NCBI GenBank assembly: GCA_013214945.1
Contig: JABSRT010000001.1
Location: 1-64,000, forward strand
Direction: 5' to 3'
Source of the DNA: Gammaproteobacteria bacterium
GTDB lineage: Bacteria > Pseudomonadota > Gammaproteobacteria > Enterobacterales > Psychrobiaceae
DNA: 64,000 bases
Shown: piece after piece, positions 1 to 64,000 of the stretch
Numbering within the stretch: the stretch's first letter is position 1
How the letters are laid out: each line of letters begins with the position of its first letter
Translations under genes and position numbers: made by a program
The notes under the pieces: model-generated
What the model saw: the letters and a program-made list of their open reading frames with translations, nothing else
What the model was told of the DNA's origin: nothing
Database searches by the model: none

Positions 1-369
1 GCACCAGTCAGGGTGAGGAGTATGCTGATGCCACTGCTGTTGAGTTTGGTAGAATATTTTTTTTATTGCTTCAGTGCCTAGTCTTTGTCTCGCTTGGACA
101 ACTGCGCTAGGCGCTACGAAAGGACGATTACCGGGTAATAAAATGTCCAGTTTATTGACAATATCGCGCATCGGCATATCACGAAAAATAGACATACCGA
201 TGATGCTCCAAACCATCATATCTAATGGTAAGCGACGCTTTCGTAACGTCGCTACGCCTGATTCGCTCAAGCACTTATCAATCAATTCAGGAGATAACAC
301 TTCAGATAATGAGGTAAAGCTGTCAGGAGAGAAGTTCGAAAGGCTATAAAAATCGTAACTCAGAGGCAT
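1..369 (-). CDS. IS4-family transposase, N-terminal 123 residues (partial)
   Basis: An open minus-strand frame from ATG at 369 continues past position 1 without a stop. The product starts MPLSYDFYSLSNFSPDSL and contains TLRKRRLPLDMMVW and LLPGNRPFVAPSAVVQARQR, which match the N-terminal domain of IS4 InsG-type transposases very closely. The DDE catalytic core would lie beyond the window. Such enzymes cut and paste the element by a hairpin-intermediate mechanism; that is family knowledge, not visible here. The plus-strand frame at 74-349 is an antisense shadow of this gene. Confidence 0.9.
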   Translation of the reverse strand, partial: MPLSYDFYSLSNFSPDSFTSLSEVLSPELIDKCLSESGVATLRKRRLPLDMMVWSIIGMSIFRDMPMRDIVNKLDILLPGNRPFVAPSAVVQARQRLGTEAIKKIFYQTQQQWHQHTPHPDWC

Positions 370-372
370 AAA

Positions 373-402
373 AAAATCCGATGATTGCAATCATCGGATT
401 TT
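373..402. terminator. Perfect 30-bp palindrome inside the IS end
   Basis: AAAATCCGATGATTG pairs perfectly with its reverse complement with no spacer, and the arms end in T runs in both directions. It lies just upstream of the transposase start and inside the IS terminus. It could act as a bidirectional terminator limiting read-in transcription of the transposase. That function is inferred. Confidence 0.55.
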
Positions 403-559
403 GATCTCATTTACAAAAAAAGCAAGAAATTTAGTCTTAACTGATCTGCATTACTAACTTAGTTGCCCTTTTTATTTTCTTGGTTATGCCAGCCGAATTA
501 TTAAATGCAATTTGTATAGCTATACTCGGTAATAAAGCGTTAACTTAATTTCTTAGTTA

Positions 560-640
560 TTGATTTGATAATGATTAAAATCCTTTCAATCATTATCAAA
601 TCAATATAAAATCAAACAAAAATGATAATGGTTCGTATTA
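560..640 (+). promoter_or_regulatory. Candidate Fur-type operator region upstream of the first PepSY module
   Basis: A perfect 17-bp inverted repeat (560-576 and 588-604, core GATAATGATT...AATCATTATC) surrounds an 11-bp spacer. A second motif, AATGATAATGGTTCG, lies at 621-635. Both resemble the GATAATGATAATCATTATC Fur consensus, although the spacing of the first is wider than one canonical box. The site directly precedes genes whose families are usually iron-regulated. No Shine-Dalgarno is evident between this motif and the ATG at 644. Confidence 0.6.
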
Positions 641-643
641 GCT

Positions 644-967
644 ATGATTCTGGCAGTTACCTTATTATGGCTCGGGTGCTTAATTGTATTTCTTGCCAGT
701 CCTCACCAAAAGTTTATCAAAAAACGTCTTTCTCAAATGGTCTGTTGGGCTATTTTCACCGTACTCGCGCTGGTTAGTTGGTTCTTATACTGTAATGTCT
801 TCGATGGCGTTATTGCGGGGCTGATGGTCTTAAGTTTTGTGATGATAATGTGGCCGACAATTGTTGTTGCGCACGCTCATTGTTCGCTAAAACTGCTGTC
901 ATTTACTTGCTGTGGGGCGGTGATCTTTTCTGTTATTGCGCAATTGGGAGCTGTTAATGTGGGCTAA
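644..967 (+). CDS. DUF3325-like small inner-membrane protein (iron module 1)
   Basis: The protein has 107 residues and three or four hydrophobic segments, beginning MILAVTLLWLGCLIVFLA followed by a short basic stretch HQKFIKKR. Size, topology and its place in front of DUF3649-like and PepSY genes match the DUF3325 family that accompanies siderophore-uptake PepSY proteins; the role is unknown. It overlaps the next gene by 11 bases, implying translational coupling. The start is uncertain because no ribosome-binding site is visible and the Fur-like motif lies immediately upstream. Confidence 0.65.
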   Translation: MILAVTLLWLGCLIVFLASPHQKFIKKRLSQMVCWAIFTVLALVSWFLYCNVFDGVIAGLMVLSFVMIMWPTIVVAHAHCSLKLLSFTCCGAVIFSVIAQLGAVNVG

Positions 968-1208
968 AACTAGCGCAGCCATCATTGGTGGTTGCTTGGT
1001 ATCAATTTCTATCATGCTCAATCTTAACTTCCTCTTGCCGCTGGCTGTTGATAGCCGTTTGTTGATTGGTTTGTTAGCCGCATTTCCGTTATGGGTTGCT
1101 ACCATGGTGTTGAGTTATGCCAGTCGCAGTGGTTGGCACGCATGGCAGCGTTGTGGCGGTATTTTATTATTATCGGTAGGCGTTAATGTCTATTTTGTGT
1201 TGGGTTAA
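957..1208 (+). CDS. DUF3649-like small membrane protein (iron module 1)
   Basis: The 83-residue product is MWAKTSAAIIGGCLVS... with three hydrophobic stretches and a conserved-looking RSGWHAWQR near the end. The ATG at 957 is chosen over an upstream alternative at 936 because GGGAG lies 8 bases before it. It fits the DUF3649 family, which is found in operons with PepSY-type siderophore reductases. The stop is only two bases from the start of the next gene, so all three genes form one operon. Confidence 0.65.
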   Translation: MWAKTSAAIIGGCLVSISIMLNLNFLLPLAVDSRLLIGLLAAFPLWVATMVLSYASRSGWHAWQRCGGILLLSVGVNVYFVLG

Positions 1209-1210
1209 TC

Positions 1211-2782
1211 ATGAATAAGAAATTTCTAAAACGCCAGACCGATGCCCATAGTTGGTTAGGGCTAATTATTTCAGGTTTATTGTTTGTGGTGTTTTTTGCT
1301 GGGGCAATCTCGCTATTTAGAACAGAATTAACTCAGTGGAGCATGCAACCTCATTTTGAGTTAAGCCAAGGCCAGCGATTGCCTTTGAGTCAGATTATGG
1401 CTATTGCGATTAAAGATCAGCCTTTTGAGCCGTCAGAGCACTTGACACTTAGGAGTCCTGAGCCTCATATGCCTTATTATCTGGCCTATGTTGATATCGA
1501 GCATCAGACTGGCGAAGCCGATATGGTGGCTTTTTATATTGATCCGGTGACCGGGCAAAAGGTGGCAAAAATTGGTGACTTCTTTTTCGCCGATTTTATC
1601 TATAAGTTGCATCTTGATTTAAATCTTCCCAATGGAGAATATGTGATTGGTTTGGTGACGTTAGGTTTTTTCTTTGCCTTAGTGTCAGGAATTTTGATCT
1701 ATGTTCGACAACTGCTGAGCAGTTTTTTTAAATACCGAACTGAGCAAGGAGCACGCAGTAGGTTGCTCGATCTGCATAATATGGTGGGGGTGATGAGCTT
1801 ACCGCTGACCTTAATGTATGCGATAACAGGTTTAATCTTTAACTTGGTTATTATCTATCAAATTGCGTTTGCGGTGGTGTTATATCAAGGAGATCAACAA
1901 TCCTTGTTAGACGATGCTGGTTATAAGGCGATTAGTCCAACCTGGCAAAGTGAGCCATGGCAGGCTCCGAGCATTGATGTCTTGCACCAGCAAGTGAGTG
2001 AAAAATATGGCGCTGAACCTTGGGTGGCTCGAATTCACAATTATGGCGACGCAAGCGCAGTCGTCCAGTTTATTGGCGCTACGCCACATAGCTTAACCGA
2101 TAAATATGATATTGCTTACCGACTACAAGATAACAGTATTTTGTATGTAAAAGATCAAGCAAACCCCAACACCTTAGTCACGGGTTTATACGTAATGTCG
2201 ACTTTACATTTTGGTAACTATGGCGGTTTTGATTTGCGCTTTATCTACTTTTTCTTAGCGCTAGGGGTGTGCGCCCTGATAGTGACTGGCAATTTGCTCT
2301 GGTTAGACAAACGTCGTCGTCAACGTGTTTACTCTGCGGCCAAGTTAACCGTGGCGACTAACCTTACTTTATGGAGTACTGGTGGTTTAGTCTTTGCCAC
2401 TGCTGTGGCTTTAGTGAGCGAGCGAATATTGCCGATAACGTTAATAAATCGAGCTGATTACATGGTTTATAGCTTTATTATCTCGTTGGTGCTCAGCGGC
2501 GGTTTGACCTTGATTAGCCAAAATAAAAGGCGTTGTCTGGCTTGGTTGTTACAAGGCGCTGCTGGATTATTACTGGCTGTGGTCGCGGTTGATTGGCTGA
2601 TGTTCTACGATCAGTTGGTGCAGTTATGGCGCCAAGGAATAACGACCGTTATCGCGATTGAAATTGGCTTGGTTGTGGTGGCGCTGGTACTGCTCGTTAG
2701 TGGCAAAAAATTGCGACTCACTGGTGAAAAAGTCACAGTGCAGCGCTCAACTGGCCTTGCACCGTCGGTAACCGTAAGTTAG
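1211..2782 (+). CDS. PepSY-TM protein, FoxB/PiuB-like putative ferric-siderophore reductase
   Basis: The 523-residue inner-membrane protein has an N-terminal helix after KRQTDAHSWLGLIISGLLF, a large periplasmic PepSY-like portion (about 35-150), helices around 150-215 containing LHNMVGVMSLPLTLMYAITG, a second periplasmic part, and four C-terminal helices. Conserved helix-associated histidines (HSWLG, LHLDLNL, LHNMVG, LHFGNYGG) match PepSY-TM proteins such as FoxB, where haem-binding histidines support reduction of ferric siderophores. That activity is inferred. It is the last gene of iron module 1. Confidence 0.8.
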   Translation: MNKKFLKRQTDAHSWLGLIISGLLFVVFFAGAISLFRTELTQWSMQPHFELSQGQRLPLSQIMAIAIKDQPFEPSEHLTLRSPEPHMPYYLAYVDIEHQTGEADMVAFYIDPVTGQKVAKIGDFFFADFIYKLHLDLNLPNGEYVIGLVTLGFFFALVSGILIYVRQLLSSFFKYRTEQGARSRLLDLHNMVGVMSLPLTLMYAITGLIFNLVIIYQIAFAVVLYQGDQQSLLDDAGYKAISPTWQSEPWQAPSIDVLHQQVSEKYGAEPWVARIHNYGDASAVVQFIGATPHSLTDKYDIAYRLQDNSILYVKDQANPNTLVTGLYVMSTLHFGNYGGFDLRFIYFFLALGVCALIVTGNLLWLDKRRRQRVYSAAKLTVATNLTLWSTGGLVFATAVALVSERILPITLINRADYMVYSFIISLVLSGGLTLISQNKRRCLAWLLQGAAGLLLAVVAVDWLMFYDQLVQLWRQGITTVIAIEIGLVVVALVLLVSGKKLRLTGEKVTVQRSTGLAPSVTVS

Positions 2783-2855
2783 TTAGTCATTACTGATGGC
2801 TTAGTCAATAAAGTAATAGTTTAATCAATTAAGTTAGAGTGACCGGCAGCGTACT

Positions 2856-2880
2856 CATGGTTATACGGCGTATAACCATG
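2856..2880. other. Perfect 11-bp inverted repeat in a 324-bp intergenic gap
   Basis: CATGGTTATAC, a GGC loop, then GTATAACCATG. No T tract follows on either side, so this is not a standard intrinsic terminator; it may be an operator or an mRNA-stabilising hairpin. The remainder of 2783-3106 is AT-rich with no gene seen. Confidence 0.5.
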
Positions 2881-3106
2881 CCAATATTGACCAAATCATT
2901 ACTAACAGGCCTACCTTTAGCCGCTTCATTTAGTTAATTTATCTTAAAATATCGATTAACAGGCAACTTTACTATCTGATTGCCACTTAATAGTTGGTTG
3001 ATATTTGAGCGTAAAAATCAACAATTATTACGGCCTTCAGGTATTAAATCAATATTAAATACCTTATAATTTCACTAATTGAATTTTACTTGAGATAGAT
3101 CAAATT

Positions 3107-3313
3107 ATGAGTGAACGTACAAAGGAAAATAAAAAGCTAGAACTAATGATGGCTCCGATCCTAGTATTTGTGGTTGCAATGTTAGGGGTTCCTTTTGCTA
3201 TTTCGGTGTTTAGAGATTCTTCTGCTGTGGCCTTTTTAATTCAAGTAGTGCCGTTTGCACTGATTGCAACGGCTGTTGGCACCATTATGTGGGCGAGCAA
3301 AGTAGATAAATAA
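3107..3313 (+). CDS. Small two-helix membrane protein, function unknown
   Basis: The 68-residue product begins MSERTKENKKLELMMAPIL. It has a charged N-terminus and two hydrophobic helices (about 16-34 and 43-62), and ends WASKVDK. Support is modest: a plausible composition, an ATG after an A/G-rich leader (TGAGATAGATCAAATT), and a strong terminator 28 bases after the stop. I do not recognise the family. It is transcribed alone. Confidence 0.6.
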   Translation: MSERTKENKKLELMMAPILVFVVAMLGVPFAISVFRDSSAVAFLIQVVPFALIATAVGTIMWASKVDK

Positions 3314-3340
3314 TTCGGGTTTACCCTCACGAATTCGTAA

Positions 3341-3367
3341 AGGGCTGCATGATGCAGCCCTTTTTTA
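3341..3367. terminator. Intrinsic terminator
   Basis: AGGGCTGCA pairs with TGCAGCCCT around a TGA loop, followed by a T6 run on the plus strand. It ends the small membrane-protein transcript. On the other strand it lies after the stop of the MFS-PlsC gene. Confidence 0.9.
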
Positions 3368-3392
3368 TTATCTGATGCTTATTAGCTGATTT

Positions 3393-5276
3393 TTATCCGG
3401 TAGCGTTGTCGATCATTTCTGCCACACTGTTTTGCAATACTGCTGCTGTAGCCGCCTGAGCTGGCACGGCTTGCTCTGCAGTTAAATGTACCCGCGACCA
3501 GAAACGGCGGGGTTTGGTTGTAAAAGCAAAACCATCTTTATGACTAAAGAATGAGCCCCAAAGTCCGGTTAGCGCCATCGGAATGACCGGGACCGGATCG
3601 GTTGCTAATATTTTTTCAATGCCCGTTTTAAAAGGATTAAGCTCGCCAGTTCTGGTCAGTTTACCCTCTGGAAATATACACACTAATTCGCCATTTTTTA
3701 GCTCAGCACTAATTTGTTCAAATGCACGGGCAAAGGTTTGTGGATCTTTGGCTTGGGCGCAAATGGGAATAGATTTAGCCCATTTAAAAACATATTTCAT
3801 CAGCGGCATATTGGCGATATCTCGGTCCATCACAAAGCGGATAGGGCGACGACAAGCGCCAGCTATTAATAACGCATCAACGTAACTGACATGGTTACAC
3901 ACTAATACTGCCGCGCCTGTTTCTGGAATGTTTGCTAAGCCTCGATGCTTTACCCGATACATAGTATGACTGATTATCCAAATGATAAACCGCAATGCAA
4001 ATTCGGTCACTTGATAATAGATATACCCGGCGACCGCAATATTGACTAACGCTAAAACCAGAAAGTATTGGGCAATACTCAATTCGAAGATACTGAGCAA
4101 CACAATGGCGGTAATAGCACTGATAACCATAAATAATGCGTTAAGCACGTTATTGGCCGCAATAATTTGCGCGCGACACTTGTCATCACCCCGGGTTTGA
4201 ATAATTGAATTTAGCGGCACTACATAAATACCGCTCGACAGCGCTAGCAGCAGTAAATCAGCCATTAAGCGATAGTTAGCACCATGACTTAAAAAAGCCC
4301 ATGCCGTCATATTGTCAGTGACAACCAGTGACTGGCTGGCAAAGTATAAGTCGATACCAAAGACACTGATCCCAATTGAACCAAGGGGAATAATGCCCAG
4401 CTCAATCGTGCGCCCAGATAACCGTTCACATAATAATGAACCAAGGCCAACGCCAAATGAAAATACGGTCAACAGTAAAGTAACGAGTTGGGTATTGCCA
4501 CCGAGATTTTGCTTCACAAAAGTCGGAAACTGGGTCAAGTAGCCGGCGCCTAAAAACCAAAACCAACTAATGGCTAAAATTGACAAGTACAGCGAGCGTT
4601 GTTGTTTAATGCTAGTAACGGTTTTTTTAATGCTAGATATCGGGTTCCAGTTAATAACTAACGTCGGATCGTTTGCTGGCGCATGTGGTATCGAGCGGCT
4701 GGCCCAGTAACCTAACAAAGAAAAAGCAATCACTAAATTTGCAACAATTAACAGCGCATTGTCAAATTCAAACATCAGCCCTGCGACAATGGTGCCCGCT
4801 AAAATGGCAATAAAGGTGCCCATTTCAATTAAACCATTGCCACCGACTAACTCTGCGCGGTTCAAGTGCTGGGGCAATAATGAGAATTTTACCGGCCCAA
4901 AAAAAGCCGACTGAGTGCCCATTAAAAACAATATCGCTAATAATAAGTAGGTTTGTCCTAACATCAGTGCCGCTGCACCAGCGATCATAATGACGATTTC
5001 AGCCAGTTTTATCACCCGTATTAGCCGTGATTTTTCAAACTTATCGGCTAATTGACCGCCAATGGCTGAAAAAAGGAAAAAGGGCAAAATAAACAAACCG
5101 GCGGCAATGTTCGTTAGCAGTGTCGATTGCTGTTGACTTTGCACTCCAATAAACGTGATAAACAGCAACAGGGTGTTTTTAAACAAATTGTCGTTAAATG
5201 CACCTAACGCCTGAGTGACAAAATAGGGTAAAAATCGTCGCTGTTTAAACAGGGTAAATTGACTTTGATCAGACAT
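3393..5276 (-). CDS. MFS transporter fused to a PlsC-type acyltransferase (LplT-Aas-like lysophospholipid recycling)
   Basis: The 627-residue protein has about twelve membrane helices over residues 1-410 (start FVTQALGAFNDNLFKNTLL, typical of the LplT branch of MFS). A C-terminal cytoplasmic PlsC domain (about 430-610) carries the catalytic NHVSYVD (HX4D) and the FPEGKLTR motif. In E. coli, LplT flips lysophospholipids and Aas re-acylates them; here flippase and acyltransferase are one chain without the AMP-binding acyl-ACP synthetase part. Substrate is inferred. A TetR-family gene lies 26 bases upstream in the same direction. Confidence 0.85.
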   Translation of the reverse strand: MSDQSQFTLFKQRRFLPYFVTQALGAFNDNLFKNTLLLFITFIGVQSQQQSTLLTNIAAGLFILPFFLFSAIGGQLADKFEKSRLIRVIKLAEIVIMIAGAAALMLGQTYLLLAILFLMGTQSAFFGPVKFSLLPQHLNRAELVGGNGLIEMGTFIAILAGTIVAGLMFEFDNALLIVANLVIAFSLLGYWASRSIPHAPANDPTLVINWNPISSIKKTVTSIKQQRSLYLSILAISWFWFLGAGYLTQFPTFVKQNLGGNTQLVTLLLTVFSFGVGLGSLLCERLSGRTIELGIIPLGSIGISVFGIDLYFASQSLVVTDNMTAWAFLSHGANYRLMADLLLLALSSGIYVVPLNSIIQTRGDDKCRAQIIAANNVLNALFMVISAITAIVLLSIFELSIAQYFLVLALVNIAVAGYIYYQVTEFALRFIIWIISHTMYRVKHRGLANIPETGAAVLVCNHVSYVDALLIAGACRRPIRFVMDRDIANMPLMKYVFKWAKSIPICAQAKDPQTFARAFEQISAELKNGELVCIFPEGKLTRTGELNPFKTGIEKILATDPVPVIPMALTGLWGSFFSHKDGFAFTTKPRRFWSRVHLTAEQAVPAQAATAAVLQNSVAEMIDNATG

Positions 5277-5302
5277 ATATTATTCCTTTGTCAGTTAATT
5301 TT

Positions 5303-5941
5303 TTAACGATGGGCCAAACGAGTTTGGCTGACCCAATTAGTCAGGTAATTGGTGACCAGCGAATCAATTAAATCTTCACTGGTAATGGTTACAGGAGTAA
5401 ACAATTTATCTTCGATGCTCATAACGCAAATGCCGTGCACACTGGCCCAAAGGGTGCGACTGGCCACTGTTATTTCGATTGAACTCGCTTGTGGTGCCAG
5501 TTGCGCTAATAAGGGCTCTAGCAATTGGAACAGTTCGGTTATCTGTTGTTGATGCGATGCTGGCATCTGTTGGTCAGGGTCTAAGCGATGCTCAAACACT
5601 TGCTGCCATTGATAGGGAGTTTGCTGGGCATAGTGTAAATAGCATTTGGCGATCGCCACAATATGACTACTAGCCGTGGGCTGTTTAGTGTCTAGCGGGG
5701 CATTCGTTAACGCTGCGCTAAGTTGCTGCCCAATTTGGCTTAAGGTAAAACCGCTCACTTGCAGTAGTAAGTTGTTATAGCTATTAAATAGATTAATTAG
5801 TGTGCCTGGCGAATAGCCGATTGTTTTTGCCAGCGCCCGCAAACTTAATTGATTAATCGGTTGCTGGGCCATAAATTGGATCACTGCGTCAATCGTCAGT
5901 TGTTTAAGTTGCTCTGGACTATGATCTGTACGTCGTGCCAT
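5303..5941 (-). CDS. TetR/AcrR-family transcriptional regulator
   Basis: The product has 212 residues. The N-terminal helix-turn-helix (about 10-55) reads LSLRALAKTIGYSPGTLINLFNSYNNLLLQ, the classic TetR pattern. The remaining region is an all-helical ligand domain, probably of the WHG/TetR_C type, with no motif that fixes the ligand. It is in an operon with the MFS-PlsC gene, so it probably senses a fatty-acid or lipid-related signal and represses both; that is inferred from context. A palindrome about 70 bases upstream is a candidate operator. Confidence 0.85.
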   Translation of the reverse strand: MARRTDHSPEQLKQLTIDAVIQFMAQQPINQLSLRALAKTIGYSPGTLINLFNSYNNLLLQVSGFTLSQIGQQLSAALTNAPLDTKQPTASSHIVAIAKCYLHYAQQTPYQWQQVFEHRLDPDQQMPASHQQQITELFQLLEPLLAQLAPQASSIEITVASRTLWASVHGICVMSIEDKLFTPVTITSEDLIDSLVTNYLTNWVSQTRLAHR

Positions 5942-6011
5942 TGGCTATTCCTTATCAAATTCATCACTACACTGATTAATTAAACAGCGTTCAAAATACT
6001 ATGACATAGTT

Positions 6012-6028
6012 CTGAACAATGTTCAAAA
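6012..6028. promoter_or_regulatory. Candidate TetR operator
   Basis: GAACAATGTTC (6014-6024) is a perfect palindrome around a central base, with a further GTTCAAAATA half-like copy near 5988. Position upstream of the TetR gene and symmetry fit a dimer-bound auto-regulatory site. No footprint evidence can be drawn from sequence alone. Confidence 0.5.
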
Positions 6029-6183
6029 TTATTTTTGGTTATTTACACAGCAGGTTATGCGAAAGAGTAGGATATTGCAGTGGTGGCTTTAACTAAAGTA
6101 ATACTCAATACGGCTGCAATGGTAATTGGACGATTACTAAAATAAGGCAAGCAAGGGAAGTAAAGGGAGGGGAAGTAAAGCAA

Positions 6184-6225
6184 GCGAGCAAGCAAGCTGG
6201 TTTGATTGTTAACCGGCTTGCTCGC
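6184..6225 (-). terminator. GC-rich hairpin downstream of iron module 2
   Basis: GCGAGCAAGC...TGG pairs imperfectly with CCGGCTTGCTCGC over a 12-base loop. It lies about 65 bases after the stop of the minus-strand PepSY gene, followed on that strand by TTGCTTTACTT. It is a plausible but weak terminator. Confidence 0.4.
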
Positions 6226-6243
6226 CATATTGGCAATAAATTT

Positions 6244-6283
6244 CAGTGCCCAGTGCCCAGTGCCCAGTGCCCAGTGCCCAGTG
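6244..6283. repeat. 7-bp tandem repeat, CAGTGCC x5 plus CAGTG
   Basis: Five exact heptamers and a five-base partial unit lie 8 bases after the stop codon of the minus-strand PepSY gene, in its 3' untranslated region. Copy number is likely to vary by slippage. A minus-strand frame reading through it (GHWALGT repeats) is not considered a gene. Confidence 0.95.
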
Positions 6284-6290
6284 ATTAGTA

Positions 6291-7907
6291 TTAAGTGCTA
6301 AGTGCAGCTTGAGCGGTAATTTCGTCATTTCGCGCCGCTGGGATATGCCATAAACTATTGGCTGGGCCAGTCGTTGCCCTAAGCTTAGTGCGTCGCGCGA
6401 GCATATAAAACGCAATTGCAAAAAGACCAGCAACCAATTCAACCGACATTGCGGCTGTGTTATGCCACGGCCATAACCCCAGGTCCGGCCATAGCATTGC
6501 AATTAGGGATGTCGTAGGAATAAGCAGACAGCTTAATGCCAGCAACTGCAGACAATGAATAGCGGCGACAGCTGCGCCACGTGTAAACGCATAAGCGATA
6601 ACGGCAAAGAAGGTTAAGTAATAGAGCCCCATGTAATAGTTATTAACATTGACCGACCATAAATTTAGCCACTTGGTAGCCATGATGCAAACTGCTAGGC
6701 CCGCCATACTGCCAAGACAGACACCAACGGTTAACGCCGCCATTATTTTGGTTGATTTTGCTTGTTCGGTTGTTTGTTTCTTGCGGCGTTTTTCTAGCCA
6801 CAATAAATTACCGCTATAAAATAAAAACGCACCACCAAGTCCCATTATAAAATACAGCCAGCGGCCTAAGTCGCCGCCATAACTGCCAAAGTGAATGGCG
6901 AAAATGGTATTGACCATTCGGCCCCAAATACCTTCATCGCCTTGGGGATAGCTGCTGTTAATAATCTCTAAAGTAAATGGATCCATCCATAATGAGTCGG
7001 TGCTAGGTCCGCGCATCATTGCTTGGTCATTTAACATGTTAAATGATGCCATAGCTTGGCGGGTATCTATGTTGGTGAAATGTACGCTAGTTACGGTAAA
7101 ACCAGGGGCAAAATCGAGTGCTTTTTGAATCTGTTGCGCCACAGGCGGCAATTCTGATAATTGATAAACCACTGCTGCCTGATGACGTTCAAACATCGGT
7201 TGCTCACCATAAACTACGCTCAAACCGCCATAGAGAAAATCATGAAAGGCAAAGACGACGACAGTAAAAGATATCACTACATGATAGGGCAAGCTCGTGA
7301 GCCCGACCAAATTATGAGAGTCTAACCAGAATCGACCTGGGCCTTTTTTGTCACGCAGCGCAAAGAATGTTTTGGTCAAAGTAGGTAGCAAGAAGATAAC
7401 CCCCGATACCAGCGCTAAAAAATAAGCGATGCCAGCAATGCCCAAGATATAAATGCCCGCGTGATCATGGCCAATTTCACCAATTATGCCAGCGGTACGA
7501 TGTAAAAAATCAATTAAACTGGTTAGCTCATTAACAGCAGATAACTCGCTCACCAAGTTGCCTTGTTGATCTAGCGTGCCTTGCCTTAGTTGATCGTCAA
7601 GTCGCAGTCCACGCGATTTACCTTGTTCAAACCAAGTGATCGGAGATTGTTGGTCAGTCAAATTAATTGTAAATTCTTGATGGGCTTGCGGGGACTGTGC
7701 CAAGGTTTGTTTAATTAAGCTGTCAAATTGCTCGAGTTTAATTTGGGCTAAGTGATGCGCCGGCGGGGTTGCCCATTGACGAATTTCAGATTGAAACATC
7801 GTTAACGCACCGGCAAAAAAACCAATAAATAAGAGTAAACCAGCCGTAATTCCTGTCCATGTATGTAGTGTTTGATAGGTACGTAGGATATCGCCACGAA
7901 TTTTCAT
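6291..7907 (-). CDS. PepSY-TM protein, putative ferric-siderophore reductase (iron module 2)
   Basis: The 538-residue product starts MKIRGDILRTYQTLHTWTG. The ATG at 7907 is preferred to 7943 because AAGGAG lies just before it and because it overlaps the upstream stop as ATGA. The architecture matches the plus-strand paralogue at 1211-2782: N-terminal helix, periplasmic PepSY portion, SHNLVGLTSLPYHVVISFTVV helix, IHFGSYGGDLG, and a C-terminal helical bundle. Conserved histidines in the helices fit haem-dependent siderophore reductases such as FoxB. It is the third gene of an operon divergent from a TonB-dependent receptor. Confidence 0.8.
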   Translation of the reverse strand: MKIRGDILRTYQTLHTWTGITAGLLLFIGFFAGALTMFQSEIRQWATPPAHHLAQIKLEQFDSLIKQTLAQSPQAHQEFTINLTDQQSPITWFEQGKSRGLRLDDQLRQGTLDQQGNLVSELSAVNELTSLIDFLHRTAGIIGEIGHDHAGIYILGIAGIAYFLALVSGVIFLLPTLTKTFFALRDKKGPGRFWLDSHNLVGLTSLPYHVVISFTVVVFAFHDFLYGGLSVVYGEQPMFERHQAAVVYQLSELPPVAQQIQKALDFAPGFTVTSVHFTNIDTRQAMASFNMLNDQAMMRGPSTDSLWMDPFTLEIINSSYPQGDEGIWGRMVNTIFAIHFGSYGGDLGRWLYFIMGLGGAFLFYSGNLLWLEKRRKKQTTEQAKSTKIMAALTVGVCLGSMAGLAVCIMATKWLNLWSVNVNNYYMGLYYLTFFAVIAYAFTRGAAVAAIHCLQLLALSCLLIPTTSLIAMLWPDLGLWPWHNTAAMSVELVAGLFAIAFYMLARRTKLRATTGPANSLWHIPAARNDEITAQAALST

Positions 7908-8215
7908 CCTAAGCTCCTTAATAGGGTGAAAATTGAGTAACACAGCACATTGGCGCCGCCTAAATAGATCAAAGCACTACGGCCAGTTTTAAACAAATAC
8001 ACTAGGCTGAAAATAGTTAACCACAGTGGCGTAATTAGCCACATATTAAACTGAACTTTGATTGGTGCGTCGATACCGCCGGGGCCGTACCATGCAAAAG
8101 TCGCGACTAATCCGTAGGCTAATAGCAGCCCAAGCAATGCACCAATAGCCGTTTTACTCCACCAATGAGCTTGGATTTTGTCTACTTGATTACGACGCAT
8201 TGGCGGCATACCCAC
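7904..8215 (-). CDS. DUF3649-like small membrane protein (iron module 2)
   Basis: The product is about 100 residues with three hydrophobic helices starting WWSKTAIGALLGLLLAYGLVATFAW, corresponding to the 957-1208 protein of module 1. The coordinate 8215 is a GTG; ATG codons at 8209 and 8200 are equally possible and none has a strong ribosome-binding site, probably because translation is coupled to the upstream gene, which it overlaps. Its TGA overlaps the next ATG. The function is unknown beyond association with siderophore reductases. Confidence 0.6.
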   Translation of the reverse strand: MGMPPMRRNQVDKIQAHWWSKTAIGALLGLLLAYGLVATFAWYGPGGIDAPIKVQFNMWLITPLWLTIFSLVYLFKTGRSALIYLGGANVLCYSIFTLLRSLG

Positions 8216-8459
8216 GATATAAATAACAACCCAATGGCACTAACATTAGCGCGTTAAATATAATCATTAACCACAGAAAAAAACCGGCAGCTGTCGTTAA
8301 TATGTTGAGCCAACCCAAAAGAGAAAACAGTATTAACAGATATCCAGCGTAACGACATTTTTTATTGAGCGGCTTGACCATGATTTTTTGATGTTTATTG
8401 GTTAAATATACAATTAAAACCCCAAAAACAACGAGTGTAACTAAAGCTATCTTGAACAT
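8190..8459 (-). CDS. DUF3325-like small membrane protein (iron module 2)
   Basis: The product has 89 residues and three helices, with NKHQKIMVKPLNKKCR after the first. The same position in the operon, size and a shared HQK segment tie it to the 644-967 protein of module 1. It is the promoter-proximal gene of the minus-strand operon and faces the TonB receptor across a shared control region. Confidence 0.6.
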   Translation of the reverse strand: MFKIALVTLVVFGVLIVYLTNKHQKIMVKPLNKKCRYAGYLLILFSLLGWLNILTTAAGFFLWLMIIFNALMLVPLGCYLYRGYAANAS

Positions 8460-8535
8460 TTCTCTCTCTATAGTGCTAATTTAAAACAAAATTAAGAGTG
8501 TAATTATCGTAGCAAATCAACCTTGAGTCAATGCT

Positions 8536-8554
8536 AATCATGGTGATAATGATT
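8536..8554. promoter_or_regulatory. Candidate Fur box between divergent iron genes
   Basis: The 19-base stretch AATCATGGTGATAATGATT has inverted ends AATCAT/ATGATT and an embedded GATAATGATT, close to the Fur consensus. It lies in the 192-bp space between iron module 2 and the TonB receptor and could control both. Confidence 0.6.
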
Positions 8555-8651
8555 CGTAATTGCGATCTGTCTGCGTCTGTGTTACTTTCGCCGCCTTATT
8601 AGAGTATTCATCAATAATTCTGCCAAAATTAAGTGGCTAGAGAAGGAACCT

Positions 8652-10742
8652 ATGAAGCGACAAAATTTCAAAATGAACCTGATTGTCAGCGCAATGTTGC
8701 CGGCCTTAGCCAGCGCAAGCGTATTAGCACAAAGCACTCAACCCTCATCACAATCGGTAGCATCACATTCTATAGCCTCACAGTCGATAGAAAATATTAT
8801 GGTGATCGGTGAAAAAACCCAGCGTTCATTAAAAGACACCAGCGCGTCAGTCTCTGTTATTACTGAACAAGACTTAAAATCATTGCAGCATTTAACGGTG
8901 TCGGATGCAATTTCAGGTATTGCGAATCTCGTGGTGTTATCCGGATCTGTTCCTGATATTCGTGGTGTTTCGGGAAATGGTGGCGCAACGGGATTTAATT
9001 CATTCAGTGGTGGTGCTAAAGCACGTGTATCAACGTTAATCGACGGGGTATCAGAACCATTTATTGCAGATTTAACCGGTGATTCGGGGATCTGGGACAT
9101 TGAGCAAATTGAAGTGTTTCGTGGCCCACAATCGACCAGCAATGGTCGAAATAGCATTGGTGGTTCAGTTTATATTAAAACAAAAGATCCTACTTTTGAT
9201 TTAGAAGGCGCAGCCCGAGTCGGTTTACGCAACAAAAGAAACTATCTTGATACTTCATTAATGCTTAACGTGCCACTGATTGATGACCAATTAGCGATTA
9301 GGTTAACAGGTCAAAAACTCGATGGTGACACCGTCAACAAAGGCATAGTTTATGATAGTAATCCTGTCTCGTTTGACCAAAATGAAGTAAAAACGACGCG
9401 TTTAAAAGCTAAGGTGTTGTGGCAGCCTGCGGCCATTGAAAATTTATCGCTGTTGCTAACGCATTCGACCAACCATGAGCAAGGCGATACTGGGCGTAAC
9501 TACTTTACCGCTGATGATCCGTGGAATTATATTCCGGTGACACAGCGTTATATGGATACCGATTCAGCAACCACCAGTGTTAAAGTCGACTATGTGATCA
9601 ATGATGCGGTATCAATTGATGTACTTGCCTCCTACATGCGTTTTGATTGGGGTTTTGATACCTACGAAAAACTATCGACTAGTGAAACCGCGGTCGTTAT
9701 GGCACAAACAGCCAAATCAATCGATGCCAAGCTAAATTTCGGCTTAAATAGCGAGCTAGTGAGTGGTTTTGTCGGGCTTGCATATTTTGAGCGTCAACAA
9801 GACTTTAATAGTAGTGGTGCCACAATATACCAAGGTGCCGATACTAGCGACTCGAAAGCAATCTATGGTGAAGTGAGTTATACAATTAACGATTTATGGC
9901 GCCTCACCGCTGGAGCCAGAGTTGAAAAAGAAAGCCAATTACGCGACTTTTCAATGCTAGTGCGTGGCAGTACAGTGCAATCTCAACTCGACCAAGACAA
10001 AACTATTCGTTTGCCTAAATTAGTTGTGCAATATGCGCTATCCGATGATACGACCTTAGCACTAAGCGCGCGTCGTGGTTACAATTCTGCTGGTGGAGCA
10101 TTCTCATTTACGACCAGTGAATATTATTACTACGATGAAGAAACAGTTAATACTTATGAATTTAGCACCCGTAGTAGCTTCGCAAATGGTGATATTAGTC
10201 TAAGCAGCAATCTATTTTACAATGATTATGACGGCTACCAAGCGGTCAATTCAAACAGTATTATCGTCAATATAGACAAGGCAGTGACTTACGGGCTAGA
10301 GACTGAAATTTCAGCAATGTTGACTACAGACTTCCAACTAAAAGCTGGTGTAGGTTTATTGCACAGCGAAATCAAAGATGCAGGTAGCGACTATGCAGAT
10401 GCCCAAGGTAATGAGCTAAATTCAGCGCCTTCATTTACCGCGAGCCTTGGCGGTACGTATTGGTTAAATGATAAGGTTGATATTGGCATTTCCACCAACT
10501 ACGTGGGTCACTACTACGGTGATTTTATCAATAATGCAGAACGTGAGGCTGGTGGTTACTTGTTAACGAGATTAAAAGTTAATTACCAGACCGACAGTCT
10601 GCTTATTAGTGCCTTTGTCAATAATGCATTCGACAAACAGGCGATTACATCTGCCGAACCTGCTGGTGGACGTTATCCTGACGGTTATGCGGGAATTGTA
10701 GACGCCAGAAATTTCGGCGCTTCGATTACGTACAACTTTTAA
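8652..10742 (+). CDS. TonB-dependent outer-membrane receptor, probably for a ferric siderophore
   Basis: The 696-residue protein has a signal peptide of about 26 residues (cleavage after SASVLAQ) and a TonB-box-like ENIMVIGEK near residue 47. The plug domain follows (SVITEQDLKSLQ, then VFRGPQSTSNGRNSIGG). A 22-strand-type barrel ends in the aromatic SITYNF that outer-membrane assembly requires. AAGGAA precedes the ATG. The neighbouring PepSY modules and Fur-like site argue for ferric-siderophore import. The particular siderophore cannot be read from sequence. Confidence 0.85.
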   Translation: MKRQNFKMNLIVSAMLPALASASVLAQSTQPSSQSVASHSIASQSIENIMVIGEKTQRSLKDTSASVSVITEQDLKSLQHLTVSDAISGIANLVVLSGSVPDIRGVSGNGGATGFNSFSGGAKARVSTLIDGVSEPFIADLTGDSGIWDIEQIEVFRGPQSTSNGRNSIGGSVYIKTKDPTFDLEGAARVGLRNKRNYLDTSLMLNVPLIDDQLAIRLTGQKLDGDTVNKGIVYDSNPVSFDQNEVKTTRLKAKVLWQPAAIENLSLLLTHSTNHEQGDTGRNYFTADDPWNYIPVTQRYMDTDSATTSVKVDYVINDAVSIDVLASYMRFDWGFDTYEKLSTSETAVVMAQTAKSIDAKLNFGLNSELVSGFVGLAYFERQQDFNSSGATIYQGADTSDSKAIYGEVSYTINDLWRLTAGARVEKESQLRDFSMLVRGSTVQSQLDQDKTIRLPKLVVQYALSDDTTLALSARRGYNSAGGAFSFTTSEYYYYDEETVNTYEFSTRSSFANGDISLSSNLFYNDYDGYQAVNSNSIIVNIDKAVTYGLETEISAMLTTDFQLKAGVGLLHSEIKDAGSDYADAQGNELNSAPSFTASLGGTYWLNDKVDIGISTNYVGHYYGDFINNAEREAGGYLLTRLKVNYQTDSLLISAFVNNAFDKQAITSAEPAGGRYPDGYAGIVDARNFGASITYNF

Positions 10743-11518
10743 ATAATTAGCGGCGGTGATAATCACTACAAATTATAGTAACTGCCAATGATAAATACGG
10801 TCGATGATAGGTCGTCGATGGTAGGTGTAATGCCTACCATCGACAGATTGTTAAAGCAGCATCGTCTATTGGCCAAATACCCATCGCAAGATATTAAAAT
10901 TGAGTAGCAAGTTTAAAATAGACAGAGCACATGCTGTGATCAACGACCGTCTTTTCTCGCCAGCAACTAAAACAACAAACTGCTTAACTTAAGCATTCTT
11001 TTAAGCACTATTTTCAGCATGCTCTTAAACATTCTCTTAGTCATGGTTATTAAATTGCATTTTTTTGCATTATGATCGGGTGAAAACCTTAGCATCATAA
11101 TTATTCTATTCTTCTGATCATGACGTTAATATTTTGGCGAAATTGGCCATATTGATCATTTATTTAAGCTTTCTGGTCAAAATACTAAGGTATAAACCCT
11201 TTGTTTTCATTGGGCTACAACACTAAGTTCGCTGATAATCTGCGAACTTGGTCAAAAATTGCTAATAAAAACCTCAATAATAGCAAAGTTGGATGGTAGC
11301 TCTCGTTTTTTGAGTTTTTCTAATGAAAAAGTCGTACAAAAGTCACAAATAAACTGGCCTAAAATCATATTTAGGTGACGGGTGTCACACTTATGGTGAC
11401 TGATCGCAGTAATTACATTACTTCGGGGAACTTAATCGCTAGAATGCGCCGCATAAACGAGGGGTCGAACTTTTCGGCTGATTTGTTTATCTAAATATAA
11501 CAAAATATGAGAGTCCCC
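10743..11518. other. 776-bp intergenic region, tsx upstream region
   Basis: No gene was seen on either strand. It holds a hairpin at 10814-10844 and, near 11373-11395, GGTGACGGGTGTCACAC followed by a second GGTGAC, which loosely resembles CRP half-sites. Tsx genes in enterobacteria are CRP/CytR controlled, but the match here is weak. Confidence 0.4.
10814..10844. other. 12-bp perfect stem-loop after the TonB receptor gene
   Basis: GTCGATGGTAGG pairs with CCTACCATCGAC around a 7-base loop. It lies 72 bases after the receptor stop but has no T tract, so it may be a 3'-end stabiliser or a factor-dependent termination element. Confidence 0.5.
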
Positions 11519-12334
11519 ATGCGCAAATCCCTTATAGCTTTATCTGCTTTGGCAGCCACGGCAATGCCGACATTCGCTGCTGATTATTCAGATGGCGATA
11601 TTCACAAAAATGATTACAAATGGATGCAGTTTAACCTCATGTATTCAATCAACGAAGCACCTCGTGCTGCAGATGCTGATAGTAATGTTCATGATTTTCT
11701 TGAAATGGAATTTGGCGGTCGCTCAGGGATTTTTGACCTTTACGGTTATGTCGATATCTTTAATTTAGCAGATCGAGATAACTCTGATAAATCAGATGCA
11801 ACTGGCGCAGCAAAAAGCTTCATGAAATTTGCGCCAAGAATGTCTATTGACGCTTTAACCGGTAAAGACTTATCAATTGGTGCAATTAAAGAAGTATACG
11901 TTGCAACCCTATTTAGCTGGGGCGGCGGTGCCAATGATAATGTAAACAACGCTTTTGTTGGTTTAGGCGCAGATGTAATGGTGCCTTGGTTTGGTAAAGT
12001 TGGCGTTAATACTTACGCACTTTACGACATGAACAAAAAAGATTGGAATGGTTACCAAGCATCAGTTAACTGGTTTAAGCCATTTTTCTTCTTTGAAAAT
12101 AAATCGTTTATCTCTTACCAAGGTTACATCGATTGGCAGTTTGGCATGAGAGAATCTATGGGAGCTGGCGTAAGCGATGGCGGCGCAATGTATAACGGTA
12201 TTCATTGGCATTCAAACCAATACTCAGTAGGTTACGGTCTTAAGACTTACAAAAACATCTACGGTATCCAAGATTCTTCTGGTTTTGTATCAACAGGATT
12301 TAGTCACTTCCTAACAGCTGCTTACAAGTTCTAA
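11519..12334 (+). CDS. tsx: Tsx-like nucleoside-specific outer-membrane channel
   Basis: The 271-residue precursor has signal peptide MRKSLIALSALAATAMPTFA, cleaved before ADYSDGDIHKNDYKWMQFNLMYS. The Trp/Tyr-rich start, the DFLEMEFGGRSGIFDLYGYVD segment and the C-terminal aromatic KF are typical of Tsx/OmpK 12-stranded channels that pass nucleosides. The ATG at 11519 is chosen over 11507 because GAGAG precedes it and the signal peptide then begins normally. It is single, with its own terminator. Confidence 0.85.
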   Translation: MRKSLIALSALAATAMPTFAADYSDGDIHKNDYKWMQFNLMYSINEAPRAADADSNVHDFLEMEFGGRSGIFDLYGYVDIFNLADRDNSDKSDATGAAKSFMKFAPRMSIDALTGKDLSIGAIKEVYVATLFSWGGGANDNVNNAFVGLGADVMVPWFGKVGVNTYALYDMNKKDWNGYQASVNWFKPFFFFENKSFISYQGYIDWQFGMRESMGAGVSDGGAMYNGIHWHSNQYSVGYGLKTYKNIYGIQDSSGFVSTGFSHFLTAAYKF

Positions 12335-12363
12335 ATTGAACGCCTAAGTTAGCCTGATGTAAA

Positions 12364-12395
12364 AATAAAGCCCGCTAGTGATAGCGGGCTTTATT
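12364..12395. terminator. Bidirectional intrinsic terminator between tsx and pntB
   Basis: AATAAAGCCCGCT pairs over 13 bp with AGCGGGCTTTATT around a 6-base loop. Placed between two converging genes, with T-rich arms both ways. Confidence 0.9.
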
Positions 12396-12416
12396 GTATC
12401 TAGCATAAAAATAAAG

Positions 12417-13790
12417 TTACATAGCCTTTAAAATCTGCTCAACACTTTCTTTGGCATCGCCAAATAACATCTTGGTATTTTCTTTGAAGAATAGTGGATT
12501 TTGGACCCCAGCATAGCCTGTTGCCATGCCACGTTTAAACACGATAACATTTTTTGCATGCCACACTTCAAGAATCGGCATGCCAGCAATAGGGCTGCCC
12601 GGATCTTTAGCCGCCGGATTAACCGTGTCGTTCGCACCAATCACCAAGACTGTATCGGTCTCGCTAAAATCATCATTAATCTCATCCATTTCCATCACTA
12701 TATCGTACGGAACCTTAGCCTCTGCTAATAACACATTCATGTGCCCAGGTAAGCGACCCGCAACAGGGTGAATGCCAAAACGTACCTTAATGCCACGCTC
12801 ACGCAACTTCTGGGTGATTTCATGAACAGGATATTGCGCTTGAGCAACCGCTAAGCCATAACCCGGCGTAATAATAACGCTGGTTGAATCCAACAATAGC
12901 TCAGCTACCTCTTGTGCCGTGGTCGGGAAATGAACCCCTTGCTCTTCATCGCCAGTGCTTGCGACGGCGTCGTTACCAAAACCACCGGCAATCACCGAAA
13001 TAAATGAACGATTCATTGCACGGCACATAATGTAACTTAAAATAGCACCAGACGAGCCCACTAAAGCGCCCGTGACAATCAGCAAATCATTAGCCAACAT
13101 AAATCCGGCCGCCGCCGCTGCCCAACCAGAATATGAGTTAAGCATTGATACCACCACTGGCATATCGGCACCACCAATCGATGCGACTAAATGATAACCA
13201 AAAGCTAAGGCAATAATGGTCATTACTATCAGCGCCGCGGTAGAACCACCTTGCTGGACAAAAGTCACCAGCAACCAGGCCGATACGATCAGCGCTGCTA
13301 AGTTCATTTTATGACGATGAGGTAACATCAGTGCCGTTGAACTGACTAAACCACGTAACTTGGCAAAAGCGACAATTGAACCAGTAAAAGTAACCGCGCC
13401 GATAAACACCCCCAAGAATACCTCGACTAGGTGAATGTTTTTGATCGCGCCAACCATTACCTCATGATCAATATAGCTGTTATAACCCACTAATACTGCG
13501 GCTAAACCAACGAAGCTATGTAAAATCGCAACCAGTTCAGGCATTTGGGTCATTTCAACTTTTTGCGCCAATTGCCAGCCAATACCACCGCCGACAATCA
13601 TTGCAATAATAATAAAGACCACCCCTTCAACCGACGGACTAAGTAAGGTCGCGATTAACGCAATGGCCATGCCTGCTATGCCGGCATAACATCCTTGTTG
13701 CGCTGTTTGTTGTTTGGACAATCCTGCCAAGCTCATAATAAAGAGCAGCGCCGCAACAACATAAGCGGCAGAAACTAAACCTTGTGACAT
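12417..13790 (-). CDS. pntB: NAD(P) transhydrogenase subunit beta
   Basis: The 457-residue protein has eight or nine N-terminal helices forming part of the proton channel. The C-terminal NADP-binding domain carries [45 protein letters not shown] and [10 protein letters not shown], all PntB signatures. With PntA it couples proton entry to hydride transfer from NADH to NADP in the inner membrane. It lies 11 bases after pntA, the usual operon order. Confidence 0.97.
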
Positions 13791-13801
13791 TATAATTATC
13801 C

Positions 13802-15352
13802 TTATCTTTGAAACATTTTTAACATACGTTTGGTTACCGCAAAACCACCCACGACATTAATTGTGGCGATTAATGTGGCAAAAAGAGCCAACACCGTCAC
13901 CAAAATACTGTCACTAGAGACCTGAACTAAAGCGCCAACAATAATAATGCCAGAGATAGCATTCGTAACACTCATTAGAGGAGTGTGCAGAGAGTGGCTA
14001 ACATTCCAAACCACGTAATAACCAATCACACAGGTTAAGACAAACACCGTGAAATGAGACAAAAACTCTGCTGGGGCATAATTAGCGATGGCAGCAAAAC
14101 CAGCCAGACCCGCCGCTACCAAGCCATATTTGAGCGTTTTTGACATTTCTTTTTTAGCTGGTAATTCGGCAAGTTCTGGGGTCGCGCTTTGAGTTGGCGC
14201 AGCACTGACCTGGATCGGTGGCGCTGGCCAAGTAATTTCACCGGCTTTTACCACTGTAATACCACGCACAACGACGTCGTCAAAATCGATGGTAATTTCG
14301 CCGTCTTTCTCTGGAGTTAGTAATTTAAGCAGGTTGAGCAAGTTGGTACTGTACAGTTGTGACGATTGTGCAGGTAAACGGCCGGGTAAATCGGTGTAAC
14401 CAATAACGGCGACATTATTCTCAGTGGTAAAAACTTCACCAGAGACACAATATTCACAATTACCGCCATTGGCCGCCGCGAGATCAACAATCACACTGCC
14501 AGGTTTCATCGAATCAACCATTTCTTTGGTGATAAGTTTAGGGGCAGGGCGACCGGGAATAAGCGCGGTGGTAATAATAATATCGACATCTTTTGCTTGC
14601 TCGGCAAACAGTGCCATTTCAGCGTCGATAAACTCTTTGCTCATCACCTTGGCATAACCATCACCTGAACCAGACTCTTCATCAAATTCAAGTTCTAAAA
14701 ATTCTGCGCCCATTGAATTGATTTGTTCTTTAACCTCGGGCCGGGTATCAAAGGCGCGGACTATCGCGCCAAGACTGCCTGCTGCGCCAATGGCTGACAG
14801 GCCTGCGACACCCGCACCAATCACCAGTACTTTGGCGGGGGGCACTTTGCCTGCCGCGGTAATTTGACCGGTAAAGAAACGGCCAAATTGATGCGCTGCC
14901 TCTACGACGGCGCGATAACCGCCGATATTGGCCATTGAACTTAACGCGTCAAGTGACTGTGAACGTGACATGCGCGGCACACTGTCCATTGCCATGACAT
15001 TGATGTTGCGCTCGGCCAGTTTGGCTAATAACGCTTCATTTTGGGCTGGCCAAATAAAACTGATTAGCGTGGCATTGGCTTTGAGCAACTCGACTTCATT
15101 AATCGTATTGTCACTGCCGTCGGTTGGGGCATTGACCTTTAAGATAATGTCACTGTCAAAGGCTTTATCTTGACTAAAAACAATCGATGCACCAGCGTCG
15201 ATATACGCTTGGTCTGTAAAATTTGATTTTGTACCCGCGTTGGTTTCTATTGCGACATCAAAACCAAGTTTGATTAATTGTGCCACTGTTTTTGGTGTGG
15301 CGGCGACCCGTGTTTCACCACTTAGGGTCTCTAATGGTACTCCAACTAACAT
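13802..15352 (-). CDS. pntA: NAD(P) transhydrogenase subunit alpha
   Basis: The 516-residue product begins [23 protein letters not shown]. The ATG at 15352 (GAGGGA upstream) is chosen over 15370 because family members start at this point. The NAD-binding domain (about 1-380) includes [23 protein letters not shown] and [21 protein letters not shown] Pro/Ala-rich linker and four C-terminal helices follow, ending in the RMLKMFQR tail seen in single-chain PntA proteins. It is the first gene of the pntAB operon. Confidence 0.97.
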
Positions 15353-15606
15353 AATTATCCCTCGTAACATTCAAACAAATGTATTAAACGTATTAATAAT
15401 AATCAAACTAAATCTTATATTGATAATTTTTTATACAAATGTCGAGTATTTATTTAGCTGATTCTGATGTGTTTATTAATAAAAAAGTATAAAGAATTGG
15501 GGTAATTGATCGTAATAGGTCGTGGGTTGGCATTAAAGTTGAGGTGATTCGTTTGGTGGCTAGGTGTAATTAATCTGAGGGAGTAAAGGGCTGAAAGGGG
15601 TAATAA

Positions 15607-15640
15607 AATAACGGCGCTTGAATAAATCAGCGCCGTTATT
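15607..15640. terminator. Intrinsic terminator after the NSS transporter gene
   Basis: AATAACGGCGCT pairs over 12 bp with AGCGCCGTTATT around a 10-base loop. It lies 21 bases beyond the minus-strand stop at 15661, with T-rich arms. Confidence 0.8.
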
Positions 15641-15660
15641 GTTCATTAAGAAATGTGTTG

Positions 15661-17007
15661 TTAGAACGAAGCAGCAAAGACCGCGCCGATTGCTAACGGA
15701 CAAACTACTTTAGTATACCAAGGCCAAATTTTCCAAAATAGCGAATGTTCTACCTGTTCATTACCTTGTTTTAGCTCGGCTAAGATAGAAGAACGATGCC
15801 AAATCCAACCAACAAAGATACAGCATAACATGCCAATAATTGGTTGGCCGTACTTGGTCGTAATAGCAATGACTAAACCAAATAATTCACCAAAATTAAA
15901 GATGATCACTAAGCTGATAACAAAAATTGCAGTGCCAGTTAACACTGTCGCTAGTTTACGCTCCATGCCAAAACGCTCAACACAGTATGAAACCGGTGCT
16001 TCAAGCATCGAAATTGATGAGGTTAGTGCGGCAATCGACATTAAGCAAAAGAATGCAAAAGCGACGAAGTAACCAACTGTGCCCATGCTGTCAAACAGGC
16101 TTGGCAACACGGTAAATACCAAGGTGTCGCCAGAAAGCAGAGAACCATCAGTGGCAAATATCTCAACACCTTGCGCTTGAGCGACATACATCGCTGGAAT
16201 AATTAATAAACCGGCTAAAAATGCAATAAAGACATCGATTAAGGTAACGTAGGCACCTAAAGTGACAATGTTTTCATTACGGCTAACATAAGAGCCATAT
16301 ATGATGATTACGCCTGTACCGAGTGACAGCGAAAAGAAGGCTTGGCCTAAGGCGCTAACGATAAGTTGAGTATCAAACAATTGTGAAAAGTCAGGAATTA
16401 AATACGCTTTAACGCCCTGCATTGCGCCTTCCAAGGTCATAACATAAGCCGTTAATGATACGAGCAATACCACCAATGCCGGCATTAAGCGTTTAGACCA
16501 CTTTTCGATACCATCGGCCACGCCTTGGCGAATAATTAAAATGGTTAAAGCACTAAAAATAGCGGTAAAGATAATGTTACGTGGCACTGCGTGGCTCGTT
16601 AACCAGGTCGCGACTGATGTTGCGCCTACAGCTGAAGCAACGGGCTCAGCGGTATACGCTATCATCCAACCAGCAACGATAGAATAGAAACTCATTAGCA
16701 GACCAGCACACAAGATGCCGGAAAAACCAACCACAAAAGCGAATTTAGCTTGGGCTGGAGTATTTGACATTTTTGTTAATGATGTAACCGCATTAGCTTG
16801 ACCATAACGGCCAATTAATAATTCAGCCATAAAAGCGGGATAAGCTAAGCAAAACGCTAATACTAAATACATTAGGACAAAGGCGGCGCCGCCATTTTGT
16901 GCTGCTTGGGTTGGAAACCCCCAAATATTGCCTAAACCGACCGCTGAACCGGCCGCCGCTAAAATAAAACCTAAGCGGGAATTGAACATACCTCTAGTGG
17001 AACTCAT
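15661..17007 (-). CDS. Neurotransmitter:sodium symporter (NSS) family transporter
   Basis: The 448-residue inner-membrane protein has about eleven helices. The ATG at 17007 has AGGAAAAG upstream and gives the normal family start MSSTRGMFNSRLGFILAAAGSAVGLGNIWGFP. That motif lines the sodium and substrate sites in LeuT-fold symporters; the residue corresponding to the LeuT gating arginine (RFP) is Gly here (GFP). It probably takes up an amino acid or related amine using the sodium gradient; the substrate is unknown. It is single, with its own terminator. Confidence 0.88.
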   Translation of the reverse strand: MSSTRGMFNSRLGFILAAAGSAVGLGNIWGFPTQAAQNGGAAFVLMYLVLAFCLAYPAFMAELLIGRYGQANAVTSLTKMSNTPAQAKFAFVVGFSGILCAGLLMSFYSIVAGWMIAYTAEPVASAVGATSVATWLTSHAVPRNIIFTAIFSALTILIIRQGVADGIEKWSKRLMPALVVLLVSLTAYVMTLEGAMQGVKAYLIPDFSQLFDTQLIVSALGQAFFSLSLGTGVIIIYGSYVSRNENIVTLGAYVTLIDVFIAFLAGLLIIPAMYVAQAQGVEIFATDGSLLSGDTLVFTVLPSLFDSMGTVGYFVAFAFFCLMSIAALTSSISMLEAPVSYCVERFGMERKLATVLTGTAIFVISLVIIFNFGELFGLVIAITTKYGQPIIGMLCCIFVGWIWHRSSILAELKQGNEQVEHSLFWKIWPWYTKVVCPLAIGAVFAASF

Positions 17008-17287
17008 TGTGATTTCTTTTCCTGTTGGTGATAATTTAACCCAAGGTTTGTTCAAGATTGTTCGGCATGTTAAAAACTTAACCTCGCGGCCAAATATTTA
17101 ACATAACCATAACAATATTGCATTGAGTTATTCAAATTTATAGATAGAGTTTATCAAACAAATATATTCGTTTGCAGTAAGAAAATTACCGTTAACGACT
17201 GATCGTTTTATTTTTGCGCACCGAAAGAGGGCAAAGCAGGAAAGAAGGGCTAGATAGGTATTTTTAAGCTGGATTTATCAGGATATT

Positions 17288-17320
17288 GGCGCTAAGTAAC
17301 AACGATGAGCACTTAGCGCC
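17288..17320 (-). terminator. Hairpin after asd
   Basis: GGCGCTAAGT pairs with ACTTAGCGCC over 10 bp with a 13-base loop, 10 bases past the asd stop. The tract after it (AATATCC) is only weakly T-rich, so termination is plausible but not certain. Confidence 0.5.
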
Positions 17321-17329
17321 AGTAGGGTA

Positions 17330-18442
17330 TTAATCTTTTAGCAAAATATTTAACATTCTGCGCAATGGTTCAGCTGCGCCCCATAATAACTGATCGCCAA
17401 CGGTAAAGGCGCTGATGTATTCAGGCCCCATATTCAGTTTACGGATTCGCCCAACCGGCACACTTAAGGTACCAGTGACTTTGGCAGGTGTGAGTTCTTG
17501 TTCGCTGACGCCGCGCTCATTGGCAATAACTTTAACCCAAGGGTTATGCTTAGCCAAAATAGCTTCAATTTCTGCAACCGGTAAGTCTTGCTTAAGCTTA
17601 ATCGTAATGGCCTGGCTGTGACAACGCATTGAGCCAATGCGAACACATAAACCATCGATTGGCACTGGCGCGCTTTGAGTACCGAGAATTTTATTGGCTT
17701 CGGCTTGCGCTTTCCACTCTTCGCGAGTTTGGCCCGATGGTAATGGTGAGTCAATCCACGGAATAAGGCTGCCCGCTAGCGGTACCCCAAATTGATCAAC
17801 AGACACTTCACCACTGCGCATAAACTCAGAGACTTTACGGTCAATGTCTAAAATAGCTGAAGATGGCGATGCAAGTTCATCACTTACTACGTCGCGTATT
17901 TCACCCATTTGGTTTAGCAATTCACGCATATGTCGAGCACCGCCGCCAGACGCTGCTTGATAAGTCATTGGGCTAGCCCATTCAACTAAATCGTTAGCGA
18001 ACAGACCACCAAGTGCCATTAACATTAATGATACAGTACAGTTACCGCCGACATAGGTTTTTACGCCATCTTTAATGCCTTGCTCGATGGCATCTAAGTT
18101 AACAGGATCTAGGACAATGATACTGTCATCAGCCATGCGTAACGATGATGCGGCATCGATCCAATAACCTTGCCAGCCACTATCGCGTAATTTGTCATAG
18201 ACAGCCTTGGTATAATCACCACCTTGACAGCTGATAATAATGTCTTGTTGCGCTAAGGCTGAAATGTCGTGGGCATCTTGTAGGGTCGTGACTGGTTTTC
18301 CAATATCCGGACCTGCTTGCCCCGTTTGCGAGGTACTAAAAAAAACCGGTTCAATATTGTTAAAATCATTCTCTTGTTGCATTCTTTGCATTAATACTGA
18401 GCCGACCATGCCGCGCCAACCAACCAGACCTACTTTTTTCAT
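17330..18442 (-). CDS. asd: Aspartate-semialdehyde dehydrogenase
   Basis: The 370-residue product begins [21 protein letters not shown], with the NADP-binding GWRGMVGS loop. The catalytic cysteine is in [15 protein letters not shown] (about residue 134, as in E. coli Asd). [16 protein letters not shown] carries substrate-binding residues. It converts aspartyl phosphate to aspartate semialdehyde for lysine, methionine, threonine and cell-wall diaminopimelate. It is monocistronic. I looked for a lysine riboswitch upstream and did not recognise one. Confidence 0.97.
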
Positions 18443-19029
18443 TACGCTTGTACTTCCTAAAGATGACTAATATAACCTGTGAGATTACCTGATTTATTTG
18501 CTAATCGTTAGTTTTATTTGACGCGAATTAGACTAAAGCCTTAGGTGTAAATGCACCGAGTAACGCCCTAAAGGTTACATACTGCTATTATTTTTTTTAC
18601 CGTGAAAAATACTGTTCTATGTAATGGAATGGGTAAAACTACCTTGCTGAGCTAGTGCCGGCATTTGAGCCTAAACCTAAGCTCGAACTAAGAGTTAAGC
18701 TTTAGCGCATATCGATAGGAAGCTTTTACAAAGCCGATACTTTGATAATGTTGGGGAGTTTATTCGGGCTATAAACAAGTCGTCATTTCAAGTTTCTTGC
18801 ATGTGCATACTTTTTGTAAGCTTGGCAGGTAACCAAAGATGAACAGTGACATCACACCAACTATTTGGTTATTTATTAGACAAGTCAAAGTGAGTTCGTT
18901 ACGCGCGGCGATATTAGCGATGGTGCTAGTTGCGCGAGCGGGACATCATAACCAAGTTGGTATCATAGTTTTTCATCGCAGGGGCATCGCACGATGTTGC
19001 TATTTTATGTCAACGTCCGGCATGTCGTA
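18443..19029. other. 587-bp intergenic region upstream of asd
   Basis: Contains the asd promoter region but no convincing gene. A 63-codon plus-strand frame at 18839-19030 lacks family resemblance and a good ribosome-binding site, and is left out. Confidence 0.5.
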
Positions 19030-19070
19030 ACTATCCGAATACTATCCTAATACTATCCGCTAACTATCCG
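19030..19070. repeat. 11-bp tandem repeat, ACTATCC-type x4
   Basis: Four copies of ACTATCC followed by a variable 4-base filler occur at exact 11-base spacing (starts 19030, 19041, 19052, 19063). The array abuts the stop codon of the broken DUF1059 gene. Confidence 0.9.
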
Positions 19071-19071
19071 T

Positions 19072-19308
19072 TTAGTCTTCAGGCAATGATTCAAATTGAT
19101 TTTTTTTGTCTTGATACCATTGCTCCATCGCTGCTGGGTTTTGCATTAACAGTTCCATTTTAGCCATTTCATCAAGATGAACCTGATCCTGTTTTTGGAA
19201 CATTTCTCTGCCATGCTGCTTGCTTTACTGTGCTATTTCGTCAAAAGAGTTGGCTTGAAACTCTTTGTTACACGCGCCACCTAGCTGCTTGCAGGTCATT
19301 GTTTTCAT
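19072..19308 (-). pseudogene. DUF1059-like small protein gene interrupted by an in-frame TAA
   Basis: A minus-strand frame begins at ATG 19308 behind AGGAGTG and reads MKTMTCKQLGGACNKEFQAN..., the hallmark start of DUF1059 proteins. Codon 28 (19227-19225) is TAA. The same frame continues for 50 more codons (SKQHGREMFQKQDQVHLDEM...FESLPED) to a normal stop. Family proteins run through this point, so a single base change (for example TTA or CAA to TAA) seems to have broken the gene. A sequencing error is the alternative. Neither half is long enough to stand out on its own. Confidence 0.8.
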
Positions 19309-19790
19309 ATTGCACTCCTATATTGCTAATTGTGCTTTAGTCATCATAGTCGAACAGCGAATTTTGCGCTGAAATATACTCGGTTTAATAATCGCCAGAA
19401 ACGTTTATTTCGAAAGGTGACTATAGGAGTAGCATATGTTTGGTTAACACTTTCGGTCGAGTAATCAGGGTGGGGTATCGTCGCTATCATATGGCTTAGA
19501 TTCTTACTTTGGGGACTATTATTTATGGTCTCGGTCTTTTTAATATTTATTATGTATCAATTAATATTCAAGTAACGGCTATTTAAGCAAACTTTTAAAC
19601 CGCTATTATAGGTATTATTAAGGTTAAACAGCGGTATTAAGTGATAATTGCGAAAAGTAGAGTAACTTATCTAATATGAGGCGGAAATTAAATATCTTAT
19701 ATTCAACTGATTAATTTATAGTGAATTATATTTAAGTCGTTGTTAGTATGACAAGGTAGTTAGTTATTGAAGCGTAAAGAAGGGAATCTT
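19309..19790. other. 482-bp intergenic region upstream of the HD-GYP gene
   Basis: AT-rich DNA carrying the ribosome-binding site of the DUF1059 gene at one end and the HD-GYP gene leader at the other. No gene, strong hairpin or clear operator was seen. Confidence 0.4.
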
Positions 19791-22700
19791 ATGCGGATTA
19801 AAGTAGGAAATAACAAATATCAAACATCGATACGATTGACCGTCTTAGGTGCGTTTATATTTGCAAATGTTCTGATTGCTTGTGTCGCGATCGGGCTCCA
19901 ATATTATTTTAGTAAGGGCATTGCGACCGAATCAGCTTACGCATCATTCGATGCTACCGCTTCTCAAACTGCCACATATCTTGAGCGAATCGATCAACAA
20001 GCGACTTCATCGACCAACACCTTAGCCAGTTACCCTAATATTGTCGACGGTGACTCAGTGGGCGCACAAACGCAATTGTTATTTGCTCAAACGATGCAAA
20101 ACACCCCTAGTTTTTATTCAGCTTTTATTGGTTTTGAAAATGACGATCTCTATCAATTAATCAATCTAGAAACCAGCTTGGAAGTTCGGCGGACTTTAAA
20201 AGCATTACCAAGCGACCGTTGGTGTGTAGCAACGATATCGATTGAATCGGGGCAACGTATTAGAAGAGTTTATTATTACGATAACGACTTTGTTTTGCGA
20301 AAATCGACGGCAGAAGTTAGCTCTTATTTGGCGACTTCACGCTCTTGGTATATCGACGCTAAAGCTAATGATATACACAAAACCTTACCCTATATGTTTA
20401 AAAGTATAAAAGCACCTGGGCAAACATATTCTAAGATTATCCCCGGAACTCATCACGTGCTAGCTGTAGATATAGCACTTTCATCACTGTCATTACGCTT
20501 GCAACAACGAAAAATTGATGGAGAAGGCGAAATCTATCTGTACCAAAGATCGGGTGAAATCATTGCGAGCAATCAATCTAACCCATTTGAGGATATTCTG
20601 ACCGAGGTAAAGCCATTAACCTTAACAGAACAACAACAGGCGTTAGTTGCCTCACTAAAGACAGTAAGAACCGCTAATTTTAACGATTGGTTACCGATTG
20701 ATTTTATGGCCTCTGGTGAACCCCAAGGTTATACCATGGATATTTTGGCGATAATCGCGGAAAAAACAGGCTTGTCTTTTGATTATATTAATGGAAAATC
20801 TTGGCCACAGTTACTCGAACTTTATCGCAACGATAAAATAGATCTATTACCATCAGTTTCCGGCAGTGCAGCTAAACTAGGTCTTGGCAATCTATCGGGC
20901 TCTTTTATCAATTTACCCTTTGCTGTCATCACTTCACATGGACAACCCGAAATTTCAAAGGTTGGGCAACTCAATGGTAAACGGCTGGGCATTAGTACTG
21001 GTAACGTGATTATCAGCTCAATTCGTCAAAACTACCCTAAGATCCAATTGATAGAATATCCATTATTAAAAGATGTTTTTAACGCGGTTCAAACAGGGAA
21101 AGTCGATGCTGGCATTGACAGTAAAGTAGTATTAAGTCATACCGCTAAACAGTTATTTATTGATGATGTAAAGTTTCACCCGAGTCTAGACTTTTCACCG
21201 TTTGAAATAGCGGGTTCTTTGCATATGGCTAGCAAAAACATACCCTTATTAGAGCTTATCAATCAAGCAATCGAATCAATTAAGCCGCAGTTAAAAGCCC
21301 AGCTAGCTCAAAAGTGGGGCGTGAGATCAAATAAACGAATTATTAATAAATCACAAGGCGTTGTACCCTATAAATTATTAATAGACTTAGTTAATTTACC
21401 TGAAAATTTCAATAAAATATCTCATCATGAAATTGCAGGAATACCACATTTTGTCTATGTGAAAGAATTAGCCAATGGGGAAATGTTTACCGTTGTTGTC
21501 CCAATTTCTCGGGTGTTAGGGAAAAGTTTGACCCAAATTCAATGGTCAATGACCATCACTGGTATTTGTTTATTGGTGATGTTATTGCTTTCTTGGATGT
21601 TTGTTTCACCAATTGTTAATCCGATCCGCAAGTTATCACTACAAAATAAATTGATTAAACAAAGACACTATGACCAAGTAACACCGATCGAAAGCAATAT
21701 TATTGAGCTAGAAGAGCTGTCGCAGTCGATGATTGAAATGAGTAAGTCGATTCAGCAACACGAAAAAGAACAAGCCGAGTTGCTCGAGTCATTTATTAAA
21801 ATTATTAGTCAGGCCATTGATGATAAATCTCATTACACCGCTGGTCATTGTGCCCGTGTGCCCGAAATAGCTATGGCACTAGCGAAAGAAGCATCCAATA
21901 GTAAGCATGGACCATTTGAAAACTTTTCGTTTAAAAATGAGAGTGAGCTTCGCGAGTTTAACATTGCCAGTTGGTTACATGATTGTGGCAAGATAACCAC
22001 ACCGGTACACATTGTCGATAAAGGCACTAAATTAGAAGTAATTTACAACCGGATCCACGAAATACGGATGCGATTTGAAGTATTGTGGCGCGATGCTGAA
22101 ATAGACTACTTGAATAAAAAAATAGCCTCGCCAGATAATGAACCTAGCGATGCGACTGAGCTGGATGCTGTACGACAAAAACTGCAACAGGATTTTGCGT
22201 TTATTGCCCAAGCCAATATTGGCGGTGAATTTATGGACAGTAAACATATTGAACAACTAAACTCATTGGCCAATACTACTTGGCAGCGTAATTTTGATGA
22301 TGGTTTGGGTTTATCACCGGTTGAAGATACGGCGCGAAGAGCACAAAAAATTGAGTTACCTGCGACTGAGTATTTATTGGCTGACAAACTCGAACATGTT
22401 ACACCGCGCAACGGTTCAATGACATTTGAGCCTAAATTTGGGATCAAAATGGATATACCACCCAATGAGAGCAATCATGGCGAATTATATAATCTATCGA
22501 TTGGTCGTGGCACGTTAACCCCTGAAGATCGCTATATTATCAATGAACACACTATTAGCACGATTAAAATGCTAGAGGCGCTGCCATTACCACCTGAGCT
22601 GTCAAATGTTCCACGTTATGCATCTACTCATCATGAGACATTAATTGGTACTGGTTATCCGCGTAAGTTGAGCGCAAAAGATCTTTCGATCCCAGAAAGG

Positions 22701-23009
22701 GTCATGGTGGTAGCCGATATATTCGAAGCGCTGACAGCGGCAGACCGTCCCTACAAAAAAGCAAAACCTGTTAGTGTCGCAGTCGATATACTTCATAAAA
22801 TGGCACTCGACCAGCATCTTGATATCGATGTGTTTGAATTATTGCTGACCAGCGGAATTTATCTTAGCTATGCCAATAAGTATATGGACGAAGCTCAGAT
22901 AGACACCGTAGATATTAACAAGTATATCCGCTGTCGTCGCGACGAGGGTCCAGTCAAAGATAGAGGAACTGTAAACAAATCGCGGGTTACGGAAAGTGAA
23001 ACTAGCTAA
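19791..23009 (+). CDS. Membrane receptor with Cache-like, SBP_bac_3 and HD-GYP-type domains
   Basis: The 1072-residue protein starts at ATG 19791 with GAAGGGA upstream; the earlier TTG at 19767 is less likely. A helix at 18-41 leads to a periplasmic Cache-like region (about 45-290). An amino-acid-binding SBP_bac_3 domain follows (about 295-507: WLPIDFMASGEPQGYTMDILAIIAEKTGL, KWG end), then a second helix (585-607), a HAMP-like linker and a cytoplasmic HD domain (HCARVPE about 686, LHDCGK about 729, HHETLIGTGYP about 947). About 200 residues separate the HD and HHE motifs, much more than in compact HD-GYP phosphodiesterases. Probably hydrolyses cyclic-di-GMP in response to a periplasmic ligand. 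Confidence 0.85.
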   Translation: MRIKVGNNKYQTSIRLTVLGAFIFANVLIACVAIGLQYYFSKGIATESAYASFDATASQTATYLERIDQQATSSTNTLASYPNIVDGDSVGAQTQLLFAQTMQNTPSFYSAFIGFENDDLYQLINLETSLEVRRTLKALPSDRWCVATISIESGQRIRRVYYYDNDFVLRKSTAEVSSYLATSRSWYIDAKANDIHKTLPYMFKSIKAPGQTYSKIIPGTHHVLAVDIALSSLSLRLQQRKIDGEGEIYLYQRSGEIIASNQSNPFEDILTEVKPLTLTEQQQALVASLKTVRTANFNDWLPIDFMASGEPQGYTMDILAIIAEKTGLSFDYINGKSWPQLLELYRNDKIDLLPSVSGSAAKLGLGNLSGSFINLPFAVITSHGQPEISKVGQLNGKRLGISTGNVIISSIRQNYPKIQLIEYPLLKDVFNAVQTGKVDAGIDSKVVLSHTAKQLFIDDVKFHPSLDFSPFEIAGSLHMASKNIPLLELINQAIESIKPQLKAQLAQKWGVRSNKRIINKSQGVVPYKLLIDLVNLPENFNKISHHEIAGIPHFVYVKELANGEMFTVVVPISRVLGKSLTQIQWSMTITGICLLVMLLLSWMFVSPIVNPIRKLSLQNKLIKQRHYDQVTPIESNIIELEELSQSMIEMSKSIQQHEKEQAELLESFIKIISQAIDDKSHYTAGHCARVPEIAMALAKEASNSKHGPFENFSFKNESELREFNIASWLHDCGKITTPVHIVDKGTKLEVIYNRIHEIRMRFEVLWRDAEIDYLNKKIASPDNEPSDATELDAVRQKLQQDFAFIAQANIGGEFMDSKHIEQLNSLANTTWQRNFDDGLGLSPVEDTARRAQKIELPATEYLLADKLEHVTPRNGSMTFEPKFGIKMDIPPNESNHGELYNLSIGRGTLTPEDRYIINEHTISTIKMLEALPLPPELSNVPRYASTHHETLIGTGYPRKLSAKDLSIPERVMVVADIFEALTAADRPYKKAKPVSVAVDILHKMALDQHLDIDVFELLLTSGIYLSYANKYMDEAQIDTVDINKYIRCRRDEGPVKDRGTVNKSRVTESETS

Positions 23010-23037
23010 TGTTGGTATTTTTCGTGTGCTAACCATC

Positions 23038-23065
23038 GCCTAATTGTTAATTAGGCTGGGTTTTT
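23038..23065 (+). terminator. Intrinsic terminator after the HD-GYP receptor gene
   Basis: GCCTAATT pairs with AATTAGGC around GTT, followed by TGGGTTTTT. It is followed by imperfect direct repeats of TTAGGTCGGAGGC type (about 23065-23100). Confidence 0.8.
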
Positions 23066-23208
23066 AGGTTGGAGGCTTTAGGTCGGAGGCCTTAGGTAAG
23101 GGGCCTAGGGTGCTTGTACGCTAGCTGTCTTTTAATTTAACCGTAAAAACTTGTTCGATATTAATCTCGTTTATCCAATAGTTATCTATAATCAAAATCA
23201 TTGGATAA

Positions 23209-24693
23209 ATGAGTATAAAAATTATGAACAAAACCAATAAACTATTTACTTATCTTTTTACGGCGTTATTTATCGAAAGCTTATTTCTAGGTTTCTATTT
23301 CGATTCATTTTTATCGGCTTTTGTCATTGGCTTACCTGCATTACTTATCCCACTTTATTTTTATCGAGTAGCGCCAACTGCGACGCTGACCAAGCACATA
23401 TCGGCACTTTCAACCATGCTATTTTCTGCGTTGCATATTCACCAAGCAAACGGCATGGTTGAGATGCACTTTGAAATTTTCATTTTGATGGCTTGTTTAA
23501 TTATTTACCAAGACTGGAAAGTTTTTATTACCGCAATTGTGGTGGTTGCTGTGCATCATGTCTCATTTTATTTCTTGCAAGTTAATGGCGTTGGCGTTTT
23601 TATCTTTGAACCAGATCGACTCGCATTCTCGATGGTGATAATTCATGGAATTTATGCCATTGCTGAATCACTAATCGCTGGCTTTATGGCAAAAAAAATG
23701 GCGGATGAATCTAAGGTTGGTGATGAGTTATCGCGGGTAGCTAAAGAATTGGCGTCAGATGCTAATGCCATTGATTTGAGCATTAAAACCGTCGCAAATA
23801 ATAACAGCACCTTACTGTCATTTAACGAACTGTTAGATCTTTTATATCGCGTTATTTATCGAGTAAAAGAGCAAGTTGAGGAACTTAACATCAATTCCAA
23901 TAATTTGATGGCCACAAAAGTTGAATTGGAACAGTCATCGTTTCAGCGTCAAGAGAAAACAGCAGAAATAGCTACCGCGGCAGAGCAAATGGCAGTAACC
24001 GTTGCATCTATCGCGCAAGAAACGAATCAATTAAGCGATAAAATGCAAGAAGCGAACAATTACACTCAAGAGACTAATGACTATATTGTTAAAATAAACG
24101 AACAAAATAACAATTTGACCTTGGCACTGGAAAATACCAGCGCTCATGTTACCGAACTTGCTAACTCAACCGATGCAATTTCAAATGTATTAACCGAAAT
24201 TACGAGCATTGCAGACCAAACAAATTTATTAGCTTTAAATGCTGCGATTGAAGCTGCCAGAGCAGGAGAACAAGGCAGGGGCTTTGCTGTGGTTGCCGAC
24301 GAAGTGCGGGCATTAGCAAATAGAACGAAAGAAAGTACTGATAAAATCGGTGGCACATTATCACTTTTACAAAATTATTCTAAACTAACAACCGATTCAA
24401 TGACCAATAGCATTGAAACGGTTCAGTCAGTTATTGAAAGTGCCGATATGGCGCAGCAAAAAATAGCTCAAGCATCGAGTTTAGTTGAACAAGCGAGTGC
24501 CGTATCAATTAGTGTCGCTGCTGCGATTGAACAACAAGCGATGACCACTGAAACCATCGCAGCCAACGCCGAGGTACTAAGGGGTACGGTTGAGGGGGAT
24601 ATCGAAAAAGTAGCAACCTTAGGTTTAGAAACAACCCGAGTAAGTGATACAGCAAGTGAAATGGATGATAATATTTCTCGTTTTAAATTTTAA
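23209..24693 (+). CDS. Methyl-accepting chemotaxis protein with histidine-rich multi-helix sensor
   Basis: The 494-residue protein has five or six membrane helices in residues 1-170 with no large periplasmic domain. Conserved histidines sit in [15 protein letters not shown] and [11 protein letters not shown] cytoplasmic coiled coil follows, then the signalling hairpin [41 protein letters not shown] and flanking methylation-type helices. It probably reports a membrane or gaseous/metal signal to CheA/CheW; the ligand is unknown. A paralogue split by a stop codon lies at 58066-59538. An alternative start is ATG 23224, which aligns with the paralogue's MHKTN. Confidence 0.9.
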
Positions 24694-24849
24694 CTTCACC
24701 AGGCTCGGCTATTAATTTTTAAGCTAATTGTATCGTGCAAATACACTTAATAGTTCGGTCTGGGTTTACCCTAACATCAAATAGTTTATACCTATGTGGC
24801 ACAGTCAAAACAATAACGTTATGAGTATGCTACCAGTAGTATAGTAAAA

Positions 24850-24880
24850 CCCGTCGATGACATTACGCGTCTGCGACGGG
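24850..24880 (-). terminator. Intrinsic terminator for the minus-strand gene at 24913
   Basis: On the minus strand CCCGTCG pairs with CGACGGG over a 17-base loop and is followed by TTTTACT. It lies 33 bases beyond the stop. Confidence 0.65.
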
Positions 24881-24912
24881 AAGCTGGGGGCTAATATAAT
24901 TTTATTACAAGG

Positions 24913-25485
24913 TTACTCGAATCGAGCTTTAATCCCAGCAATGGCCGCTTCACCGTCTGGCGGTAACAATAACAACCAGTTGCCATCATGTAACTTTAAC
25001 CGTTGTACAATATCCTTACTAGCAGACAGACCATTAATATTCATCGTGAGAGTATAACTGACGTACGCAAGGTCATTTTTGTGTGCAACATTAACAATTT
25101 CAAACTGTGACGACTTCATCAAGGTAAGGGTTTTTGGCTGAGCTTTAGCAATTACATCATTAAGTCGTTTGTATGCTGCCTTATCGGTCAGCATGTTATA
25201 TTGAGATAAATTTCGAACCGAAAAAAGCGGTAGTAACTCTCGCTTCGCAAGTTCTTTTTTATTACCCATTAAAGCGTTTGTGATGGTAGTTCTGAATTTT
25301 TTAAGCGCCTGCGGATGCATTAAGTTGGACATGCTAACAGTATCGTATACCTTTACTGACTCATAATACTTACCAATACCAATACCAATACCAATACCAA
25401 TAGCAATCTCAACATCTGACACTTCTGTCGCGTGGGCTGACAGGGTTAATAATAGTCCTGCAATTAATATAGAAATATTTTTCAT
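24913..25485 (-). CDS. Exported protein of unknown function with a repeat-encoded (Ile-Gly)5 tract
   Basis: The 190-residue protein has signal peptide MKNISILIAGLLLTLSAHA and AGAGGAAT upstream of the ATG. Right after the predicted cleavage site comes EIAIGIGIGIGIGKYYE, encoded by hexanucleotide repeats. The rest (about 40-190) is a soluble domain with no motif I recognise; it ends GNWLLLLPPDGEAAIAGIKARFE, which resembles small periplasmic proteins that monitor or bind, but no function is claimed. It is a single gene with its own terminator. Confidence 0.7.
   Translation of the reverse strand: MKNISILIAGLLLTLSAHATEVSDVEIAIGIGIGIGIGKYYESVKVYDTVSMSNLMHPQALKKFRTTITNALMGNKKELAKRELLPLFSVRNLSQYNMLTDKAAYKRLNDVIAKAQPKTLTLMKSSQFEIVNVAHKNDLAYVSYTLTMNINGLSASKDIVQRLKLHDGNWLLLLPPDGEAAIAGIKARFE
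25371..25406. repeat. 6-bp tandem repeat inside a coding sequence (TACCAA x5 plus TAGCAA)
   Basis: Five exact TACCAA units and one variant. On the coding (minus) strand each unit reads ATT GGT, adding one Ile-Gly pair. Copy-number change keeps the reading frame, so slippage would alter only the length of the tract after the signal peptide. Confidence 0.95.
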
Positions 25486-25804
25486 TGTTATTCCTCTTTA
25501 AGTTTATCGAAAAATTACAAGTTACCTTGCGACGATCAAATCTTGTTAACCTTGGTGCACGAGAATATTTAAAGCAAATTCGCTCAAGATATCTACAAGT
25601 CTAGTTTTTGAAATAACAAAAATACAGCAATGGCAGGAAATTTATCGACTACGAGGAGTTCGTTGGTTATGGAGCAAATGTGTGGGTGAATTTAGTCTGA
25701 GATATTAACGTGTTCTCTGGGCAGTAATTCATACCTATTAGGAATGAGAGCAACACAGGATTAAAGGGTTTTATCAAGCACAGGTGATCACCTAATTAAT
25801 GGGA
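25486..25804. other. 319-bp intergenic region
   Basis: Upstream sequence of the exported-protein gene, then unannotated DNA up to the MITE-like element. No gene or clear structure was seen. Confidence 0.4.
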
Positions 25805-26113
25805 TTGGCTCTGTTCACCTTAAATGTAGCTAGCTTCGTAATACATTGAAAGTGTTGGTGTTTGATAAAGCAAGCTTGTGCAGTATGTTCTTACATGGAT
25901 GTAAGATATTAGGGCAATGCATTTAGGCCATGGACGGGCGTAATTAGAGTAACGCAGGAGCGGTTACCGAGGAGCTATTGCCTAGATGCTGCGCCAGAGC
26001 CTCGAACGTAGGTATAACCCTAATGCCAGCGGCATGAGGAAGTCCGCCGAAGTAGAGATGGATTTACGGCAACGTGCTGTTCAAATGGCAACACTTTAGT
26101 AAAACAGAGTCAA
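25805..26113 (-). mobile_element. MITE-like element, copy 1 (309 bp, intact ends)
   Basis: Left end TTGGCTCTGTT and right end AACAGAGTCAA are inverted repeats (10 of 11 bases; about 17 of 22 when extended). The element is flanked by the 5-bp direct repeat TGGGA (25800-25804 and 26114-26118). It has no coding capacity. Read on the minus strand it shares long blocks with 42955-43204 and with about 57326-57537, including CGGCGGACTTCCTCATGCCG, TACGTTCGAGGCT, CAAGCTTGCTTTATCAAACA and a CTTACATCCATGTAAG palindrome. These are hallmarks of a non-autonomous transposon; the mobilising transposase is not in this window. Confidence 0.8.
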
Positions 26114-26146
26114 TGGGATTGGTATCAGACCAACTAGTTAGACAAA

Positions 26147-26185
26147 CACCCTAAGGTTAACGCTCGTTGCACTAACCTTAGGGTG
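26147..26185 (-). terminator. 13-bp stem-loop, terminator for the 26245 gene
   Basis: CACCCTAAGGTTA pairs perfectly with TAACCTTAGGGTG over a 13-base loop. On the minus strand it is followed by TTTGTC. It is placed between the MITE-like element and the minus-strand gene. Confidence 0.7.
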
Positions 26186-26244
26186 TCGTTGAAAAGTGAA
26201 ACCAGACAATGAAAACGGGATTATCGCTGTGTGATGTTCAGAAA

Positions 26245-26529
26245 TTATTTTATAATTGAAATATCTGTATGTTCGACCACAGTTTTGGCATCTGCTCGCT
26301 CAATTATTTTTACTAATGTGGTTTGAATCGTTTCATCTTTGCGCGCATCTCCTTTGCTGAAAAATCGCTCCTCTTGAGCTTGTGCTCCTTTTTCTATGAT
26401 GAAACCAACAACGACTTCTGATGCACTGCTCTCTGACTGACCCAAATAGGTGATGGTAATTTGAGGGTAACCCTGAAATCCATTCTTAACTCTCTTTGCT
26501 ATGCGTTTGGTCGATTTATCTAAATTCAT
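26245..26529 (-). CDS. Small conserved-looking protein, function unknown
   Basis: The 94-residue soluble protein is MNLDKSTKRIAKRVKNGFQGYPQITITYLGQ..., with a basic N-terminus, a predicted beta-rich middle (VVVGFIIEKGAQAQEERFF) and EHTDISIIK at the end. The composition and the strong downstream hairpin suggest a real gene. I do not recognise the family. The ribosome-binding site (AGGTACC) is weak. It lies between the MITE-like element and a structured intergenic stretch. Confidence 0.55.
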   Translation of the reverse strand: MNLDKSTKRIAKRVKNGFQGYPQITITYLGQSESSASEVVVGFIIEKGAQAQEERFFSKGDARKDETIQTTLVKIIERADAKTVVEHTDISIIK

Positions 26530-26693
26530 AATAGGTACCTAGAAGAAATATCATGCCGTAATAAACGGCTAAGGAATAGTTGGTTAAAATGTGCGGCGAA
26601 ACGGCCCAGATTAAGCCCGAATAGCAAGACAGCGCTAGCTTATTATAAATGGCACATTAATCATAATTTAATTGACCCTATGTGATGCCACTC

Positions 26694-26960
26694 ATCACAA
26701 CTCGAATAGCTGATGAAATTTAAATACAGTACTGAAAAACATCGAGCAATTGAGTTGTTAGACATTTGTTAGGCCGGAGTTAGGTATATAGCTCTGGCCT
26801 AACAAGATAAAAATACTTTTTTCGTCATTTTATCGCTAATTATTTCTGCTTAATATTGATAGTCGGGTTTAAATTCCAGAGTTTTAAATGACAAATTTGG
26901 TAAAAAACAGTTGGCTTTTACTGGTACCTCGCTAATATTAGCGACCTAATTTTTTACCGC
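26694..26960. other. Structured intergenic region with three nested inverted repeats
   Basis: Three foldable segments precede the SUKH gene. (a) 26698-26757: CAACTC...GAGTTG enclosing GATG...CATC. (b) 26768-26802: GTTAGGCCGGAG paired with CTCTGGCCTAAC (one G-U pair). (c) 26899-26960: GGTAAAAAA...TTTTTTACC enclosing the perfect palindrome CGCTAATATTAGCG. Segment (a) with GTTAGAC beside it is loosely reminiscent of an integron attC site, but the core-site rules are not met. The role is unknown. Confidence 0.45.
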
Positions 26961-26994
26961 TTGCAAGACGTTAGCTTTATTGGAGTATTTTCAA

Positions 26995-27444
26995 ATGAAT
27001 AGTATTGATCTATTTGTAACAAACTGGGGCAGTAAAAGCGCTATGGTCCCGATAGATAGTAATGATATTTCAGAGCTAGAATCAAAATTGAAGGTTTTTT
27101 TACCCGATTCATATAAGTATTTAATATCTAGCTATGGTTTGGTTCATAGCCCAAATGTTTTAACTAAAATCTGTGACTTAGGCGTTGATATTTCTGAAGT
27201 TCAAGATTTTTTGAGTTTAGACGATATATTTTCACTATCACAGTTGTATGAAAAGACAGGCATGCCAAAAGGACATATTTTGTTTGCGTCTGACTGTAAA
27301 GGCAATATGTTTTGTTTCAAGCATAGTGATTGTGAAAGTAAGCAAATAGATGCCCCTGTATGGTTTTTTAACCAAAACCTTTGCACTATAACAAAAGTGT
27401 CTAACTCTTTTAGTGAATGGCTTGAGCAGTTCAATCAACTGTAA
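26995..27444 (+). CDS. SMI1/KNR4 (SUKH) domain protein
   Basis: The 149-residue protein shows the SUKH pattern: early NWGSKSAM, then ISELESKLKVFLPDSYKYLISSYG (hydrophobic-LE-LP-Y-L-YG), a central acidic stretch, ILFASDCKGNMFCF, and a C-terminal SFSEWLEQF helix. SUKH proteins often serve as immunity proteins against polymorphic nuclease toxins, but many are orphans. No toxin is adjacent. The ATG at 26995 (TGGAG upstream) is preferred to the TTG at 26980. It appears single, behind a heavily structured leader. Confidence 0.75.
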   Translation: MNSIDLFVTNWGSKSAMVPIDSNDISELESKLKVFLPDSYKYLISSYGLVHSPNVLTKICDLGVDISEVQDFLSLDDIFSLSQLYEKTGMPKGHILFASDCKGNMFCFKHSDCESKQIDAPVWFFNQNLCTITKVSNSFSEWLEQFNQL

Positions 27445-27622
27445 TGCTTCAAATTTATTGAGCAAAGCCGTAATAAAGTAAATGCTGTTCTGATACCACA
27501 ACCGAAGAAATGTTAACTATTCGAAATTAAATAACTAAAATTTAGAAATTTGTGATTTTTTTGTCACCACCGTGTGCTGTTGTGTAATACAATGTAACGA
27601 ATAATACTTAAAAAATTTTTAT

Positions 27623-29287
27623 ATGCTTAAACATTTTTATATTGAAGAAGAACATCGACTTCCCAGTTTTATTGTGATCGGTGTAGTAATAATTTGTATA
27701 TTGCCTTTTATTTTGCAGCTGTTTGGTGGTGATTTTGGTAATGCCACTCACGTACATGACATACCTCATAACCCTATAACTTCCCCGATGACAACTGATG
27801 ATATGTTTTATCATTTATCAGGGGGGTTTACGCATGCATTACTCGAATGGACTGCATTTAGCGCCGCTATTTTTGTAGTATTATTGGCTTTTTGCCATTA
27901 TTCCATCACCAATGATATAACAACTCCAGTGATCGGGGTTGCGTTGTTTTGCGCCGGCGCGATGGACGCATTTCACACTTTGGCTGCCACTAGATTAATC
28001 AGCGCTGTTGCAGAAAATAAAGATTTAATTCCATTTACCTGGGCGCTGTCTCGGGTTTTTAACGCGGTTATTATGATTGCTGGCGTCGGGTTATTCCTAT
28101 CGGGGCGAAAGACAAATCAAAATAATGGATTTAAATTTATAATTATTACCAGTTTGGTCTTTGCTTTGATTGGTTATTTACTCATTCATTTTGCAGCGAC
28201 TAGCTCGAACTTACCGCAAACTCAATTTCCAGATTCAATCATTCGCCGTCCATATGACATTGTACCGTTGATTCTCTTTCTCTTTGCTGGCTTAGTTATT
28301 TATCCGTTGTTTGCAAAACGCCACCCTAGTATTTTTGCCACCGCATTATTGCTAAGTGCCTTACCCGAAGTTGCGGTGGAATTACACATGGCTTTTGGCT
28401 CACAACGTTTGTTTGATAGTGACTTTAATATTGCTCACTTTTTAAAAATTATTGCTTATGTAATCCCTTTAGTAGGGTTGGTGTTAGATTATATACAGAC
28501 TTATAAAACTCAAATAAAGCATCATGAACAATTAAAACTTGCTCATGACACCTTAAACGGCAAAGCATTTGAATTGGACCGAGCCAACAAAAAATTGACC
28601 CAATCGAATGCTGAATTAGAAAAGTTTGCTTATATCGCTTCTCATGATTTGCAAGAGCCGCTTCGAAAGATTCAAGCGTTTGGAGACAGGTTGCATAAAC
28701 GAGTTTCAGTGATTGATGACGAAAAAGCGATTGATTATATTGCGCGAATGCAAAATTCCTCAACCAGAATGCGCAGTTTAATTGATGACTTATTGAAATT
28801 CTCTAGGGTTGGCAGTGACGAATATATCTTGAAAAATACTGATCTTAACAAAGTGCTAAAGAATGTCATTGGCGATTTACAGGTCAGTATTAATGAAACG
28901 TCTGCTCAAATTCATATGGATCAATTACCAACTATCGCCGGTGAAAGTAATAAGCTTTATCAACTATTTTTAAACTTGTTAACCAATGGACTTAAATTTA
29001 CTAAAGATGACCAAGCTCCAATTATTAACATCACGTGTCAGCAAATAGTAAAGGATAAGATTAAATATTGGAAAATTGAAGTACAAGACAATGGTATTGG
29101 TTTCGAGCAAGAGTATGCCGAGAAAATATTTGAAGTATTTCAGCGGTTACATGGTCGTAGCCAATATCAAGGCACAGGCATAGGCTTGGCTATCTGTAAA
29201 AAAATAGTAGAAATGCACAATGGCATAATATACGTTGAGTCAGAGCTCGATAACGGTGCATGTTTTATTCTATTATTTGAAGCATAA
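27623..29287 (+). CDS. Sensor histidine kinase with MASE-like seven-helix sensor
   Basis: The 554-residue protein has about seven membrane helices in residues 15-290. The region includes HLSGGFTHALLEWTAFSAAIF and CAGAMDAFHTLAATRL, similar in style to MASE3-type sensors. A coiled linker follows, then HisKA with the phosphorylatable His in YIASHDLQEPLRKIQAFGDRL (about 335), and the ATPase domain with NLLTNGLKF (N box), DNGIGFEQ and GTGIGLAICKKIV. It probably phosphorylates the response regulator 27 bases downstream. No Shine-Dalgarno is evident before the ATG. Confidence 0.9.
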   Translation: MLKHFYIEEEHRLPSFIVIGVVIICILPFILQLFGGDFGNATHVHDIPHNPITSPMTTDDMFYHLSGGFTHALLEWTAFSAAIFVVLLAFCHYSITNDITTPVIGVALFCAGAMDAFHTLAATRLISAVAENKDLIPFTWALSRVFNAVIMIAGVGLFLSGRKTNQNNGFKFIIITSLVFALIGYLLIHFAATSSNLPQTQFPDSIIRRPYDIVPLILFLFAGLVIYPLFAKRHPSIFATALLLSALPEVAVELHMAFGSQRLFDSDFNIAHFLKIIAYVIPLVGLVLDYIQTYKTQIKHHEQLKLAHDTLNGKAFELDRANKKLTQSNAELEKFAYIASHDLQEPLRKIQAFGDRLHKRVSVIDDEKAIDYIARMQNSSTRMRSLIDDLLKFSRVGSDEYILKNTDLNKVLKNVIGDLQVSINETSAQIHMDQLPTIAGESNKLYQLFLNLLTNGLKFTKDDQAPIINITCQQIVKDKIKYWKIEVQDNGIGFEQEYAEKIFEVFQRLHGRSQYQGTGIGLAICKKIVEMHNGIIYVESELDNGACFILLFEA

Positions 29288-29314
29288 GAAAAACAAAAGA
29301 TTTGAGGAAAAGTA

Positions 29315-29767
29315 ATGAGTGAAGGTTTAACCCAGATAAGAATACACATGTGTGACGATGATCCTGATGATCAATTGTTGGTTAGTGATGCGTTAGAAGA
29401 AGCTCGCTTACGCAACCCCATTGATTTTACGAACAATGGTAAAGAGCTGTTACAGTATTTAAACCGGGAAGGTAAATTTAGTCATTTAGTTGACCAACCG
29501 CTACCTGGATTAATTTTGCTGGATTTGAATATGCCGGTAATGGATGGCCGTGAAGTTTTAAGTAAAATAAAACAACATAAAGAGTTCCGCTCAATACCAA
29601 TCATTGTGTTAACCACTTCAAAAGCAGAAGCCGACATTGCTCGTACTTATGATATGGGCGTTAATTCTTTTATCATGAAACCTGTATCCTTCGATCGCTT
29701 AGTCGAAATGATCAGCTCTGTCACTGATTATTGGTTTAATTTAGTGTCTTTACCTCGAGTAAAGTAA
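29315..29767 (+). CDS. Single-domain response regulator (Rcp1-like)
   Basis: The 150-residue receiver domain has no output domain. The acidic pocket is CDDDPDD, the phospho-acceptor Asp is in LILLDLNMPVMDG, the Thr is in IIVLTTSKAEAD, and the conserved Lys is in FIMKPVSFD. Rcp1-type receivers pair with histidine kinases of the preceding sort. GAGGAAA lies upstream of the ATG. It is the middle gene of a three-gene cascade, 51 bases before a REC-GGDEF-EAL gene, and likely relays phosphate to or competes with it. Confidence 0.92.
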   Translation: MSEGLTQIRIHMCDDDPDDQLLVSDALEEARLRNPIDFTNNGKELLQYLNREGKFSHLVDQPLPGLILLDLNMPVMDGREVLSKIKQHKEFRSIPIIVLTTSKAEADIARTYDMGVNSFIMKPVSFDRLVEMISSVTDYWFNLVSLPRVK

Positions 29768-29786
29768 ACATCATTATCGATAAAAA

Positions 29787-29814
29787 TAAAAAATAAAAAA
29801 TAAAAAATAAAAAA
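29787..29814. repeat. 7-bp tandem repeat TAAAAAA x4 in the ribosome-binding region
   Basis: Four exact heptamers, preceded by a six-base version (29781) and followed by TAAA leading into the ATG at 29819. The whole stretch from 29781 to the start codon is only A and T, so no Shine-Dalgarno is present in the usual window. Confidence 0.95.
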
Positions 29815-29818
29815 TAAA

Positions 29819-31486
29819 ATGAATAAATATTCTAAATTTAAAGTTCTGATTGTTGAAGACGATGAAGATGATTACGTCTTATTGCAGGAATTGTTAACAG
29901 AAGCCGTCGGTGAGATTGGTGCTATTTATTGGGCAGAAGATTTTAAGTCTGCTCAAAAAAAGATAGCAAATGATAATTTTGATTTTTATTTCTTGGATAA
30001 CCGATTAGGGGCCGAATTAGGTTTAGAATTGATTTGTGAGATAAAAGACAAATACGAGACTGCCCCTCCGATTATTATGTTGTCTGGCGTTGATGATTAT
30101 CAAACCGATCTCGACGCAATGGAGAGAGGTGCTGATGATTATTTAATCAAAAGTGAGTTAACCCCTCATCTCTTAGAAAGGACATTACGCTACTCATTAA
30201 AGAGTAAAGATTTAGAAGCTAAACTTGCAAAGCTAGCTCATTTTGATGGCTTGACCGGTTTGTATAATCGTAGCCTTTTTAATGAACTATTGATTAAATC
30301 GATTCAAGAAAGTGAACGTTCAGGACAAAAATTTGCGTTAGTTACTTTAGATTTAGATAATTTTAAATTCATTAATGATAACTATGGTCATCCAGCTGGC
30401 GATCAGCTACTGACCAAGATTGCACGGCGGTTAAAGCACAGTATCCGCAGTTCAGATGTCGTGGCAAGATTGGGTGGCGATGAGTTTTCATTATTATTAA
30501 AAGATGTTCATGCTGACACTGACTTTGTTATGTTAGTCGAAAAAATCATGGATGTTTTTAAAACTCCGATTCAAGTTGACAGCAAAGCCGTGTCAGTCAC
30601 AACCAGTGTTGGTATTTCAATTTATCCTACCGATACCAAAAATGCTAATGAGTTAATTGATCATAGTGATAGGGCGATGTATCAAGCAAAAGCTCATGGT
30701 CGCAATAATTATAGTTTTTATAATCAACAGCTGCACCAAGAAGCAATCCGTAAACACCAATTAGGGTTAGAGTTGCACAGTGCTATCGATAACGACCATT
30801 TGCTCTTGCATTATCAGCCTATTGTTGCTTTAAATAATGGCGAAATCGTATCTTATGAAGCGCTACTTAGGTGGCCGGATAGCCACAATGGCTTTCGCAA
30901 TACTGAAGAGTTTATTGAAGTAGCAGAAGAAAGTAGTTTAATTCTAAAAATAGGATCTTGGGTTTTAAAACAAGCATGCTGGCAGCTGAATTCTTGGGCT
31001 GAGCAAGGAATTAACAACCGTAATATTTCTATTAATGTTTCAGCAAATCAATTCAATTCTGATGATTTTATCGAATTGGTGATGCAATATGCGCAAAAAA
31101 TTCCAGAGTTGGCCCAGAAAATAACCTTTGAATTAACTGAACGAAAGCCGTTAGTTATGTCGCCCGACACAATAAATAGATTAGTCGTATTGGCTGACCA
31201 AGGCTTTAAGTTTTCAGTCGATGATTTTGGTATTGGTCATTCTTCTATTTCTTATTTGCGCGCATTCCCGATGAACTCAATCAAAATAGATAAGTCTATT
31301 ATTCAAAATATATTAATATCGAGTGAGGATCTGGCACTTTGCACCGCCATTGTTGCTCTTGGTAAGGCTTTGAACTTAGATGTTATCGCTGAAGGTGTCG
31401 AAACAAAAGAAATTGAACAAGTCTTAATTTCCTTAGAGTGTCCATACGTTCAAGGTTATTTTTACTCCAAACCTATGCCTTTATAG
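29819..31486 (+). CDS. REC-GGDEF-EAL cyclic-di-GMP signalling protein
   Basis: The 555-residue protein has a receiver (1-125: VEDDEDDYVLL, acceptor Asp in FYFLDNRLG, Lys in YLIKSEL). A GGDEF domain follows (about 140-295: FDGLTGLYNR, ARLGGDEFSLLL, intact GGDEF). The EAL domain (about 310-550) retains YEALLRW, ISINVSANQF, FELTER, SVDDFGIGHSS, IKIDKS and AEGVETKEIEQ, the residues needed for phosphodiesterase activity. Both activities could therefore be present; which dominates is unknown. It is the likely output of the upstream kinase/receiver pair. Confidence 0.93.
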   Translation: MNKYSKFKVLIVEDDEDDYVLLQELLTEAVGEIGAIYWAEDFKSAQKKIANDNFDFYFLDNRLGAELGLELICEIKDKYETAPPIIMLSGVDDYQTDLDAMERGADDYLIKSELTPHLLERTLRYSLKSKDLEAKLAKLAHFDGLTGLYNRSLFNELLIKSIQESERSGQKFALVTLDLDNFKFINDNYGHPAGDQLLTKIARRLKHSIRSSDVVARLGGDEFSLLLKDVHADTDFVMLVEKIMDVFKTPIQVDSKAVSVTTSVGISIYPTDTKNANELIDHSDRAMYQAKAHGRNNYSFYNQQLHQEAIRKHQLGLELHSAIDNDHLLLHYQPIVALNNGEIVSYEALLRWPDSHNGFRNTEEFIEVAEESSLILKIGSWVLKQACWQLNSWAEQGINNRNISINVSANQFNSDDFIELVMQYAQKIPELAQKITFELTERKPLVMSPDTINRLVVLADQGFKFSVDDFGIGHSSISYLRAFPMNSIKIDKSIIQNILISSEDLALCTAIVALGKALNLDVIAEGVETKEIEQVLISLECPYVQGYFYSKPMPL

Positions 31487-31877
31487 CTGCGATTTTTTTA
31501 TTAAACACCGAATACAAGTCCCAAGTAATAACCCTTTAAAAGTCGGGTTGTTATTTGGGGCTAATCTGGCGATTCGGTCCAAGCTGTCTCGAAGCCGCTA
31601 GGCAGCGTAATACCCCCGCTAATATGATAATTTCCCATGCAGGCAGCAATTAGCAATAACGTCTGTAAAATAGATCTATTACGCCAAACAATCACTGAAA
31701 TAGATCACATTATCCCATGACAGCAATTTTTACTTTCAAACCGAAATAATCAACAAACTAAAATAATAACCGAAGATGAATTAATCGATTGAAAAGAATA
31801 CAATTGTGACCTATGGTGGAGCTTAATCAGGTTGAAATTATAAATTCAACAGTTTCGTTAGGTTACAAGGAGTATCA
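31487..31877. other. 391-bp intergenic region with a long hairpin
   Basis: Holds the 15-bp hairpin at 31520-31559 and then unannotated AT-rich DNA; the ribosome-binding site AAGGAG of the next gene is at its end. No further gene was seen. Confidence 0.5.
31520..31559 (+). terminator. 15-bp stem-loop after the GGDEF-EAL gene
   Basis: CCCAAGTAATAACCC pairs with GGGTTGTTATTTGGG (two G-U pairs) over a 10-base loop, 33 bases after the stop. There is no T tract directly after it, so it is a weak terminator or an RNA-stability element. Confidence 0.5.
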
Positions 31878-32330
31878 ATGAACGTTTTAGTTAAACGAGC
31901 AACACTTGATGATGTTGCCGGTGTTGCTGAATTATTTAATTCATATCGTATTTTTTACAAACAAGCCGAAAATGTAGATTTAGCGATACATTTTATATCT
32001 GAGCGTATTACCAATAATGAATCAGTGATATTTTTTGCGCATGACGATAATGATAATTACATCGGGTTTGCGCAACTTTATCCGATATTTTCGTCGGTAT
32101 CAGCCCAACGTAGTTGGGTGTTAAATGATTTATATGTGTGTGAAAACCATAGAAAGCTCGGTGTGGCTCAACGATTAATGAAAGTTGCAAAAGAATTAGC
32201 GTTAGAGACCAATGCGAATGGTATATCGCTTGAAACAGCAGAAGACAACTATCATGCGCAAGCGCTTTATAACTCACTGGGTTATAAAAAAAGTGGCGAT
32301 TATCATAATTATTTTTTGAGCCTATCTTAA
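31878..32330 (+). CDS. GNAT-family N-acetyltransferase
   Basis: The 150-residue protein has beta-strand ending VLNDLYVCENHRKLGVAQRLMKVAKELA, the acetyl-CoA pyrophosphate loop (R/Q-x-x-G-x-A/G), and the C-terminal ETAEDNYHAQALYNSLGYKKSGDYHNYFL typical of this fold. CAAGGAG precedes the ATG. The substrate is unknown. It is the first of a run of small same-strand genes. Confidence 0.85.
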   Translation: MNVLVKRATLDDVAGVAELFNSYRIFYKQAENVDLAIHFISERITNNESVIFFAHDDNDNYIGFAQLYPIFSSVSAQRSWVLNDLYVCENHRKLGVAQRLMKVAKELALETNANGISLETAEDNYHAQALYNSLGYKKSGDYHNYFLSLS

Positions 32331-32406
32331 AGTCGTTAGTGTGTATTGAGGTGTGGCTCACTTCGCGTAAGCTTGGTTAACAATTGATACGTTTCATGGT
32401 GAAAAA

Positions 32407-32796
32407 ATGGATATTTGCCGAACTGGAATTATTTTAAACACGAAAAATTATGAGCAATGCGTATTATTTTATCAAACGTTGTTTGACCTCGAGCTGCTAT
32501 TTCAAGAAACCGATGGTGATTTTAAACTCAGCTGTTTTGATTTTCTCGGTTCATATTTAATGATCGAAACCGGCGGTGTGGCACAACCAAATGAAAAATC
32601 GATCGAGCAAAGCGCGACAAAATTCCGGTTTAACGTTTCAAATATTGATGATGCGTTAGCTAAAATCAAGTCGCTTGGAATTTCAGTACAAATTAACAGA
32701 AATAGCTGGGGAACAACGATCAATATTTGTGATCCTGATGGCAATCGAGTTGGGATTAGAGATGAAGCAACGTTTATTGAGCAACTCACGCTCTAA
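32407..32796 (+). CDS. VOC-superfamily protein (glyoxalase/bleomycin-resistance fold)
   Basis: The 129-residue protein has two beta-alpha-beta-beta-beta modules: an N-terminal GIILNTKNYEQCVLFYQTLFDLELLFQ and a C-terminal VSNIDDALAKIKSLGIS...INICDPDGNRVGIRD. The DPDGN turn is typical. Family members bind metal and act as lyases, dioxygenases or drug-sequestering proteins; nothing here defines the substrate. Only a weak GGTG lies ahead of the ATG. Confidence 0.85.
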   Translation: MDICRTGIILNTKNYEQCVLFYQTLFDLELLFQETDGDFKLSCFDFLGSYLMIETGGVAQPNEKSIEQSATKFRFNVSNIDDALAKIKSLGISVQINRNSWGTTINICDPDGNRVGIRDEATFIEQLTL

Positions 32797-32867
32797 CTAG
32801 CTGCATATCTTTAACCTAATTTGGCTAAATCGGGGCTAAGGGCGCAGTTTATTCAACCAGGATAGTC

Positions 32868-33584
32868 ATGTCTTTGTTAATTACAGTTGTTGTATCTTCG
32901 TTATTAGCAGGGCTGGCTATGGCACTTGGAGCCGCCGTTGCTAGTGTTGAAAAAATTGAGCAGCAATGGCTTGAACAAGAATTTAGGCACAGTGTAATGG
33001 CTTTTGGCGGTGGGGCACTGCTTTCTGCTGTCGCTCTGGTGTTGGTACCAGAAGGCATGGCCCATCTTGAACCTTTATCTGCTGCTATGTGGTTTATAGG
33101 TGGCGGATTTAGCTTTATGTTGCTTGATATCTTACTTTACAAAATAAATACACCAGCAAGTCAACTGGCGGCCATGTTATCTGATTTTATTCCTGAATCT
33201 ATCGCATTAGGCGCGGCGTTTGCAACTGGCAGTAATAATGCGTTTTTACTGGCTGGTCTTATCGCATTACAAAATTTACCTGAAGGCTTTAGTGCATCGC
33301 GTGAGTTAAACGAGTCGGGGACATTTAGCCATCGAAAAATTATAACTATGTTTGCTTTAATGGCGCTGCTCGGTCCTGTGGCCGCTGTCTCTGGTTACCT
33401 TTGGTTGTCTGACTATCCCGTTATTGTTGCTGCCATTATGCTATTTGCGGCGGGGGGCATTCTTTATTCAATATTCCAAGACTTAGCGCCGCAAGTAAAA
33501 CTTGAAAAACACTGGGCGCCACCGATGGGCGCTATTTTTGGCTTTGTACTTGGTATGATGGGTTTTATGATGACAAGCCATTGA
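32868..33584 (+). CDS. ZIP-family divalent metal transporter
   Basis: The 238-residue protein has about seven or eight helices. Helix 4 carries the metal-site pattern FIPESIALGAAFA and helix 5 IALQNLPEGFSASREL (HNxPEG variant with Gln in place of His). These are hallmarks of ZIP permeases for zinc, iron or other divalent ions. CCAGGATAGTC provides the ribosome-binding site. Direction and ion are inferred from family only. Confidence 0.85.
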   Translation: MSLLITVVVSSLLAGLAMALGAAVASVEKIEQQWLEQEFRHSVMAFGGGALLSAVALVLVPEGMAHLEPLSAAMWFIGGGFSFMLLDILLYKINTPASQLAAMLSDFIPESIALGAAFATGSNNAFLLAGLIALQNLPEGFSASRELNESGTFSHRKIITMFALMALLGPVAAVSGYLWLSDYPVIVAAIMLFAAGGILYSIFQDLAPQVKLEKHWAPPMGAIFGFVLGMMGFMMTSH

Positions 33585-33608
33585 TGTTACGTCGAAAAGA
33601 GATTATTT

Positions 33609-34124
33609 ATGTTATGTAAGAAAACGATTATTTATGGCATTGTTATCGGGGTCACTATTTCGGTATTGAGTTCAAAATTTATGAATGGTGCTGTTCCTGA
33701 GTCCAGTGACAACAAGGTGTACTTAGTTTCTGCTGCTCAATCAGAACTTACCGTCGCTAGTTACCGAAATTATTACATCCGTGCCAGTTTGGCTGGGGTT
33801 CTTGCTAATATTGGCCCGGTAAAAGCTCAAATATCGACCTATTACCAAATAATGGGCAAATTCCCTACCAGCAAGCAAGATCTTGATATCGCGGCATTTG
33901 ATTTAGCAGAACATGATCATATTAATTGGGCAATGTTGACCGACAGCGGTGGTATAAAAGTGACGCTGTCTAATGAGCTTGGTATTAACAAGTATCTGGT
34001 CTTACAGCCTAAAACGTCAAAAAATGGTGCATTTATAAAATGGCGCTGCATGACTAATGTCGATGATAAATATTTAGGAATACGCCAGCATCGAATATGT
34101 GAACCGCTAGTAAGCATTAAGTAA
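33609..34124 (+). CDS. Pilin-like protein lacking a prepilin cleavage motif
   Basis: The 171-residue protein has one N-terminal helix (TIIYGIVIGVTISVLS). A periplasmic domain resembles the type IV pilin head: AGVLANIGPVKAQISTYYQIMGKFPTSKQDL, then a disulphide-loop-like WRCMTNVDDKYLGIRQHRICEPL. The usual GFTLIE segment is absent. It could be a pilin-derived membrane-anchored protein rather than a fibre subunit. It starts 24 bases after the ZIP gene, so they may be co-transcribed. Confidence 0.65.
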   Translation: MLCKKTIIYGIVIGVTISVLSSKFMNGAVPESSDNKVYLVSAAQSELTVASYRNYYIRASLAGVLANIGPVKAQISTYYQIMGKFPTSKQDLDIAAFDLAEHDHINWAMLTDSGGIKVTLSNELGINKYLVLQPKTSKNGAFIKWRCMTNVDDKYLGIRQHRICEPLVSIK

Positions 34125-34177
34125 CGTCTCACATTGTGCAAGAGTAAATGGTGGTGTTTAATCGGAGATTGCTATAA

Positions 34178-34582
34178 ATGCAATACGCAGTACAAGAGAA
34201 ACTTGATAGTTACCCTGATCTGATCAACGTTATTTTATGTGAAATTCGTGCTTTGGTGCGCGACATTGTGCACGAAAATAATTTAGGTCAACTAGAAGAA
34301 ACGCTGAAATGGGGCCAACTAAGTTATCTTGTTAAAGGTGGGAGCACGGTCCGTGTTGACTGGACCCCAAAGTATCCACTGCAATATTGCATTTATTTTA
34401 ATTGTAAAACTAAACTCGTAGACACCTTTAGAGAGATATACCGGGATGTGTTCACCTTTGATGGTAATCGCGCCATTGTATTATGGGTTAATGAACCTAT
34501 ACCTAAAAAAGAGCTCCGGCATTGTATCGAGCTATCGTTAAAGTACAAAAGCATTAAAAATTTACCTTTGTTAGGCGTTTAA
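34178..34582 (+). CDS. DUF1801 domain protein
   Basis: The 134-residue protein has EETLKWGQLSYLVKGGSTVRVDWTPKYPLQYCIYFNCKTKLVDTFREIY and the basic C-terminus PKKELRHCIELSLKYKSIKNLPLLGV. These match the DUF1801/YdhG-like fold, which is related to frataxin-like folds but of uncertain function. Ribosome-binding site: CGGAG upstream of the ATG. Confidence 0.75.
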   Translation: MQYAVQEKLDSYPDLINVILCEIRALVRDIVHENNLGQLEETLKWGQLSYLVKGGSTVRVDWTPKYPLQYCIYFNCKTKLVDTFREIYRDVFTFDGNRAIVLWVNEPIPKKELRHCIELSLKYKSIKNLPLLGV

Positions 34583-34900
34583 CAAGGCTAACGCCGGTCT
34601 CGACACAGTAGCAGTTAACGAATTAACGTCGGGTTTAGGCTGTACCAGTCTTAAGATATAGGCAGTCAGAACTCAATATTGGTTTTAAAGGCCCATTGGC
34701 TTATTAATGACATAATTTAAGTTGATTATTTCGTGTTACCCAACAAGGTGTGCTCCCGTGAAAATGAATAATTATGGGCCGAGTGAATAGGGTTAGAGCA
34801 CAGGTTGATTGTGCCAGTTTGAACGTAGCAGCTCGGCCGATGTAACGACGTTATGATCCGTTTAACCGTTAAAAATATTGATCTACTTTATGGAATTGAT
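34583..34900. other. 318-bp intergenic region
   Basis: Begins with GGCGTTTAACAAGGCTAACGCC, a short inverted repeat overlapping the DUF1801 stop codon. The rest shows no gene or clear signal. Confidence 0.4.
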
Positions 34901-35419
34901 ATGAAGTTACGTTATAAGCTATTTTGTGTCTTTGGATTTGTTCTTGTTGCTGGTTTTTTTATACCAGACACCCGAACGAATCCAGTATCTGGCGCAACAC
35001 TTAACGACTGGCACCAAAACTCTTTTTGGTATGAACCTTGGGGCAGCTCTGGGGTACATAAAGGCATCGACATTTTTGCAACTAAAGGCACAGAACTTGT
35101 GTCATCGACCCCAGGCATTGTGCTATATCAAGGGCATTTGACTAAAGGAGGTCAAGTTATTTTAGTGCTTGGGCCCAAATGGCGGTTACATTATTACGCG
35201 CATTTAAACTCGATAAATGTTGATAAATTCGAATGGGTATCGTCCAATCAAAAAATCGGAACCGTGGGGGACTCTGGTAATGCCAAAGGAAAACCGTCAC
35301 ATTTACACTATTCTATTGTAACTATGGTTCCTTACCTGTGGCAGGCCAGCGCTGATAGCCAAGGCTGGAAAAAGATGTTTTTTCTCGATCCTGGCAAAAA
35401 TATTACAGGCGCAAGGTAA
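34901..35419 (+). CDS. M23-family metallopeptidase (LytM-type), membrane-anchored or exported
   Basis: The 172-residue protein has N-terminal hydrophobic helix YKLFCVFGFVLVAGFFIP, probably a signal anchor. The M23 domain shows HKGIDIFATKGTELVSSTPGIV (first zinc His and Asp) and SHLHYSIV (H-x-H). LHYYAHL is the conserved strand. Such enzymes cut peptidoglycan cross-links. The ATG at 34901 is preferred to that at 34853 because it places the hydrophobic segment at the very N-terminus. Confidence 0.85.
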   Translation: MKLRYKLFCVFGFVLVAGFFIPDTRTNPVSGATLNDWHQNSFWYEPWGSSGVHKGIDIFATKGTELVSSTPGIVLYQGHLTKGGQVILVLGPKWRLHYYAHLNSINVDKFEWVSSNQKIGTVGDSGNAKGKPSHLHYSIVTMVPYLWQASADSQGWKKMFFLDPGKNITGAR

Positions 35420-35471
35420 AGTTAATAAAATATCAACGCCGACTTAATTACTTTCATGCAAGGATGTAGTG

Positions 35472-36074
35472 ATGAATAAAGATTTTTTCAAGCACAAAGC
35501 TAAAAGTTATGAACAAGAGAGCCAGCGGGTAAATAATGTAGAGAATATTGCAAGCTTTATGATCAGTAATATCAAGTTTACGACGGATATGAAAATTATG
35601 GATTTTGGCTCTGGCACTGGTTTACTACTAGAAAAAATAGCACCTTTGGTCGGTAGTATCTGTGCAATTGATATTTCAACGTCGATGAACGAACAGCTCA
35701 ATAAAAAACGAGCGGCTTTAGGCTGTGAACTTGAAATAATTGAAATGGATTTGACTAAATCAACACTGGATCGAAAATTTGATGGCATTATTTCGTCCAT
35801 GACACTTCATCATGTCGATGATTTAACAGCCTTGTTTAAGCAATTTAAAGCCATGCTCAATAGTGGCGGTTTTATTGCGCTTGCGGATCTAGCGAGCGAA
35901 GATGGTAGCTTTCATACTGAAGATACTGGGGTATTTCATTATGGTTTTGAACCCAGTGAGTTGGAAGCTTTAGCTTTGCAAGCAGGCTTTAGTCAGATAA
36001 AAATTAACTCGGTCAGCACGGTTCATAAACCTTATGGTGATTATCGAGTATTAGCACTCTTTGCTAGAGCGTAA
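35472..36074 (+). CDS. Class I SAM-dependent methyltransferase
   Basis: The 200-residue protein has motif I MDFGSGTGLLLEKIAPL, the acidic motif II AIDISTSM, post-motif IISSMTLHHVDDLTALFKQFKAMLNSGGFIALADL. The C-terminal half has the ADLASEDGSFH pattern seen in small-molecule methyltransferases. AAGGA precedes the ATG at 35472; a GTG three bases earlier is possible. The substrate is unknown. Confidence 0.85.
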   Translation: MNKDFFKHKAKSYEQESQRVNNVENIASFMISNIKFTTDMKIMDFGSGTGLLLEKIAPLVGSICAIDISTSMNEQLNKKRAALGCELEIIEMDLTKSTLDRKFDGIISSMTLHHVDDLTALFKQFKAMLNSGGFIALADLASEDGSFHTEDTGVFHYGFEPSELEALALQAGFSQIKINSVSTVHKPYGDYRVLALFARA

Positions 36075-36168
36075 TATTGCGACGACTAAGAACGACTCAT
36101 GGCTTGATTTAGCTTGATTTAGGTTGATTCAGATAAGTTGGTTTAGAGTGGTTATCAAAGGAAGTTAA

Positions 36169-36813
36169 GTGTTTATACCTTACAAGGTTGAAATTGAAAA
36201 TCAGATCCGTCCTGTGTCGAATCTACTGATTATTGCTTTAACCTTTATGTTTTTTATTGCGGTTAATGCCGGGTTTAGTTTAAGAGATTCTTATGTTTTG
36301 GATGGATTTAATACCAGCTTAATCTCTCATGGCTTTATGCATGCCAACTGGTTTCATATATTAGGAAATATGTATTATTTGTTGCTGTTTGGTAATGCAA
36401 TTTGTTCTAGGGTTGGTAATGCGACATTTCCCTCAATCTATTTTTTACTGATTATATTTTCTGGTGCTGTGCACTTAATTATTGATGGCAACCCCGTAAT
36501 CGGTGCTAGTGGTGCGGTTAACGGTGTGATCGGCATCTATCTTTTTTTGTTTCCGACATCGACCATCCGTTGCCGCTGGACCATCATCTGGTTAAGGGGC
36601 GAGGCATTTAGTATTAAAGCACTTTGGCTGATCGGGCTATGGTTTCTTCAAGATCTATACGGCGCTATTTACAGTGAAGCCGCCATTGCATATGTCGCGC
36701 ATTTAGGTGGCTTGTTCGGTGGTTTAATTGCTGGTTGGCTGATGTATAGGTATAACTGGATTAAACGTACTGACGATGAACCTAATTTAACTCAGTTACT
36801 GAGAGGTCATTAG
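36169..36813 (+). CDS. Rhomboid-family intramembrane serine protease
   Basis: The 214-residue protein has six helices. The catalytic Ser is in GASGAVNGVIGIYL (about residue 117) and the His in YVAHLGGLFGGLIAGW (about 185). The oxyanion/asparagine-bearing early helix reads GFMHANWFHILGNMYYLLLFG. The start is GTG 36169 with GGAAG upstream. It cleaves transmembrane substrates within the inner membrane; the target is unknown. Confidence 0.9.
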   Translation: MFIPYKVEIENQIRPVSNLLIIALTFMFFIAVNAGFSLRDSYVLDGFNTSLISHGFMHANWFHILGNMYYLLLFGNAICSRVGNATFPSIYFLLIIFSGAVHLIIDGNPVIGASGAVNGVIGIYLFLFPTSTIRCRWTIIWLRGEAFSIKALWLIGLWFLQDLYGAIYSEAAIAYVAHLGGLFGGLIAGWLMYRYNWIKRTDDEPNLTQLLRGH

Positions 36814-36836
36814 TTAATGATTAAACAAAATAATTT

Positions 36837-36855
36837 AGCGCTAAATAGCGCTTTT
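36837..36855 (+). terminator. Short intrinsic terminator after the rhomboid gene
   Basis: AGCGCT, loop AAAT, AGCGCT, then TTT. It lies 24 bases after the stop. Confidence 0.65.
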
Positions 36856-36880
36856 AATATGGTCTAAAGAGCTTAATAAC

Positions 36881-37408
36881 ATGAAATCAAACTTTGAATT
36901 AATGGCCGCGTATAATCAAAAAATGAACATTAGTATTTATGAGGTCGTTTCGAGGTTAAGTGAAGACGAGATAAAGCAACAGCGGGGCGCATTTTTTGGG
37001 TCGGTGCTTGGCACGCTAAATCATTTGCTGGTGGGTGATATTATTTGGCTAAAACGTTTCGCTCATCATGAGGCCAATTTCCCATCGTTGGACTATGTTA
37101 ACGCACTTGAACTGCCAACATCACTTGATGCTACTTTGCATTCAACCTTTAGTGATTTGGCACACCAGCGAATAATAATGGATCAGCTGATTGTAAAATT
37201 TACCGCGGAGCTTACTGAGTTCGCTCTGACAAGTTCGTTGGTATATCGTAATACCAACGGTGTGTTGTTTAAGAAAAAATTTGGCTATTTATTGCAGCAT
37301 TTCTTTAATCATCAAACCCACCACCGCGGTCAGGTATCTACTTTGCTTTACCAAGCTGGGGTCGATGTTGGGATCACCGACTTATTGATGTGTATCCCAG
37401 ACGAGTAG
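36881..37408 (+). CDS. DinB-family protein (putative metal-dependent enzyme)
   Basis: The 175-residue four-helix protein has an N-terminal MAAYNQKMNISIYEVV and a metal-type triad: His in GTLNHLLVGDIIWLKR and two in LLQHFFNHQTHHRGQVSTLLYQAG. The NHQTHHRGQ motif is the family signature. DinB/YfiT-like proteins include thiol transferases, but many are uncharacterised. Confidence 0.85.
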   Translation: MKSNFELMAAYNQKMNISIYEVVSRLSEDEIKQQRGAFFGSVLGTLNHLLVGDIIWLKRFAHHEANFPSLDYVNALELPTSLDATLHSTFSDLAHQRIIMDQLIVKFTAELTEFALTSSLVYRNTNGVLFKKKFGYLLQHFFNHQTHHRGQVSTLLYQAGVDVGITDLLMCIPDE

Positions 37409-37483
37409 ATATATGACGCCGCGCTATGTTTTGATAAACAACCTGTGATGAGCAATCAGAGATAAACAAGCATTTCTTTAAAG

Positions 37484-38323
37484 TTAGAGCGCTAGCGGAT
37501 CCGCAGGACGAGGTGTTTCATTATCGCCACAGCCGTTAACACCTTGGTCCATATCGATGATAGCGCCTGTCATCATGCCGGATTCTTTCGACAATAAAAA
37601 GCAAACGGTTCGAGCAACTTCTTCAGGCTTTAGCAGGCGCTTAAAAGGTTGCTTAGCTTCTATTTCAGTGAGCCAATCGTCAGATGCGTGATGATACTGT
37701 GTTTGAATTTCGTGCTCATGCGGTGTGTCCATCCAACCTATATTTAACGCGTTAACCCGAATTTTATTTCGTACGGTGCTAAAAGCAACGTTTTTAGTCA
37801 GCGTAGCAACGGCTCCTTTTGATACCGAATACGGCGTTAAGAAAGACTGGCCGCCATGACCTGACATCGAAGCGATATTAACAATAGAACCTTGGACACC
37901 GGTTGCAATCATTAACTTAATGCTGTCTTGCATTAAAAAAAATGGCGCTTTGACATTGGTTGCAAACATTGAATCGAAGAGCTCGGGCGATGTATCTAAA
38001 ATTCCCCCACGGTCGGTTTGCGCAGCGCAGTTAACGAGGCCATGTAAGGTGCCAAAATGGTGTTTGGCAGCGGCTATCAGTTTGCGACAATCATCTACTT
38101 GGGCTAAATCAATTTCAATAAATTTAGCGTCACAACCTAACTCGGCTAATTCAGCTACCCGCATAGCACCACGTTGGACGTTCCTGCCGCAAATAATTAA
38201 ACCTGCTGCGCCACGTGCTGCCAACGCTTTTGCCACCGTTGCGCCTAAGCCTTGGGTGCTGCCTGTGACGACAAAGTATTGATCTTGAAATTGTTTATCA
38301 TTTAATGTCAGTGAATTAACCAT
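37484..38323 (-). CDS. Short-chain dehydrogenase/reductase
   Basis: The 279-residue protein has the nucleotide-binding VTGSTQGLGATVAKALA, LVNCAAQTDRGG (NAG-like motif), catalytic Ser in VNIASMSGHGG and YSVSKGAVATLTK (Tyr-x3-Lys). The C-terminal segment GAIIDMDQGVNGCGDNETPRPADP is longer than usual. It lies downstream of a PhyH-type dioxygenase gene in the same direction with a repeat-filled gap, so the two probably act on one substrate. Confidence 0.88.
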   Translation of the reverse strand: MVNSLTLNDKQFQDQYFVVTGSTQGLGATVAKALAARGAAGLIICGRNVQRGAMRVAELAELGCDAKFIEIDLAQVDDCRKLIAAAKHHFGTLHGLVNCAAQTDRGGILDTSPELFDSMFATNVKAPFFLMQDSIKLMIATGVQGSIVNIASMSGHGGQSFLTPYSVSKGAVATLTKNVAFSTVRNKIRVNALNIGWMDTPHEHEIQTQYHHASDDWLTEIEAKQPFKRLLKPEEVARTVCFLLSKESGMMTGAIIDMDQGVNGCGDNETPRPADPLAL

Positions 38324-38366
38324 GTTCTGAGTCCTTGCTAGGTTATTATTGATTTGTTAGTCTTGC

Positions 38367-38408
38367 TTGGTCTTCGTCTTCGTCTTCGTCTTGGTCTTGG
38401 TCTTCGTT
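38367..38408. repeat. 6-bp tandem repeat (TTGGTC/TTCGTC x7) between SDR and PhyH genes
   Basis: Seven hexamers of two alternating sequence types, TTGGTC and TTCGTC, with a last divergent unit. They lie between the dioxygenase stop (38415) and the SDR start (38323), so in the spacer of the probable minus-strand operon. Confidence 0.9.
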
Positions 38409-38414
38409 TAAGTA

Positions 38415-39575
38415 TTAGGCTTGACGCTGGTGGAATTTGTCAGCGAGTGCCTGTTTAAATTTGGCGACCCCCCAGTCTTGTTGTAAAGCACGCAGGGTCA
38501 GCGCTTGCATTGTTTCTGGTGCCATCTCGCCACTGGGTGGGTCGAGATCTAAATTGGTTGGAAACGAATAACCGTCGCCAGAACAAGCAATAATAGCATC
38601 CAACTCACTCTCACTTAAAGTCGCAGCGCGATATCTGGCGCGTAAGCTCGGGTAGATAGCATTAAGTATTTTTGTTCTATCAATTGATTCCATTGTTTTA
38701 CCAAAAGCCGATGATATTTGCAGTAAATTTGCAGTGCGGTGTTGATCTTTGGTGTGGTTATGTCCAGCAGCATGAAACATCGCCGGATTAAAGAATATTG
38801 CATCGCCAGCACTGAGCGGTAGCTGCACATGATGCTGATTAAAATAACTGACGATGGCGGGATCGCGCCATGCCAGGTAACCTAATTCATACTGGTGTGA
38901 GAATGGCAGTAACTGCGTAGGACCAGTCTCGATTGGCATATCACTATGGGCAATGGCGCCTTGCAGGGTTAATTGAGTTGACATTTTATGCACCGAGCAG
39001 GGGTATTGCACACAAGTTTCCATGTTTTGGAACCCTAGGTGGTAATCACGATGTGGTTGCTGCGCTTTAGCACCGGGTCGTACGATATTTATTTGCGAAC
39101 TCATTTGCCAGTGCGGGCCAAGCCAAGCCTCGGCAACCAAACCAATGACTGGGTTTTTGTAATAATCGATGAATAAGTCAGGCTCAAGCTCGGCTGTTTT
39201 TTGCAACGCATTCCAAATGCGACCATTCGCCCCGGTTGCTGCGAAATGATCACTACCTGATTGTTGTTCGCCTTCTCGGGTTAAAATACGATCAAAAAGT
39301 TGATTATGTTGGATAAGACTCGTTGAGCGTTTAACAACATGCTTGATAACTAATACCCCAGGCCCCTGGGTTGAGATGATTGAATGTAGCTCGCTTAACA
39401 CAGCCTGTTTATCATGAGCAATCGAGCTCATCAGTTGCTTGGCGTCGTAAATAACAACATTTTTTTCAACGCCAGCCGCAAAACGATAATCGTCAAGTGA
39501 GATCGACTGTTCACAATGGTCGGCGAGCTGAGCGACAGAAACCTCACTGGTCTTGAAGTATATTTTATCTTTCAT
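38415..39575 (-). CDS. Phytanoyl-CoA dioxygenase (PhyH)-family oxygenase
   Basis: The 386-residue protein has a double-stranded beta-helix core with the iron-binding HxD in QQPHRDYHLGFQ, distal His in MFHAAGHNHTKDQHR, and an Arg in HRTANLLQI for 2-oxoglutarate. The start is ATG 39575; the TTG at 39605 is less likely, and AAGGCG lies ahead of 39575. It hydroxylates an unknown small molecule. It is divergent from a LacI-type gene 115 bases away and upstream of an SDR, forming a compact catabolic-looking unit. Confidence 0.82.
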   Translation of the reverse strand: MKDKIYFKTSEVSVAQLADHCEQSISLDDYRFAAGVEKNVVIYDAKQLMSSIAHDKQAVLSELHSIISTQGPGVLVIKHVVKRSTSLIQHNQLFDRILTREGEQQSGSDHFAATGANGRIWNALQKTAELEPDLFIDYYKNPVIGLVAEAWLGPHWQMSSQINIVRPGAKAQQPHRDYHLGFQNMETCVQYPCSVHKMSTQLTLQGAIAHSDMPIETGPTQLLPFSHQYELGYLAWRDPAIVSYFNQHHVQLPLSAGDAIFFNPAMFHAAGHNHTKDQHRTANLLQISSAFGKTMESIDRTKILNAIYPSLRARYRAATLSESELDAIIACSGDGYSFPTNLDLDPPSGEMAPETMQALTLRALQQDWGVAKFKQALADKFHQRQA

Positions 39576-39689
39576 AATGTAAACGCCTTGTTCGAGGTTA
39601 TGCAAACTAATGATTTGACAAAAATATTATCACTTCTTAAAGTAGTTAATAGCTCAAAATGACCCCAAAAACACCTCAGGAAGTTAAAT

Positions 39690-40715
39690 ATGCGTTCAGA
39701 CCGCAAGTTTTCGATCAAACAAATTGCCGCACAGGCCGGCATGGGTAAAGCGACGGTTGACCGGGTTATTCATCAGCGAGGGCAGGTCAGCTACCAATCT
39801 GAGCAGCGTATAAAAATGGCTATTGTGGAGCTACAAGAGCAACAAAATGCCGTTATATTGTCTGGGCGGACGTTTTATATTGACGTATTAATGCATGCGC
39901 CCGATCGTTTTTGTCACGCGATAAGAGCGGCGGTAAATCAACAAATTCTAGAGATGTCGCCATTTCGCATTCGGCCACGGTTTCATTTGTTTGAACAAAC
40001 AGATGTTCAGTCAATGCGTCAGCAATTATTGAAAATTGCCCAAACCGATAGCCATGGGGTAATTCTAAAAGCGGTTAACGATCCGCTCCTAGCCGAGACA
40101 ATAAATGCGTTAAACGCGGCTAAAATTCCGGTTGTTACTTTGGTGACCGATTTACCTAACTCTCGTCGTTTGTCATATGTTGGCATGGACAATGAGCGCG
40201 CCGGAGATCTGGCTGCTTATCTCTTTAAACAGTGGCTTAATCATGAGGTTGAAGGGAAATTATTGGTGGTGATGAGCAACGAGTCTTTTAGTGGTGAAGC
40301 TGATCGCGTGAGTGCGTTCAAACAATCATTAGCGCAGTATTGTCCTAAGCTCGACATCGTATTATCACAAGGAAGTGATGGAGTCGACGCGCCAATGTAC
40401 AGGAAAATTAGCAACTTAATAGCAACGACAGCTAATATTAAAGGGGTTTACAGTGTTGGAGGTGCCAATACCGCGATAATTGAAGCTTTCGAACAAATGG
40501 ATCGTACGGTTGAAGTATTCATTGGCCATGATCTCGATTGTGATAATCGGTTGTTATTAGCACAGGGAAAGATTCAAGCTGTCATATATCATGATTTACA
40601 ATGGGATATAAACCAAGCGTTTAGGAGTATTCTGCAGTATCATCGAATGTTAGAAAATGTCGTTATGAAAACATCAAAACTTGAAATTGTAACGCCATTT
40701 AATCTGCCTAATTAA
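39690..40715 (+). CDS. LacI-family transcriptional regulator
   Basis: The 341-residue protein has an N-terminal LacI helix-turn-helix (FSIKQIAAQAGMGKATVDRVIHQRGQVS). The periplasmic-binding-protein-like sensor domain (about 65-335) includes GVILKAVNDPLLAETINALNAAKIPVVTLVTDLP and YVGMDNERAGDLAAYL. AGGAAG lies upstream of the ATG. The divergent arrangement suggests that it controls the PhyH-SDR pair, with a sugar-like or polyol inducer typical of the family; that is inferred. Confidence 0.92.
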   Translation: MRSDRKFSIKQIAAQAGMGKATVDRVIHQRGQVSYQSEQRIKMAIVELQEQQNAVILSGRTFYIDVLMHAPDRFCHAIRAAVNQQILEMSPFRIRPRFHLFEQTDVQSMRQQLLKIAQTDSHGVILKAVNDPLLAETINALNAAKIPVVTLVTDLPNSRRLSYVGMDNERAGDLAAYLFKQWLNHEVEGKLLVVMSNESFSGEADRVSAFKQSLAQYCPKLDIVLSQGSDGVDAPMYRKISNLIATTANIKGVYSVGGANTAIIEAFEQMDRTVEVFIGHDLDCDNRLLLAQGKIQAVIYHDLQWDINQAFRSILQYHRMLENVVMKTSKLEIVTPFNLPN

Positions 40716-40776
40716 TCTGAGTTCTGGGTAAAGGTATTTGTAATTCTATCGTCTTATTATGTATTTAGAGGAAGCT

Positions 40777-41310
40777 ATGTTTACATTACTAATTGGCAAA
40801 GGACTAGAGCTTGCATTGGTTGAGCGTTCATTTGCTGCAAAGTATTTAGAAATTGTTGAGCGAGAACGTGAGTATCTTAGTCAGTGGTTAGCTTGGCCGC
40901 CGCATGCTGACTGCGAAGATTTTTTTGTTAAATTTATCAATCAGTCACTGCATGACTACGCCGATAATAAATCGCTGGTATGTGCGATGATTTTTGACGG
41001 TGAAATTGTCGGCAATGTTAGTTTAAACACAATTGATCATTCCCTTAAAAAAGTTGAAATAGGTTATTGGTTAAGTTCTGCCTATCAAGGGCAGGGCTTG
41101 GTCAGTCGATCAGTATCGCAATTAATCGACATTGCGTTTACTGATTTAGAAATAGATAAAGTTCAAATTTCAGTGGCAGTAGACAACGCAGCAAGTCGCA
41201 AGGTGTGTGAGAGATTAGGGTTTTGTCTAGTAGGCATTAGATCTCAAGCTGAAAACTTAAATGGTCGCCTTGTTGACCATGCGGTATATACATTATTGCG
41301 AAATAACTAA
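40777..41310 (+). CDS. GNAT acetyltransferase, RimJ/RimL type
   Basis: The 177-residue protein shows EREYLSQWLAWP near the N-terminus, EIGYWLSSAYQGQGLVSRSVSQLIDIAF and DNAASRKVCERLGFCLVG, the standard pattern of RimL-like N-terminal acetyltransferases. The ATG at 40777 has AGAGGAAG upstream and is preferred to 40759. It may acetylate a ribosomal or other protein N-terminus, or a small molecule. Confidence 0.88.
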   Translation: MFTLLIGKGLELALVERSFAAKYLEIVEREREYLSQWLAWPPHADCEDFFVKFINQSLHDYADNKSLVCAMIFDGEIVGNVSLNTIDHSLKKVEIGYWLSSAYQGQGLVSRSVSQLIDIAFTDLEIDKVQISVAVDNAASRKVCERLGFCLVGIRSQAENLNGRLVDHAVYTLLRNN

Positions 41311-41435
41311 CTATACGGGTAACCATCGCATAAAGAATAATGATAAAGTTTTAATTTATTAATGAGTTAATTTCAGAATTGATAGGGCAATTAACTTGCT
41401 TACAACTGCTTTAAGTTTGGTCCATTAAGGAAATC

Positions 41436-42242
41436 ATGGTAGATCTGCTAAATATTGTTAAAAATACAATTAACCCACAGTGCGAACAACCTTTTTCGGT
41501 TTATAGTTCAATTACCCAACAAAACTTGCTCAATGTGCCTATCGTTAAACCTTTACTGATTGTGGTGCTAAGTGGTAACAAAGAGCTCGGCAAAGACCAT
41601 GAAATAAACTGCGCCAGTGGTAACTTTATCTTTTTGGCTGATAACCCGGCGATTAATATGCGTAACATTCCAAAAGATAAGGAATATTATGCGTTGCTAA
41701 TTGAGTTTGACTATCAAGATTTCCAGGGACTTCAAGTCAATACTGGCAATCAAAAACGTTATTATGTCGGCGAAATAAACCAGACCTTAAGTAAATGCCT
41801 GCAGCAGTTTGTCGAAATCTCGCTATGGGCGCCCAAGCCACTGTGGTCATTACGAAAAAGAGAAATCATTGAGTTATTATGCCATTTGGGTCATCAAGAA
41901 ATCTTGTCGATGGTAGGCACGTCGAACGTAACGCATCGATTGCATCAGATGTTTTGCGAACAAAGCTTTGAGCAATTAACCGTTGAATACATCTGTGACA
42001 AACTGGCGATGAGTGAATCGACCTTGCGTCGAAAATTAAAACACGAAGGCACCAGTGTCCAAGAAATTAAAGATCAAGCACGGTTAGGCTTAGGGTTACA
42101 TTTATTGCAAACAACGTACTATGCTATCGGCTTGATCGCCCAAAAATGTGGTTACCAATCGCAATCTCGTTTTGCCGATCGTTTCAAGGGACGTTTTGGT
42201 TTAACGCCCTCTGAGCTTCGAAAAACTAAAATGGCGGATTAG
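41436..42242 (+). CDS. AraC-family transcriptional regulator
   Basis: The 268-residue protein has an N-terminal cupin-like ligand domain (about 1-160) and a C-terminal pair of helix-turn-helix motifs: LTVEYICDKLAMSESTLRRKLKHEG and IGLIAQKCGYQSQSRFADRFKGRFGLTPSELRK. The second is the AraC signature. AAGGAAATC precedes the ATG. It may regulate the following PEBP gene 92 bases downstream or distant genes. Confidence 0.9.
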   Translation: MVDLLNIVKNTINPQCEQPFSVYSSITQQNLLNVPIVKPLLIVVLSGNKELGKDHEINCASGNFIFLADNPAINMRNIPKDKEYYALLIEFDYQDFQGLQVNTGNQKRYYVGEINQTLSKCLQQFVEISLWAPKPLWSLRKREIIELLCHLGHQEILSMVGTSNVTHRLHQMFCEQSFEQLTVEYICDKLAMSESTLRRKLKHEGTSVQEIKDQARLGLGLHLLQTTYYAIGLIAQKCGYQSQSRFADRFKGRFGLTPSELRKTKMAD

Positions 42243-42334
42243 GGCGAAAGAGAGATTGTTTACGGGCTAACAACAGATAAAAAACATATTAATATATCGA
42301 TCAAACCAATTACAAATACCCAAGGATATATTAT

Positions 42335-42892
42335 ATGCGCCATACACTTAAACTTATTTCGGTTTTAACACTGAGCCTGTCAGCATCAGCCCTTGCAAGC
42401 TCTTTGACATTATCAAGCGATGACATCTCGCATGGACAAACTATGGCTAAAAGCCAAGAATTTAATGGTTTTGGCTGTGCTGGTGGCGATGTCTCACCGC
42501 AGCTTTCGTGGGCTAACGCGCCTAAAGCAACCAAAAGTTTTGCGATTACAGCCTACGATCCTGATGCCCCTACCGGCAGTGGCTGGTGGCATTGGCAAGT
42601 GGTCAACATTCCAGCTAACGTTAATCAACTGGCTGCTGGTGCTGGAACCGCTAAAGCCAACGATTTACCAGCCGGCAGTATTCAAATTAAAAATGACTAC
42701 GGTAGCCGTAGTTTCGGTGGCGCTTGCCCGCCAAAAGGTCATGGTGTTCACCACTATCGTTTTACGGTACATGCACTTGGCGTAGCAAGTCTTGATTTAC
42801 CCGCTGATGCATCTGGCGCGTTAGCAGGGTATATGATTAATTCACAAACTATTGAATCGAGTACCATAGAATCATTGTACCAACGCGACTAA
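42335..42892 (+). CDS. YbhB/YbcL-type PEBP (Raf-kinase-inhibitor-like) protein, exported
   Basis: The 185-residue protein has signal peptide MRHTLKLISVLTLSLSASALA. The PEBP core includes SPQLSWANAPKATKSFAITAYDPDAPTGSGWWHWQVVNIP and the conserved YGGACPP-type RSFGGACPPKGHGVHHYRFTVHAL. It binds anionic ligands in eukaryotic relatives; the bacterial role is unclear. Confidence 0.9.
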   Translation: MRHTLKLISVLTLSLSASALASSLTLSSDDISHGQTMAKSQEFNGFGCAGGDVSPQLSWANAPKATKSFAITAYDPDAPTGSGWWHWQVVNIPANVNQLAAGAGTAKANDLPAGSIQIKNDYGSRSFGGACPPKGHGVHHYRFTVHALGVASLDLPADASGALAGYMINSQTIESSTIESLYQRD

Positions 42893-42954
42893 GCACGTCA
42901 TCGATGCCCCAATTATTGATTTTAATTAACAGTGCTGCTGTTAACTAAATACAA

Positions 42955-43204
42955 TTGGCTCTGTTGTACTAACGTGTTGCTATGTGAGCAGCAAGTCGGT
43001 GTAAATCCATCACTACATCGGCGGACTTCCTCATGCCGCTGGCATGAAGTTTCTATCTACGTTCGAGGCTAGGGGGCAGCATTGATGCTGCTCAAGCTTG
43101 CTTTATCAAACATCAAACATCAAACATCAACATCAATACCTACACCAAGACCGACACTTTCAATCAATTGTGAAGCCCGCTGCATTTAAGGTCAACATAG
43201 CCCA
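42955..43204 (+). mobile_element. MITE-like element, copy 2 (250 bp, with expanded internal repeat)
   Basis: Begins TTGGCTCTGTT and ends AACATAGCCCA, inverted repeats matching at 9 of 11 bases. It is flanked by TACAA on the left (42950-42954) and TACCA on the right (43205-43209), a 4-of-5 match to a target duplication. It aligns with the minus strand of copy 1 from the left terminus through CGGCGGACTTCCTCATGCCG and TACGTTCGAGGCT. It lacks about 100 bases of the middle and rejoins at CAAGCTTGCTTTATCAAACA. At that point an ATCAAAC heptamer is repeated three times (43105-43125). Confidence 0.75.
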
Positions 43205-44189
43205 TACCATTGCAATTACATCGTTGCTCGCTTTATTGGCTCGCAGCGATTTTTCGTTTAGGGGCTTTGGATGCGCCGTCCAAGATCAGCTAACATTCAA
43301 TGGCTAATGAGACTGTAGTACTAAATTTTAAGTATTAAATATAAAACTAGCTGCCTATTTACCTGCGCGAAAACCTTGTGCGGTTTAAGGGTTGTTAGTC
43401 ATTTATAAATACAGCATGCAACGCACTTCAAACCGTCATTAATCTGCTTCAGGCTGTATGTTTTGGCTACTGGTTGACCGAAATGTTGTTATTGTTACCG
43501 CTGGTAACGTTTAAAATATGGTAATGAACCAACGCATTATAGAACGACAAATATTGTAGTGAACTGCAGTAGTGAACAGCAGTATTGTATTGAAAAAGCG
43601 AACATAGATTATAAAGCAGCAACCTTACTCGCCAGTGGAAAACAAATAATGCCCACATCAGTATTAGTCGTTAATCTTTAGCAGTAACTGCCTCGCTACT
43701 GGCCCTGTTCGTGCCTATTATCTAGCTTTAGTCGCTAACATTGGGTTATTAGTAATAGGCCAATAGTTAGCTGCCATTGTAGCAAGCGCTTTGTTGTCGT
43801 TTATTTAACATGTGTACAGCCAGTTCGCTCCGTTAAGGTGACTAATACAGGAGTATGAAACCTTGTTTTTTTCAACATTACTTTTGGTCATGTTAGGGTT
43901 TAAAATAAAATAATGAGATTTATAAATTACAAATAATTGGGTCGTTACTCTATTTGGAGCTGCTAATTTTTCCTGTGTCCAGACAACTAAGGTTCAAGTT
44001 TATTACTTATTGATATTGCGTTGGTTAAGATAGACTTATCGTGAGTGTTAGATTAAAAGCTCACTTGATTTAATGATTAAACCTTATTAAAGTATATATA
44101 AGTCATGCTTTAGCATTATATCTGATTGTCATTTCGACCGCCTTATTCAGATAATCAAAGTTCAAAATTCAGCCTTCAGGGAGATAGCT
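43205..44189. other. 985-bp intergenic region upstream of a chemoreceptor gene
   Basis: No gene of recognisable family on either strand. The DNA is AT-rich with no strong hairpin noticed; the chemoreceptor ribosome-binding site (CAGGGAG) lies at its end. Possibly decayed sequence. Confidence 0.45.
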
Positions 44190-46298
44190 GTGTTGTCGAA
44201 AAAATTCAAGAATTTAAGTATTAGCCGAAAACTGTGGTTATTAACCAGTGTAGCTGTGTCCGGCTGTTTATTAGTCGCGGCTTTTAGTTTATATAATCTT
44301 AATTACGAATTGCTTAATGACCGAAAAATGGCAGTAAAAAATGTGGTTGAGTCGACTCATAGCTTAATTGAACATTTTACTAAAATGGAAAAATCAGGTC
44401 AGTTAACACGTCAACAGGCGCAATTTCAGGCTAAGCAAGCGATTAAAGAAATTCGTTATGACGGTGGTAATTACCTATGGATTAACGATTATCAGCCAAC
44501 CATGATTATGCATCCGATCAAGCCTGCGCTGAACGGGCAACCGTTATCAGCAATAAAAGACCCCAACGGCAAAGCGCTATTTAACGCGATGGTGAGTATT
44601 GTTAATGAGCAAGGCGAGGGGTTTGTTGATTATGTTTGGTCACGTCCAGACCAAGAAACTCCGGTAGATAAGGTCTCTTTTGTCAAAGGGTTAAACCAAT
44701 GGCAATGGATAATAGGCAGTGGTGTTTACTTAGATGACGTTCGCTCAGCATTCATGATTGAAGCATCAAAACTGTTGATTATTATTGTTTTTATTGTCGG
44801 CGTATTAATTGGTGTCTCGTCATTCTTAGTCAGAACAATTACCCGACCACTGAGTATTGTGCAGCAAGTGATGCAGAAAATTGAAATAGACGGCGATTTT
44901 TCAATCCGCGCGCAAATTGATCAATCCGATGAAGTTGGCCAGATGGCTCATTCGCTTAATAGCATGCTTGAAGTACAGCAACGTTCAATTGAATCAGTCA
45001 CATCGGTGATGGAATCAGTCGCCAGCGGCAACTTAAATCAGCGGATTGAGATTGATCTAAAAGGAGACCTTAATCGTTTAAAAGACCGAGTAAACAATAC
45101 CATTGAGCAGGTTTCTAATATTTTAAATGGTCTTTCAAATGTCTTGCGAGGGATATCACATGGTGATTTTACTCGGCAGGTTCAAACTGACTCAAAAGGA
45201 ATTTACCAAGAGATTGCGCTGGCCGCCAACACTGGTATGGGAGCGGTGTGCACTTCATTAGAGCAAGTTAAAATCGCGATGGAACAAATGAATCAAGGTA
45301 ACTTCTCTATTCGAATAGCGACCCCAATGGAAGGTGATTTTAATACACTAAAAATTCAAGTTAATCACTCATTATCGGCCTTAGAGCAAGCATTCGATGA
45401 AATATTAAAAGTGAGTCAATCAATGGCCGCAAATGATGTCAGCCAAAGGATCACGGGTGATTATCACGGCCAGTTAGCACAGTTTGCTATAGCGATGAAT
45501 AGCTCGTTAGAGCAATTAAGTTCAATGATTGTCGCGGTTCAAAAGTCAGCCGTTGATGTCACTGCAACCACGGTAAAATTAACCTCAACCAGTGAAAACT
45601 TAGCGGTTCAAGCACGGCAACAATCGAGCAAGCTAGGCGTGACGAATCAAAGCATGGGGGCCATCTATAAATCGGTTAATAAAACTTCACATGAAGTGTC
45701 TCAGGCACATGCCGTGGTATCTAAGGTGGAAAAGCAGCTTGAAAGTGGCATTGAGGTTATTAGTAAGACGGTGATGGCGATTGATGAACTTAAAAAAGCC
45801 AGTCTCAAGGTGAGCAGTATCGTTGAAATGATTGACGGCATCGCATTTCAAACGAATTTGTTAGCACTTAATGCTGCTGTCGAAGCTGCAAGAGCGGGAG
45901 AGCACGGTTTAGGCTTTGCCGTGGTCGCTAATGAAGTTAAGGGTCTTTCAATGCGTTCGGCTGCGGCTTCAAAAGATATTCAACGCTTAATTCAAGATTC
46001 GTTAGAGCAAACAAGTGACTGTATTTCATTGGTTCATCAATCGGCCAATGCCTTAAAGGACGTAAGTGCTGGTATGGACCAAGTAACTGACATTGTCAGT
46101 AACATTTCGCAAGCAAGCAAGGAGCAAGTTGTGACCATTAAAGTGATTAATGACAATATCTCGCAGTTGGAAAATGATACGACCAAAAGCAGTGCCATGG
46201 CAGAACAAAGTTTCGAAGCGGCCTCCGAAATTGCAGCACAATCTGATGGACTAAGCACCTTGGTTAAGCGTTTCGTTATTGGCGAAACTGTTAGTTAA
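44190..46298 (+). CDS. Methyl-accepting chemotaxis protein with sCache_2 sensor
   Basis: The 702-residue protein has helix 1 (about 16-34). The periplasmic sCache_2 domain (about 38-185) includes IRYDGGNYLWINDYQPTMIMHPIKPALNGQPL and WQWIIGSGVYLDDV. Helix 2 (about 190-212) is followed by a HAMP domain and two further HAMP-like segments (ESVASGNLNQRIE, LRGISHGDFTRQV, MNQGNFSIRIATPMEGDF). The signalling hairpin reads [43 protein letters not shown]. The start is GTG with AGGGAG ahead. The ligand is probably a small carboxylate; this is family inference. Confidence 0.93.
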   Translation: MLSKKFKNLSISRKLWLLTSVAVSGCLLVAAFSLYNLNYELLNDRKMAVKNVVESTHSLIEHFTKMEKSGQLTRQQAQFQAKQAIKEIRYDGGNYLWINDYQPTMIMHPIKPALNGQPLSAIKDPNGKALFNAMVSIVNEQGEGFVDYVWSRPDQETPVDKVSFVKGLNQWQWIIGSGVYLDDVRSAFMIEASKLLIIIVFIVGVLIGVSSFLVRTITRPLSIVQQVMQKIEIDGDFSIRAQIDQSDEVGQMAHSLNSMLEVQQRSIESVTSVMESVASGNLNQRIEIDLKGDLNRLKDRVNNTIEQVSNILNGLSNVLRGISHGDFTRQVQTDSKGIYQEIALAANTGMGAVCTSLEQVKIAMEQMNQGNFSIRIATPMEGDFNTLKIQVNHSLSALEQAFDEILKVSQSMAANDVSQRITGDYHGQLAQFAIAMNSSLEQLSSMIVAVQKSAVDVTATTVKLTSTSENLAVQARQQSSKLGVTNQSMGAIYKSVNKTSHEVSQAHAVVSKVEKQLESGIEVISKTVMAIDELKKASLKVSSIVEMIDGIAFQTNLLALNAAVEAARAGEHGLGFAVVANEVKGLSMRSAAASKDIQRLIQDSLEQTSDCISLVHQSANALKDVSAGMDQVTDIVSNISQASKEQVVTIKVINDNISQLENDTTKSSAMAEQSFEAASEIAAQSDGLSTLVKRFVIGETVS

Positions 46299-46354
46299 AA
46301 TGTGCCGCGAGCTATAGTCAATTAAGCTTACAATCTTTGTGAGCAATTGGCTGA

Positions 46355-46966
46355 CTATTTGCTCGATGCGGCCAAGCCGACACCGAAACACATAAAAATA
46401 CTGCCGCTTATTTGATTAAGGACTTTTCTTGCTTTTGGCTGCAATAACTTATTTCTAGCGAAACTTGCTACCAATGCATAAGCACTATGAATGATAAGTA
46501 CTAAACAACAAAATGTTAAAGATAACGTAATAAATTGACTGGTATAACTTGCTTGGGGCTCAATAAATTGCGGAAATAAAGACATGAAAAATAAGATTGC
46601 TTTGGGGTTTGAAATAGTAATAGAAAGCCCCTCGGTATAACATTTTATATTCGACTTATGGTGCAATTCGATGTGAGTACTTAATGGCGTTTGAGTTCGC
46701 CACATTTTTATCCCAAGATAGATTAAATAGGCTGCTCCAATTAATTTTACTGCGGTAAAGGCAACGGCGGAAGCTGTCAGAATAACCCCGATGCTCGTTG
46801 CACAAAGGACGGAAACCGCAAAGACGCCACTAGCGATGCCCAGCATGCCAGAAAAGGTATTAGCAGCACTTCGTTGGATTGCATTATTTAGAGTCAGGAT
46901 CACGCCAGGGCCAGGGCTGGCAACGGTAAGCGCGGCGACGACCACATACATTAAATAACTTTCCAC
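46355..46966 (-). CDS. LysE-family amino-acid exporter
   Basis: The 203-residue protein has six helices and the N-terminal LysE/RhtB pattern ASPGPGVILTLNNAIQRSAANTFSGMLGIASGVF. The central SNPKAILFFMSLFPQFI motif is diagnostic. It exports amino acids or related metabolites across the inner membrane. It is monocistronic. Confidence 0.9.
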   Translation of the reverse strand: MESYLMYVVVAALTVASPGPGVILTLNNAIQRSAANTFSGMLGIASGVFAVSVLCATSIGVILTASAVAFTAVKLIGAAYLIYLGIKMWRTQTPLSTHIELHHKSNIKCYTEGLSITISNPKAILFFMSLFPQFIEPQASYTSQFITLSLTFCCLVLIIHSAYALVASFARNKLLQPKARKVLNQISGSIFMCFGVGLAASSK

Positions 46967-47154
46967 AGTCTAACCCTCTTTTGAGATTAAGATTCGTTCA
47001 ATAAACCAGCTAAAAGCAGGAACATTAGCATGGTTTTATTGGCTTAAATACCTTTTAGAATTGTAAGTGACGAGAAAACTGAATAACAATAAATTACACC
47101 ATACCGTAAATGTAGCGTGTTGGGCGGGTAACTAAGATTAACCGAATTTGCTCT

Positions 47155-47493
47155 TTACGTTTGATTATCTTGTTTTAAATCGGAAGACTCTGATTGCCAT
47201 TTAGAAATTTCTTCATTGATAAAATGGTTGACCAAATCACGATACATTTTTTCGATAGCATCGGGACTTAATCCCTGTGATGATGCCCAAATTCGCCGTT
47301 GCTCCAACATAGCCTTAAAACGTTCTGGCGCACGAACCGATGTTTGGGAGGTTTTAAACTTTGATGCCGCTTTTACATACTCGAAACGCTTACCCAAAAT
47401 AGTGATAATATCTCGATCCATTTTATCGATTTCAGTTCGAATGTCTGTCATACCCGAACAATTTTCAGGCTCAATATTATTTTGATATTTCAT
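47155..47493 (-). CDS. Chorismate mutase type II / PchB-like isochorismate pyruvate-lyase
   Basis: The 112-residue all-helical protein reads CSGMTDIRTEIDKMDRDIITILGKRFEYVKAASKFKTSQTSVRAPERF, aligning closely with PchB through the active-site loop lysine (FK) and the APER segment, and ending NEEISKWQ. PchB makes salicylate from isochorismate and also has weak chorismate mutase activity. No isochorismate synthase is nearby, so salicylate formation is uncertain. It is a single gene. Confidence 0.82.
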   Translation of the reverse strand: MKYQNNIEPENCSGMTDIRTEIDKMDRDIITILGKRFEYVKAASKFKTSQTSVRAPERFKAMLEQRRIWASSQGLSPDAIEKMYRDLVNHFINEEISKWQSESSDLKQDNQT

Positions 47494-47728
47494 GGTACTG
47501 CGGTTCCTTGAGTAAAGGCATTTTCAATATGAGAGCCTTTGTTCTTAGCACTATAACTATCGGGTGGACTTAGTAGGTCACTGTTAGTATATGTATTGGT
47601 TAACAAGGTTGTATATGGACATTAGGTCTAATCTGATCCTAAAAATACGGGCTTTAGCTGAGCTTGGGCTAGATGCTAGGTTTATTGTTTATTGTCGGCG
47701 ATAATTCTAAGGCACAGCAATTAGATAA

Positions 47729-48127
47729 TCAGCCCGAAAAAACACGCTCTAAATATGTAATTCTCTGATTAATCATATCAAGAACACAATTTTCTGTGTG
47801 AACACCGGACCAGCCACCTGCGGCGCCAGTGCTGTTGCCTTTAAATTCACAGTACGTCTCGGTGTATTTCAACCAAGCACGTTGAGACTTGCTAAAGCTA
47901 TGTTGCAAATTTCTATTTAGAAATTGATCTTCATGTTTAATTCGCACAATAGCGGCTTGGTAGGCGTTATGTAGTTCTGTATCCGCCAATTCAAGCTTGT
48001 TATTGACGCAGATCCCTTGGTGCATAGCACTAGGGCCTAAACAAGGATCTTGTTGCTGCAATGCTAAAACAGTCATAGGCTGTAGCAACACAGTGAGGTA
48101 TAGGGTAAGTATAATTAGGTTGTTCAT
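47729..48127 (-). CDS. LprI/DUF1311-type exported protein (lysozyme-inhibitor-like)
   Basis: The 132-residue protein has signal peptide MNNLIILTLYLTVLLQPMTVLA. Four conserved-type cysteines are in DPCLG, GICVN, TYCEF and ENCVL. KLELADTELHNAYQAAI and SFSKSQRAWLKYTETYCEF are the DUF1311/LprI pattern. It may inhibit lysozyme in the periplasm; not proven for this branch. Confidence 0.8.
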   Translation of the reverse strand: MNNLIILTLYLTVLLQPMTVLALQQQDPCLGPSAMHQGICVNNKLELADTELHNAYQAAIVRIKHEDQFLNRNLQHSFSKSQRAWLKYTETYCEFKGNSTGAAGGWSGVHTENCVLDMINQRITYLERVFSG

Positions 48128-48222
48128 TGGGTCACCAACATAGCATTAATCGTGAAAATTTAGCTCAATAAAGTTCTAGGCTTAATAACTAATGTAATAA
48201 TGTACGGGTTAGCAGCTATTAG

Positions 48223-48675
48223 CTAGTTGGCCGTAGCTGGTGACAGTGCCATTTTGTTCGCCACAACAACAGCCTTATTATATGTTGTCTTAAACTCTGA
48301 GATAATCTCGAAGCCATGTTTTTTATACAAACGTATCGCTGGATAATTTGACGCTGCGACATACAGTGATGCGGTGTCTGTGATGTTGAAAAGCATAAAC
48401 TCTAATAGTTTGATGCCAATACCTTGGCCGCGAGCTTTAGGGTGGACAAATAGCGCTCTTATTTCGCTGCCGTGATAAGCGCAGAATGCGATGACTTCCT
48501 GATCACCATAAACGTAAATTTCGGACTCACAGATTTGAGCTAAACGTCGCTGATCTTTTTCTAATGGTAATAGTACAAACTTAGCCGTTTCATATTTCAA
48601 TTCATCTAATTTAGAGTTTGAATAAACATTCAAAAGTCCAGGGTAATCCCTTGTTGAATATTTTCTAATGCTCAT
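48223..48675 (-). CDS. GNAT-family N-acetyltransferase
   Basis: The 150-residue protein reads EIRALFVHPKARGQGIGIKLLEFML (acetyl-CoA loop RGQGIG) and ASNYPAIRLYKKHGFEIISEF, as in small stand-alone GNAT enzymes. The substrate is unknown. The nearest genes give no functional hint. Confidence 0.88.
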   Translation of the reverse strand: MSIRKYSTRDYPGLLNVYSNSKLDELKYETAKFVLLPLEKDQRRLAQICESEIYVYGDQEVIAFCAYHGSEIRALFVHPKARGQGIGIKLLEFMLFNITDTASLYVAASNYPAIRLYKKHGFEIISEFKTTYNKAVVVANKMALSPATAN

Positions 48676-48866
48676 TGATTACACCTAACAGCTAGCAATA
48701 TATTATCTTAATTTCATCAATGATATTGTCAAATACTAATGTTATCAACTGTTTGGTATGTTTTTCTTTGTTGTTTTATTAAAGCCGAATTATCGAGAAC
48801 AAGGATAAGCTTGTAAGGGAGTTTGTTAAATAACAAAGTATTCTAAAATAACAAAATTTGCTCAAA

Positions 48867-48905
48867 AAAAATCCCTCAAACAATAACATTGTGTGGGGGA
48901 TTTTT
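48867..48905 (-). terminator. Intrinsic terminator after asnB
   Basis: On the minus strand AAAAATCCC pairs with GGGATTTTT, with an inner ACAAT/ATTGT pairing, followed by a T run. It lies 45 bases beyond the asnB stop. Confidence 0.8.
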
Positions 48906-48949
48906 AGCTAGTTAACTTAACTAATAATAAGTGTGAACTATAGACTGGT

Positions 48950-50614
48950 TTAGCTGTAGCTGTCGTTATGCACGGCAGCGATTGCACGGCCTGATGGTTC
49001 GTTCATGTTTTGGAAGCTAGGATCCCATGCTAAAGCTTCTGGCGTAGAACAGGCAACTGATTTTCCGCCTGGTACACACTTAGCTGCAACATCTAATGGG
49101 AAGTGCGATTCAAAAATGGTTCTGAACAAGTAACCTTCTTTGCTTTCAGGGGTGTTATGCGGGAACTTAAAGCGCGCATTGTCTAACTGGCTATCAGTGA
49201 CTTGGCTGGCAGCATATTCTTTTAGCTGGTCAATCCAAGAGTAACCTACGCCGTCAGAAAACTGTTCTTTTTGACGCCATACGATGCTTTCAGGCAGCAT
49301 GTCTTCGAAAGCTTCACGCAGAATGTTTTTCTCGATGCGGCCATCTTTGATCATCTTGTCATCAGGGTTTAGTCTCATCGCTGTGTCGATAAACTCTTTG
49401 TCTAAGAATGGTACACGGGCTTCAACACCCCAAGCGGCCATAGCTTTGTTCGCACGAGCACAATCGAACATATGAAGCTTGTCTAACTTACGTACGGTTT
49501 CTTCGTGGAAGTCACGAGCACTAGGTGCTTTATGGAAGTATAAGTAGCCACCCAATAATTCATCGGCGCCTTCACCTGACAACACCATTTTTATGCCCAT
49601 TGCTTTAATCTTTCTGGCCATAAGGTACATTGGCGTTGAAGCACGAATAGTGGTGACATCGTAAGTTTCAAGATGATAGATAACGTCTTTTAACGCATCA
49701 AGGCCTTCTTGAATGGTGAAAAGTACTGGGTGATGTACGGTTCCAAGATGGTCGGCTACTTTCTGAGCCGCGATTAAGTCTGGAGAACCTTCAAGGCCAA
49801 CTGAAAATGAATGTAGTTGAGGCCACCATGCTTGGCTTTGATCGCCATCTTCAACACGACGTTCAGCATACTGTTTAGTGATAGCAGAAATTACTGAGCT
49901 GTCTAAGCCACCAGACAATAATACACCGTAAGGCACATCAGTCATTAGTTGGCGTTTTACTGAGCTTTCTAGTGCAGCACGTAACTCTTCTTTTGAACTG
50001 CTGTTGTCTTTAACAGCATCAAAGTCGCGCCACTCGCGTTGGTAATACTTAACCATTTTTCCTTCTTTGCTATCAAAGAAGTGACCAGGAGGGAATTCTT
50101 CAATCGTTTTACAAACTGGAACCAGTGCTTTCATTTCTGAAGCAACATAAAAGTTACCATGCTCATCACGGCCAGTGTACATTGGGATAATGCCCATGTG
50201 ATCACGACCTAGCAAGTAACGATCTTGCGTTTCATCATATAAAACAAAAGCAAACATGCCGTTAAGCTTGTCTAAAAACTCAACGCCGTCACGTTGGTAT
50301 AGGGCAAGAATGATTTCACAATCAGATTTTGTCTGGAATGGGTAGTCTGGCATTTCTGCGCCAAGCTCTTTGTGGTTATATATTTCGCCGTTGACTGCAA
50401 GAATGTTAGTTTTTTGTACGTTATATAGTGGTTGAGCGCCGGTGTTAACGTCGACAATTGACAAACGTTCATGGGCTAAAATCGCTTTTTCACCAGCGTA
50501 TATGCCTGACCAATCTGGGCCACGATGGCGCATAAGTTTTGACATTTCTAATGCGACAGCGCGTAGCTTTGTAACGTCAGACTTAATATCTAAAATTGAA
50601 AAAATTGAACACAT
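48950..50614 (-). CDS. asnB: Asparagine synthetase B (glutamine-hydrolysing)
   Basis: The 554-residue product starts MCSIFSILDIKSDVT, exposing the catalytic Cys2 of the glutaminase domain after Met removal. The ATG at 50614 is therefore chosen over 50641; GGAG lies upstream. The N-terminal amidotransferase domain contains RGPDWSGIY and AVNGEIYNHKEL. The C-terminal synthetase domain has the ATP-binding LSGGLDSSVISAI and SGEGADELLGGYLYF. It makes asparagine from aspartate, glutamine and ATP. It is monocistronic with a strong terminator. Confidence 0.97.
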   Translation of the reverse strand: MCSIFSILDIKSDVTKLRAVALEMSKLMRHRGPDWSGIYAGEKAILAHERLSIVDVNTGAQPLYNVQKTNILAVNGEIYNHKELGAEMPDYPFQTKSDCEIILALYQRDGVEFLDKLNGMFAFVLYDETQDRYLLGRDHMGIIPMYTGRDEHGNFYVASEMKALVPVCKTIEEFPPGHFFDSKEGKMVKYYQREWRDFDAVKDNSSSKEELRAALESSVKRQLMTDVPYGVLLSGGLDSSVISAITKQYAERRVEDGDQSQAWWPQLHSFSVGLEGSPDLIAAQKVADHLGTVHHPVLFTIQEGLDALKDVIYHLETYDVTTIRASTPMYLMARKIKAMGIKMVLSGEGADELLGGYLYFHKAPSARDFHEETVRKLDKLHMFDCARANKAMAAWGVEARVPFLDKEFIDTAMRLNPDDKMIKDGRIEKNILREAFEDMLPESIVWRQKEQFSDGVGYSWIDQLKEYAASQVTDSQLDNARFKFPHNTPESKEGYLFRTIFESHFPLDVAAKCVPGGKSVACSTPEALAWDPSFQNMNEPSGRAIAAVHNDSYS

Positions 50615-50892
50615 GAATTTTATCTCTCCACTATAACTCATCGCCTTGATCGAAATGAGTTTAAAAAATGTTAATCACTCTTGGCTTAAGAGTGTATAAA
50701 TAGAAGCTTATTGCTCGCTATTTGGCGGTATAGCCTAAATGACGATACCAGCCGTCGATTTAATGTATTAGTTAATTAAAATCAGTAAACTGATGTAATT
50801 AACTATTTGACAACATTTATAGCGAATGCATTAGTGTTTGTCAATTTAAAGTTGGCATTTACTTGTTATTCTTCACTTGAGGTGGGTTTTTG

Positions 50893-51204
50893 ATGGATAA
50901 AAGCTTGGTAAATGGTTTGTTTTGGTTGTTAATCATTACATTTTTCAGTTTTAAGGTGTATGGAGACGAAGTGCGGGTGGTGCGAGCAAATCAAGCCGAG
51001 CAGGCTTGTTATGAGCTAAGTCAGGAGTATTTACTGGAAATTGGGCTTAGCTTAAGTCGTTGGCGGGTTGAAACGGTGCATCATAGCAGAGGTTTTTCGG
51101 TCGAAGGTTTATGGCATTCTAGTAATGGTCGCTATTGGGTCGAGTGCAATATCGGCTTTGACTCTAAGGTTGAGCACATTGAATTGACTATTAGTAAAGA
51201 ATAG
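50893..51204 (+). CDS. Small exported protein, function unknown
   Basis: The 103-residue protein has a signal-like hydrophobic N-terminus (LVNGLFWLLIITFFSFKVYG). A small mature domain holds one or two cysteines (EQACYELSQEY, YWVECNIG) and a beta-rich end. GAGGTGG precedes the ATG at 50893. It ends ahead of a strong bidirectional terminator, which supports expression. I do not recognise the family. Confidence 0.6.
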   Translation: MDKSLVNGLFWLLIITFFSFKVYGDEVRVVRANQAEQACYELSQEYLLEIGLSLSRWRVETVHHSRGFSVEGLWHSSNGRYWVECNIGFDSKVEHIELTISKE

Positions 51205-51245
51205 CTGATTAAAATCCGCGATTGTGACGTTACTATCACCACATA

Positions 51246-51277
51246 AAAAAGGCAATTCGATGTCGAATTGCCTTTTT
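51246..51277. terminator. Bidirectional intrinsic terminator
   Basis: AAAAAGGCAATTCGA pairs perfectly over 15 bp with TCGAATTGCCTTTTT around a TG loop. Lies between the converging small exported-protein gene and purN. Confidence 0.92.
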
Positions 51278-51308
51278 ATATCGTATTAGCGAAGAAAAAT
51301 TTCGCTAT

Positions 51309-51962
51309 CTAGTCGCTAGCATAACCTTGAGCTGGTAGTGGCTTGTCGTCTAAATAGGCGACAAAATCATTACCTTGCTGCTGCATAGACAAACGGTCAG
51401 TACAAAACCACTGCGCGACCAACGGGAAAATCCGGTGTTCGTGCTGGTGGACACGTTGCGCTAAATCGTCAGCATTATCTTCTGGAAATACCGGTACTTT
51501 AGCTTGAAGCACTACTGGGCCGCCATCGAGCTCTTCGGTGACAAAGTGCACGCTGACGCCATGTTCGGTATCGCCGGCATCAATTGCTCGTTGGTGAGTA
51601 TTAAGACCTTGATACTTCGGTAATAATGACGGGTGAACGTTAAGCATTTTACCTTGGTAGTGTTGAACCAACTCAGGGGTTAAAATCCGCATAAAACCAG
51701 CCAAAATAATAAGATCTGGCTTGAACTGGTCGATAACGGCCATTAGTGCCTGATCATACTCATTTCTACTGACAAATGCTTTATGGTCTAGCACTTCGCA
51801 AGGAATATTTGCCTTGGCGGCACGCTCGATCCCATAAACAGCTGCTTTGTTTGATATCACAGCAACGACTTCACCGTTGATGTGCTTGTCATTACAGTTA
51901 TCGATAATGGCTTGTAGATTGCTGCCGTTACCTGAAATGAGTACTACGATTCGTTTAGTCAT
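51309..51962 (-). CDS. purN: Phosphoribosylglycinamide formyltransferase
   Basis: The 217-residue protein starts KRIVVLISGNGSNLQAIIDNC (phosphate-binding GNGSN). ILAGFMRILTPELVQHYQGKMLNVHPSLLPKYQGLNTHQRAI holds the catalytic Asn/His, and VSVHFVTEELDGGPV holds the Asp. It transfers formyl from 10-formyl-tetrahydrofolate to GAR in purine synthesis. It begins 3 bases after purM, the usual purMN operon. Confidence 0.97.
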   Translation of the reverse strand: MTKRIVVLISGNGSNLQAIIDNCNDKHINGEVVAVISNKAAVYGIERAAKANIPCEVLDHKAFVSRNEYDQALMAVIDQFKPDLIILAGFMRILTPELVQHYQGKMLNVHPSLLPKYQGLNTHQRAIDAGDTEHGVSVHFVTEELDGGPVVLQAKVPVFPEDNADDLAQRVHQHEHRIFPLVAQWFCTDRLSMQQQGNDFVAYLDDKPLPAQGYASD

Positions 51963-51965
51963 GAC

Positions 51966-53003
51966 TTATACGATCTCAACTTGCTCTTCGTCACCGTTAC
52001 GCTGAGCGATGTTACCGATGTGCCAAGCATTTTCACCCAATTCGTTCAATTGAGTTAACGCGCTAGCTAAATCTGATTGTGGCACAACCATGATGATGCC
52101 GACACCACAGTTAAAGGTGCGGTACATTTCGTAAGTATCGATATTACCTTGTTCTTGTAACCAGTTGAAGATACTTGGCCATTGCCAGCTTTTACCGTCG
52201 ATAACAGCTTTGCTATTGTCAGGTAAAACGCGAGGAATGTTCTCCCAAAAACCACCACCAGTAATGTGCGACAAAGCGTGCACGTCATGCTTGGCAATTA
52301 CATCTAAGCAATTTTTGACATAAATTCGGGTAGGCTCCATTAGATGATCAGCAATAGATTTTCCTTCCAGTAATAGATCCGTTGATTGACCGCTTACTTC
52401 CAACACTTTGCGGATTAACGAGAAACCATTTGAGTGAGGACCAGAAGAGGCTAATGCGATTAAGGCATCGCCGTCAGCGACTTTACTACCATCAATAATG
52501 TCTGCTTTTTCAACAACGCCGACACAAAAGCCAGCCATGTCATAGTCATCGCCGTGATACATGCCAGGCATTTCAGCTGTTTCACCACCGATTAGGGCAC
52601 AACCTGCTAATTCACAGCCTTTACCAATGCCAGTAACGACTTGGGTTGCCACTTCAACATCAAGCTTTGCTGTTGCAAAATAATCGAGAAAAAATAGCGG
52701 CTCACCACCTTGAACGATTAAATCGTTTACGCACATTGCAACTAAATCGATCCCAACATCTTGGTGACGTTTTAGATCAATAGCTAAACGAAGTTTAGTA
52801 CCTACACCGTCTGTGCCCGATACCAATACTGGTTCTTTATATTTAGTGGGTAATTGACATAACGCGCCAAAGCCTCCCAAATTACCCATAACTTCTGGGC
52901 GGTGAGTACGTTTGACTACGCTTTTTATATTCTCGACTAGGGCATTACCCGCATCAATGTCTACACCAGCGTCTTTATAACTAAGAGATTTAGAATTACT
53001 CAC
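51966..53003 (-). CDS. purM: Phosphoribosylformylglycinamidine cyclo-ligase (AIR synthetase)
   Basis: The 345-residue protein begins [33 protein letters not shown]. Motifs include [41 protein letters not shown], and the ATP-binding glycine-rich [16 protein letters not shown] and [19 protein letters not shown]. It closes the imidazole ring in purine synthesis. The operon faces away from the DUF2066 gene; I did not see a clear PurR box. Confidence 0.97.
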
Positions 53004-53255
53004 GTGAACCTTCTACCTGATTGGCTGTAAATTTTGCGCGTATTTTAGCGTATTGTTGCGCCAGAAAACATCGAAAAGTGAGATTTATTTCACTATTTTT
53101 GTTGGTTCATGGTGAAAAAGCTTGATCTGGCGCACGGTTGAGGCCGAGTTCCTTAGTTTGGCAACCAAGGCGGTGCAGAAATTTAAATCAAAAAAATGTA
53201 ATGCTAAACAGTTGTGATACAATTTATTCATCCTTATTAAATAAAGCCTAATTAC

Positions 53256-54317
53256 GTGAAACCATTCTTTATATTAGCTCTTTTCACCTTGCAACTTATC
53301 TGGTCGGTTGCTGCTGCACAGACAGTTCAAGGGCTCTATAGTGCAAATTTACCCGTTTCAAGCCAAAGTGCCAGCGTGCGCAATAAGATGTTATCGAGGT
53401 TATTGGGTCGGGTATTAATAAAAGTATCGGGCCAGACTAATGTGTTAAACAATGCCACTATCAAGCAAGGGCTGGCAGATGCTTTGGCTTATACTGCTGA
53501 ATTTAATTTTAGTGAGGCAGGTGGTTTACGTTTAAGCGCCAGATTTAATGAACAATTAGTGGATGATTTGTTAAAATCGGCAGCGGTGCCAATTTGGGGC
53601 AATACCCGACCAACAGTCGCGATTTGGGTCGCCTATGAAACCGCCAATAACAAACGGCAAGTAGTAACAGAGCAAATGAGTAATAGCTACGCAAGTGTGC
53701 TAACCCGCCAAGCTCGAGGACGTGGGCTGCCCGTTATCTTACCGTTGTGGGATCTTGACGACCGATTAAAAGTAGGCATGACTGATGTGTGGGGACTTTT
53801 CTCTGATAAAATTGGTCTTGCTAGTCAACGTTACCGTGCTGATTTTGTTATTATTGCAAAAGTTTCGCGCCAGGCTGGTGCGACGATTAAATGGGTTGTT
53901 CACCGAGTTCCAACCAGCAGTAACGCTTTTAATTCACAATTCTCCAAAGTTATTAGCAGTGGCCGTGGTCAGTATCCGAGCACTAAGCAGGCGTTAATGG
54001 CGCTGGTTGAGCAAAGCAGTAATTTCTTTGGTCATCAATACAGCGTGAATACGGAAGCAAAAACCAGTAGCTTTTCTTTTAATGTCTCAGCGATTGATTC
54101 TATCGAAATCTATGCAGCGGTGACGAATTATTTACTGTCACTTAAAGCCGTCGATTCATTGCAAGTATCGCAAGTAAACAACCAAATCTTTACATTTAAC
54201 CTCAATATCTTTGGTCGTTCAGACTCGTTAATTGATGTAATTAGTTTGGATAAAAAATTGTTGAACAATCCTCCGTTGTTAGGTCAAACCGAGCGAATGT
54301 TCCACTGGGCATTGTAA
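53256..54317 (+). CDS. DUF2066 exported protein
   Basis: The 353-residue protein has signal peptide MKPFFILALFTLQLIWSVAAAQ. The body has SARFNEQLVDDLLKSAAVPIWGNTRPTVAIWVAYE and later PVILPLWDLDDRLKVGMTDVWGLF, features of the DUF2066 family found between purM and hda in Vibrio and Shewanella. The function is unknown; the conserved linkage suggests an envelope role. The start is GTG 53256. Confidence 0.85.
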   Translation: MKPFFILALFTLQLIWSVAAAQTVQGLYSANLPVSSQSASVRNKMLSRLLGRVLIKVSGQTNVLNNATIKQGLADALAYTAEFNFSEAGGLRLSARFNEQLVDDLLKSAAVPIWGNTRPTVAIWVAYETANNKRQVVTEQMSNSYASVLTRQARGRGLPVILPLWDLDDRLKVGMTDVWGLFSDKIGLASQRYRADFVIIAKVSRQAGATIKWVVHRVPTSSNAFNSQFSKVISSGRGQYPSTKQALMALVEQSSNFFGHQYSVNTEAKTSSFSFNVSAIDSIEIYAAVTNYLLSLKAVDSLQVSQVNNQIFTFNLNIFGRSDSLIDVISLDKKLLNNPPLLGQTERMFHWAL

Positions 54318-54456
54318 AATATCAAGCTAAGCCAGTTTATTGGCATAAATTAGGCTGTTATTTACTCTAACAGCGAGCTTGTAAAGGCATTTAGTTGCGT
54401 GTCTATTCTTGCCAATGTTATTATTGGCGTGTTTTGAAATAGTATAGAGAAAAAGC

Positions 54457-55155
54457 TTGTCTAATCCTCGACAATTGTCGTTACCAGTTTATTTGCCTGA
54501 TGATGAAACTTTTAATAGTTTTTATCCTGGTAACAACGAAGAAATATTAGCATTGCTCGCTGGTTTGTCCCAAGACGACGATAGGTCGTTCGTTTATCTG
54601 TGGGGCGCGCCTAAATCAGGTAAAACACACCTATTACATGCCTGTTGTGCCGCAGCGCAAAATCAAAATTTAAGTACTTTTTATATTCCTTTTGAGCTTT
54701 ACCCGAGCATGAGCGTTGCCATTCTAGAAAATTTGCATCAGGTGTCGCTAATTTGTCTTGATAATATTGAAAAAGTTGCCGGTAATCCGATGTGGGAAGA
54801 AGCGCTTTTTGATCTTTATAATCGCGTGCGTGAAACGGGCGGTAAATTGATAGTTAGCGCCGACAACGCGCCAGGTCAAAGCAATTTTAATTTACCGGAT
54901 TTAGCATCACGCTTAAGTTGGGGTTTGAGTTATCATGTTAACTCGATGTCTGATGAAGACAAACTAACCGCTATGCAGCGCCGTGCAGAGTCGCGGGGAC
55001 TGATGATGACCGATGATGTCGCACGGTTTCTGTTTAATCGCCTTAATCGTGATTTGCGGACCTTGTTCGACACCCTCGATCGTTTGGACAAAGCCTCATT
55101 ACAGGCTCAGCGTAAGTTAACTATTCCATTTATTAAAGAAACATTGAAGTTTTAA
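54457..55155 (+). CDS. hda: DnaA regulatory inactivator Hda
   Basis: The 232-residue AAA+ protein has an N-terminal beta-clamp-binding RQLSLPVYLPDDETFNSFYPGNNE. It has Walker A WGAPKSGKTHLLHA, Walker B LICLDNIE, LPDLASRLSWGL (sensor/arginine region) and the C-terminal LTIPFIKETLKF. Bound to DNA-loaded clamp it stimulates DnaA-ATP hydrolysis to limit re-initiation. The start is a TTG at 54457 with a poor ribosome-binding site; non-ATG starts are also known for hda in E. coli, consistent with low expression. Confidence 0.96.
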   Translation: MSNPRQLSLPVYLPDDETFNSFYPGNNEEILALLAGLSQDDDRSFVYLWGAPKSGKTHLLHACCAAAQNQNLSTFYIPFELYPSMSVAILENLHQVSLICLDNIEKVAGNPMWEEALFDLYNRVRETGGKLIVSADNAPGQSNFNLPDLASRLSWGLSYHVNSMSDEDKLTAMQRRAESRGLMMTDDVARFLFNRLNRDLRTLFDTLDRLDKASLQAQRKLTIPFIKETLKF

Positions 55156-55438
55156 TCACTTAATGCATTAGCGATAGCAGAACTAAGCCTTACTAACTTG
55201 AATACCGGATAAGTGAATTATTCCCAATAACACTTTTTTTAGCACCTATCAGCGTTGTTTTTACTCCCAATAGCCCGCTATTGATTCGTGAAAACGCCTT
55301 GCCTGCATGGATGCCGGTACTTAATTTCTGTTTGGTGCAGAGAACTTGTGATTTCCACTAAAATTTCATCCCTGGGTGTTAACTATGTTTGTATTCGTTT
55401 ATTTTCATGGCGTTGCAAAACTTTCACCCAGAACTCGG

Positions 55439-55918
55439 TTAACTAAGACTATTATTAATCCATTCACTGAGCACAACATGGGTTTTTACTTTAGTAATGT
55501 CGGGTTCCATATCTAATTGTTCGCGGATCTTGTGGATCCGTTGCATTGAGTCGGCTTTTACCAACACCAGTAAATCCATATCGCCAGTAATGCTACTACA
55601 GCTAACTACTTCGGGGATTGCGCGGAAAATTTCTACGATTTCGATACAATGCCGACGCCGATGCTGGATCTCGAAATATATCGAGATTGCCGATTTTTCT
55701 GATTCACTGAGCAATACTTGATACCCTCGAATAACCCCTGTTTTTTCTAATTTATTGATCCGCTCAGATACCGCAGAGCGCGACAGGTTTACCGTCTGTG
55801 CGATAGTCGACACGCTGATCCGCGCGTTTTTTCGTAATTGGGCTATGATCGCTTGATTAAATTTATCCACGGTATCCTCTAAAATAGCTACAAATGATAA
55901 TTGTTGGTCAATAGTCAT
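55439..55918 (-). CDS. Lrp/AsnC-family regulator (linked to yjeH-like exporter)
   Basis: The 159-residue protein has an N-terminal helix-turn-helix (FNQAIIAQLRKNARISVSTIAQTVNLSRSAVSERINKLEKTGVIRGY). The RAM/AsnC ligand domain has ITGDMDLLVLVKADSMQRIHKI. It is divergent from an amino-acid permease gene with a shared 150-bp region holding a palindrome, so it likely controls that exporter in response to an amino acid. The true start may be slightly downstream of 55918. Confidence 0.9.
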   Translation of the reverse strand: MTIDQQLSFVAILEDTVDKFNQAIIAQLRKNARISVSTIAQTVNLSRSAVSERINKLEKTGVIRGYQVLLSESEKSAISIYFEIQHRRRHCIEIVEIFRAIPEVVSCSSITGDMDLLVLVKADSMQRIHKIREQLDMEPDITKVKTHVVLSEWINNSLS

Positions 55919-55963
55919 GATAACAACTCTTGACCGACAATTTACCTGAATAACAGTAGTAAG

Positions 55964-55978
55964 CCGACAATATGTCGG
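55964..55978. promoter_or_regulatory. Candidate Lrp-type operator
   Basis: CCGACA, spacer ATA, TGTCGG form a perfect inverted repeat. A further direct CCGACAA copy is at 55934-55940. The sites lie between the divergent Lrp-family and permease genes. Confidence 0.5.
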
Positions 55979-56068
55979 TTATTTCTGGCTTTTACTTGGT
56001 TAATAGCGGCAATTCGATTACTGGTAGAAGGGTATAATAACCAAAATATCAAACAACTAGGAAACGTT

Positions 56069-57340
56069 ATGACTCATAAATCGTCAAAAATTGGCCGCTG
56101 GCAAGGTGCCGGTTTAATGGCTACAACGCTATTGGGCACAGGGGTGTTTATTTTACCGCAAATGACTATCGCTATTGCCGGTCAGGGCGCTTTTATCGCG
56201 TGGTTACTACTGACGCTTGCCATCATACCTATTACTTTAGTTTTTGGTCGTTTGGCGGCAACATTTCCTCATGCGGCAGGACCGGCGTATTTTGTCGAGC
56301 AAGCCTTTGGCCCGATTGCTGGTCGCACGATTGGACTGATATTTTTATTGGTGGTGCCGCTGGGTGCATCGGCCGCAATTTTGCTGACATTCCAGTTTGT
56401 TGAGCCGCTAGTAACACTGAGTCCGTTGGCTAAACTAGCCTGTGAACTAGCGGTATTAGCAGGTTTGTTTGTGGTTAACTATCGTGGCATTAAGACATCG
56501 GCGACGCTGCAATTTGTCTTAACGCTGACCATAGTCGCGGTTATTATGCTGCTGTTCGGCGCTAGCGGTATTCAACCTGAGTTAGTCAATTCAGATCCGT
56601 TAGTACAGGCTGCAGATCCCGCCAAATTTAGCTTAATCATGTCAGCTGCCAGCATCGCCTTTTGGAGTTTTCTCGGGGTTGAAGCGATGACTCATTTAGC
56701 CAGTGACTTTCGGAAACCCAAACAAGATTTACTGCCCGCGATGATGATTGGTACTTTATTGGTGGGTTTAGTTTATTTGGCGTGTACTTGGTTGCTGTTG
56801 GCGATACCCAGTGTTACTGAGTTGGCAATGATCGGGGTTTTTGATCGTTTGCTTGGTGGTTATGGCGCACAGGTCATCGGTATATTGGGTATTGCAGCTG
56901 GTCTTGGCGCTGTTAACGTCTATGCCGCCAGTGTATCGCGGTTAGTTTGGAGTTTTAGCAATGACGGGGTCTTACCACGGTATTTTTCTAACCTCAATCA
57001 ACATGACGAACCGGCAAGGGCATTAGGCACAGTGTTGCTGGCAATGGCGATTATTCTGTCAGTAACTTATCTCAGCGGACAAGATATTGAAGTACTGATT
57101 GCTTGGTGCAACGGCGTTTTTGTGGTGATTTATTTAGCCACGATGTTGGCGGCGTGTAAGTTACTTAGTCATAAAAATCGACCTTTGATCATTTGTGGCA
57201 GTGTATTTTGTGTCGCATTGATCTGGAGCTTGGGCGAACGGATGGGTTATGTATTGCTGCTTATTTCAGTGGTGATGCCGCTATTATGGTGGCAACTTAA
57301 CCGCCAACGAGCAGCGATTAATTGTAACAACTCGTTGTAA
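56069..57340 (+). CDS. yjeH: APC-family amino-acid transporter, YjeH-like methionine/branched-chain exporter
   Basis: The 423-residue protein has about twelve helices, beginning IGRWQGAGLMATTLLGTGVFILPQMTIAIAGQGAF, the unwound helix-1 GTGVF motif of APC proteins and a close match to YjeH. FPHAAGPAYFVEQAFG and AFWSFLGVEAMTHLASDFRKPK are other family landmarks. It probably exports Met, Leu, Ile and Val. The last codons (NNSL and stop) seem to lie inside sequence related to the MITE-like element downstream. Confidence 0.88.
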   Translation: MTHKSSKIGRWQGAGLMATTLLGTGVFILPQMTIAIAGQGAFIAWLLLTLAIIPITLVFGRLAATFPHAAGPAYFVEQAFGPIAGRTIGLIFLLVVPLGASAAILLTFQFVEPLVTLSPLAKLACELAVLAGLFVVNYRGIKTSATLQFVLTLTIVAVIMLLFGASGIQPELVNSDPLVQAADPAKFSLIMSAASIAFWSFLGVEAMTHLASDFRKPKQDLLPAMMIGTLLVGLVYLACTWLLLAIPSVTELAMIGVFDRLLGGYGAQVIGILGIAAGLGAVNVYAASVSRLVWSFSNDGVLPRYFSNLNQHDEPARALGTVLLAMAIILSVTYLSGQDIEVLIAWCNGVFVVIYLATMLAACKLLSHKNRPLIICGSVFCVALIWSLGERMGYVLLLISVVMPLLWWQLNRQRAAINCNNSL

Positions 57341-57537
57341 AGCCATCGGTACTTCGGCGGACGTCCTGATGCCTACGTTCACTACTTAAGCCGAGTATTT
57401 AGGCAATAGCGCCTCGGTAATTGCTGCTGGATTGCTCAAGATATGCTTACATCGATGTAAGAACATCTTGAGCAAGCTTACTTTATCCAACACCAACACC
57501 AACACCAACACCAACACCAACACCAACACTATCAATG
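57326..57537 (+). mobile_element. MITE-like element, copy 3 (ends degraded, expanded CCAACA array)
   Basis: From about 57326 the sequence aligns with copies 1 and 2 (TACTTCGGCGGACGTCCTGATGCC, TACGTTC, GGCAATAGCGCCTCGGTAA, then CAAGCTTACTTTATCCAACA). The palindrome CTTACATCGATGTAAG lies inside a longer near-perfect stem (57434-57472). At the site where copy 1 has a single CAACACC, this copy has seven CCAACA hexamers (57487-57528). Neither terminal inverted repeat is intact. It overlaps the last codons of the yjeH-like gene. Confidence 0.7.
57487..57528. repeat. 6-bp tandem repeat CCAACA x7 within MITE-like copy 3
   Basis: Seven exact hexamers between TTTAT and CTATCAATG. It occupies the same position as the ATCAAAC array in copy 2, so the site is a recurrent point of repeat expansion. 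Confidence 0.95.
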
Positions 57538-57545
57538 GTTAAAAG

Positions 57546-58058
57546 TTAGGTATTGCAGTAACAACCTTGTGTCTCACTTAGGATCAGTTTTGCACTAAGC
57601 CCGATTTTATAATTGTTTAAAGCCGTTTCAATAAAACCATTGGATTGAGAGCATGCCAGCCCTTGGGAATACGGGCCGAAATATAAAAGCTGGCCTAGCT
57701 TGTCAACCAATAAAACAGCGGGGGTGGATGGGATTATCGTATTTAAATCTGTCGGATCGAGCTGCACATTGACAATATTAAAGCCTTGAGACATTGCAGA
57801 TGTATTGATTGCTTTTTTATGCGCTTCACCAAACTGAGTACAATGACAATTGGGCGCAGTGAAGTGAATGACAGTATTCGATAATTTCTCATTGTCTAAA
57901 CCCGCTAAACGCTTAATTTCGGAAATAAATAAATCACTTTCGATCCCTTTTAACATTTGGTCTGGGTCAAAGGAAACTAACCGTAACCGGATAAAATACA
58001 CCGCGGCTAACACGACTAGCATTAACCAGCCCCCCAATACAAGGTAATGAAACGGCAT
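57546..58058 (-). CDS. DUF6436-type thioredoxin-like membrane protein
   Basis: The 170-residue protein has one N-terminal helix (YLVLGGWLMLVVLAAVYFIRL). A thioredoxin-like fold reads TVIHFTAPNCHCTQFGEAHKKAI, with CHC in the active-site position, and STPAVLLVDKLGQLLYFGPYSQGLAC. The C-terminal ETQGCYCNT is characteristic. The ATG at 58058 (AAAGG upstream) is preferred to a TTG at 58082 overlapping the gene before. It may act in periplasmic redox or metal handling; unproven. Confidence 0.78.
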   Translation of the reverse strand: MPFHYLVLGGWLMLVVLAAVYFIRLRLVSFDPDQMLKGIESDLFISEIKRLAGLDNEKLSNTVIHFTAPNCHCTQFGEAHKKAINTSAMSQGFNIVNVQLDPTDLNTIIPSTPAVLLVDKLGQLLYFGPYSQGLACSQSNGFIETALNNYKIGLSAKLILSETQGCYCNT

Positions 58059-58065
58059 TGCGCCT

Positions 58066-59538
58066 TTAGACGAAGCTGGCAATACTTTGCTCCATCGAGG
58101 TTGACGCTGCTTTAATATTTTCGGTTTCTTGAGACAAAATCTGAGCTTTATGAATATCTTCTAGTACCGTTTGTCTTAATTTCTCTGAACTGTGAGCGAT
58201 GCCAGTGGTTGTAACGTCTTGCTGCTCCATCGCAGTCGCCACACTCATCGCAATATCATTTGATTTGGCAACCAGCTCAGTGGCTTGATTAATTTGATCG
58301 TTGGCAGCATCGGCAACTTTAATAATATCTTCAACAATGTTACTGCAGTTATCCATCGAATCGGTTGAGTTTTTAGAATAGGTGATCAGCATTTTCAGTG
58401 TCACACCAATTTTGTCAGTACTCTCCTTAGTCCGGTTTGCTAAAGTTCTCACCTCATCAGCGACGACCGCAAATCCACGTCCTTGTTCTCCAGCTCTCGC
58501 TGCTTCAATGGCTGCATTTAAAGCAAGTAAATTGGTTTGGTCAGCGATGCTGGTTATTTCTGATAGTACGGTGTTAATCACCGCACTAGAGTTGGATAAC
58601 TCATTGATATCATAACTTGTTTTTCGTAATGCCTGAGTTAGCTCAATGTTTTTAACATTAATGCTTTTAACCTGCTCTGCGGTTTCGAGCGTGATTTTAT
58701 TGGCATTGCTCATGTGCGTTGTAAGCTGGACTGTGTCTCTTGCTATCGATGTAATCGTAGCGGCCATTTATTCAGCTGACGTCGCAATAACATCTGTTTC
58801 TTGTTGTTTTAAATCAGACGAGTGTTCAAGATCTTGATTAGCGTTGATTAAATTAACCGTGTTAGTCGATAAATGGCTGGTTTGTTTTTTGACATCGCTG
58901 ACTACATTGTCAAGCAGTGAGAGCAGGTTATTAAAATTATTAAGTACTTTGTTCTCATTCGCTTCGACTCTAAGGGTTAAGTCGATTGCATTAACGTTAG
59001 AGGTTAATTCTTCAGTTATTTGCGCTAATTGCCGGCCAACGCTGTCATCAGCGATTATCTTGGCAATATAGCCAGCAATAACCGCCTCAATTACCGCATA
59101 TACTGCATGTATAATAACGGTAGAAAAAGCTAAACGGCCGTCATCGAAAATTGCGACATTGAACCCATTGCTTTGCATAAAATAAAAAGATAGGTGGTGC
59201 ACGGCAATTAAGCCGACGGCAGAAATAAAAACGGTCCAATCATTAAAAACGATTAAAACAGCCATTAAAATAAATAGTTCAAAGTGTATTTCAATTAAAC
59301 CGTTCATTTGATGGATATGTAAGCAGGCAAAAACGATAACGGCTAAAGCAGTTGTGTGTTTGGCGATCACGCTGTTGGGTACCGACTTAAGCATAAAAAT
59401 GGCAACGCCAAGCGTTGGTAACCCAACAACAAATGCTTCAACAAAGGTATTATAAACGGTAGCTAACGCTAATGTTTCAGCAAAAAGCGCGAGTAAGATA
59501 TAAACAAATAATTGATTCGTTTTATGCATGAAATTCAT
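58066..59538 (-). pseudogene. Chemoreceptor gene split by one in-frame TAA (paralogue of 23209-24693)
   Basis: A continuous 491-codon frame is broken only by TAA at 58770-58768. The N-terminal part has the same histidine-rich helices as the 23209 receptor (LHIHQMNGLIEIHFE, IAVHHLSFYF). The C-terminal part has [41 protein letters not shown]. Alignment places the stop at the Gln of [13 protein letters not shown], so CAA changed to TAA. The next codon is ATG, so the soluble signalling half could be made by reinitiation. AAGGA lies upstream of ATG 59529, the likely start. Confidence 0.85.
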
Positions 59539-59764
59539 CCTTGAAATATCAACAGTTAAAAACTAATTGTGTGAGAGCCTGAGTTGACTCTACGAATTTT
59601 AAAATTTAATCATACTCTCAACGCTAAATCCACGAAATAAACTTTCTAAATTGAGTTGTTTAGGAATGTTTACTAAATCGTCAAATACTAGGCACCGTTG
59701 GGGCTGTTTAATAATGATACTTTTTTTGCTACTAAATTAGTCACTTAAGTAACTTATCTTATTT

Positions 59765-60193
59765 TTAGCGTTTAAATTTAGTTTCAAGAATAACCGACGA
59801 GTTGGTTCGTTCAACGGCGTCTAAATTACCGATATCATCAAGAGTATGGCTAAGTTGATCCAAAGATTGTGCTTGCACAATCGCGATTAAATCATACTCG
59901 CCACTAATCGCGTAAAGCTCGATTATTTGGCTAATTTTTTTGAGTTCTAGGTTCGTCTTCGAGGTTAATTTCTGTTTCACCTTAATAGAAACATGGGCTG
60001 ACACTAAATCCTTAATATACTCACTGCCGTATTGAACGGCATAGCCATTGATAACACCTGAGTTTTCAAGTTTGCTAATGCGGTTTTGTACCGTCGAACG
60101 CGATAAATTTAACGCTCGTGCAAGGTCTGACACACTTGTTCTGGCATTTTGACGCAGTATACAAAGTAACCTTTCGTCTTGCTCACTTATCAT
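59765..60193 (-). CDS. Lrp/AsnC-family regulator (linked to ast cluster)
   Basis: The 142-residue protein reads MISEQDERLLCILRQNARTSVSDLARALNLSRSTVQNRISKLENSGVINGYAV, the Lrp helix-turn-helix, then a RAM domain with ISGEYDLIAIVQAQSLDQLSHTLDDIG. The ATG at 60193 gives the family-normal start; the upstream extension to 60331 is not Lrp-like. Divergent from astC with a 12-bp palindrome between, so likely controls arginine/ornithine catabolism. Confidence 0.92.
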   Translation of the reverse strand: MISEQDERLLCILRQNARTSVSDLARALNLSRSTVQNRISKLENSGVINGYAVQYGSEYIKDLVSAHVSIKVKQKLTSKTNLELKKISQIIELYAISGEYDLIAIVQAQSLDQLSHTLDDIGNLDAVERTNSSVILETKFKR

Positions 60194-60230
60194 TTTGTTA
60201 ACTACCTTGGGTAAAATGTAAAATATTATC

Positions 60231-60242
60231 GGTAAATTTACC
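60231..60242. promoter_or_regulatory. Perfect 12-bp palindrome GGTAAATTTACC
   Basis: Lies in the 181-bp space between the divergent Lrp-family gene and astC. AT-rich centre and position fit an Lrp-type operator. Confidence 0.5.
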
Positions 60243-60365
60243 AAAAACACACTGCTATTTGAATTAAAACTTACACATAATGACACAATTATAGGATTTG
60301 ACGATGTTAGCATCAGCTGACATCGGATCAATTACCCAAGTAACCACATCATTAAGAATGTGTAG

Positions 60366-61580
<1,215 letters not shown>

Positions 61581-61605
61581 TATTTAGCACTAAACCAGCT
61601 GCACT

Positions 61606-61638
61606 ATTTGGCTGTATAAGCAGCCAAATTTAATTTTA
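61606..61638 (+). terminator. Hairpin between astC and astA
   Basis: ATTTGGCTG pairs with CAGCCAAAT around a 6-base loop, followed by TTAATTTTA. It could reduce read-through into astA, acting as an attenuator or setting gene stoichiometry. Confidence 0.6.
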
Positions 61639-61663
61639 ATGCCCTAAGAAGTACCCAGATATT

Positions 61664-62698
61664 ATGCAAATTATTCGCCCAATTAAAGCCACTGATTTTG
61701 ACGCCTTAAAACAAATTGCGATTGAATCAGGTCATGGTTTTACCTCGTTGCCTGTTAATGATCAGTTGTTGGCTGATAAAATTAAACGCTCACAATCTAG
61801 TGTCGGTAAAGCCGTGTTAGCACCAGCCGATGAAGGTTATTTGTTCGTGTTAGAAGACACTGAAACTGGCGCCATTATCGGTACCACCGCGATTGAAGCG
61901 GCTGTTGGTTTAAGTGTGCCAATTTATCATTACCATAAAGGTAAGTCAGTTCATCATTCGCAAGCGCTCGATGTTTACAATACGGTTGAATTTTTAACCA
62001 TGTGCAATGAATATACTGGCGCGAGTGAGATTTGCACCTTGTTTTTACGCCAAGATTATCGCCATGGGTTTGCCGGTAAGCTATTGTCACGAATTCGGTT
62101 TTTGTTTATGGCCGAGCATCCTGAGCGATTTTCTGACAGGGTTATTGCTGAAATGCGTGGGGTGTCAGATGACGAAGGCCATTCTCCTTTTTGGGAATGG
62201 TTGCAAGAACACTTTTTCAGTATTGATTTTCCAACAGCCGATCATCTTATTGGCATAGGTGACAAAGTATTTATTTCTGAATTAATGCCTAAACATCCTA
62301 TTTACACCAACCTGCTGAGTACTCAAGCGCAGGCAGTGATTGGCAAGGTTCATAAAAAAACCCAGCCCGCGTTAAATATGTTAGAAAAAGAAGGCTTTGA
62401 ATTTAGAGGCTACGTCGATTTGTTTGATGCCGGGCCAACGGTTGAGTCACGACTCGATAAAATCAACAGTGTCCGAGACAGCCATCGTTGCCCGGTTACC
62501 ATTGTTGATAATGAACACCTTAATAGCGATGGCACTGTGTATGCTGTCTGTAACCAAGCGATTGCAGGGTTTAAAGCGACAGCCACCGCTGCACTATTTC
62601 ATGATAAAGACAACAGCCGTGTTTTACTGAGCGCTGAAGTTGCATCGGCCCTTAACGTTGTTAGTGGCGATCAAGTGAGATTTATCAACTTATCTTAA
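61664..62698 (+). CDS. astA: Arginine N-succinyltransferase
   Basis: The 344-residue protein begins MQIIRPIKATDFDALKQIAIESGHGFTSLPVNDQLL. It contains TEFLTMCNEYTGASEICTLFLRQDYRHG-like sequence (here VEFLTMCNEYTG...), RGVSDDEGHSPFWEWLQEHFFSIDFPTADHLIGIGDKVFISELMPKHPIY and a C-terminal VSGDQVRFINLS, all AstA signatures. It commits arginine to the succinyltransferase (AST) pathway. It lies 83 bases after astC. Confidence 0.96.
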   Translation: MQIIRPIKATDFDALKQIAIESGHGFTSLPVNDQLLADKIKRSQSSVGKAVLAPADEGYLFVLEDTETGAIIGTTAIEAAVGLSVPIYHYHKGKSVHHSQALDVYNTVEFLTMCNEYTGASEICTLFLRQDYRHGFAGKLLSRIRFLFMAEHPERFSDRVIAEMRGVSDDEGHSPFWEWLQEHFFSIDFPTADHLIGIGDKVFISELMPKHPIYTNLLSTQAQAVIGKVHKKTQPALNMLEKEGFEFRGYVDLFDAGPTVESRLDKINSVRDSHRCPVTIVDNEHLNSDGTVYAVCNQAIAGFKATATAALFHDKDNSRVLLSAEVASALNVVSGDQVRFINLS

Positions 62699-62815
62699 CG
62701 CCAATTACAGGTCCAGCTTTACTAGTTGAGCGGATTGGCGATTAATTATATCTCTTTAATTTACCTATTTCGGCTGGTACATTAGCGCCGAATATTTTAA
62801 TAACTGGAAAAAACC

Positions 62816-63634
62816 ATGCATAACAATGTCGATGTCCTTTTTAACAATTTATGGAAAAATTACCTAGCAGTAACGCCATCTGCTCAGAAAGTACATGAGC
62901 TATTAGGTTCAACTCAGGCTGACGACTTAATTAATGATCATATTGCATTGCGAACCTTTAATATTGAAAAGGTCGGCTTAGAAAAACTGGCAGCACACTT
63001 TTTAGCGGTGGGTTATCGTGAATGTGGCGATTATGAGTTTGTTGAGAAAAAGCTGCGAGCTAAGCATTATGAGCATAGCGATCCAACCAAGCCAAAGGTC
63101 TTTATCTCGGAATTACTGGTTGAACTCTTTTCGCCCGAGCTGCAACAAGTGATTTATGACTTAGTTGATCAAGTAGAAGAATCGGCGGTATTAAGCGATG
63201 ACTTTTTATATTCGGGTAAACATTGGTCTATCGATTATCCAACGTATCAAAAGTTGTTGGCTGAGAGTGAATATGCCGCGTGGACCGCAGCTTGGGGATA
63301 TTGTGCTAATCACTTTACCGTCAGCATTAATTATCTAACTAATTTTAATTCGATAGCCGTGGTAAATAACACGTTAAAAGAGGCTGGATTCGCGCTTAAT
63401 GGTACCGGTGGTGAGATTAAAGGATCAAGCGCGGTATTGTTAGAGCAATCGTCAACGCTGGCTGACAATGTTGAGGTTGAGTTTAGCGATGGCGTTATGT
63501 CAATTCCTAGCTGCTTTTATGAATTTGCATTACGTTACAACAAAGCAAACGGTGAAATATTTACCGGTTTTGTTGCTGCGTCTGCCGATAAGATTTTTGA
63601 AAGCACTAACTCAAGAACGCAGGCTGTTGCTTAG
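62816..63634 (+). CDS. DUF1338 (HglS-like) putative metal-dependent decarboxylase/dioxygenase
   Basis: The 272-residue protein reads NDHIALRTFNIEKVGLEKLAAHFLAVGY (metal-site His region), KPKVFISELLVELFS and FTVSINYLTNFNSIAVVNNTLKEAGFALN, with the late FYEFALRYNKANGEIFTGFVAASADKIFESTNSR. HglS relatives convert 2-oxoadipate to 2-hydroxyglutarate in lysine catabolism, but shorter members like this are less defined. Position after astA suggests an amino-acid catabolic role. Confidence 0.85.
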   Translation: MHNNVDVLFNNLWKNYLAVTPSAQKVHELLGSTQADDLINDHIALRTFNIEKVGLEKLAAHFLAVGYRECGDYEFVEKKLRAKHYEHSDPTKPKVFISELLVELFSPELQQVIYDLVDQVEESAVLSDDFLYSGKHWSIDYPTYQKLLAESEYAAWTAAWGYCANHFTVSINYLTNFNSIAVVNNTLKEAGFALNGTGGEIKGSSAVLLEQSSTLADNVEVEFSDGVMSIPSCFYEFALRYNKANGEIFTGFVAASADKIFESTNSRTQAVA

Positions 63635-63648
63635 CAACTAGTTTAGTC

Positions 63649-63674
63649 AACTGCTAACGCGAACGTTAGCAGTT
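63649..63674 (+). terminator. 11-bp stem with CGAA loop after the DUF1338 gene
   Basis: AACTGCTAACG pairs with CGTTAGCAGTT around CGAA. It follows the stop by 15 bases but lacks a T tract, so termination efficiency is uncertain. Confidence 0.5.
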
Positions 63675-63854
63675 GGATCTCACTGCAAGCGCATTAATCT
63701 AGACATTGGCACGTATTACGTAAACACGCCGTGAAAACATCCATGTTGGCTCAATTTTTCGTCCATGAAAATTATCCACACGCCCCAATATCTTTTCAGT
63801 TATATCTATTTATTTAAAACGTGCTTGCCGTGAGTTGTATCTTTAAGCCGAGCA

Positions 63855-64000
63855 TTATTTTTCGGGATTAGTTTTAGATTCAGATTCAGAGTCTGACTCA
63901 GTGTCAGTTTTCTTTTTACGAATGCTCAAACCAAGCTCTTGGCCACGATATTTAGCAAAATACATACAGCCAATTGACATCATCGATGCCAAAATCAATT
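63855..64000 (-). CDS. C-terminal end of an unknown membrane protein (partial)
   Basis: An open minus-strand frame enters at the right edge and reads ILASMMSIGCMYFAKYRGQ, then a charged tail KKKTDTESDSESESKTNPEK before TAA. There is one hydrophobic helix with an acidic, Ser-rich tail. Too little is present to name a family. Confidence 0.6.
   Translation of the reverse strand, partial: LILASMMSIGCMYFAKYRGQELGLSIRKKKTDTESDSESESKTNPEK

What the first reader, a model, noticed from the sequence alone, without database searches (positions are those of the whole stretch)
25805..26113. New MITE-like element family with 5-bp target duplication (copy 1)
The 309-bp element has inverted ends TTGGCTCTGTT/AACAGAGTCAA and an exact 5-bp flanking duplication TGGGA, carries no gene, and is related to two other intergenic stretches in this window (42955-43204 and about 57326-57537). 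Terminal repeats, the duplication and multiple copies together show a non-autonomous mobile element, not just shared regulatory DNA. I cannot assign it to a known IS family from the termini.
Basis: seen in the sequence. Interest (0 to 1): 0.75.

Follow-up and report, generated by a model that had tools for sequence, protein, structure and literature searches.

The report
Orphan MITE family with nested hairpins
The stretch is a small gene-less jumping DNA element present in a few dozen copies in this bacterium; its ends match those of IS1595-type jumping genes that the genome itself no longer seems to carry, which makes it a well-proven but ordinary kind of genomic parasite with an unusual patchwork interior.

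Summary
The window copy is a MITE. The element proper is 25807-26111 (305 bp), with imperfect ~26-bp TIRs (GGCTCTGTT...). The target duplication is 9 bp, AATGGGATT, not 5 bp. Genome search found 55 matching pieces in the same genome, and both TIRs recur genome-wide (46 sites, 0 in the reversed-pattern control). Ten copies have exact 9-bp duplications. Targets follow a palindrome, YTAATNNNATTAR. Insertion is shown base-precisely: the window copy interrupts the end of another repeat family (B), and more than a dozen other copies of B in the same genome read straight through with a single AATGGGATT. A second site is occupied here and unoccupied in at least four congeners.

The ends match IS1595-family insertion sequences: 22/24 to a Psychromonas IS end, 14-20/24 to others. 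The genome has no detectable IS1595, IS1 or IS903-type transposase, and those IS1595 elements duplicate 8 bp, not 9. So it behaves like an IS1595-mobilised orphan MITE, but formal membership is not met.

The extra length over the 159-bp core is inserted hairpin modules. One, ~48 nt, has conserved loops and covarying stems, nests inside itself, and occurs in an unrelated repeat and other genera: the most unusual part. New member of a known kind.

The parts
25807..26111 (+). MITE proper (305 bp), window copy 1
   Evidence: TIRs, 9-bp TSD, 55 BLAST pieces in own genome, related empty sites
25798..25806 (.). left copy of 9-bp target duplication AATGGGATT
   Evidence: single copy in empty sites
26112..26120 (.). 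right copy of 9-bp target duplication AATGGGATT
   Evidence: single copy in empty sites
25807..25832 (+). left TIR GGCTCTGTTCACCTTAAATGTAGCTA
   Evidence: 18/26 identical to the right TIR in this copy, 19/26 in the family consensus
26086..26111 (-). right TIR (read on minus strand GACTCTGTTTTACTAAAGTGTTGCCA)
   Evidence: family consensus GGCTCTGTTGTACTAAAGTGTTGC is 22/24 to a Psychromonas IS1595 end
25888..25984 (+). inserted hairpin module M (97 bp), absent from the 159-bp core form
   Evidence: comparison with core copies; stand-alone and nested copies elsewhere, covariation
25921..25969 (+). second module M nested in the hairpin-2 loop of the first (between GC and AGGAGC)
   Evidence: reading
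26003..26057 (+). second inserted hairpin module (CGAACGTAGG...CCAGCGGCATGAGG...GTAGAG)
   Evidence: present in the 208-, 246- and 305-bp forms, absent from the 159-bp core
25723..25806 (+). left part of host repeat family B, interrupted by the MITE
   Evidence: 81-95% identical uninterrupted copies elsewhere in the genome span the junction
26121..26125 (+). right end of host repeat B (GGTAT)
42957..43202 (-). second family member in the window (246 bp), decayed TSD
57326..57537 (-). TIR-less fragment of the family with an expanded hexamer run

Best explanation
It is a type II MITE: a gene-less element with ~26-bp imperfect TIRs beginning GG. A transposase of the IS1595/IS1 clade supplied in trans recognised the TIRs, moved the element and joined it across a 9-bp staggered cut in a palindromic A+T-rich target (YTAATNNNATTAR), giving AANNNNNTT direct repeats. 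Shown: mobility (empty sites), TIRs, multi-copy distribution, target palindrome. Strongly supported but partly inferred: the 9-bp (rather than 7- or 8-bp) reading. Inferred: the IS1595-clade enzyme, since none was found in this genome; the family therefore looks like an orphan that amplified in the past. Length variation (39 to about 430 bp) comes from internal deletions of a 159-bp core and from insertion of hairpin modules; the window copy is core plus two such modules.
For: Copies. TSDs: 10 exact 9-bp and 7 with one mismatch; AGACGAATT on both sides of C25:70665 excludes a 5-bp duplication, and the target palindrome is centred on the middle base of the nine. Precise related empty sites: more than a dozen repeat-B copies read ...TTAATTAATGGGATTGGTAT without the element. 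Unoccupied orthologous interval for the C17:35356 copy in G004, G002, G008 and G007, and for C4:174284 in G002. Ends: Psychromonas SP041 (G266) IS end GGCTCTGTTGTACTTAAGTGTTGT is 22/24 to the MITE right end; the same kind of IS carries an intact 307-aa transposase hitting DDE_Tnp_IS1595 (5.6e-16) and NF033547 IS1595 (2.5e-48); IS1595 elements in Alteromonas (ISAma5), Shewanella, Vibrio, Aeromonas, Marinobacter and a congener (L150) have GG-starting ends of the same type with 14-20/24 matches. MITEs with the same GGCTCTGTT ends exist in other genera (L135, L145).
Against: The IS1595 elements measured here duplicate 8 bp, as do the GGCTCTGTT MITEs of other genera (L135 exact, L145 7/8), against 9 bp in this family. 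No autonomous partner with these exact ends was found in the genome or genus: PF12762 gives 0 hits in the genome, and the three hits in congeners have other ends. The outer two positions of the 9-bp duplication are nearly invariant, so their own excess agreement is only marginal (P 0.07-0.08).
Confidence: 0.8

Rival explanations
1. The MITE was moved by an IS903-type (IS5 family) transposase: IS903 ends start GGCTTTGTTG and it makes 9-bp duplications (recalled from general knowledge).
For: 9-bp TSD and the outer GGCTCTGTTG fit.
Against: The inner TIR (ACTAAAGTGTTGC) matches IS1595 ends and not the IS903 inner end as recalled; PF13737 gives no hit in any of 10 genus genomes, though that control rang nowhere and is weak; the three PF01609 hits in the genome lack such TIRs.
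Confidence: 0.1
2. The MITE was moved by a true IS1-family element (mostly 9-bp duplications, from general knowledge), the sister group of IS1595.
For: 9-bp TSD; the Psychromonas transposase carries an IS1/IS1595-type zinc-binding N-terminus and weakly hits the IS1 model.
Against: PF03400 gives no hit in the genome while the control rings in E. coli; IS1 ends (GGTGATGCTGCC...), as recalled, match less well.
Confidence: 0.08
3. Shared regulatory or terminator DNA that diverged vertically, not mobile.
For: Copies are all intergenic, often between convergent genes, and fold better than shuffles (z -2.1 to -2.9).
Against: Base-precise related empty sites, target duplications at unrelated loci, unoccupied orthologous interval in congeners.
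Confidence: 0.02

Closest known systems
IS1595-family insertion sequences (ISAma5, ISMsa1, Psychromonas SP041 IS)
   Same: Terminal GG and GGCTCTGTTGTACTTAAGTGTTG-type TIRs, A+T-rich targets
   Different: They encode a transposase and duplicate 8 bp; this element has no gene and duplicates 9 bp
Eukaryotic Merlin transposons, relatives of the IS1016 group (PMC8101967)
   Same: Terminal GG; 8- or 9-bp duplications are both reported
   Different: Eukaryotic and transposase-encoding
Coxiella QMITE1 and Geobacter Chunjie MITEs (review PMC10969869)
   Same: Dozens of intergenic copies, graded sizes (QMITE1 39-400 bp), conserved ends
   Different: Different ends; the nested covarying hairpin modules seen here are not described in the passages read
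GTAG-tagged REPs (PMC3733652), as parallel for module M only
   Same: Short hairpin repeats, GTAG or TTAG before the second hairpin, intergenic
   Different: Two hairpins, constant loops with freely varying stems, nested inside its own loop and inside MITEs; no RAYT link tested

Membership tests
Bacterial MITE | Short, no transposase gene | tested here: met
   305 bp, longest stop-free stretch 47 codons
Bacterial MITE | Terminal inverted repeats | tested here: met
   9 bp perfect and 19/26 overall in the consensus; 46 versus 0 TIR hits
Bacterial MITE | Target site duplication | tested here: met
   10 exact 9-bp duplications
Bacterial MITE | Multiple dispersed copies and empty sites | tested here: met
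IS1595-derived MITE | TIRs like those of IS1595 elements | tested here: met
   14-22 of 24 identical
IS1595-derived MITE | 8-bp target duplication | tested here: not met
   9 bp here; 8 bp in the IS1595 elements examined
IS1595-derived MITE | Active partner transposase in the host | tested here: not met
   PF12762 absent from own genome; the partner may have been lost or lie outside this assembly
IS1595-derived MITE | Mobilised by an IS1595 transposase | not testable with these tools
   needs a transposition assay
IS903-type MITE | IS903-like inner TIR and transposase in the genus | tested here: inconclusive
   PF13737 search rang nowhere, controls included
IS1-derived MITE | IS1 transposase in the genome | tested here: not met
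   PF03400: none, control rings

The most novel reading that the evidence does not exclude
The ~48-nt module M carried inside the window copy is itself a mobile, structure-recognised element: two hairpins with fixed loops (TGGA and GCAGGAGCA) and freely covarying stems, which inserts into the loops of other hairpins, including its own, in unrelated repeat families and across several families of one order.
Probability: 0.3. Interest if true: 0.6.

Novelty: new member of a known kind. Interest (0 to 1): 0.36.

Why it matters
It is a cleanly documented orphan MITE family with base-precise empty sites, a palindromic target and a duplication one base longer than that of its apparent relatives, so it offers a test of how the IS1595/IS1 clade sets its cut spacing. 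The nested hairpin modules suggest that repeats in these genomes grow by insertion into hairpin loops.

Tried and rejected
5-bp TSD: rejected because copies whose target departs from AA..TT show the same departure on both sides (C25:70665 AGACGAATT). IS903 as partner: first idea, dropped on the inner TIR and the absence of PF13737, although that search's control rang nowhere. IS1: no PF03400. The three PF01609 transposases of the genome have no matching TIR. IS1595 genes in congeners (L149, L150, L151) have other ends. No copies in plasmids, phages or viral contigs; no IS1595 relative of the Psychromonas enzyme in viral contigs. Rfam gives nothing inside the element. 39-bp copies as separately mobile minimal elements: not claimed, because a CTGTTC direct repeat explains recurrent in-place deletion; the 55-bp pair (C26, C17) shares a junction with only 2 bp of homology at two loci with different duplications, so that form probably did move. 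The organism could not be named.

Full report
Observation. The termini, the flanking repeat and the lack of a gene are as described. The sequence is repeated through the genome: 55 BLAST pieces, the best full-length or near full-length relatives at 70-90% identity. The TIR pattern occurs at 46 places and its reversed control at none.

Boundaries. In nearly every copy the supposed end TT/AA lies against a target AA/TT, so five-, seven- and nine-base readings give the same letters. Copies whose target departs from the consensus decide: C25:70665 has AGACGAATT on both sides, C4:174284 ends in TC on both sides, C11:150575 begins with GA on both sides. Ten copies have nine identical bases and seven more have eight of nine. 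Left-right agreement exceeds shuffles at positions 2-8 and falls to background immediately outside the nine. Positions 1 and 9 are almost invariant and only marginal on their own. The target is a palindrome, YTAATNNNATTAR, centred on the middle base of the nine, which fits a nine-base stagger and not an eight-base one. The element therefore runs 25807-26111.

Proof of insertion. Joining the window flanks with one AATGGGATT gives a sequence found uninterrupted at more than a dozen other places in the same genome, e.g. C42 at 88% and C17:86086 at 92%, each reading ...TCACTTAATTAATGGGATTGGTAT. These are copies of another repeat, B: about 165 bp, TA-flanked, with ATACCAAT...ATTGGTAT ends. The window element landed in the end of one copy of B. 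For the C17:35356 copy the same two convergent genes lie next to each other in G004, G002, G008 and G007 without it (G003 has an unrelated ~40 bp there); for C4:174284 the same is true in G002. Those intergenic spacers have diverged too far for a base-by-base empty site.

Anatomy. The commonest form is 159 bp (consensus; best copies 93-97% identical to it). The 305-bp window copy is this core plus a 97-bp insert at 25888-25984 and a 55-bp insert at 26003-26057 (by comparison of copies). Two copies are 55 bp and share one deletion junction but sit at different sites with different duplications. Two are 39 bp, explained by deletion between CTGTTC repeats. The review PMC10969869 gives 39-400 bp for Coxiella QMITE1, so such sizes are not unprecedented. 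A 435-bp copy (C31:11784) seems to carry a nested foreign repeat. No copy interrupts an ORF of 100 codons or more, and many lie between convergent genes. Single-strand folding is moderately better than shuffles (z -2.1 to -2.9), as expected for an element with inverted ends.

Who moves it. Searching the order with the TIR pattern led to Psychromonas-group genomes; G266 carries a contig of the same length as Psychromonas sp. SP041 contig NZ_CBRF02000002.1 (262,917 bases) with the same match. There, ~1-kb elements have ends such as GGCTCTGTTGTACTTAAGTGTTGT, 22/24 to the MITE right end, and one related copy with GGCTATGTTGT ends has an intact 307-aa transposase assigned to IS1595 by Pfam and NCBIfam. 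Named or annotated IS1595 elements on plasmids and one in a congener have matching GG ends with 14-20 of 24 bases, and mostly exact 8-bp duplications. Similar MITEs in other genera also show 8 bp. The window's genome has no PF12762, PF03400 or PF13737 hit (the PF13737 control was silent). PMC8101967 states that IS1595 members usually have 8-bp duplications and that the related Merlin elements have 8 or 9. I conclude that it works like an IS1595-mobilised MITE, but one expected feature, the duplication length, differs and the partner is missing; I do not file it as a confirmed IS1595 derivative.

Module M. The 97-bp insert is built from a unit of about 48 nt: hairpin with loop TGGA, linker with TTAG or GTAG, hairpin with loop GCAGGAGCA. 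In 24 instances the loops stay and the stems change together: stem 1, 130 of 144 cells paired versus 98 on average in shuffles (maximum 111); stem 2, 116 versus 104 (maximum 112). Instances were picked with at least four stem-1 pairs and some are closely related, so the stem-1 figure is inflated. The unit occurs alone in other genera, inside repeat B of congeners, and nested in its own hairpin-2 loop in the window copy and in L058. In the MITE it sits inside the core hairpin GCAGCA-TGGA-TGCTGC. Rfam has no match.

Verdict. A real, well-proven orphan MITE family; the kind is known. What is out of the ordinary is the 9-bp duplication beside 8-bp relatives and the modular, nested hairpin interior.

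Noticed in passing
window 25888-25984; L058, L059-L064, L067-L070, L082: Two-hairpin module of about 48 nt with conserved loops and covarying stems, nested in itself, in this MITE and in unrelated repeat B, and alone in other genera; not in Rfam.
   Followed up: partly
window 25723-25806 and 26121-26125; L224-L234: Second, TA-flanked ~165-bp repeat family B (TTATACCAATTACATTAAA...TTAATTAATGGGATTGGTATTA) with a dozen or more copies in the genome; other MITE copies also sit at its ends (C19:94241, C2:114794, C19:47979).
   Followed up: partly
window 26146-26186: Perfect 14-bp inverted repeat ACACCCTAAGGTTA/TAACCTTAGGGTGT with a 13-nt loop just downstream of the element, possibly a terminator.
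   Followed up: no
window 43100-43150 and 57428-57540: Hexamer-like runs (CAACAC, CATCAAA) expanded inside the decayed copies.
   Followed up: no
L086 (C31:11784-12218): 435-bp copy carries what looks like a nested third repeat with ACCAATTCCG...CGGAATTGGT ends.
   Followed up: no
L145, L135: Short gene-less elements with the same GGCTCTGTT ends but 8-bp duplications in other families of the order.
   Followed up: partly
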